Positions 1 to 32,781 of a stretch of 32,781 bases of DNA are shown here, piece after piece. A program made the translations under genes and the position numbers. The stretch comes from Altererythrobacter xiamenensis. Lineage in GTDB: Bacteria > Pseudomonadota > Alphaproteobacteria > Sphingomonadales > Sphingomonadaceae. Each line of letters opens with the position of its first letter. Positions within the stretch are counted from its first letter, which is position 1. Under the pieces are notes generated by a model that searched no databases, was not told the origin of the DNA, and worked only from the letters and a program-made list of their open reading frames with translations. The DNA lies in assembly GCA_945906905.1 (NCBI GenBank), contig CAMDSM010000004.1:1-32781 (forward strand), read 5' to 3'.

Positions 1-1
1 T

Positions 2-982
2 GCGCTGTTCGACCTGCCGTTTACCGAGCTGTTGTTCCACGCCGCGACAGTCCACCGCGCGCATCACGCAGCCGACGAAGTGCAATTGTGCACGCTGCTC
101 TCGATCAAGACCGGCGGCTGTCCGGAGGATTGCGGCTATTGCTCGCAAAGCGCCTCGGCCAACAGCGGGGTGGAAGCGACCAAGCTGATGGACGTGCAGG
201 CCGTGCTGCAACGCGCCGCGCAGGCCAAGGATGCAGGCAGCCAGCGGTTCTGCATGGGTGCCGCCTGGCGCAATCCCAAGGATCGCGACATGCCAGCGAT
301 TGTCCAGATCGTGGCAGGCGTGCGGGCCATGGGGCTGGAAACCTGCATGACGCTGGGCATGTTGACACCGCATCAGGCCGGGCAACTGGCCGAAGCGGGC
401 CTCGACTATTACAACCACAATATTGACAGCAGCCCGGAATATTATGAGCGCGTTATCTCCACCCGCACGATGGCCGATCGCCTTGATACGCTGGCCAATG
501 TCCGCGCGGCGGGGCTGAATGTCTGTTCGGGCGGGATCGTCGGCATGGGCGAAACACGCGCCGACCGGGTTGGCTTCATCCACACGCTTTCCACCCTGCC
601 GCAGCACCCCGAAAGCGTGCCGGTCAACGCACTGGTGCCGGTGAAAGGCACGGTTTTGGGCGATATGCTGGCCGATACGCCGCTGGCCAAGATCGACGAT
701 ATCGAATTCGTCCGCACCGTATCTGTGGCGCGCATCACCATGCCGCTGTCGATGGTCCGCCTCTCCGCCGGGCGCGAGGCAATGAGCGATGCCACGCAGG
801 CGCTGTGCTTCATGGCGGGTGCGAACTCGATCTTCACCGGCGACAAACTTCTGACCGCGCCGAATGCTGGCGATGACAGCGATGCGGCGCTATTCGCACG
901 GCTGGGACTTTCCGCGATGCAGGGCGAAGAGCCGATGCGGGCCAAGGCTGTGGCTTGCAGTTTCGGAGCAGGTGAACAATGA
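2..982 (+). CDS. bioB: Biotin synthase, 5'-truncated by the window edge
   Basis: Open frame from base 2 ([22 protein letters not shown]...) upstream of the called TTG at 32; radical-SAM motif [22 protein letters not shown] and NALVPVKGT motifs; TGA at 980-982. Confidence 0.97.
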
Positions 983-1317
983 CCTTCGCCCTTGCACTGC
1001 TGCTCGTGAGTCTCGTTGCCATTATTGTCGCCGCATGCGTGTTTCGGGCAATCTGGTCTTCGCTTGGCACGTCTCGACCCTTTCTTGCGGGGCTTGTGTG
1101 CTGCGTCATCGGCTGCACTCCCCTTACATGGTTCATATCGGAGGACTGGTTCGGACTAGGGGAACTTGCTTTGCACGGGCCACTCATTGCCATGTCCGCC
1201 GGGCTGGCACTTGTCGGCTTCATTTATTTTCTGGTTGGCTCTATTATCGGTCTGCGCAACGCAGTCCCTGCGCTTAAAAGGATAATGAAGATTGTCATCG
1301 ATGATTCACTTAATTGA
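979..1317 (+). CDS. Small hydrophobic membrane protein, unknown function (about 3 predicted TM segments)
   Basis: ATG overlaps the bioB stop as ATGA (979-982); hydrophobic segments [62 protein letters not shown]. Confidence 0.6.
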
Positions 1318-1347
1318 TCGCTGCGAAGTAGGCCGCCTGACAATCAA

Positions 1348-2160
1348 ATGACCTTCGACTACCCCGCCTATATCGCCTGCTTCCTGAGCGGCGACGACGA
1401 TGCGCTGGTGGAGCGGTTCTTTGCCGACGATTGCGAAATGCATTCCGGCAGCGGCGTGCGGCGGGGGAAGGTGGGGATGAAGGAATTCCTCGCCTGGGCG
1501 CATGATGGGGTGCGGGAATGTCCGCGTATTCAGCATTACGTGCAGGATGAAAGCAGCCTGTTTGCCGATATCGACATGGATTTCCACGCTACCCGCCACC
1601 GGCCCGACTTTCCTTTCGGCGCAATGTATCCCGGTGACACCATAACGGTTAAATTTCTCGCTCGCTATGACCTTAATGGTGAAGGAAAGATTACCCGGCT
1701 CAGCACCATGACATGGCCGCCCGAGCAAGGCGTGACCAAGATCGCGCCGCTGGGCGGGCATCCAGGTCAGGTGGCGGCCTATCACGCTTATGCGGCGGCG
1801 TTTTCGGCGGGCGATCCGTCACGCTACACGCGGTTTTACACCGATGATGTGGTGCTGGAACTGGGTTCGGTTCCGCCGATCTATGGCGCCACGGGCATCG
1901 CCGAATACTACACCGCGATGTTCAAATCGGTGCGCGAGATGCTGACGATCCATTCGCTTGATGCCAGCGACGAACAGCTGGTGGTCGATTGCACTAGCCG
2001 CTTTACCGCCGCGACCGATGCGCCAGATTTCGTGGTCGGGGCGTTGAAGCGAGGCGACTCTATCGATGTGCGGGTGATCGTGACCTATGCCTTGCGCGCA
2101 GGACGCATCTGCCACATCGGCGTGAAACGCGGCGGGGAGCCGGTGTTTCCGCGGGCTTGA
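1348..2160 (+). CDS. Protein with two tandem SnoaL/NTF2-like domains
   Basis: Two successive alpha+beta modules of the type 'F.sGD...l..fya.D....': YIACFLSGDDDALVERFFADDCEM and YAAAFSAGDPSRYTRFYTDDVVL. Confidence 0.75.
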   Translation: MTFDYPAYIACFLSGDDDALVERFFADDCEMHSGSGVRRGKVGMKEFLAWAHDGVRECPRIQHYVQDESSLFADIDMDFHATRHRPDFPFGAMYPGDTITVKFLARYDLNGEGKITRLSTMTWPPEQGVTKIAPLGGHPGQVAAYHAYAAAFSAGDPSRYTRFYTDDVVLELGSVPPIYGATGIAEYYTAMFKSVREMLTIHSLDASDEQLVVDCTSRFTAATDAPDFVVGALKRGDSIDVRVIVTYALRAGRICHIGVKRGGEPVFPRA

Positions 2161-2720
2161 GAAGATCGTCCGCCCGCACAATATCTTCAGGCCGGTCAAT
2201 ATCGAGCAACATTGCAGGCAATGGTTCGAACATTGCCACGCCCTTTCTCGATGAGAGTAAGGCCCCTGCCCCGGCATCGCCCGTCAACCCCGCCAGCTCC
2301 GCCAACAGCGCCGGGCCAAACAGCGCAGGCACTCCCGCCTTGCCGTTCGGGTAAAGCGTCGCCGCCAATGGCCCGGCACCCACCAATGCCCGCAGATGCG
2401 CGGGATCGATCAGCGGCATATCCGCCAGCAACACCAGCAGCGTGCGGCCTTCTGCGTGCGCGGCGGCGAGAGCCAGCGAGGTGCCGAGGCCTTGCGCGGC
2501 GTTTGGATTGGTCAAAAGCTGCCAACCCGAATCCGCCGCGAATTGCGGAGCCTGCGGGCCGACCACAATCACCCCCGGCTCCAGCCCCGCCGCCTCCACA
2601 GCATCGAGCACCCACTGCCCCACGGGCTTGCCAGCCAACATCGCATCCAGCTTGCCGCCGCCAAACCGGCTCGCCCCGCCTGCCGCCAGCACGGCCACCA
2701 GAACGCCTGTATCAGCCATG
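2060..2720 (-). CDS. MobA/MocA-like NTP transferase (molybdenum cofactor cytidylyl/guanylyltransferase family)
   Basis: Within the longer ORF 2060..3241, ATG at 2720 gives MADTGVLVAVLAAGGASRFGGGKLDAMLAGKPV, the family nucleotide-binding signature; LLADMPLIDP motif. Confidence 0.87.
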
Positions 2721-3536
2721 GTGCGGGTGGATCGCTTCATATTCGCCGGCCACTGCGGCCAGGATCGACAAGGCCAGTGCCATCGGCTCACGGCTGTGCT
2801 GAACCACGCCGATCGGGCTGGCCACGCGGGCGATCTGCGACTGCTCGACGCCGCTTGCCAGCAGTCGCTCGGCCCGTTCCTCGCGCGCCGTCCGCCCGCC
2901 TTGCGCGCCAATGAAGAACGCGGGCGTCGCCAACGCCCATTGCAGAATCGCTTGCTCCCATTCGTGATCGTGGAACAGCAGGATAACCGCGCTCCACCGA
3001 TCAATGCCGATGTTGCCGGGAGGCTTGCCGAGTGCGAGCGCGCCGTCTTTGCTGTGGCTCTCCACTTCCAGCCCCGCCGCGCAGCCCAGCAGCGCCAGCG
3101 CCTCCAGCTCCGGCCCCTCGCCAAACAGCACCAGTCGCAGCGCAGGGATATAGTGGCGCTGGGCCAAGGGACCGAGCGGCAAGGCCAGCGTCGCCTCCTG
3201 CCGCATATCGAGCAGGTCCGCCGCCGCGCGGGCTGCTGCACGATCCGGGTTGGGATCGATCAGAATATCCAGACCGCTGCCACACGGCAGGCGAAAGTCG
3301 ATCAGTGGCGACCCTGCACCAAAGCGCATCACCCGCCGCTCACCGCCCGCCAGCACTTCGGCCGCCAGTTGTCGCTCGAGGCAGCCATCGGCCAGGCTGC
3401 CGGTCACCGAACCATCGGGATGCACCGCCAGCTGCGCGCCAAGACGGCGCGAGAAGCTGCCCTCGATGGCACTGATAGTGCACAGCCCCACCCCCGGCTC
3501 AATCGCCGCGCGCAAGGCTGCCCGGTCGTCAGTCAT
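2712..3536 (-). CDS. XdhC/CoxI family protein (molybdoenzyme maturation)
   Basis: GSLADGCLE, LPCGSGLDILID, C-terminal domain SAVILLFHDHEWEQAIL...FFIGAQGGRTAREERAERL...IARVASPIGV; overlaps the MobA-like start by 9 nt. Confidence 0.88.
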   Translation of the reverse strand: MTDDRAALRAAIEPGVGLCTISAIEGSFSRRLGAQLAVHPDGSVTGSLADGCLERQLAAEVLAGGERRVMRFGAGSPLIDFRLPCGSGLDILIDPNPDRAAARAAADLLDMRQEATLALPLGPLAQRHYIPALRLVLFGEGPELEALALLGCAAGLEVESHSKDGALALGKPPGNIGIDRWSAVILLFHDHEWEQAILQWALATPAFFIGAQGGRTAREERAERLLASGVEQSQIARVASPIGVVQHSREPMALALSILAAVAGEYEAIHPHHG

Positions 3537-3539
3537 AGC

Positions 3540-4493
3540 TCAATGCTGGTGCGGATCGGGGATGTTCATGACCAGCGTCGGCGTTTCACCGCGCAGTTCC
3601 TGGAAGGTGAGGCGGAGATTGATCAGCGCGCGCGCCCATGGGGTGCCGCCATATTGCAGACCCGGCTTGATCGCATGGTCAAGGAAAATCGCGAAGCTGG
3701 GGTTGCGTTCCATCGCTTCCAACGCCTGTTCCGGCGTGCCGCCATTCTGCAGCGTCTGCTCGGCGGTGGCCACCAGAGCGCGGTTGAACTGGGTGAAGCT
3801 GCGGAATTCGGCCCAGGTCGAGACATTACCGTGGCCCTGGATCACATAATCCACACCCGGGATCGAGTAATAGGCTGCCGTCAGCGTGGTCGGCAGTGCC
3901 AGCATTGATCCGCCCGAGCCGGGATCGATCAGCGGGCTCATATGCCAGGCATAGATATCGCCCGCCGCCATTGCGCGCGCGGCGGGGAAGACGATGAAGG
4001 CATCGCCATCGGTGTGTCCGGCGCCGAAATAATACAGATCAATCTGGTCGGCACCATCGCCGATCGTCATCTGGGTGGAATAGCTGCGATCAACCTCGGC
4101 CACGCCGAAGGGGCCGCCCGCCGTTTCCATCCGCCGCTCTGTGTTGACGTGAGCGATCACTTCGATCCCATCACCCGAGAGCGTTTCGAGCTGGTTGTTC
4201 GAGCCAATGTGATCGGGATGCGAATGGGTGTTGATGATCATGCCCACGGGCTTGTCGGTAATGCGGGCCACTTCGGCCAGGATCGCATCGCCGCTGTTGG
4301 GCAGTTTGGTATCGACCAGCACAACATCATTGGCGCGCACGAACACGGTGGTGTTCCCGCCAGCGCCGAAGATCTTATACACATTGCCGCTGACCTGTTC
4401 GATCTCGGTTATGCCGGGCAGGCCCTGCGCGGTAACGCCCACTGCGGTTAGGCCGCATGTGACGATGGCGCCAAGCACCGCTAAACGCTTCAT
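3540..4493 (-). CDS. Secreted MBL-fold metallo-hydrolase
   Basis: N-terminal signal peptide MKRLAVLGAIVTCGLTAVGVTAQG; metal motif THSHPDHIGSNN; later GAGHTDGDAFI and VIQGHGNVS. Confidence 0.92.
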   Translation of the reverse strand: MKRLAVLGAIVTCGLTAVGVTAQGLPGITEIEQVSGNVYKIFGAGGNTTVFVRANDVVLVDTKLPNSGDAILAEVARITDKPVGMIINTHSHPDHIGSNNQLETLSGDGIEVIAHVNTERRMETAGGPFGVAEVDRSYSTQMTIGDGADQIDLYYFGAGHTDGDAFIVFPAARAMAAGDIYAWHMSPLIDPGSGGSMLALPTTLTAAYYSIPGVDYVIQGHGNVSTWAEFRSFTQFNRALVATAEQTLQNGGTPEQALEAMERNPSFAIFLDHAIKPGLQYGGTPWARALINLRLTFQELRGETPTLVMNIPDPHQH

Positions 4494-5659
4494 GATCCCG
4501 CTCCCGATAAAAACACTCTCTCAATGAACCAATAGGCACCCGCTGCGATCACCGCAAGCGAGCCAATTGTCGCGATCTGTCGCGCCAGTTTGTCGCTGCG
4601 ACGACGGATCAGCAGCAGCAGTCCGGTAACCGCCAGAACGATGGCCAGCTGGCCGATCTCCACCCCCAGATTGAAGCCGAACAACGACCACGCCAGCTGC
4701 CTGTCGGGCAAGGCCAGCTCGCGCAGGACATAGGCAAAGCCGAAGCCGTGGATCAGGCCGAAGGCGAAGGCGAAAACGCAGCGGAAATCGCGTGACTTTT
4801 CAGGCTCCGCCCCGCGCAGCAGATTATCCGCCCCCACCACCACAATGCTCAACGCGATCAGCGGCTCAATCACGGCGGAGGGTATCATCACGATTTCGAG
4901 CGCGGCCAGCGTCAGCGTCAGCGAATGGCCAAGCGTAAAGCTGGTCACGATCAGCGCCAGCCGCCGCCATGATCCGCCCAGCAGGATCAGACCGATTACG
5001 AACAGAATGTGGTCCGGCCCGATCATGATGTGATGCACGCCGCTGGGGATGAAGGTGCCCAGCACCGCCAGCACCCCGGCGCTGGTCCCCGCATAATGCG
5101 TGCGCGGACCAGCGCCGTCGCCCATGATCCACTGTTGGCTGAGCGCATCGCCCTCGTAGATATTCACAAAAGTCTGATGGGCCGGATCATAGGGGAACAG
5201 TTGCGCGGCCACTTCCAGCGCGGCGGGCGAAGCGGATGGAATGGTGAAGGTCAGCCGCACCGCGTCATCGCCCGCCACTGGCTCGATCGATTGCCACACC
5301 AGCGGCGCAAGGTTGCCCGGACCAATGTGGATTCGTTGACCGAGAATTGATCCAATTTGGCTGTATTGCCTCGACAACACACTTTGGTCGAGCAATAGTG
5401 CTGGTTCATCGGAATGTAGTTCGTGCGCCAGGTCGATCACATGCACTGTCACCACGCCATCAATCCGCGCCTCCTCAAGGTGCAGATCAAGGTAGCTGAA
5501 CGGTGCGGGATGGGCCTGGGCTGAAATGGTCAGCAGCAAAACACCAACGCTCACCGCCAATATCGCGAAGGCGCGGCCGATGGGGCGTTGCAGACACAGA
5601 ACAGGTTTGAAGAAAAGTTTCATCGCCAACGATATGCTGTGGAATACATGGCCGATCAA
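4490..5659 (-). CDS. HupE/UreJ-family membrane protein with N-terminal exported domain (alternative start MKLFF at 5623)
   Basis: Signal peptide then soluble domain (AHPAPFSYLDLHLEEARIDG); C-terminal multi-TM region GVHHIMIGPDHILFVIGLILL, TSFTLGHSLTLTLA, FGLIHGFGFAYVL, FNLGVEIGQLAIV. Confidence 0.88.
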   Translation of the reverse strand: MIGHVFHSISLAMKLFFKPVLCLQRPIGRAFAILAVSVGVLLLTISAQAHPAPFSYLDLHLEEARIDGVVTVHVIDLAHELHSDEPALLLDQSVLSRQYSQIGSILGQRIHIGPGNLAPLVWQSIEPVAGDDAVRLTFTIPSASPAALEVAAQLFPYDPAHQTFVNIYEGDALSQQWIMGDGAGPRTHYAGTSAGVLAVLGTFIPSGVHHIMIGPDHILFVIGLILLGGSWRRLALIVTSFTLGHSLTLTLAALEIVMIPSAVIEPLIALSIVVVGADNLLRGAEPEKSRDFRCVFAFAFGLIHGFGFAYVLRELALPDRQLAWSLFGFNLGVEIGQLAIVLAVTGLLLLIRRRSDKLARQIATIGSLAVIAAGAYWFIERVFLSGAGS

Positions 5660-5770
5660 CCTATTACCCTTTGATACACGCTTCCATTTGGAGCAAGTGC
5701 CAGAGAGGACTAGGCGGCGCGTCAGGTCATTTTGCCGTTAATGAGGGTTAGTTTGGGGTCGATTTCCAAC

Positions 5771-7180
5771 ATGACAGGGTGCTTGCTGAAAGGCAGCGGG
5801 CCGTTGCTGGTGCTGCTTGTGGCTGGCTGCGCGCGTCCCGACGTCACCCCGCCGCAAGCCACCATCGTCGTGCCACAGCACTGGGCGGAGAGTGGTGCAA
5901 CGCCGACCAGCCTTGACCTGACCGAATACTGGCAGCTGCTCGATGATCCGCTGATCACCCATCTGGTCGAAACTGCCTTGGCCAACAACCGCGACCTGGC
6001 CCAAAGCGCCGCCCGGCTCGATCAATCGCGCAGCCAGCTGGTGCAGGCGCGCTCATCGTTGCTGCCCAGCCTCAACGCCTCTGGCCGCGGCAATCGCGAT
6101 CTAGGCGACAATGCCCCAGACAGTTTCGGCTTCTCGCTCGGCGTCGATGCCAGCTGGGAGGCGGATATCTTTGGCCAGATCGGTGGCAATATTTCGGCGG
6201 CAGAGGCTGACCTGTTGACCGCCGGTTATTCGCTGGCCGATCTGCAGCGGCTGATCGCCGGGCAAGTGGCCATTTCCGCGATCAATGCCCGCGCCATCGC
6301 CCAACAGCTCGAAATCGCCCGCTCCACGCTGGACAATCAGGAGGACAACCTGCGGATCGCCCGCTGGCGTAATCAGGCAGGGCTTGTCTCCAGTCTCGAT
6401 GTTGAACAGGCGCGGGCGCAACGGGCGCAAACCGCGGCCAGCATTCCGGCGTTGGAAAGCAGCCTTGTCGCCACCGCTAATTCGCTCTCGACCCTGATCG
6501 GAGAGCCTCCCGGCCGTGTGCTGTTTGAACTTGCCGAGCTGCGCCCGATACCCAATCCCACCGCTCTGGCCGGGTTCGAAGCCCCCGCCGATGTGCTGCG
6601 CCGCCGCCCCGATGTGCGCGGGGCCGAAGCCAACCTGCTGTCCGCCACCGCCAGTATCGGCGTGGCCCGGGCGCAATTATATCCGCTGCTGCGCTTGTCG
6701 GGCAATATCGGCTCAAGTTCGCTGGGCATTTCCAACCTGTTTGACGTGATGGCATCAAGCGTGGTCGCCTCTGTCAGCCAGCTGATCTTTGATGGCGGAC
6801 GCACGCAGGCACAGATTGACAGCGCTGAGGCTGGCGCGCGCGGCGCGCTGGCGGCGTGGGAGCAGGCGATCCTTGGCTCGCTGGAAGATGTCGAAAGCGC
6901 GGCAGTAGACCAAAGCAGCGCGATCCAACGCGTCGCGCTCAATGTTGAGGCGGTCGATGCGGCCAGCAATTCGGTGCTTCTAGCCCGCAGCCAATACCAG
7001 GCCGGCCTGAGTGACTTCCAGACGCTGCTGTCGGCCGAAAGCCAGCTGCTGTCCGCCCGCAACCAGCTGGTCAGCGCGCAGGCCGACCGGGCGAGCGCTT
7101 TCGTGAGGTTGACCCAGGCGCTGGGCGGTGGCTGGAATGCCCGTGAATTCTCCCTGCCTAGCGAAGACAGGACGCCGTAA
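5771..7180 (+). CDS. Outer-membrane efflux lipoprotein, TolC/NodT family
   Basis: Called ORF 5732..7180; ATG at 5771 gives MTGCLLKGSGPLLVLLVAGCARPD with lipobox; two OEP repeats; LRRRPDVRGAEANLLSATASIGVARAQLYP. Confidence 0.93.
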   Translation: MTGCLLKGSGPLLVLLVAGCARPDVTPPQATIVVPQHWAESGATPTSLDLTEYWQLLDDPLITHLVETALANNRDLAQSAARLDQSRSQLVQARSSLLPSLNASGRGNRDLGDNAPDSFGFSLGVDASWEADIFGQIGGNISAAEADLLTAGYSLADLQRLIAGQVAISAINARAIAQQLEIARSTLDNQEDNLRIARWRNQAGLVSSLDVEQARAQRAQTAASIPALESSLVATANSLSTLIGEPPGRVLFELAELRPIPNPTALAGFEAPADVLRRRPDVRGAEANLLSATASIGVARAQLYPLLRLSGNIGSSSLGISNLFDVMASSVVASVSQLIFDGGRTQAQIDSAEAGARGALAAWEQAILGSLEDVESAAVDQSSAIQRVALNVEAVDAASNSVLLARSQYQAGLSDFQTLLSAESQLLSARNQLVSAQADRASAFVRLTQALGGGWNAREFSLPSEDRTP

Positions 7181-8484
7181 TGAGCCAGACCGAACAGACC
7201 AGTCCTTCAGACATCGAGGAATTCCTCGGCAGCGACAAGAAGCCCTGGTGGAAACGCAAGATCGTGTGGATCCCGGCGCTGCTGGTCGTGCTCGGCCTGA
7301 TCGGCTGGGCGGTGCTCGGCGGGGAAGAAGCCAAGCCCGAATATATCACCGAAGAAGTGGAAACCCGCAGCCTCGATCTGCTGGTCACCGCCACCGGCAA
7401 CCTGCGCCCGACCAATCAGGTTGAAGTCGGCTCCGAAGTGTCGGGCCGGGTTGATCAGGTGCTGGTCGATGTGAATGACCTGGTGGTGCGCGGACAAGTG
7501 CTGGCGCTGATCAACACCGATGTGATCGACGATCAGATCACCCAAGGCCGCGCCAACCTCAATGCCGCACGCGCTGCTGTGGAGCAGGCCCGCGCAACGA
7601 TGGATGTCGATGTCGCCCAGCTTGAGCGTCTGCGTGAGGTCTATCGCCTGTCCGATGGCCGCGTGCCCTCGCAGCAGGAAATGGCCGCTGCTGAAGGCGC
7701 GGTGCGGCGCAATCGCGCGGGCGTTGCAGCGGCGCAAGCCAATGTCGTCGCCTCGCAAGCCTCACTCTCCACCGCTTTGACCAACCGTGATCGCGCAGTA
7801 ATCCGCTCGCCCGTGGCCGGTGTGGTTCTGGTCCGCCAGATTGAGCCGGGGCAAACTGTCGCCGCCAGCTTCAACACCCCCACCCTGTTCGTACTGGCCG
7901 AGGATCTGTCGCGGATGCAGCTACGGGTGAAGGTGGATGAAGCTGACGTGGGTCAGGTGGAATCCGGCCAGGCGGCCACTTTCACCGTCGATGCCTATCC
8001 TGGCCGCGAGTTCCCGGCCACTGTCGAGCGGGTCGATCTCGCGTCGGGCAATATCGCCACAGCCGCCGACACCGCTGCCCAAAGCAATGCCGTGGTCGAA
8101 TATGAGGCGCGCCTCACGGTCAACAATTCCGATGGCCTGCTGCGCCCCGGCATGACCGCCACCGCCAATATCGCAACCCAGAACACCGCCGCGCAAATGG
8201 TCGTCCCCAACGGCGCATTGCGCTTCGCCCCGCCCGAGGACGAGGAAACCGGCGGCGTGCAACTCAGAGGCGATGGCGAAGAATTCGGACTGGAGCGTGA
8301 GGAAGAACGCGCCACCATTGGCGCGGGCAGCCAGCAGACGGTGCATGTGCTCGATGCATCGGGCGATCTTCGGGCGATCACCGTCACCACCGGGCTTTCG
8401 GACGGGCGCTACACCGTCGTGACGTCAGACGAGCTGGAGCCGGGCATGCGGGTTGTCACCGCGATCAAGTCTGAGACTGAGTGA
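7180..8484 (+). CDS. HlyD/MacA-type periplasmic adaptor
   Basis: TAATG overlap with the upstream stop; single N-terminal TM; VEVGSEVSGRVDQVLVDVNDLVVRGQVLALI lipoyl half-motif, coiled coil, VIRSPVAGVVL. Confidence 0.93.
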   Translation: MSQTEQTSPSDIEEFLGSDKKPWWKRKIVWIPALLVVLGLIGWAVLGGEEAKPEYITEEVETRSLDLLVTATGNLRPTNQVEVGSEVSGRVDQVLVDVNDLVVRGQVLALINTDVIDDQITQGRANLNAARAAVEQARATMDVDVAQLERLREVYRLSDGRVPSQQEMAAAEGAVRRNRAGVAAAQANVVASQASLSTALTNRDRAVIRSPVAGVVLVRQIEPGQTVAASFNTPTLFVLAEDLSRMQLRVKVDEADVGQVESGQAATFTVDAYPGREFPATVERVDLASGNIATAADTAAQSNAVVEYEARLTVNNSDGLLRPGMTATANIATQNTAAQMVVPNGALRFAPPEDEETGGVQLRGDGEEFGLEREEERATIGAGSQQTVHVLDASGDLRAITVTTGLSDGRYTVVTSDELEPGMRVVTAIKSETE

Positions 8485-8496
8485 GCTGGACCCAGG

Positions 8497-9225
8497 GTGA
8501 GCGATCAACCCATCATCGAGCTTAAAGGCATCACCAAGACCTTTGGCACCGGAACCGCCGCGTTCCAGGCGCTCAAAGGTGTGGACATGACGATTGCGCG
8601 CGGTGATTTCGTCGCGGTGATGGGGCCATCGGGTTCGGGCAAGTCGACCACGATGAATATCCTTGGCTGCCTGGATGTGCCCACCTCGGGCGTGTTCAAG
8701 TTCCTCGGCGCGCAAGTGCAGGCCCTCAACCGCGATCAGCGCAGCCTGCTGCGGCGGCGTTATCTCGGCTTTGTTTTCCAGGGCTTCAACCTGCTGGCGC
8801 GAACTTCGGCGGTCGAGAACGTGGAGCTGCCGCTGATCTATCGCGGCCTCGGCAAGGCAGACCGCCGCGCCGCCGCCTTGCGCGCCTTGGACCGGGTGGG
8901 ACTTGTCCCATGGGCCGATCACACCCCGGCCGAACTTTCAGGCGGACAGCAACAGCGGGTCGCCATCGCCCGCGCCCTCGTCACCGATCCCGAGGTGCTG
9001 TTGGCGGATGAGCCGACGGGCAATCTCGATTCCGAACGCTCGGTAGAGATCATGAAATTCCTCGGTGAACTCAACGCCCAAGGCATCACCATCCTGATGG
9101 TCACGCATGAGCAAGAGATGGCCGCCTTTGCCAAGACCATCGTCCATTTCAAGGATGGGCTGGTCGAACGGATTGAACGCGGCATGTTGGCCCAGCACTC
9201 GGCCTCCACAGGGGTGCCCGGCTGA
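8497..9225 (+). CDS. ABC transporter ATP-binding protein, MacB/LolD type
   Basis: Walker [10 protein letters not shown], signature [15 protein letters not shown], Walker [16 protein letters not shown] start after AGG-containing leader. Confidence 0.96.
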
Positions 9226-10421
9226 TGTTTGGCACCACACTCCTGCTCTCGTTCCGCGAGATCCGCCGCCATTTGTTGCGCAGCTTCCTGACCACGCTGG
9301 GGATCATCATTGGTGTTGCCGCGGTGATTACCATGGTCTCACTGGGCCGCAGTGTAACCGTCGATATCGAGGAGCAGATCAGCTCGCTTGGTTCAAACGT
9401 GTTCTTCATTTTTCCGATGGAGGGCGATCGCGGCCAGTTCCGTGCGTTCGACGATCGGGACGTGGTGGCGGTGCGAGAGCAGATCGCCGGGGTGAAATCG
9501 GTCGCGGGGCAAGTTGAAGCCAACGTAGTGGCAATCCACAATGGGCAGGACTGGGAATCCAAGGTCGAAGGCGTCAACAACGATTTTCTCGACGCCCGCG
9601 GGATCGATCTGGACGAAGGCCGGCGCTTCACCGACGCCGAAATGGAAGCAGGCGCCAACGTCTGCATCATTGGTCCCACGGTGGTAGACGAGATCTTCCT
9701 GCCCGGCACCAGCCCGCTGGGCGAACGGATGCGTCTGGATGCGGTTTCATGCCAGGTCATCGGCGTTTTTGCCACACGCGGCAGCGTGGGCGGCGGTGGT
9801 GATGACGACAACTCGGTGCTGATGCCACTCACCAATGTCCAGCGCCGCTTCACCGGCGAAAACAACATCGGGTACATGTCGGTCTCCTATGACAGCGCCT
9901 ATGACAGTGCCGCGATGACCGCCGCGCTGGTCAATCTACTGCGTGAGCGGCGGGTGCTGCTGGATGGCCAGCCCAATGATTTCGATATTGTCGATACCGC
10001 CGCAATCAACGAAACGGTGCAAAGCACGGTCGGCACGCTGACCGTGATGGTCGCCGCCATCGCCGGCATCAGCCTGGTGGTGGGCGGGGTTGGGATCATG
10101 AACATCATGCTCGTCTCGGTAACGGAACGCACCCGCGAGATCGGCATCCGCCTGGCCATCGGCGCGCTGGCGCGGGAGGTGCAGATGCAGTTCCTGACCG
10201 AGGCGGTGGTATTGTGCTGTTTTGGCGGGCTGTTGGGCATTCTGCTGGGCTTTGGCCTGTCCTATGGCTTAGCGGGCTTGCTGGGCTTTCCGTTTGTGTT
10301 TGACCTTGCGATCAACGTGCTCAGCTTCGTGGTCTCGGCCCTGATCGGGATCGTCTTTGGCTATTTCCCCGCCCGCCGCGCCAGCCAGCTCGATCCGATC
10401 GAGGCACTTCGGCACGAATAG
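9225..10421 (+). CDS. ABC transporter permease, MacB/FtsX type
   Basis: TGATG overlap; MacB_PCD domain [20 protein letters not shown]; FtsX region [28 protein letters not shown]. Confidence 0.95.
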
Positions 10422-10424
10422 GTT

Positions 10425-11120
10425 TCAGGCAGTATCCACCAGCACCAGTTCGCTGTCTTCCAGCGCGGTCACCGTCAGCATGGCCAAATCGGCCAACGCA
10501 GCCCCGTCGCGGGCGTTGACCACCTCGCCTTCGATTTCCACCTTGCCCGAGGCCGGAACGAGATAGCCCTTGCGTCCCTCCAGCGCATATTCCACCTGCT
10601 CGCCCGCCTTCACCGTCGCCCCCAGCACACGGGCATCGCTGTTGATGCGCAGTGCCTCTGAGTCCCCATCCCGTCCGCTGGCCAGCACCACGAAGCGCCC
10701 ATCGCGCGCGTGCTTGGGAAAAGCCTTCTCGCCCCAGCTGGGCGCGTGGCCCTTGCGATCAGCCATGATCCACAGCTGGAAGCTGTGCAGCACCTCATCC
10801 TCAAGGTTGTATTCCGAATGGGTGATGCCGGTGCCCGCGCTCATCACCTGCACGTCGCCCGCCGAGGTGCGCCCTTCATTGCCCAGCGAATCCTTATGGC
10901 TGATCGCGCCTTTCAGGACATAGGTGATGATTTCCATGTCGGCGTGCGAGTGAGCCGGAAAGCCGGTGTGCGGCGCGATCACGTCATCGTTCCACACCCG
11001 CAGCGCGCCCCAGTGCAGGCGGCGCTGATCCTGATAGTCGGCAAACGCAAAGTGGAAATTGGCCTTGAGCCAGCCGTGATCGGCCTTGCCCAGAGTGTCG
11101 AAGCGGCGAATATCGATCAT
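10425..11120 (-). CDS. Pirin family protein (YhaK-like cupin)
   Basis: PHTGFPAHSHADMEIITYVLKGAISHKDSLGNEG...GDVQVMSAGTGITHSEYN. Confidence 0.95.
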   Translation of the reverse strand: MIDIRRFDTLGKADHGWLKANFHFAFADYQDQRRLHWGALRVWNDDVIAPHTGFPAHSHADMEIITYVLKGAISHKDSLGNEGRTSAGDVQVMSAGTGITHSEYNLEDEVLHSFQLWIMADRKGHAPSWGEKAFPKHARDGRFVVLASGRDGDSEALRINSDARVLGATVKAGEQVEYALEGRKGYLVPASGKVEIEGEVVNARDGAALADLAMLTVTALEDSELVLVDTA

Positions 11121-11210
11121 GGCGTGGTCCTCGGTTTGTCTTGTGCCAGATGGGGATCACAGCCCGGTTGGAAAAGGGGCCGCGCTTGACTCTGCCCCGC
11201 CCTGTGGCAG

Positions 11211-11232
11211 TCTCTCCCCCTTCTGGGAGGGA
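11211..11232 (+). other. Candidate RNA hairpin partly covering the SD of the 11241 mini-ORF
   Basis: TCTCTCCC (11211-11218) / CCTTCT loop / GGGAGGGA (11225-11232), 8 pairs including one G-T wobble; SD-like GGGAGGGAGGG spans 11225-11235. Confidence 0.35.
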
Positions 11233-11240
11233 GGGCCCCG

Positions 11241-11375
11241 ATGACCGATCAGCGTAACCGAGCAGCGGACCAGCCGGAACAAGCAGAAGAGACCAAGGAT
11301 CCGATGCGGATCGTGCTCGCCATCGTCGGCGTAATCGGCGCCGTTGCGGTGCTGGCGATGAACGTGAGTGGGTAG
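11241..11375 (+). CDS. 44-aa single-TM small membrane protein
   Basis: Not in the ORF track. Translates as MTDQRNRAADQPEQAEETKDPMRIVLAIVGVIGAVAVLAMNVSG*; strong purine SD (GAGGG, 5 nt before ATG); charged N-terminus then hydrophobic helix. Confidence 0.55.
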   Translation: MTDQRNRAADQPEQAEETKDPMRIVLAIVGVIGAVAVLAMNVSG

Positions 11376-11393
11376 GGCAGCAACCCCCTACCC
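11370..11393. other. Perfect inverted repeat between convergent genes
   Basis: GGGTAGGG (11370-11377), 8-nt loop cagcaacc, CCCTACCC (11386-11393); no T-tract on either side. Confidence 0.55.
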
Positions 11394-12971
11394 CAGCAAA
11401 AACCCCTCATACCCCGCATCCCGCACCGCATCGCACTTGGCCCGGTAAGCCCCCACCCCGCCAACATAGGGCATGAACACCTCGCGCCCATCCGCCGTGC
11501 GGCCTTGATACCAGCTGTTGGCGCGCGGGAAGACGGTCATGTGGGCCACCTCGTGGGCGTGTTGCATCCACGCCTGTTCGGCGCATGGATCGGCCTCGAT
11601 CACCGACTGGCCCTGCGCACGCATGTCAGACAGGCAGCGGGCGATCCATTCTACGTGTTGTTCGATGGACACCACCACGTTGGACAGCACCGAAGGGCTG
11701 CCGGGGCCGGTGATGGTGAACATATTGGGGAACCCCGCCACCGCCAGGCCCAGATAGGCGCGTGGGCCGTCGGCCCATTCGTTGGCGATCTGCTGGCCGC
11801 CGCGTCCGGTGATGTTGATCGCCTTGATCGCGCCGACGCAAGCGTCGAACCCGGTGGCGAAGATGATGGCGTCGGCGGGATAGCTGCCTTGCGCGGTGTC
11901 AACGCTGTCAGCGGTGATCTGCACCACCGGCTCCTCGCGAACATCCACCAGCGCCACGTGTTCGCCGTTCATCGCATCGTAAAAGCCGATTTCGGTGCAC
12001 AGCCGGCGTGATCCCAGCGGGTAGCCTTGCGGGATCAGCTTGCGGGCCTTTTCCGGATCGGCAATCGTGCGGGCGAGTCTGCGGCGGGCAAAATCGGTGG
12101 CCAGCGCGTTGGATTCGTCGTCGAACAGCAGATCGTCAAACTCCATCAGCAGGCTGAACGTGCTCTCGGTCCAGGCGCCTTCCAGCCGCTGTTCGCGCTC
12201 CGCCGGATCGCATTCCTTGGCGCTGCCAGACTTGGGCAGGGTCGCAAAGCTAAGCGCGGAATGCCGCATGATCTCGCGCATGGCCGGATAACCAGCCTTG
12301 GCTGCGGCGCTGTCCTCCGCCGACAGCAGCGGATTGCTGCACGGCACGGCGAAGCTAGGCGTGCGCGAGAACACGGTCAGCTCCCCCACCTGATTGGCGA
12401 TTGCGGCCACGGTCTGGATGCCCGAGGAGCCGATGCCGAAATGGCACACGCGCTTACCTGTCAGGTCAACCGAGGCATCCCATTTAGCGGTGTGCAGGAT
12501 CGGGCCGGTAAAGTTCTCCAGCCCCGGCAGATCGGGCAGTTTGGGATCGGACAATGCGCCGGTCGCCAGGATCAGGTGTTGGACGTCGAATGTGGTGCCG
12601 GTATCGGTTGCCACCGTCCAGCGCCGGCTCTCCTCGTTCCACTGCGCGGCGGTTACACGGGTCTCGAACAGGATCCCGTCGCGAAGGGCATAGCGATCGG
12701 CGACATGATCGAGATATTCGAGGATTTCGGGCTGCGCGGAATAGCGTTCCTTCCAAGTCCATTCCTGCTCCAGTTCGGAATCGAAGCTGTAGGAATACTG
12801 CACGCTGGGAATATCACAGCGCGCGCCGGGATAGCGGTTCCAGAACCAGGTGCCGCCAACGCCAGAACCAGCTTCCACAACTTGCGCGGTGAAGCCATCC
12901 TGCCGCAGCTTGTGCAGCATATACAGCCCCGCGAAACCCGCGCCGACGACCAGTGCGTCCAGTTTTTTCAT
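11388..12971 (-). CDS. Flavin-containing (Baeyer-Villiger type) monooxygenase
   Basis: Start MKKLDALVVGAGFAGLYML at 12971; BVMO fingerprint FTGPILHTAKWD (FxGxxxHxxxW[DP]); second Rossmann GIGSSGIQ. Confidence 0.93.
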   Translation of the reverse strand: MKKLDALVVGAGFAGLYMLHKLRQDGFTAQVVEAGSGVGGTWFWNRYPGARCDIPSVQYSYSFDSELEQEWTWKERYSAQPEILEYLDHVADRYALRDGILFETRVTAAQWNEESRRWTVATDTGTTFDVQHLILATGALSDPKLPDLPGLENFTGPILHTAKWDASVDLTGKRVCHFGIGSSGIQTVAAIANQVGELTVFSRTPSFAVPCSNPLLSAEDSAAAKAGYPAMREIMRHSALSFATLPKSGSAKECDPAEREQRLEGAWTESTFSLLMEFDDLLFDDESNALATDFARRRLARTIADPEKARKLIPQGYPLGSRRLCTEIGFYDAMNGEHVALVDVREEPVVQITADSVDTAQGSYPADAIIFATGFDACVGAIKAINITGRGGQQIANEWADGPRAYLGLAVAGFPNMFTITGPGSPSVLSNVVVSIEQHVEWIARCLSDMRAQGQSVIEADPCAEQAWMQHAHEVAHMTVFPRANSWYQGRTADGREVFMPYVGGVGAYRAKCDAVRDAGYEGFLLG

Positions 12972-13864
12972 GCGCTTACGCCCAATCTTGCGCGCAGAAA
13001 CGCGCCCGCCCCGTCGAGTGCCGCGCGGCCTTCGGGCAGCAGGAAGTGGAAACTCTGCCACACGTGGATCATCTCGGGCCACACCTCCAGCTGCACGTGA
13101 GTGCCCGCATGGCCCGCCCGATCCGCTACCAGCAGAGCGTCCCCCAACAGGATCTCAGCGGAACCGACCTGCACCAACAGCGGTGGCAAGCCCGCAAGAT
13201 CGGCATGGGCGGGCGAGGCCAGCGGATGATCGGCATCCTGCCCGGCAAGATAGAGCGCAGCCATGGCCAGCAGGCTGGTGTGATCGAGCGAGGGATCGTC
13301 CGCCGCCTTGCTCTGCATCGTGGCGACAGTACAGGCAAGGTCCGCCCAAGGTGACAGCAGATATCCCGCGGCGGGCAGCGCGGTTCCCTCCGCACGCAGC
13401 TTCACCAGCGTCGCCAGCGTCAACCCGCCGCCCGCCGAATCCCCGGCGATAACGATGCGACTGGCGGGAATCCCGCGAACGAGCAGTGCGCGATAGGCCG
13501 CCACCGCATCCTCGACTGCGGCGGGAAAGGCATGTTCGGGCGCAAGGCGATAATGCGGGGCGTAGGCGGGCAGGCCAGCTGCCTTGCCAACTTCCGCAAC
13601 CAGTCCGCGATAGCCCTGCGGACTGCCCGCGACATAGGCCCCACCGTGCAGATAGAGCAGCGCGCCTGCATGGTCCGGCCCGGAATTGATCGCCAAAGTC
13701 GGCACGCCGCCGAGTTCGATCTCGACATAGGTCAGCGCCTCATCAGCGGGCATCGTGGCCAGCAAAGTCTCAAGATCGGCCCGCGCTTTCAGCGGATCGC
13801 CCGAAAAGTCGATCCCGCCGCCGCGCATTGCCGCGATCAATTCTGCCAAAACCGCACTGGCCAT
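12968..13864 (-). CDS. Alpha/beta hydrolase, HSL (hormone-sensitive lipase) family esterase
   Basis: HGGAYVAGSP oxyanion motif and GDSAGGG nucleophile elbow; likely start MASAVLAELIAAM at 13864; ATGA overlap with the monooxygenase start. Confidence 0.92.
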   Translation of the reverse strand: MASAVLAELIAAMRGGGIDFSGDPLKARADLETLLATMPADEALTYVEIELGGVPTLAINSGPDHAGALLYLHGGAYVAGSPQGYRGLVAEVGKAAGLPAYAPHYRLAPEHAFPAAVEDAVAAYRALLVRGIPASRIVIAGDSAGGGLTLATLVKLRAEGTALPAAGYLLSPWADLACTVATMQSKAADDPSLDHTSLLAMAALYLAGQDADHPLASPAHADLAGLPPLLVQVGSAEILLGDALLVADRAGHAGTHVQLEVWPEMIHVWQSFHFLLPEGRAALDGAGAFLRARLGVSA

Positions 13865-14036
13865 ATTCGAATCTCTCCCCTGCACCGCGGGCTCTGGTGA
13901 CCCCGGCTTGGGCGCGATCATAGAGGCACTTTGTGATGGCGAAAGCACCAATTGCAGCCCGGCCCTTGTGCGCCTCCGCGCTTTCGCGGTAGCTGGCGGA
14001 ACAGGGTTCGGGAGATGCGCTGCGGTGACCGGTTTT

Positions 14037-16166
14037 ATGAGCAAGGCACTTGCCTGCGGGCTGCTGGCAGGCTTGCTGCTGGCATCGTGTGCGCCTGCGT
14101 CGAACCGGATCGTGCCTGCGCTAATCGCCCCACAAACCCCGGCTGCCGTTGACACCGCACGGATGTTGGCCACCGATGATCCCGCAAATATCGGCAACTG
14201 GATGAGCTATGGCCGCAATTGGGGCGAGGACCGGTTCAGCCCGCTCGACCAGATCAACGCGGGCAATGTCGGCCAGCTGGGCCTCGCATGGTTCGATGAT
14301 CTGGAAACCATGCGCGGGGTGCAGGCGACCCCGCTGGTGGTCGATGGCGTGCTATATAATGAGAGCGTCTATAATATCATCACCGCATACAACGCCGCGA
14401 CGGGTGAGCGTTTGTGGACCTATGACCCGCAAGTGGGCGCGGAATGGGCGCGGCTGGCCTGCTGCGGCCCTTCGGCGCGCGGGATCGCGGCGTGGGAGGG
14501 CAAGCTGTATATCGGCGCACTCGACGGGCGGCTGATCGCGATTGATGCTGCCACAGGCGAGGAGCTGTGGACCACGCAAACCTTTGACCGGGCGCAGGCC
14601 TATTCGATCACTGGTGCGCCGCGCGTTTATGATGGCCGGGTGGTGATCGGCAACGGCGGAGCGGACTATGGCGTGCGCGGTTTTGTCGCTGCTTATGATG
14701 CGACAACGGGCGCACAATTGTGGAAATTCTACACCGTCCCCGGCAATCCGGCAGACGGCCCCGATGGCGAAACTTCGGACAGCGCGATGGAAATGGCCCT
14801 GCCCACGTGGCACGGCGAATGGTGGCGGTATGGCGGCGGCGGCACGGCGTGGGATGCCTTTGCTTATGACCCGGCGCTCAACCTCGTCTACATCGGCACC
14901 GGCAACGGCAGCCCGCACATGTGGCAGATCCGCAGCGAGGGGCGCGGCGACAATTTGTTCCTGTGTTCGATCGTGGCGGTCCATGCCGATACCGGAGAAT
15001 ATGTCTGGCACTATCAGATGGTGCCCGAGGAAGACTGGGATTACACCTGCACCCAGCCGATGATCACCGCCCAGATCGAGTATCAGGACGAGATCCGCTC
15101 GGTCATCATGCAGGCGCCCAAGAACGGGTTCTTCTATGTGATCGATCGGGCCACCGGCGAATTGCTCAGCGCGGGCGATTACACTTCGGTCAACACCTGG
15201 GCTTCCCGCATCGATATGCAAACCGGCCGCCCGGTGCTGCAACCCGGCGCGCACAACACCACCACGCCGCATCTGATGAGCCCGAGCTGGCTGGCCGCGC
15301 ACACCTGGCACCCGATGGCGTTCAGCCCGGACACTGGCCTTGTTTACCTGTCGGCGCAGGAACAGGGTGATGTCTATGCAGCGGCCGAGCCTGGCGCGTT
15401 CAACTATGTCCACCACCGCAGCAATTCGGGCCAGCAACGACGCAACATGCCCGAACTGCGCGCAGAACTGATGGCGCAGGCAGTGGCAGACGAGCAAGGC
15501 TATTTGCTCGCCTGGAACCCAGTGACCCAAACCGAGGCCTGGCGCGTGCCCTATCGCGTGCCGGGGTCGGGCGGCGTGCTGGCGACGGCGGGCAATCTGG
15601 TGGTTCAGGGCACGATTGACCAGACGCTGGCGATCTATGCCGCCGATACGGGCGCAAAGCTGTGGGAGATGGACATCGATCAGGCCCCGGTGGCGGGGCC
15701 GATCAGCTATATGGTCAACGGGGTGCAATATCTGGCGATCAATGCCGGTTGGGGCGGATCGCCGGTGTATAATCTGGGGCCGTTCCAGACTTCCACCGCC
15801 AAGCTGCTGGTGTTCCGTCTGGGCGCGACTGGGGTGGAACTTCCCCCACCGCCGCCACCCAGCGAATTGCCGCGCCCGCCGTTCCTGACCGCGACCGAGG
15901 ATGTGATCGCCCAAGGCCGCGCGCTCTATGGTGAAAACTGCGCCCGCTGCCACGGCCCCAACGCGGTCGGCGGGGTGAAGGATCTGCGCTGGATGACGGC
16001 GGAAACGCGCGCAAGTTTCGCCGATATCGTTCTGCGCGGGATCTATACCGAACGGGGCATGGTCGGCTTTGGCGATCTGCTTTCCGAAGCCGATGCCACC
16101 GCCATCCACGCCTTCCTGATTGCGCGAGCGAATGAAGACTATGCGGATGCGTCTGCCCATCCTTAG
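14037..16166 (+). CDS. PQQ-dependent alcohol dehydrogenase fused to cytochrome c (quinohemoprotein), predicted lipoprotein
   Basis: Beta-propeller repeats with W-motifs, vicinal Cys pair LACCGPSARG, proline linker PPPPPPSELPRPP, heme site CARCH; N-terminus MSKALACGLLAGLLLASC with lipobox LASC. Called ORF begins upstream at 13755. Confidence 0.93.
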   Translation: MSKALACGLLAGLLLASCAPASNRIVPALIAPQTPAAVDTARMLATDDPANIGNWMSYGRNWGEDRFSPLDQINAGNVGQLGLAWFDDLETMRGVQATPLVVDGVLYNESVYNIITAYNAATGERLWTYDPQVGAEWARLACCGPSARGIAAWEGKLYIGALDGRLIAIDAATGEELWTTQTFDRAQAYSITGAPRVYDGRVVIGNGGADYGVRGFVAAYDATTGAQLWKFYTVPGNPADGPDGETSDSAMEMALPTWHGEWWRYGGGGTAWDAFAYDPALNLVYIGTGNGSPHMWQIRSEGRGDNLFLCSIVAVHADTGEYVWHYQMVPEEDWDYTCTQPMITAQIEYQDEIRSVIMQAPKNGFFYVIDRATGELLSAGDYTSVNTWASRIDMQTGRPVLQPGAHNTTTPHLMSPSWLAAHTWHPMAFSPDTGLVYLSAQEQGDVYAAAEPGAFNYVHHRSNSGQQRRNMPELRAELMAQAVADEQGYLLAWNPVTQTEAWRVPYRVPGSGGVLATAGNLVVQGTIDQTLAIYAADTGAKLWEMDIDQAPVAGPISYMVNGVQYLAINAGWGGSPVYNLGPFQTSTAKLLVFRLGATGVELPPPPPPSELPRPPFLTATEDVIAQGRALYGENCARCHGPNAVGGVKDLRWMTAETRASFADIVLRGIYTERGMVGFGDLLSEADATAIHAFLIARANEDYADASAHP

Positions 16167-16193
16167 GGGCCATCCGTGAGGGAGAGAACCACA

Positions 16194-17948
16194 ATGAGAA
16201 GCCTGAAAATCGCCCTTGCGGCCCTGGCCATTGGTTGCACCGCTCCTGCACAAGCCCAAGCCCCCGGCGAGGCCAGCGCGGTGCCCGATCTATCGTGCCA
16301 GTATGATTGCCTGATCGAGTTTGTCCGCGATCATATGGCGGCGCTCGGCACGCGCAATTATGCCATGCTGCCGCTGGCTGCCGACCTAATGTTCACCGAA
16401 AACAACGTGGTGCTGCCAATGGGCCAAGGCCTGTGGCGCACGGCGGACGACGTCGACGCCGATGGGCTGGCCGTCGCCGATGAGACCACCGGCCATGCCG
16501 CGTGGTTCGGATCGGTGCGCGAGAACGGCAATCCGGTGTTCTATGCCGTGCGCATCCACGTGGCCGACGGCCGGATCGACGAGATCGAGAGCGTGGTTCA
16601 CCGCCGCACCGCGCTCCCCGCGCCGTTCGGTGATTGGCAGAACATGCAGCATTTCGCCGAGTTCTACGAGGAATTGCCCGAGGCCGAACGCCGCCCGCGC
16701 GAGCGGATGCTGGCGATTGCCGACGCCTATTTTGACACGGTCGAATTGAATGACGGGCAGGTGTTCGCGCCCTTCTCCGAGGATTGCAGTCGGCTGGAAA
16801 ACGGCATCTCCACCACTGCGCCCGCACCCGGCGCACAAGCCAGCGCGGCCAACATCGCCAGCGGCTGCCGGGCGCAGTTTGAACTGGGCCTTTACCGCAT
16901 CAACAAGCGCATTCGCCGCCATCTACCGCTGGTCGATGTGCGGCGCGGCGTGGTGGTGGGCACGGGCTTTTTTGATCATGCGAATGAGTGGGACAGATAC
17001 TTGCTCACCGATGGCCGCGAAATGCGCACGGCGCTGAAATGGCCCAATTCAATCAGCCTGATCGAAGCCTTCCGCATCCGCAATGCCGAAATCCAGCGGA
17101 TCGAGGCCACTTTCACTTACGTCCCCTATTTCATGAACAATCCATTCTGGAGCGCGCCCACCACGATGGCCCGCTTCAACCCCAACCCCGAGGCTTGCCC
17201 CGGCGATTGCCTGAGCGAGCTGGCCACGCGCGTCGCCGACGGCATGGTCGGCAACCAGTGGCGCGGGGTCAATTGGGGCGGACGGGTTGGCTATTCGGAA
17301 AACTCGGTCGGCATCCGTGTGGGAGAAGGGATCTGGCGCACCGTCACCGCGGTTGATCCTGATCCGCTGGTGATCGCCGACGATCTGACCGGCAAGGCCG
17401 TGTGGATCGGGCGGATCGAAGAGCATGGTCAGCCCGCCTGGGCCGCGCTCACCGTGTCAGCCGATGGAGTGAACGTGGGCAGCGTGGATGTGCTGATCCG
17501 CCGCAGCAATTATGGCGCGCCTTATGCAGAGCCGGTTTCGGCCAGCGATTTTGCCCCACTGCCACTCGCCCGGCAAACATCGCGTGACGATATGGCGGCG
17601 GCGGCAGGGCAATTCATGGAGGCACTTGGCTCCAACGGTTCGGCGCCCGATATTTTCGCCGCCGATTGCCAGTGGCTTGTCAACGGCCAGAACGTGGGCC
17701 AATGCGCCGCGCCCTTCGGCACCCCCGTGCTCGCCCGGATCGAACGGGTGCGCGACCGGCAATTGCTGGCCGCCGACGAGACGCGCGGACTGATCGCCTT
17801 CCGCTTCTTCGAGGATCTCCCCGCTGCGGGCGGACAAGGCTATCCGCTGACCTATCAGGTGGTCGAGCTATATCGCTTTGAAGCAGGCCGCGTGGTGCAG
17901 GTGGAAGCCTTCACCAGCGAACTGCCTTATGGGATACAGCCGCGCTAG
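16194..17948 (+). CDS. Secreted protein with internal duplication of a four-cysteine SnoaL-like (DUF8021-like) domain
   Basis: Signal peptide MRSLKIALAALAIGCTAPAQAQA; two copies beginning CQYDCL and CPGDCL exactly 300 codons apart; aligned segments ENNVVLPMGQGLWRT/ENSVGIRVGEGIWRT and GLAVADETTGHAAWFGSVRENGNP/PLVIADDLTGKAVWIGRIEEHGQP. Confidence 0.85.
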   Translation: MRSLKIALAALAIGCTAPAQAQAPGEASAVPDLSCQYDCLIEFVRDHMAALGTRNYAMLPLAADLMFTENNVVLPMGQGLWRTADDVDADGLAVADETTGHAAWFGSVRENGNPVFYAVRIHVADGRIDEIESVVHRRTALPAPFGDWQNMQHFAEFYEELPEAERRPRERMLAIADAYFDTVELNDGQVFAPFSEDCSRLENGISTTAPAPGAQASAANIASGCRAQFELGLYRINKRIRRHLPLVDVRRGVVVGTGFFDHANEWDRYLLTDGREMRTALKWPNSISLIEAFRIRNAEIQRIEATFTYVPYFMNNPFWSAPTTMARFNPNPEACPGDCLSELATRVADGMVGNQWRGVNWGGRVGYSENSVGIRVGEGIWRTVTAVDPDPLVIADDLTGKAVWIGRIEEHGQPAWAALTVSADGVNVGSVDVLIRRSNYGAPYAEPVSASDFAPLPLARQTSRDDMAAAAGQFMEALGSNGSAPDIFAADCQWLVNGQNVGQCAAPFGTPVLARIERVRDRQLLAADETRGLIAFRFFEDLPAAGGQGYPLTYQVVELYRFEAGRVVQVEAFTSELPYGIQPR

Positions 17949-19348
17949 ATCGGGTAATGCCCCGGCTCAGTTTCAAATGTCACCCAGCGCAGTTCGGTGA
18001 AGCTGTCGATCCCGGCCTTGCCGCCGAACCGGCCATAACCGCTGGCCTTCATCCCGCCAAAGGGCATTTGCGGTTCGTCAGACACAGTGCTGGCGTTGAT
18101 GTGGCAGATGCCGGCGTGGATCTGCTTGGCCACGCGCAGGCCGCGGGCAGTGTCGCGGGTGAACACGGCCGAGGACAGGCCATAAGCCGTGTCATTCGCC
18201 AGTTCGATTGCGTGGGCCTCATCGCGGGCGCGGATGATGCCGACCACCGGGCCGAAGCTCTCATCGCGGAACAGCTTCATATAGGGCGTCACATGATCGA
18301 CCAGATGCGCGGGCATGACCACGTTGAGTGTGGTTTCCCCGCCCACCAGCAGCTTTGCCCCGTGGCTCACCGCATCGTCGATCAAGCCATAGCAATGTTC
18401 GACTGTTTTGCGGTCCACCACCGCGCCCAGCGGCGTGGTGCCCAAGGTAGGATCGCCAGCCGGCATGGTGCCGACTTTGGCGGCAAACTTGGCGGCAAAT
18501 TCATCGGCCACGGTTGCAACCACGATGATCCGCTCAGTGCTCATGCAGATCTGGCCCTGGTTCATATAGGCACCAAAGGCCGCCGCTTTCACCGCCTCGT
18601 CAAGGTCAGCATCCTCCAGCACCAGCATCGGGGCCTTGCCGCCCAGTTCGAGCAGCACCGGCTTGAGATGCTCCGCCGCACGCTTGGCGATGATCTTGCC
18701 GACTGCGGTCGATCCGGTGAAGTTGATCCGCTTGACCTCAGGCGCATCGATCAGCGCACCGACCACGGCGGCGGCATCTTCCGGGGCATTGGTGACGACA
18801 TTGACCACGCCTTCGGGGAAGCCAGCCTCGGCAAAAGCCTCGATAATCAGGGCATGGGTGCGTGGGCACTGTTCCGACGCCTTGAGGATCACCGCATTGC
18901 CGCAAGCCAGCGGCACCGCAATCGCGCGAACGCCCAGAATGATCGGCGCATTCCACGGGGCAATGCCCAGCAGCACGCCGACAGGCTCCCGCAGCGCCAT
19001 CGCCACGGTGCCGTGATGGTCCGACGGGATCACCTCACCCTGGATCTGCGTGGTCAGCGCGGCGGCTTCGCGGATCATGCCCGCCGCCAGCATCAGGTTG
19101 AACATCGCCCAGCCAGCCGTCGCGCCAATCTCGCCCATCATCGCAGCGATGAAGAGATCCTTCTTGGCCACCAGCGCATCAGCGGCCTTGGTCAAAACGG
19201 CGCGCCGGGCATTGGGGCCCATATTCGACCACACGGCAAAGCCTGCCTGCGCGCGGGCGGCGATGGCTGGGATATCGGCCGCGGTCATTGCCTCAGCAGT
19301 GGAGGCGACTTCGCCTGTCATCGGGTTGAGGCGGGTAAATTGGCGCAT
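17945..19348 (-). CDS. Aldehyde dehydrogenase (vanillin/benzaldehyde/salicylaldehyde-dehydrogenase-like)
   Basis: LELGGKAPMLVLEDADLDEAV, catalytic NQGQICMSTERI, PFGGMKASGYGRFGG; start MRQFTRLNPMTGE at 19348. Confidence 0.93.
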   Translation of the reverse strand: MRQFTRLNPMTGEVASTAEAMTAADIPAIAARAQAGFAVWSNMGPNARRAVLTKAADALVAKKDLFIAAMMGEIGATAGWAMFNLMLAAGMIREAAALTTQIQGEVIPSDHHGTVAMALREPVGVLLGIAPWNAPIILGVRAIAVPLACGNAVILKASEQCPRTHALIIEAFAEAGFPEGVVNVVTNAPEDAAAVVGALIDAPEVKRINFTGSTAVGKIIAKRAAEHLKPVLLELGGKAPMLVLEDADLDEAVKAAAFGAYMNQGQICMSTERIIVVATVADEFAAKFAAKVGTMPAGDPTLGTTPLGAVVDRKTVEHCYGLIDDAVSHGAKLLVGGETTLNVVMPAHLVDHVTPYMKLFRDESFGPVVGIIRARDEAHAIELANDTAYGLSSAVFTRDTARGLRVAKQIHAGICHINASTVSDEPQMPFGGMKASGYGRFGGKAGIDSFTELRWVTFETEPGHYPI

Positions 19349-19377
19349 GGGTTGGTCCTTATGCAAGTCAGACGGCG

Positions 19378-20583
19378 TTAAACGGGCAGCCCGACATAGT
19401 TTTCGGCAATGGAAGTTTGTGCAGCGCGGCTGCTGGCAATGTAATCGAGTTCGGCCACCTGCATCGCCCGCTCGAACGGGCCATCGCCGGGGAAACGGTG
19501 CATCAGCTTGGTCAGCGTCCAGCTGAACCTCTCCGATTTCCACACCCGCGCCAGCGCTTTGTTTGAATAGGCGGCAATGCCATCGTTATCTGCGCTGCGG
19601 AAATAGCCGACCAGCGCGGCACAGGCATAATGCACATCGCTCGCCGCCAGATTGAGGCCCTTGGCGCCCGTTGGTGGCACGATATGCGCCGCATCGCCGC
19701 ACAACAACAGGCTGCCATGGCGCATCGGCGCGAACACGTATGACCGCAAGGGCGCGATGCTTTTTTCCAAAGCCGGGCCACGGGTGATTTTGGCGGCGGC
19801 TTCGGGGCCGAGGCGCACGGCCAGTTCGTCCCACACGCGGTCATCGCTCCAATCTTCGATCCGCTCGGTCAGCGGCACGTCGATGTAATAGCGGCTGCGG
19901 GTGGCGCTACGCATCGAGGCCAGCGCAAAGCCGCGTTCGTGGTTGGCATAGATCAGTTCATGGTTGCACGGCGGGACATCGGCCAGAATACCCAGCCAGC
20001 CGAAGGGATAGACCAGCTCAAACTCCTGCGCCACGCTGGCCGGAATGGCCTTGCGGCTGGGCCCATGGAAGCCATCGCACCCGGCAATAAAGCGACAATC
20101 GACCCGCTGCTCCACCCCGCCTTGGGTATAGGTGACATAGGGCGCATCGCCCCCCACGTCGTGAAGCGCCACGCTTTCAGCCTCATAGTTCACCTGCAAT
20201 CCGCGATCCTCGGCAGCGTCCATCAGATCGGCGGTGATCTCGGTCTGGCCATAGACGCACACGTTTTGACCCACCAGATCGGCTATATCGATGCGGATCA
20301 GCCGCTCGCCATCGGCCAGGTTGAAGCCATCATGCGGCAATCCCTCGGTTTTGAGGCGCGCATCCAGCCCCAACCGCTCCATCAGGCTGACGGTGATATT
20401 CTCCAGCACCCCGGCCCGAATGCGGCTGCGCACATAATCGGGCTTGCGCGCTTCCAGCACCACGCAATCGACACCTTCCGCCCGCAACAGATGGCCCAGC
20501 AACAGGCCCGCAGGCCCGGCTCCAATAATGCAAACCTGTGTTTTCATGACCTGTGTTTTCATGAATTGCTGCATAGCCCGCAA
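19378..20583 (-). CDS. pobA: 4-hydroxybenzoate 3-monooxygenase
   Basis: MKTQVCIIGAGPAGLLLGHLLRAEGVDCVVLE, RSRIRAGVLE, YPFGWLGILADVPP, LLLCGDAAHIVPPTGAKGLNLAASDV. Start ambiguous: TTG 20583, ATG 20574, ATG 20563 or ATG 20548. Confidence 0.94.
   Translation of the reverse strand: MRAMQQFMKTQVMKTQVCIIGAGPAGLLLGHLLRAEGVDCVVLEARKPDYVRSRIRAGVLENITVSLMERLGLDARLKTEGLPHDGFNLADGERLIRIDIADLVGQNVCVYGQTEITADLMDAAEDRGLQVNYEAESVALHDVGGDAPYVTYTQGGVEQRVDCRFIAGCDGFHGPSRKAIPASVAQEFELVYPFGWLGILADVPPCNHELIYANHERGFALASMRSATRSRYYIDVPLTERIEDWSDDRVWDELAVRLGPEAAAKITRGPALEKSIAPLRSYVFAPMRHGSLLLCGDAAHIVPPTGAKGLNLAASDVHYACAALVGYFRSADNDGIAAYSNKALARVWKSERFSWTLTKLMHRFPGDGPFERAMQVAELDYIASSRAAQTSIAENYVGLPV
20534..20563 (-). 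repeat. Perfect 15-bp tandem duplication including the pobA start codon
   Basis: acctgtgttttcatg at 20534-20548 and again at 20549-20563; encodes MKTQV-MKTQV. Confidence 0.95.
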
Positions 20584-20608
20584 CGCATTGCAAGCAAGCC
20601 CCTAAAGG

Positions 20609-21286
20609 CTATTGCGGCGGCAAAGCATCCACAACCGCGCCGCTGGTGGCCGCCACCAATGCCTCTATCCCATCGGCTGTAGGATGTATCCGGTCTGGCT
20701 GGATCAGCGCAGGCTGATCATACACCGCTTCAAGGAAGAACGGCACCAGCGCCGCGCCATATTGCTCGGCCAACGCGGGATATAACCCATCGAACGCGGC
20801 CTGATATTGCGCCCCCATATTGGGCGGCGCGCGCATGCCCATCAGCAGAACGGGAATGCGCCGCTCTGCCAGTTCAGCCAAAATCGCATCGAGGTTTTCG
20901 CGCGTCTGATCGGGTGTGATGCCGCGCAGCAGATCATTGCCGCCAAGCTCGACAATTGCGAGGTCTGGCACAGTGGTAGCGTTATCCAGCACGAAGCCGA
21001 TCCGCTGGCGTCCGGCCGCCGTGGTATCGCCCGAAACCCCGGCATCGATCAAGCGGGCGTTGATCCCGCCTGCCCGCAATGCCAGCTCCATCTGCTCGGG
21101 ATAACCTTCCGCCTCGGCCAGATTATAGCCCGCAAACAGGCTGTCACCAAAGGCCAGAATGGTCCGCTGTGGTCCGCTGACGGGCTGTTCGGTGGCGGCC
21201 TGTGTGGGCTCGGCCGCAGGCGGCGAGCCTGTGTCGCAGGCGGCCAGCCCGAAGGTCAGCAAAAGAACCAGCGCCCGTCGATACAT
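20609..21286 (-). CDS. TesA-like GDSL/SGNH esterase, predicted lipoprotein
   Basis: GDSL block ILAFGDSLFAGYNL, GGNDLLRG, DRIHPTADG; lipobox LAAC in MYRRALVLLLTFGLAACDTG. Confidence 0.92.
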   Translation of the reverse strand: MYRRALVLLLTFGLAACDTGSPPAAEPTQAATEQPVSGPQRTILAFGDSLFAGYNLAEAEGYPEQMELALRAGGINARLIDAGVSGDTTAAGRQRIGFVLDNATTVPDLAIVELGGNDLLRGITPDQTRENLDAILAELAERRIPVLLMGMRAPPNMGAQYQAAFDGLYPALAEQYGAALVPFFLEAVYDQPALIQPDRIHPTADGIEALVAATSGAVVDALPPQ

Positions 21287-21339
21287 TTGGTTACCACCCT
21301 CACCTTTTCATTGCGCCATAGCTATGCCATCGCTGGCTT

Positions 21340-22041
21340 GTGACAAGCCCCAACCACGATAATCCCGCCATCCTTGCGCGCAATCTGAAGCTGACACTGG
21401 GCGAAGGCCCGGCGGCGGTGGAGATTTTGCGCGGGATCGACCTCACCGTTCCGCGTGGGCAAACGCTGGCGCTGCTCGGGCCCTCGGGCTCGGGCAAAAG
21501 CTCGCTGATGGCGGTGTTGACCGGGCTTGAGCGGGCGACATCGGGCGCGTTACAGGTGGCCGGAGCCGATTTTGAAGCCATGAGCGAGGACGCGCTGGCG
21601 CTGGCCCGCCGCGGCCGGATCGGGATTGTCTTGCAGGCCTTCCATCTGCTGCCAACCATGACCGCCCAGGAAAACGTCGCCACTCCGCTCGAACTGGCGG
21701 GCGAGGCTGATGCCTGGGCGCGCGCGGCGGCGGAGCTGCAGGCGGTTGGTCTGGGCCATCGCCTGACCCATTATCCCGCGCAGCTTTCGGGCGGCGAGCA
21801 ACAGCGCGTCGCCATCGCACGGGCCATCGCCCCGCGTCCGGCACTGATCTTCGCCGATGAGCCGACGGGCAATCTGGATGGCTCAACAGGCTCGGCTATC
21901 ATCGAAGCCTTGTTCAGCCGCCGCGCGCAAACCGGGGCCACGCTGATTATCATCACCCACGACAAGTCGCTGGCCGGCATGTGCGACCGGGTAGTGACGA
22001 TGGCCGATGGGGTGATTGCATCGGACAGCAAGGCCACATGA
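21340..22041 (+). CDS. ABC transporter ATP-binding protein, YbbA type
   Basis: [43 protein letters not shown]; divergent from a tesA-like gene and followed by a large permease, as in tesA-ybbA-ybbP. Confidence 0.93.
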   Translation: MTSPNHDNPAILARNLKLTLGEGPAAVEILRGIDLTVPRGQTLALLGPSGSGKSSLMAVLTGLERATSGALQVAGADFEAMSEDALALARRGRIGIVLQAFHLLPTMTAQENVATPLELAGEADAWARAAAELQAVGLGHRLTHYPAQLSGGEQQRVAIARAIAPRPALIFADEPTGNLDGSTGSAIIEALFSRRAQTGATLIIITHDKSLAGMCDRVVTMADGVIASDSKAT

Positions 22042-24557
22042 ACGCGCTCGACTGGGCGGGCGCATGGCGGATCGCGCGGCGCGATCTGCACCGCCAGTTT
22101 CGCGGGCTTCGGCTGCTGCTGGTGTGCCTGTTTCTGGGCGTCGGCGCGCTGGCGGCGATCGGCTCGCTGACCTCGGCCATCCGCAGCGAACTGAACGTAC
22201 AGGGCCAGGTGCTGCTCGGCGGCGACTTCGAGGTTGCGGTCTATCAGCGCCCGTTGAGCGCGGACGAAAGCGCCATGCTCGCCACCTATGGTGAGCTGTC
22301 GCCCGGCCTCAGGATGCAGGGCATGGCCAGCACCGATGATGCGGCATCACCCATCGAACTGAAGGCCGTGGCGGAAAACTGGCCGCTCTACGGCGCGCTG
22401 ACCTTGGCCGATGGCCGCAGCGTGGGCGCGCCCCCAGCGGGCCAGGCATGGATCGCCGATGGCGTAGCCGACCGGCTCTCTCTGGTCCCGGGCGATACCT
22501 TCACGCTGGGCACGTTGCCGCTGACAGTGGCCGGGATCATCGACGAGGAGCCTGACCGCTTGTCCGAGGGCTTCACGCTCGGCCAGACGGTGATCGTTCC
22601 GCTCGAAACCCCTGATGCTGCCGGGTTGACAGCGCCCGGCGCGATGTACGAATCCAAAACCCGCGTGCGTTTTTCCGGTGCTGACGATCCGGTGGCTGTG
22701 GAAGAGGCCGTGCTCGCCGCCTTCCCCGAAAGCGGTTTCGACACCCGCACCCGCGACAACGCCTCGCCCGGGGCCGAGCGGTTCATTTCGCGCATGGGTG
22801 AGTTTCTGACGCTGGTGGGGCTGGCGGCATTGGTGATCGCCGGGATCGGTATCGGCGGCGGTGTCGCCTCCTATCTCGAAGCGCGCCGGGCGGGCATTGC
22901 CACGCTCAAGATCCTGGGCGCGACCAGCCGTGACATCGCCCGCGTCTATGCGCTGCAAGTGGGTGCAGCGGCGCTGGCTGGGTCGCTGGCGGGATTGGCG
23001 GCGGGCGTGCTGGTGACGCCGTTGCTGGCGAGCGCTTTGGGTTCGCTGCTGCCGGTGAACGCTGCGCTGGTGGTCGATCTGCCCGCCCTGCTGCGCGCGG
23101 CCGCCTTCGGGCTGCTGGTGGCGCTGGTGTTCGCCGCCCCGCCGATCATGCGCGCGCGCGATTTTCCGGCGATGGCGCTGATGCGCGCGCAAGTGGCACC
23201 GATTGCGCAAGGGTGGCGCAGCGCTGTGTGGCCGGTTGGGCTGGGGCTGAGTGGGATCGCCGCTCTGGCGCTGCTGGGTTCGCCGACCAAGTTGCTGACC
23301 GCCGGTTTCCTGGGTGGCGCGCTGGCGATGTTGGCTCTGCTGGCTTTGCTCGGCAAGGCAATTGGCAGGGCGGCGCGCAAGGCTCCGCGCCCCTCCAGCC
23401 CGATCCTGCGCGCGGCCGTGGCTAATCTCCACCGCCCCGGCTCGGCTACCGGATCGTTGGTGACGGCGCTGGGCTTTGGCCTCTCCGCTTTTGTCCTGCT
23501 GGCCGCTGTCCAGACCAGCCTCGATGGCAATATCCGCCGCTCGGTCCCCGCCATCGCGCCCGACTATTTCGTGCTCGACCTGCCGGTGGCGCGGGTGGGC
23601 GAGTTCACCAGCCTGATCGAGCGCGAAGTGCCCGGTTCGGAAATCACCGCCACACCCACATTGCGCGGGCAGGTGTTGGCCTATGGGCCGGAAGAAAACC
23701 CCACCGTGGTGGCAGATCTTGCGGAACTTCCCGAGGGCGCCTGGGGCCTTTCGGGTGAGCGCGGCCTGACCTATTCGGCCGACGTTCCGCAAGGCAATGT
23801 GCTGGTGGCAGGCGAATGGTGGCCGCCGTTCTACAAGGGCGAGCCGCTGGTCTCGATTGACGAGGAACTGGCGCTGGCGGCCGGATTGCAGCTGGGCGAT
23901 ATCATCACGGTCAGCGTGCTGGGCGTGCCGATAACCGCCCGCGTGGCCAATTTCCGCCGCCTCGACTGGGAGAGCATGGGCTTCAACTATGTCTTCGTGT
24001 TCTCGCCCAACACGTTGGCTGATGCGCCGCACAATGTTGCTGCCACCGTGTCATTCCCCGAAGGCGCGGCGCCTGCAAACCTGCTGCGCGATCTGGCGCG
24101 GGCCTTTCCCTCCAGTGCAGTGATCGAGGTTGGGCCGATTTTGAGCGAGGCGCGCAATATCCTCGATCAGGTGGCGCTGGCCATTCTGGCCGCCGCATCG
24201 GTAGCGGTGCTGGCGGGGATAGCGGTGCTGCTGGGCGCGATTGCGGCGGCCCGGGCGGCGCGGATCTATGATACGGTGATTTTGCGCGTTCTGGGGGCCA
24301 GCCGGGGCCAATTGCTGGGCCTGCAACTGGCCGAGTTTGGCCTGCTGGCGCTGGTGCTGGCACTGGTGGCGCTGGCGCTGGGCACAGGTCTGGCGTGGAT
24401 TATCATCACGCAACTGTTTGAATTTGATTGGTTGCCCGATTGGCCGCGCATTATGGCGGTGCTGGGTGCAGGCCTCGCGCTGGTGCTGGGCTTTGCCTTC
24501 GCGGCCTCGCTGCCGGTGCTCAGGGCCCGGCCAGCGAGGACGCTCAGGGATTTGTGA
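22038..24557 (+). CDS. Large ABC permease, YbbP/FtsX-like
   Basis: MNALDWAGAWRIARRDLHRQFRGLRLLLVCLFLGVGALAAIGSL; two FtsX modules (ARRAGIATLKILGATSRDIARVYALQ; ARIYDTVILRVLGASRGQLLGLQ); ATGA overlap with the ATPase. Called ORF begins upstream at 21981. Confidence 0.93.
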   Translation: MNALDWAGAWRIARRDLHRQFRGLRLLLVCLFLGVGALAAIGSLTSAIRSELNVQGQVLLGGDFEVAVYQRPLSADESAMLATYGELSPGLRMQGMASTDDAASPIELKAVAENWPLYGALTLADGRSVGAPPAGQAWIADGVADRLSLVPGDTFTLGTLPLTVAGIIDEEPDRLSEGFTLGQTVIVPLETPDAAGLTAPGAMYESKTRVRFSGADDPVAVEEAVLAAFPESGFDTRTRDNASPGAERFISRMGEFLTLVGLAALVIAGIGIGGGVASYLEARRAGIATLKILGATSRDIARVYALQVGAAALAGSLAGLAAGVLVTPLLASALGSLLPVNAALVVDLPALLRAAAFGLLVALVFAAPPIMRARDFPAMALMRAQVAPIAQGWRSAVWPVGLGLSGIAALALLGSPTKLLTAGFLGGALAMLALLALLGKAIGRAARKAPRPSSPILRAAVANLHRPGSATGSLVTALGFGLSAFVLLAAVQTSLDGNIRRSVPAIAPDYFVLDLPVARVGEFTSLIEREVPGSEITATPTLRGQVLAYGPEENPTVVADLAELPEGAWGLSGERGLTYSADVPQGNVLVAGEWWPPFYKGEPLVSIDEELALAAGLQLGDIITVSVLGVPITARVANFRRLDWESMGFNYVFVFSPNTLADAPHNVAATVSFPEGAAPANLLRDLARAFPSSAVIEVGPILSEARNILDQVALAILAAASVAVLAGIAVLLGAIAAARAARIYDTVILRVLGASRGQLLGLQLAEFGLLALVLALVALALGTGLAWIIITQLFEFDWLPDWPRIMAVLGAGLALVLGFAFAASLPVLRARPARTLRDL

Positions 24558-24560
24558 CGT

Positions 24561-24950
24561 TCAGTTGAAGGTGCCGTCCAGTGCCTGGCCCTTGGGATCA
24601 GCGCCGAAGCGGTTTTCGCCTTTGGTGCCTTCAAGGCACATGAACACGATGACTGCGATGCTGCCGATGAACGGAATCAGCGCCAGCAGCACAAACCAGC
24701 CGGACTTATCCTGATCGTGGAAGCGGCGCACTTGCACTGCAATCGAGGGAACGATCACCCCCAGGCCGAACAGCGTGGTAATCGGACCATAAACGCCGCC
24801 AACCATCTGATTGATGCCCAAAATGCCTTCAACAATGCCGATGACAACGGCAGCAATCAAACAGCCGAGCACGAACATCCAGTATTCCTTGCGGCGCGAG
24901 CGACCCGAAAACTCGGCGTAGCGGCGCAGCGGCATCAACATCCAGTCCAT
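24561..24950 (-). CDS. DUF805 family membrane protein
   Basis: MDWMLMPLRRYAEFSGRSRRKEYWMFVLG; VQVRRFHDQDKSGWFVLLALIPFIG. Confidence 0.93.
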   Translation of the reverse strand: MDWMLMPLRRYAEFSGRSRRKEYWMFVLGCLIAAVVIGIVEGILGINQMVGGVYGPITTLFGLGVIVPSIAVQVRRFHDQDKSGWFVLLALIPFIGSIAVIVFMCLEGTKGENRFGADPKGQALDGTFN

Positions 24951-24995
24951 ATCTAATCCCCTCTTTTTTCCTCAAGACGCAAGAAAGCAACACAC

Positions 24996-25012
24996 TTGCC
25001 ACCCCATGGCAA
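24996..25012. other. Small inverted repeat between DUF805 paralogues
   Basis: TTGCCA-CCCCA-TGGCAA (6-bp arms, 5-nt loop), no T-tract. Confidence 0.35.
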
Positions 25013-25080
25013 ACAAAAAGGCACGGCGCGCCATCGATGTCTGCCATGGCAAGAACACTTAGTTGCCTGATTCCAAGCGC

Positions 25081-25524
25081 CTACTCGAAAACGCTGGCCC
25101 TGCTGGGATCCTTGGGATCGGGTCCATAGCTGTTTTCGCCGACAGTTCCAGGCAGAAACATCAACACCAGAAAGGCGATTCCAGTGATGAAACTGACCAG
25201 CGGCACAAACGAACAGACGATCACCCCGAGGTAAATCCACCCCGAAAGGTCACGATCATGCAGCCGCCGCACGGTCACCGCAATGCCGGGGATGATCATC
25301 GCCAACCAGAACAATACCATCAGCGCGATGCTCATCCAGAAAAGTGGGCCAGGTGCCTCACTCCCTTTCTGCAAATCCTCCGTAAGGACAATGCTCAGCA
25401 CCAAAGGGATGCACAGGGCGAGAAGGGCCAGAAAGAAGAACACCTGGAACATCCAGTATTCCATCCGCCGCGAACGCCCCGAAAATTCTGCGTAACGCTT
25501 AAGCGGCAAAATCATCCAATGCAT
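25081..25524 (-). CDS. DUF805 family membrane protein (second copy)
   Basis: MHWMILPLKRYAEFSGRSRRMEYWMFQVF; VTVRRLHDRDLSGWIYLGVIVCSFVPL; paralogue of 24561..24950. Confidence 0.93.
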   Translation of the reverse strand: MHWMILPLKRYAEFSGRSRRMEYWMFQVFFFLALLALCIPLVLSIVLTEDLQKGSEAPGPLFWMSIALMVLFWLAMIIPGIAVTVRRLHDRDLSGWIYLGVIVCSFVPLVSFITGIAFLVLMFLPGTVGENSYGPDPKDPSRASVFE

Positions 25525-25605
25525 AACGCCCCCCTCGATCCCGATGGGATACTACCCGCGCCGCAGGGCACCACAAGGCCAAAGAAAATGGCATAGGAAA
25601 TGGCC

Positions 25606-25633
25606 AAAAGAAAGGGGAGCCGAAGCCCCCCTT
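25606..25633 (-). terminator. Rho-independent terminator downstream of the TonB-dependent receptor
   Basis: On the minus strand AAGGGGGGC-TTCG-GCTCCCCTT-TCTTTT: 9-pair stem (one G-T), UUCG tetraloop, U-rich tail. Confidence 0.85.
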
Positions 25634-25657
25634 CCCGTAACGTCAGGCTGTTCAGCC

Positions 25658-28324
25658 TTAGAAGTCCTTGCGCACCGAAATGCCATAGGTCCGCGGCTGG
25701 TTGGGATAGCCCGAGATCGAGCGCGGCTGGCCGGGCGAATCGAACAGGCTCAGCAGGTAGCGGTCGTTGAGCAGATTGCGGCCCCAGATGCTGACATCCA
25801 GATCGAGGTCGGTGAACTCGTAAGTCAGCGAGGCCGACAGATCGTCCACCTGGCGCTGGAACGGCGCCGCCGCTGCAATCGCTGCTGCCTGGCCGCCCGA
25901 GAGGAAGCCCGGCAGACCTTCGATCACCTGAACGTTGCTTTCGTGGTGGAAGGTAGAGCGGGCGACCAACATGTCGCCATTGCCCAGATCCTGTTCCCAC
26001 TGCGCGCCGAGCACAATCGTCCACTCCGGAATGCCCGAGGGGCGCGTGCCCGACAGGTCACCAACGGTCGACAGCAGGAAGCTGACGTAGGTGGGATCGA
26101 GCCAGGTGACAGCGAAGTTGATCGACAGCGGATCGATCGGATTGGTCACTGTCTCCAGCTCGACACCCCAGGTGCGCTGCTTGCCGGCATTGGCCAGCAG
26201 GAAGCCGGTGCCGGTGAAGGTGTTCGACTGGAAGCCGTTGATATCCTGACGGAAGCCCGTGAGGTTCATCGAGAACATGTCCCAATCGCCCTTCAGGCCC
26301 ACTTCGATCACCTTGGCGTTTTCAGGCCCGGCAAAGCGGCTGCCCGAAGTCTGATTGTTGAACGTGGGGTTGGCGGCGCGCACCGCTGCCAGATCGCTCG
26401 CCAGCGGACGGCTGTCACGCGCCAGATTGAACGAGCTCGCCTTGAAGCCGGTGGCATAGGAGGCGTAGATGTTCAGATCGGGATTGACGTCGTATGCCAA
26501 GCGGACGGTGTAGCTGAAATCATTGTCATTGGTCGTCGCGCTTTCAATCGCATTGGGCACGTTGACGAAGCGCGGGAACAATTGCAGCGGACGGCCGACG
26601 AGGAAGGGATTTACCGCCGGGTTGTTCTGGTTGGCGGTGGCATTGGCCGTTGCGCCAGCCACGATGGTCGGGAAGGCCGCTGCGCCGCCTGCCCCGGCCG
26701 CGCTGGTCCCTGCGGCGAAGGAGCCAATTTCTGCTTGCGTCGCGGCCCGGCCGAGCATGAGTGCGTTGCCCACGGTAACCGCAATGCCCTGCGCCCGGAT
26801 CGCCCGGAAGCCCGCATCCACCAGATCAATGTTCGAGAACACGTCGAGCGACTGGTAATCGGTGACTATGGACTTGTCGTCCATGGTGTAGTTGCCGCCC
26901 AAGGTCAGCGTCAGTCCGTCGGTGATCTCGAAATCGAACTGCGCGAACAGGCTCAAGGCATCGTTGCTGAGCGCGAACTGGCCGGTTTCTGCCAGACCAG
27001 CCGAACCGAACTGGCCGATATATTGCGCCGGATTGCCATAGAGCGTGCCGATCGTGCCTTCGATGAACTGGATCGTGCTGCCGCTGCCATTGCCGCCTGC
27101 CGACAGATCGGCAAAGTTGCGGAAGCGGTTGCCCTTGAAGATGTCCTGATTTTCAACCACATTTTCGTCGAAGTAGAACACACCGGCAAGGAAGCTGACC
27201 GGACCGACTTCGCCGGTAACGCGGAATTCCTGGGTGAAGGAGTCCAGCGCCTGGGTCTGATAGCGTTGCAGCAAGTCAAGCGAGGTGAAATCAACGTCCT
27301 GATCATAAGCGCCCCGCGTTTCGCGATAGGCGGTGATCGAGGTCAGGTTGATATCACCCAGTTCCAGATCGAGTTGGCCCGAAATGCCGTAGTTCTCGAT
27401 ATCATTGGTCGAGGCGAAATTGTTGTAGACCACGTTCGCAAACGGATTGGCCGGGTCGGTCAGCTGCCCCCCCAGCCCAAGGATCGCCGCCGACGCTGCC
27501 GAACGCTGGACATTGACCACACCACAGCAATTTTCATCAATGCTGTCATAGTCGCCAATGATGCGGGCGGTGAAGTTGCTGCCGTTGTCGAACAGGAACT
27601 GGCCGCGCACGAACCAGCGGTCACGCTCGTTCGTTCGGCTGTTCGATGCTGGATCAACATTGTGGCCATCACGCTTGTTGATACCAGCAGCCACGCTCAC
27701 CGCCATGCTGTCAGACAGCGGGCCACTGGCGTAGACAGTCCCGACCATCGCATCCAGATTGCCATAGGCCACTTCGACCGAGCCTTCCGGCGTGAACGAG
27801 GGCGCTTCGGTAACCAGCGAGATTACACCGGCCGAGGCATTCTTGCCGAACAGCGTCGACTGCGGACCGCGCAGCACTTCGATGCGCGAAACGTTGGGCA
27901 GATCGCCGATCTGGGCGGCGGTGCGGCTGCGATAGACGCCATCGACGAACACGCCGACCGAAGGCTCAATCCCGGCATTGTTGGCACCATTGCCGAAACC
28001 GCGGATGATGAAATTGGTATTGGCCGAGCTTTGCAGTTGGTTGACCCGCAACGAGGGAACCACAGTCTGCAAATCGCGCAAGTCGCGAATCTGTTCGCGT
28101 TGCAGCGTTTCGCCGGTGGTCACACTGACCGCGACCGGGGTTTGCTGCAAGGTCGTCTCACGCTTGGTGGCGGTGACGAGAATCATATTGCCCTGAGCTT
28201 CTTCAACCACTTCCTCGGGCGCGTCCTGCGCCTGGGCGGCCATTGGCATGGCCAAGGCGATTGCGGCGACGCCGCAAAGAAGTGAGCGGGCATGTGCGAC
28301 CTGACCGGCGTTACGGATTTTCAT
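25658..28324 (-). CDS. TonB-dependent outer-membrane receptor
   Basis: Signal peptide MKIRNAGQVAHARSLLCGVAAIALAMPMAAQAQ; TonB-box region NMILVTATKRE; plug VFVDGVYRSRTAAQIGDLPNVSRIEVLRGPQSTLFGKNASAGVISLVT; C-terminal RTYGISVRKDF. Confidence 0.96.
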   Translation of the reverse strand: MKIRNAGQVAHARSLLCGVAAIALAMPMAAQAQDAPEEVVEEAQGNMILVTATKRETTLQQTPVAVSVTTGETLQREQIRDLRDLQTVVPSLRVNQLQSSANTNFIIRGFGNGANNAGIEPSVGVFVDGVYRSRTAAQIGDLPNVSRIEVLRGPQSTLFGKNASAGVISLVTEAPSFTPEGSVEVAYGNLDAMVGTVYASGPLSDSMAVSVAAGINKRDGHNVDPASNSRTNERDRWFVRGQFLFDNGSNFTARIIGDYDSIDENCCGVVNVQRSAASAAILGLGGQLTDPANPFANVVYNNFASTNDIENYGISGQLDLELGDINLTSITAYRETRGAYDQDVDFTSLDLLQRYQTQALDSFTQEFRVTGEVGPVSFLAGVFYFDENVVENQDIFKGNRFRNFADLSAGGNGSGSTIQFIEGTIGTLYGNPAQYIGQFGSAGLAETGQFALSNDALSLFAQFDFEITDGLTLTLGGNYTMDDKSIVTDYQSLDVFSNIDLVDAGFRAIRAQGIAVTVGNALMLGRAATQAEIGSFAAGTSAAGAGGAAAFPTIVAGATANATANQNNPAVNPFLVGRPLQLFPRFVNVPNAIESATTNDNDFSYTVRLAYDVNPDLNIYASYATGFKASSFNLARDSRPLASDLAAVRAANPTFNNQTSGSRFAGPENAKVIEVGLKGDWDMFSMNLTGFRQDINGFQSNTFTGTGFLLANAGKQRTWGVELETVTNPIDPLSINFAVTWLDPTYVSFLLSTVGDLSGTRPSGIPEWTIVLGAQWEQDLGNGDMLVARSTFHHESNVQVIEGLPGFLSGGQAAAIAAAAPFQRQVDDLSASLTYEFTDLDLDVSIWGRNLLNDRYLLSLFDSPGQPRSISGYPNQPRTYGISVRKDF

Positions 28325-28647
28325 GAGCATCTCCATCTCTCCTGCACTCAATGCGCGGACCTTCCTGGACCTGTCGCACCTGACGTGAACACATTGATTA
28401 GGCTGCGCGCCCTAGTTTAGGCAACGGTTAAGAACAATTGCTCGGTTGGAAAGGTTGCATTTGAAACCGCACCTGTATCAATTTCGCCACAATAGCGCTG
28501 ATTTGCCCGCAAATTGGGGCCATTATTCCCCTTGGCCGGTCCAATGCGTTGCCGCCTTGCGGTTGCGGCCCTCCTGAGCTAGAGCGCGCGGAAATCTTCG
28601 CAGGTGCAGCAACGGCTCTCCTGCCCCATTATCCAAAGGCACTTTCT

Positions 28648-30474
28648 ATGTCCGCGCCCCTCCGCAATGTGGCGATCATTGCCCACGTCGACCATGGCAA
28701 AACCACGCTGGTTGACCAGATGTTCCGCCAATCCGGCACCTTCCGCGAAAATCAGCGGATCGAAGAGCGGGCGATGGATTCGAACGATCTTGAGAAAGAG
28801 CGCGGCATCACCATTCTGGCCAAGTGCACTTCGGTCGAATGGGAAGGCATGCGCATCAACATCGTCGACACCCCAGGACACGCCGATTTCGGCGGCGAGG
28901 TGGAGCGGATCCTCTCGATGGTCGACGGCGTGATCCTGTTGGTCGATTCGAGCGAAGGCGCCATGCCGCAAACCAAGTTCGTCACTGGCAAGGCGCTCAG
29001 CCTCGGCCTGCGCCCGATCGTGGTGGTCAACAAGGTCGACCGTCCGGATGAGCGCATCCAGGAAGTGCTCGACGAGGTGTTCGATCTGTTTGTCAGCCTC
29101 GAAGCCACCGACGAACAGCTCGACTTCCCCGTGCTCTATGCCTCTGGCCGCAATGGCTATGCCAATGAAAACCCCGATTTGCGCGAAGGCACGCTGAACC
29201 CGCTATTCCAGAAGATCGTCGATCACGTGCCCGCCCCCAGCGCCGATGAGGACGGGCCATTCAAGTTCCTCGTCACCCTGCTCGATCGCGACAACTTTCT
29301 TGGCCGCATCCTGACGGGCCTGGTGTTCTCCGGCTCGGTCAAGGTGAACGAGCCGATCCACGCCATCGATTCCACCGGCAAGGTGATCGAAACTGGCCGC
29401 GCTTCCAAGCTGCTGTCGTTCCGCGGCCTTGAGCGGGTGCCGGTGGACGAAGTGCGCGCGGGCGACATTGTCTCCATCGCCGGCCTCACCGCCGCCACCG
29501 TTTCCAACACCATCGCCCACCCCTCGGTCACCGAACCGCTGCATGCCCAGCCGATCGATCCGCCTACGCTGTCGATGCGCTTTGCCGTGAATGACAGCCC
29601 GCTCGCCGGGCGCGAGGGCACCAAGGTGACCAGCCGCATGATCCGTGATCGGCTGGAGCGTGAGGCCGAAAGCAATGTTGCCATCAAGGTCACCGAAAGC
29701 GCCGACAAGGACAGCTTCGAAGTGGCCGGGCGCGGCGAATTGCAGCTCGGCGTGCTGATCGAACAGATGCGCCGCGAAGGCTTCGAACTGGGCATCAGCC
29801 GCCCGCGCGTGATCTATGGCGAGGATGACCAGGGCAAGCGTACCGAGCCGTTTGAAGTGGTCGTCATCGATGTGGATGACGAATATGCCGGCACGGTCGT
29901 CGAAAAGATGGCCCAGCGCAAGGGCGAGATGACCGACATGCGCCCCAGCGGCGGCGGCAAAACCCGCATCACGTTCAGCGCCCCGTCGCGCGGCCTGATC
30001 GGCTATCACGGCGAATTCCTGTCCGACACCCGCGGCACCGGCATCATGAACCGCCTGTATGAGAAGTATGCACCCCACAAGGGCCGCATCGACGGGCGCG
30101 GCAATGGCGTGCTGATCTCGATGGAATCGGGCGACGCAGTGGCCTATTCGCTCAACATGCTGGAGGAACGCGGCACGCTTTTCATTGGCTCGGGCACCAA
30201 GCTGTATGAAGGCATGATCATTGGCGAGAACGCCAAGCCGGATGACCTTGAGGTCAACCCGATGAAGTCCAAGGCGCTGACCAACTTCCGCTCCACCGGC
30301 AAGGACGACGCCATCCGCCTGACCCCACCGCGCGTGATGACGTTGGAACAAGCCATCGCCTATATCGACGATGACGAGATGGTCGAAGTGACCCCGCAAA
30401 GCATCCGCCTGCGCAAGGTCTACCTCGACCCGCACGAGCGCAAGCGCCACCGGCGCAAGAACGAAGCGGCCTGA
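28648..30474 (+). CDS. typA: Translational GTPase TypA/BipA
   Basis: [74 protein letters not shown]; family C-terminal domain. Called ORF begins upstream at 28549. Confidence 0.97.
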
Positions 30475-30533
30475 TCGCACCTCCGCTTTAACGCTTTTTG
30501 ACACCAGCCCCGCCAGCGCCCATTGAGCGCGCC

Positions 30534-31685
30534 ATGAAACTCGCCCATTTCGACCACGCCCTTTTTCTGCGCGACTACTGGCAGAAACGCCCGCTGTTGA
30601 TCCGCAATCCCTGGGACCAGTGGAACAATCCGCTGGACCCCGATGAGCTGGCCGGACTCGCCTGCGAGGAGGGTGTGGAATCGCGGTTGATCGTTCGCGA
30701 GGGGGAGCGGCTGGCGCTGGAAACTGGCCCTCTGCCGGAGGAGCGGTTTGGCCAGCTGGCAGGCGCGACCGCCACCTTGCTGGTGCAAGCGGTCGATCAC
30801 CATGTGCCGCAAGTCGCCGCGCTGATCGAGCCGTTCCGGTTTGTGCCCGATTGGCGGATTGACGATGTGATGGTCAGCTATGCCGTCGATGGCGGCGGAG
30901 TCGGGCCGCATTTTGACCAGTATGACGTGTTCCTGATCCAGGGCCTTGGACGGCGTCGCTGGAGCGTGGGGCCAGTATGCGATGCCGACACGCCGCTGCT
31001 GCCGCACGATGACTTGCGCCTGATCGCCGATTTCACCGCGACCGAGGAATGGGTGCTTGAGCCCGGCGATATCCTTTATGTCCCGCCGCGCTATGCCCAT
31101 GACGGGGTGGCGGTGAGCGATGATTGCATGACCTATTCGATCGGATTTCGCGCGCCGTCACTGGCCGAACTGGTCGAAGGCTGGGGCGAACATCAGGCCG
31201 ACGCCTTGCCCGATGACCTGCGCTATACTGACCCCGATCTGACCGCGCAGGCCCATCCCGGCGAAATCAGCCCGCACGCGCTCGACCGATTGCATCGACT
31301 GGTGCAAGCATCGCTGGGCGATCGCTCTGCCTTTGCCCGCTGGTTCGGGGCCTATGCCAGCCAGCCCAAATATCCCGAGATCGACTGGCGGCCCGATGAG
31401 CCGCTGGCGCAGGCCGAAGTGTGCGCTCGGCTGGCCGAGGGTGTGGGCCTGAGCCGCAATCCGGCCAGCCGCTTTGCCTTCATCCGCCGGCCTGACGAGG
31501 CGGTCGTGCTGTTCGTGGATGGCGAGGCGATTGATTGCGCGGGGCATCGCGCCATGTTTGCCGAGCTGATCTGTGGTGGACTGGAAGCGCAATTGTCCCC
31601 TGCCCTCGCTGTTGCGCCGGACGTGGTCGATCTGGTCACCCTGCTGGTCAACAACGGCAGCCTAGCGTTTACGGAGGCGGAATAG
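30534..31685 (+). CDS. JmjC/cupin ribosomal oxygenase, RoxA/YcfD-like (50S protein L16 arginine hydroxylase family)
   Basis: FLRDYWQKRPLLIRN, GGGVGPHFDQYDVFLIQGLGRRRWSVG (HxD), EPGDILYVPPRYAHDGVAVSDDCMTYSIGFRAPS. Confidence 0.9.
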   Translation: MKLAHFDHALFLRDYWQKRPLLIRNPWDQWNNPLDPDELAGLACEEGVESRLIVREGERLALETGPLPEERFGQLAGATATLLVQAVDHHVPQVAALIEPFRFVPDWRIDDVMVSYAVDGGGVGPHFDQYDVFLIQGLGRRRWSVGPVCDADTPLLPHDDLRLIADFTATEEWVLEPGDILYVPPRYAHDGVAVSDDCMTYSIGFRAPSLAELVEGWGEHQADALPDDLRYTDPDLTAQAHPGEISPHALDRLHRLVQASLGDRSAFARWFGAYASQPKYPEIDWRPDEPLAQAEVCARLAEGVGLSRNPASRFAFIRRPDEAVVLFVDGEAIDCAGHRAMFAELICGGLEAQLSPALAVAPDVVDLVTLLVNNGSLAFTEAE

Positions 31686-31691
31686 GGCCGA

Positions 31692-32246
31692 ATGCTGATC
31701 GCGTTCAACAAGCCTTTTGGCGTGCTGTGCCAGTTCACCAATGAACGCACCGGACCGCCGCGCCCGACCTTGGCTGATTTCGTTGCAGTGCCCGATGTTT
31801 ACCCCGCCGGACGGCTCGATCTCGACAGCGAGGGCCTGCTGCTGTTGACCGACGATGGTCGTTTGCAGGCGCGCATCGCCGATCCGCGCTTCAAATTGCC
31901 CAAGACCTATCTGGTGCAAGTGGAAGGCGAACCCGAAGATGCGGCGCTGGCGGCTCTGCGCTCCGGGGTGCGGCTGAAGGATGGCATGACCCTGCCCGCC
32001 GAGGCCGAGCGGATCGCCATACCGCCGCTGTGGCCGCGCGATCCGCCGGTGCGGTTCCGCAAGTCTGTGCCCGATTGCTGGCTGCAACTGACGATCCGCG
32101 AAGGTCGCAACCGCCAGGTGCGGCGGATGACGGCTGCGGTTGGCCTGCCCACGCTGCGGCTGGTCCGGTGGGCAATTGGCGGTGTGACGCTGGACGGGAT
32201 CGCACCGGGTGAATGGCGGCAGGTCGCAGCGCAGGACTGGCGATGA
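31692..32246 (+). CDS. Pseudouridine synthase, RluE-like (RsuA/RluB/E/F family)
   Basis: [34 protein letters not shown] (catalytic Asp), [36 protein letters not shown]. Confidence 0.93.
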
Positions 32247-32247
32247 C

Positions 32248-32781
32248 ATGCGACTCCCGCTTGCCGCTCTCGACCATCAACCCTATGGCACGGCGATGAA
32301 TATCGCCGATCTGCGTGTGGCCCTGTTCAGCGGCAACTATAACTATGTCCGCGATGGGGCCAATCAGGCGCTCAACAGGCTGGTTGATTACCTGCTGCGG
32401 CAGGGTGCATCGGTGCGCGTCTATTCGCCCAAGGTTGACTGCCCGGCGTTTGAGCCGGCGGGCGAGCTGGTCGGCCTGCCCAACTGGCCCATCCCCGGGC
32501 GCGGCGAATATCGCCTCCCGCTGAACCTTTCGGCCGAGGTGAAGCGCGATCTGACTGACTTTGCCCCCAATCTGGTCCATGTCGCCAGCCCCGATCCCGC
32601 CGGGCACCGAGCGGTCAGCTGGGCGCGGGATCGCAAATTGCCGATCCTGGCCAGCGTTCACACCCGGTTTGAAACCTACCCGCGCTATTACGGCATGGCC
32701 TTCCTTGAGCCACTGGCCGAGGCAATTCTGCGGCGGTTCTACAACCGCTGCGATGCGCTGGTCGCGCCGTCTGAAAGCATG
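32248..32781 (+). CDS. Glycosyltransferase family 4-like protein, 3'-truncated by the window edge
   Basis: Open frame to the window end, not in the ORF track; MNIADLRVALFSGNYNYVRDGANQALNRLVDYLLRQGASVRVYSP...LVHVASPDPAGHRAVSWARDRKLPILASVHTRFETYPRYYG...CDALVAPSESM; ATG at 32248 or 32296. Confidence 0.85.
   Translation, partial: MRLPLAALDHQPYGTAMNIADLRVALFSGNYNYVRDGANQALNRLVDYLLRQGASVRVYSPKVDCPAFEPAGELVGLPNWPIPGRGEYRLPLNLSAEVKRDLTDFAPNLVHVASPDPAGHRAVSWARDRKLPILASVHTRFETYPRYYGMAFLEPLAEAILRRFYNRCDALVAPSESM

Follow-up and report, generated by a model that had tools for sequence, protein, structure and literature searches.

The window, by which we mean the whole 32,781-nt stretch of DNA analyzed here, contains an intact gene on its plus strand that starts with ATG at 16194, codes over 16194-17945 for 584 amino acids, and ends with a stop codon at 17946-17948. 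The encoded protein (P0001, or P1) consists of two homologous units, A and B, and is called the two-unit protein below. The gene and neighboring genes considered here are as follows.

11388-13082, minus strand: Baeyer-Villiger-type flavin monooxygenase (BVMO), divergent from the PQQ-ADH gene; family matches, with a counterpart at the same place only in orthologous locus L063.
14037-16166, plus strand: type II quinohaemoprotein alcohol dehydrogenase (PQQ-ADH; PQQ propeller plus cytochrome c), 27 nt upstream of the two-unit gene; TIGR03075 at 541 bits, PDB 1yiq and 1kv9 at E<1e-187.
16194-17948, plus strand: two-unit protein P0001 (units A and B, four NTF2-like domains); open reading frame, alignment of 33 fused orthologues, AlphaFold and Foldseek.
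16194-16259, plus strand: signal-peptide-like N terminus, residues 1-22, MRSLKIALAALAIGCTAPAQAQ; recognized by eye from the translation.
17945-19543, minus strand: NAD(P)-aldehyde dehydrogenase (ALDH), convergent with the two-unit gene; PF00171 at E 2e-144.
19378-20583, minus strand: 4-hydroxybenzoate 3-monooxygenase PobA, just beyond the ALDH gene; TIGR02360 at 613 bits, above cut-off.

The adjacent PQQ-ADH carries a CC pair, WDYT and CARCH motifs, and a lipoprotein-like N terminus, and the gap between its gene and the two-unit gene on the same strand is without a terminator-like site. One further orthologous locus, L063, had an ALDH gene in this position, and PobA adjoined the two-unit gene or its ALDH in L062, L063, and L088. 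We dropped BVMO as a candidate pathway partner, since we found it in 1 of 55 loci. Elsewhere in the window, 1348-2160 (plus strand) encodes another protein with SnoaL_2 domains in two stretches and showed no sign of linkage to PQQ-ADH, and 25658-28351 (minus strand) encodes a TonB-dependent receptor opposite a long overlapping plus-strand open reading frame (25544-28285) for which we detected no family match.

The signal-peptide-like start, followed by an AQAxGE motif that is conserved in orthologues, suggests that the two-unit protein is exported. CxxxC motifs open both halves (CQYDC at codon 16296 and CPGDC at codon 17196, 900 nt apart), which also share ENxV...G.G.WRT and ADxxTG blocks and distal cysteines. 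The translation thus bore out the gene coordinates, motif spacing, sequence blocks, and distal cysteines described in the earlier note, which had also placed the two-unit gene 28 nt behind the quinoprotein stop codon; the shared strand stood, but the gap measured 27 nt. All eight cysteines (residues 35, 39, 198, 225, 335, 339, 492, and 504) were invariant in 33 orthologues, down to 42% identity.

Alignment of half A with half B gave a blastp E value of 2e-24 at 27% identity and a Smith-Waterman score of 220, relative to a mean of 33.7 (standard deviation, 5.3; z=35) for 1,000 shuffles. Profile-profile comparisons by hhalign connected the first domains of the two halves (A1 and B1; probability of 100%, E 1e-46) and the second domains (A2 and B2; 100%, E 3e-50), and they also connected the two domains within each half (A1 and A2 at 96%, E 1.4e-9; B1 and B2 at 95%). 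Judged from this homology of the domains inside each half, the two-unit protein is a four-fold repeat derived from two nested duplications. The old internal duplication proposed from the sequence alone therefore held, but the accompanying count of two copies of one domain did not, as each half is itself a pair of homologous NTF2-like domains, for a total of four. The domains, all on the plus strand, are delimited as follows.

16296-16643: unit A domain 1, residues 35-150, with the CxxxC pair, E69-N70, R120, and E132; AlphaFold secondary structure and conservation.
16686-17159: unit A domain 2, residues 165-322, with C198, R200, E202, N203, C225, Q228, D261-H262, E291, and E304; AlphaFold, conservation, and homology to domain 1.
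17196-17528: unit B domain 1, residues 335-445; hhalign to A1 at E 1e-46 and AlphaFold.
17571-17945: unit B domain 2, residues 460-584, degenerate, with the equivalents of H262, R200, E202, and Q228 lost; hhalign to A2 at E 3e-50 and conservation.

NTF2-like or SnoaL-like proteins form an alpha+beta cone in which N-terminal helices pack on a curved antiparallel sheet. AlphaFold2 modeled the whole protein, using 33 orthologues, with a mean pLDDT of 86.5 and a pTM of 0.84 (84.1 and 0.85 for unit A alone), and the same order of helices and sheet recurs four times in the model. In Foldseek searches against the PDB, the whole model matched limonene epoxide hydrolase, MonB (the top match being MonBI-MonBII), and AclR, and unit A alone matched the NsrQ isomerase and ketosteroid isomerase (KSI)-like proteins first, along with designed NTF2 proteins. 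TM-scores were mostly 0.45-0.67 on single-domain targets and speak to the fold level only. All best matches were NTF2-like, which, together with the models and the four hhalign repeats, places the protein in this fold and agrees with the SnoaL-like fold that the earlier note had suggested through a resemblance to DUF8021 (PF26061), a SnoaL-like family. Sequence searches of Pfam, NCBIfam, and the PDB with the protein or its profiles detected no significant relative. No Pfam model exceeded its cut-off for seven family members, and SnoaL_2 (PF12680), the sole SnoaL-type model to come up, reached 14.4 bits against a cut-off of 27.

We compared unit A with 19 single-unit paralogues that were approximately 26-43% identical to it. 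E69, N70, R120, E132, C198, R200, E202, Q228, H262, and E304 were kept in all 19, except that E69 was replaced by D in one, and unit A was near-invariant at the same ten polar sites across Alpha- and Gammaproteobacteria. Domain 2 of unit A is the most conserved part of the protein. Unit B lacks the equivalents of R120, R200, E202, Q228, and H262 and retains W, D, and Cys at structural positions. Across 33 sequences, 65 positions were invariant in unit A versus 17 in unit B. The conserved pocket-like residues thus belong to unit A and not equally to the two halves, a correction to the earlier note. The conserved polar set has the pattern of a functional pocket in unit A with a degenerate partner in unit B, and the unit A pocket may be catalytic. 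The CxxxC pair was kept in only 5 of the 19 single-unit paralogues, and its behavior fits that of an export-linked disulfide. Because C198 was present in all 19 and C225 in 14, some of them without a CxxxC pair, the second cysteine pair (C198/C225) may not be a disulfide, so that only the first pair would behave in this way.

Units A and B are fused in Erythrobacter relatives and in some Gammaproteobacteria but are encoded by separate adjacent genes in Sphingobium (including Sphingobium sp. SYK-6, L112) and in other Gammaproteobacteria (L098, L107, L108, L109, and L113). In a tree of 91 units, the A units, whether fused or split and from either class, formed one group (SH-aLRT of 99) that stood apart from B units and single-unit paralogues. 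Because A units grouped together across classes, the duplication that gave rise to A and B appears to be older than the split between the Alpha- and Gammaproteobacterial lineages. In Sphingobium, unit B is fused to an SGL/SMP-30-like beta-propeller, with the SYK-6 fusion at L054:8640-10433; that locus additionally carries BKACE, HpcH/HpaI aldolase, and ALDH genes. Plasmid records yielded only three weak homologues.

The genome that contains the window encodes six single-unit paralogues (P0002 to P0007); as assessed by eye, P0004 to P0007 have a signal peptide, and P0002 and P0003 have no recognizable one. One paralogue without a recognizable signal peptide (L003:877-1743, contig C58) is flanked by a flavoprotein that by eye is of the vanillyl-alcohol-oxidase type and by an MFS transporter. 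On contig C228 of the same genome, neighboring genes encode two distantly related secreted proteins whose C termini carry extra cysteines (L006:1234-2998), and in L056 (G036:C122:4000-22000) five or six single-unit paralogues cluster with two very long open reading frames (1032 and 1106 amino acids).

At 48 of the 55 orthologous loci drawn from public genomes, the retrieved stretch contained a PQQ-ADH gene. We attach no p-value to this count because the loci are not phylogenetically independent; the chance level is approximately 4% per 17-kb stretch, given 3-9 PQQ-ADH homologues per genome of approximately 3 Mb. In 26 fused Alphaproteobacterial loci, the PQQ-ADH gene ended no more than 350 nt upstream on the same strand. 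Of the seven loci without PQQ-ADH, four come from contig fragments no longer than 9.4 kb (L094, L102, L110, and L114), two are second copies in genomes whose other copy has one (L088 and L089, with L083 and L078, respectively), and L113 had none in 17.7 kb. Adjacency to one type of PQQ-ADH was not universal: in Sphingobium and Gammaproteobacteria the PQQ-ADH gene was usually non-adjacent, often of another subtype (41-62% identity), and sometimes on the opposite strand. Other partners at the 55 loci were an SGL/SMP-30-like propeller (39 loci), an LdpA-like SnoaL_4 protein (19), an AraC regulator (15), and a TonB receptor (14). The corresponding counts at 27 single-unit paralogue loci were 10 for PQQ-ADH, 0 for SGL, 3 for LdpA-like proteins, 0 for AraC, and 5 for TonB, and with 17 of these loci lacking PQQ-ADH, we rejected the idea that every family member accompanies this enzyme. 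A second arrangement, in which a single-unit paralogue lies approximately 1-7 kb from a different PQQ-ADH (approximately 40% identical to the one in the window), occurs in many genomes (L123, L124, L126, L128, L129, L135, L136, and L137).

We searched for four proteins in the same 201 genomes of the family to which the window belongs. The two-unit protein, fused or split, was present in 15, and the same 15 genomes contained the SGL propeller (E below 1e-60, with the next matches at 1e-52), the exported LdpA homologue LdpA-like2 (E<=1e-60), and PQQ-ADH1, the type beside the two-unit gene (E<=1e-250), at thresholds placed in the gaps that separated orthologues from paralogues, partly after data from a few genomes had been seen and hence not blind. 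These 15 genomes span six genera, in two of which a sampled sister lacks all four proteins (G105 in g1 and G068 in g68). The naive chance of one such 15-genome match is 6e-23, a figure that ignores shared ancestry. In the genus of the window, a separate locus (G015:C1:109394-114927, G167:C35:133203-138542, and contigs C80 and C197 of the genome that contains the window) houses SGL together with three LdpA-like genes and a second PQQ-ADH, and SGL and LdpA-like2 are therefore unlinked to P1; LdpA-like2 is unlinked in other genera as well. Due to this separate location of the partner genes, co-occurrence is not explained by linkage. The earlier note had named beforehand a lack of conserved linkage in related genomes as evidence against its proposed tie to PQQ-ADH; such linkage was found, both at the 48 loci and in the matching set of genomes, and the link between the two-unit protein and PQQ-ADH is real, which supports a functional connection.

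The three LdpA-like proteins matched PDB entries 8abt, 8abu, and 8abv at E values of 1e-23 to 1e-31 and have signal-like N termini by eye. 8ABV is LdpA, of a class described with a His-Asp acid-base dyad (PMC11476836), and LdpA and PcfL act as formaldehyde lyases in the catabolism of lignin dimers (PMC12997858, PMC11323797). The partners described for the enzymes of that catabolism are soluble proteins such as SDRs (PMC12997858). SYK-6 has 62 NTF2-superfamily homologues, most of them of unknown role (PMC12997858). Within the motif DHFQLQ, 8abt and 8abu diverge at one His/Gln position; the His is present in LdpA-like2 and LdpA-like3 and missing from LdpA-like1. Sequence searches with P0001 and its profiles did not find an LdpA chain. 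We dropped the idea that the A-B locus of SYK-6 holds ldpA itself, as the likeliest ldpA candidate (G146:C1:1378035, a 253-amino-acid frame) is approximately 47 kb away, and the known lig and ldp genes of this strain lie outside the A-B locus. The matches to LdpA with signal-like N termini, the type and lipoprotein-like N terminus of the PQQ-ADH, and PobA together point to aromatic catabolism outside the inner membrane, with lignin-type aromatics as likely substrates given the likeness to LdpA and the presence of PobA. We also observed proteins of approximately 700 amino acids in which LdpA-like SnoaL_4 domains are repeated in tandem, two or three per chain (L116:10893-13043; G146:C1:3035708-3042435 and others; G000:C88:3438-5357). 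SYK-6 has many copies, and the genome that contains the window has one. These proteins may represent covalently joined trimers in an enzyme class that is normally trimeric.

We see about an even chance that the two-unit protein works as an exported enzyme of the NTF2 fold, either ahead of the PQQ-ADH or following it, in a conserved and so far undescribed catabolic pathway outside the inner membrane. Activity would reside in unit A, to which the degenerate unit B would be tethered as a partner. In the scheme that we infer, from enzymatic activity and reaction type to order of steps, periplasmic location, and lignin-type aromatic substrate, the PQQ-ADH would oxidize an alcohol group on an imported aromatic compound, and unit A, covalently tethered to its partly degenerate partner unit B, would then catalyze acid-base chemistry without a cofactor (as a lyase, dehydratase, or isomerase) in a predicted NTF2 pocket whose lining is formed by invariant R/E/N/Q/H residues. 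Exported LdpA-like SnoaL_4 proteins and the SGL-like propeller, possibly a lactonase, would serve the same pathway; some of the clusters also hold TonB receptor and AraC regulator genes. We favor an enzyme because of the NTF2-like fold and the polar set kept in unit A and the 19 paralogues. A shared pathway is suggested because P1, PQQ-ADH1, SGL, and LdpA-like2 occur in the same 15 of 201 genomes though partly unlinked, and because of the A/B adjacency and the unit B-SGL fusion in Sphingobium, a Rosetta stone. Aromatic substrates are suggested because neighbors match LdpA structures and PobA is nearby.

The direct position of the two-unit gene 3' of PQQ-ADH in the fused loci, the exact co-occurrence with PQQ-ADH1, and the loss of polar residues from unit B would also accommodate a non-catalytic subunit, chaperone, or substrate- or product-binding protein docking to the dehydrogenase. 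We consider such a role unlikely, since the PQQ-ADH of Sphingobium and Gammaproteobacteria is so often distant, of another subtype, or on the other strand, since homologous single units, some without a recognizable signal peptide, occur in clusters that lack PQQ-ADH, and since several other PQQ-ADHs exist in the genomes and for most of these no two-unit protein lies alongside. Of the roles guessed in the earlier note (binding, chaperone, or lyase), that of an NTF2-fold enzyme, for instance a lyase, thus has more evidence behind it than that of a chaperone.

Limonene epoxide hydrolase uses an Asp-Arg-Asp catalytic triad. The whole-model matches to this enzyme and MonBI-MonBII, the BVMO gene in this window and in L063, and the co-occurring propeller could mean that the two-unit protein is an epoxide hydrolase or other hydrolase that opens an epoxide or a lactone-type ring in a route shared with the BVMO and propeller. 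This seems quite improbable to us, as BVMO is absent nearly everywhere else, unit A alone ranks isomerases first, and the triad is not obvious in the sequence, with unit A instead having invariant R120 and E132 and an H at 122. That the protein is a general envelope protein, unrelated to the pathway and traveling with it by linkage, would suit a variable family with second-copy loci devoid of PQQ-ADH, but we regard this as very improbable because the protein co-occurs exactly with genes to which it is unlinked in several genera and because A and B have stayed together through fission or fusion in two classes. We also raise the possibility, although we lean against it, that Sphingomonadales, SYK-6 included, and some Gammaproteobacteria break down plant-derived aromatic oligomers outside the inner membrane by a new pathway. 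In it, quinoproteins would oxidize the oligomers, and the LdpA-like proteins and the A/B pair, as exported proteins of the NTF2 fold, would cleave them before monomers enter the cell.

These findings pick out, among the NTF2-superfamily homologues, a coherent exported set tied to one PQQ-ADH type and one propeller, define a locus in SYK-6, a tractable lignin model strain, and provide in the A/B protein an example of an NTF2 array whose polar set is conserved in one unit and lost in the other. The fold is known, and the four-domain A/B architecture and its exact tie to PQQ-ADH, the SGL propeller, and exported LdpA-like proteins appear to be undescribed; we found no description of the protein or its partner set in open-licence PMC papers, and an earlier description elsewhere is possible.

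LdpA and PcfL (SnoaL_4, PF13577; NTF2-superfamily gamma-formaldehyde lyases) belong to the same general fold class as the two-unit protein, and LdpA homologues with signal-like N termini are encoded beside it or co-occur with it. However, LdpA and PcfL have no detectable sequence similarity to P0001, LdpA-type proteins have one SnoaL domain per chain rather than four, and LdpA works with soluble SDRs, whereas the two-unit protein sits with a quinoprotein. Limonene-1,2-epoxide hydrolase and the MonB epoxide hydrolase/cyclase, the best fold matches of the full model, share only approximately 10-18% identity with it and have different polar residues, and limonene epoxide hydrolase is single-domain. 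NsrQ and ketosteroid-isomerase-like SnoaL isomerases, the best fold matches of unit A, are likewise single-domain chains, with no significant sequence similarity to the two-unit protein. The MxaJ/XoxJ-type accessory proteins of PQQ methanol dehydrogenases resemble the two-unit protein in being exported and encoded next to a PQQ-ADH, but they have periplasmic-binding-protein folds, in contrast to its NTF2-like fold.
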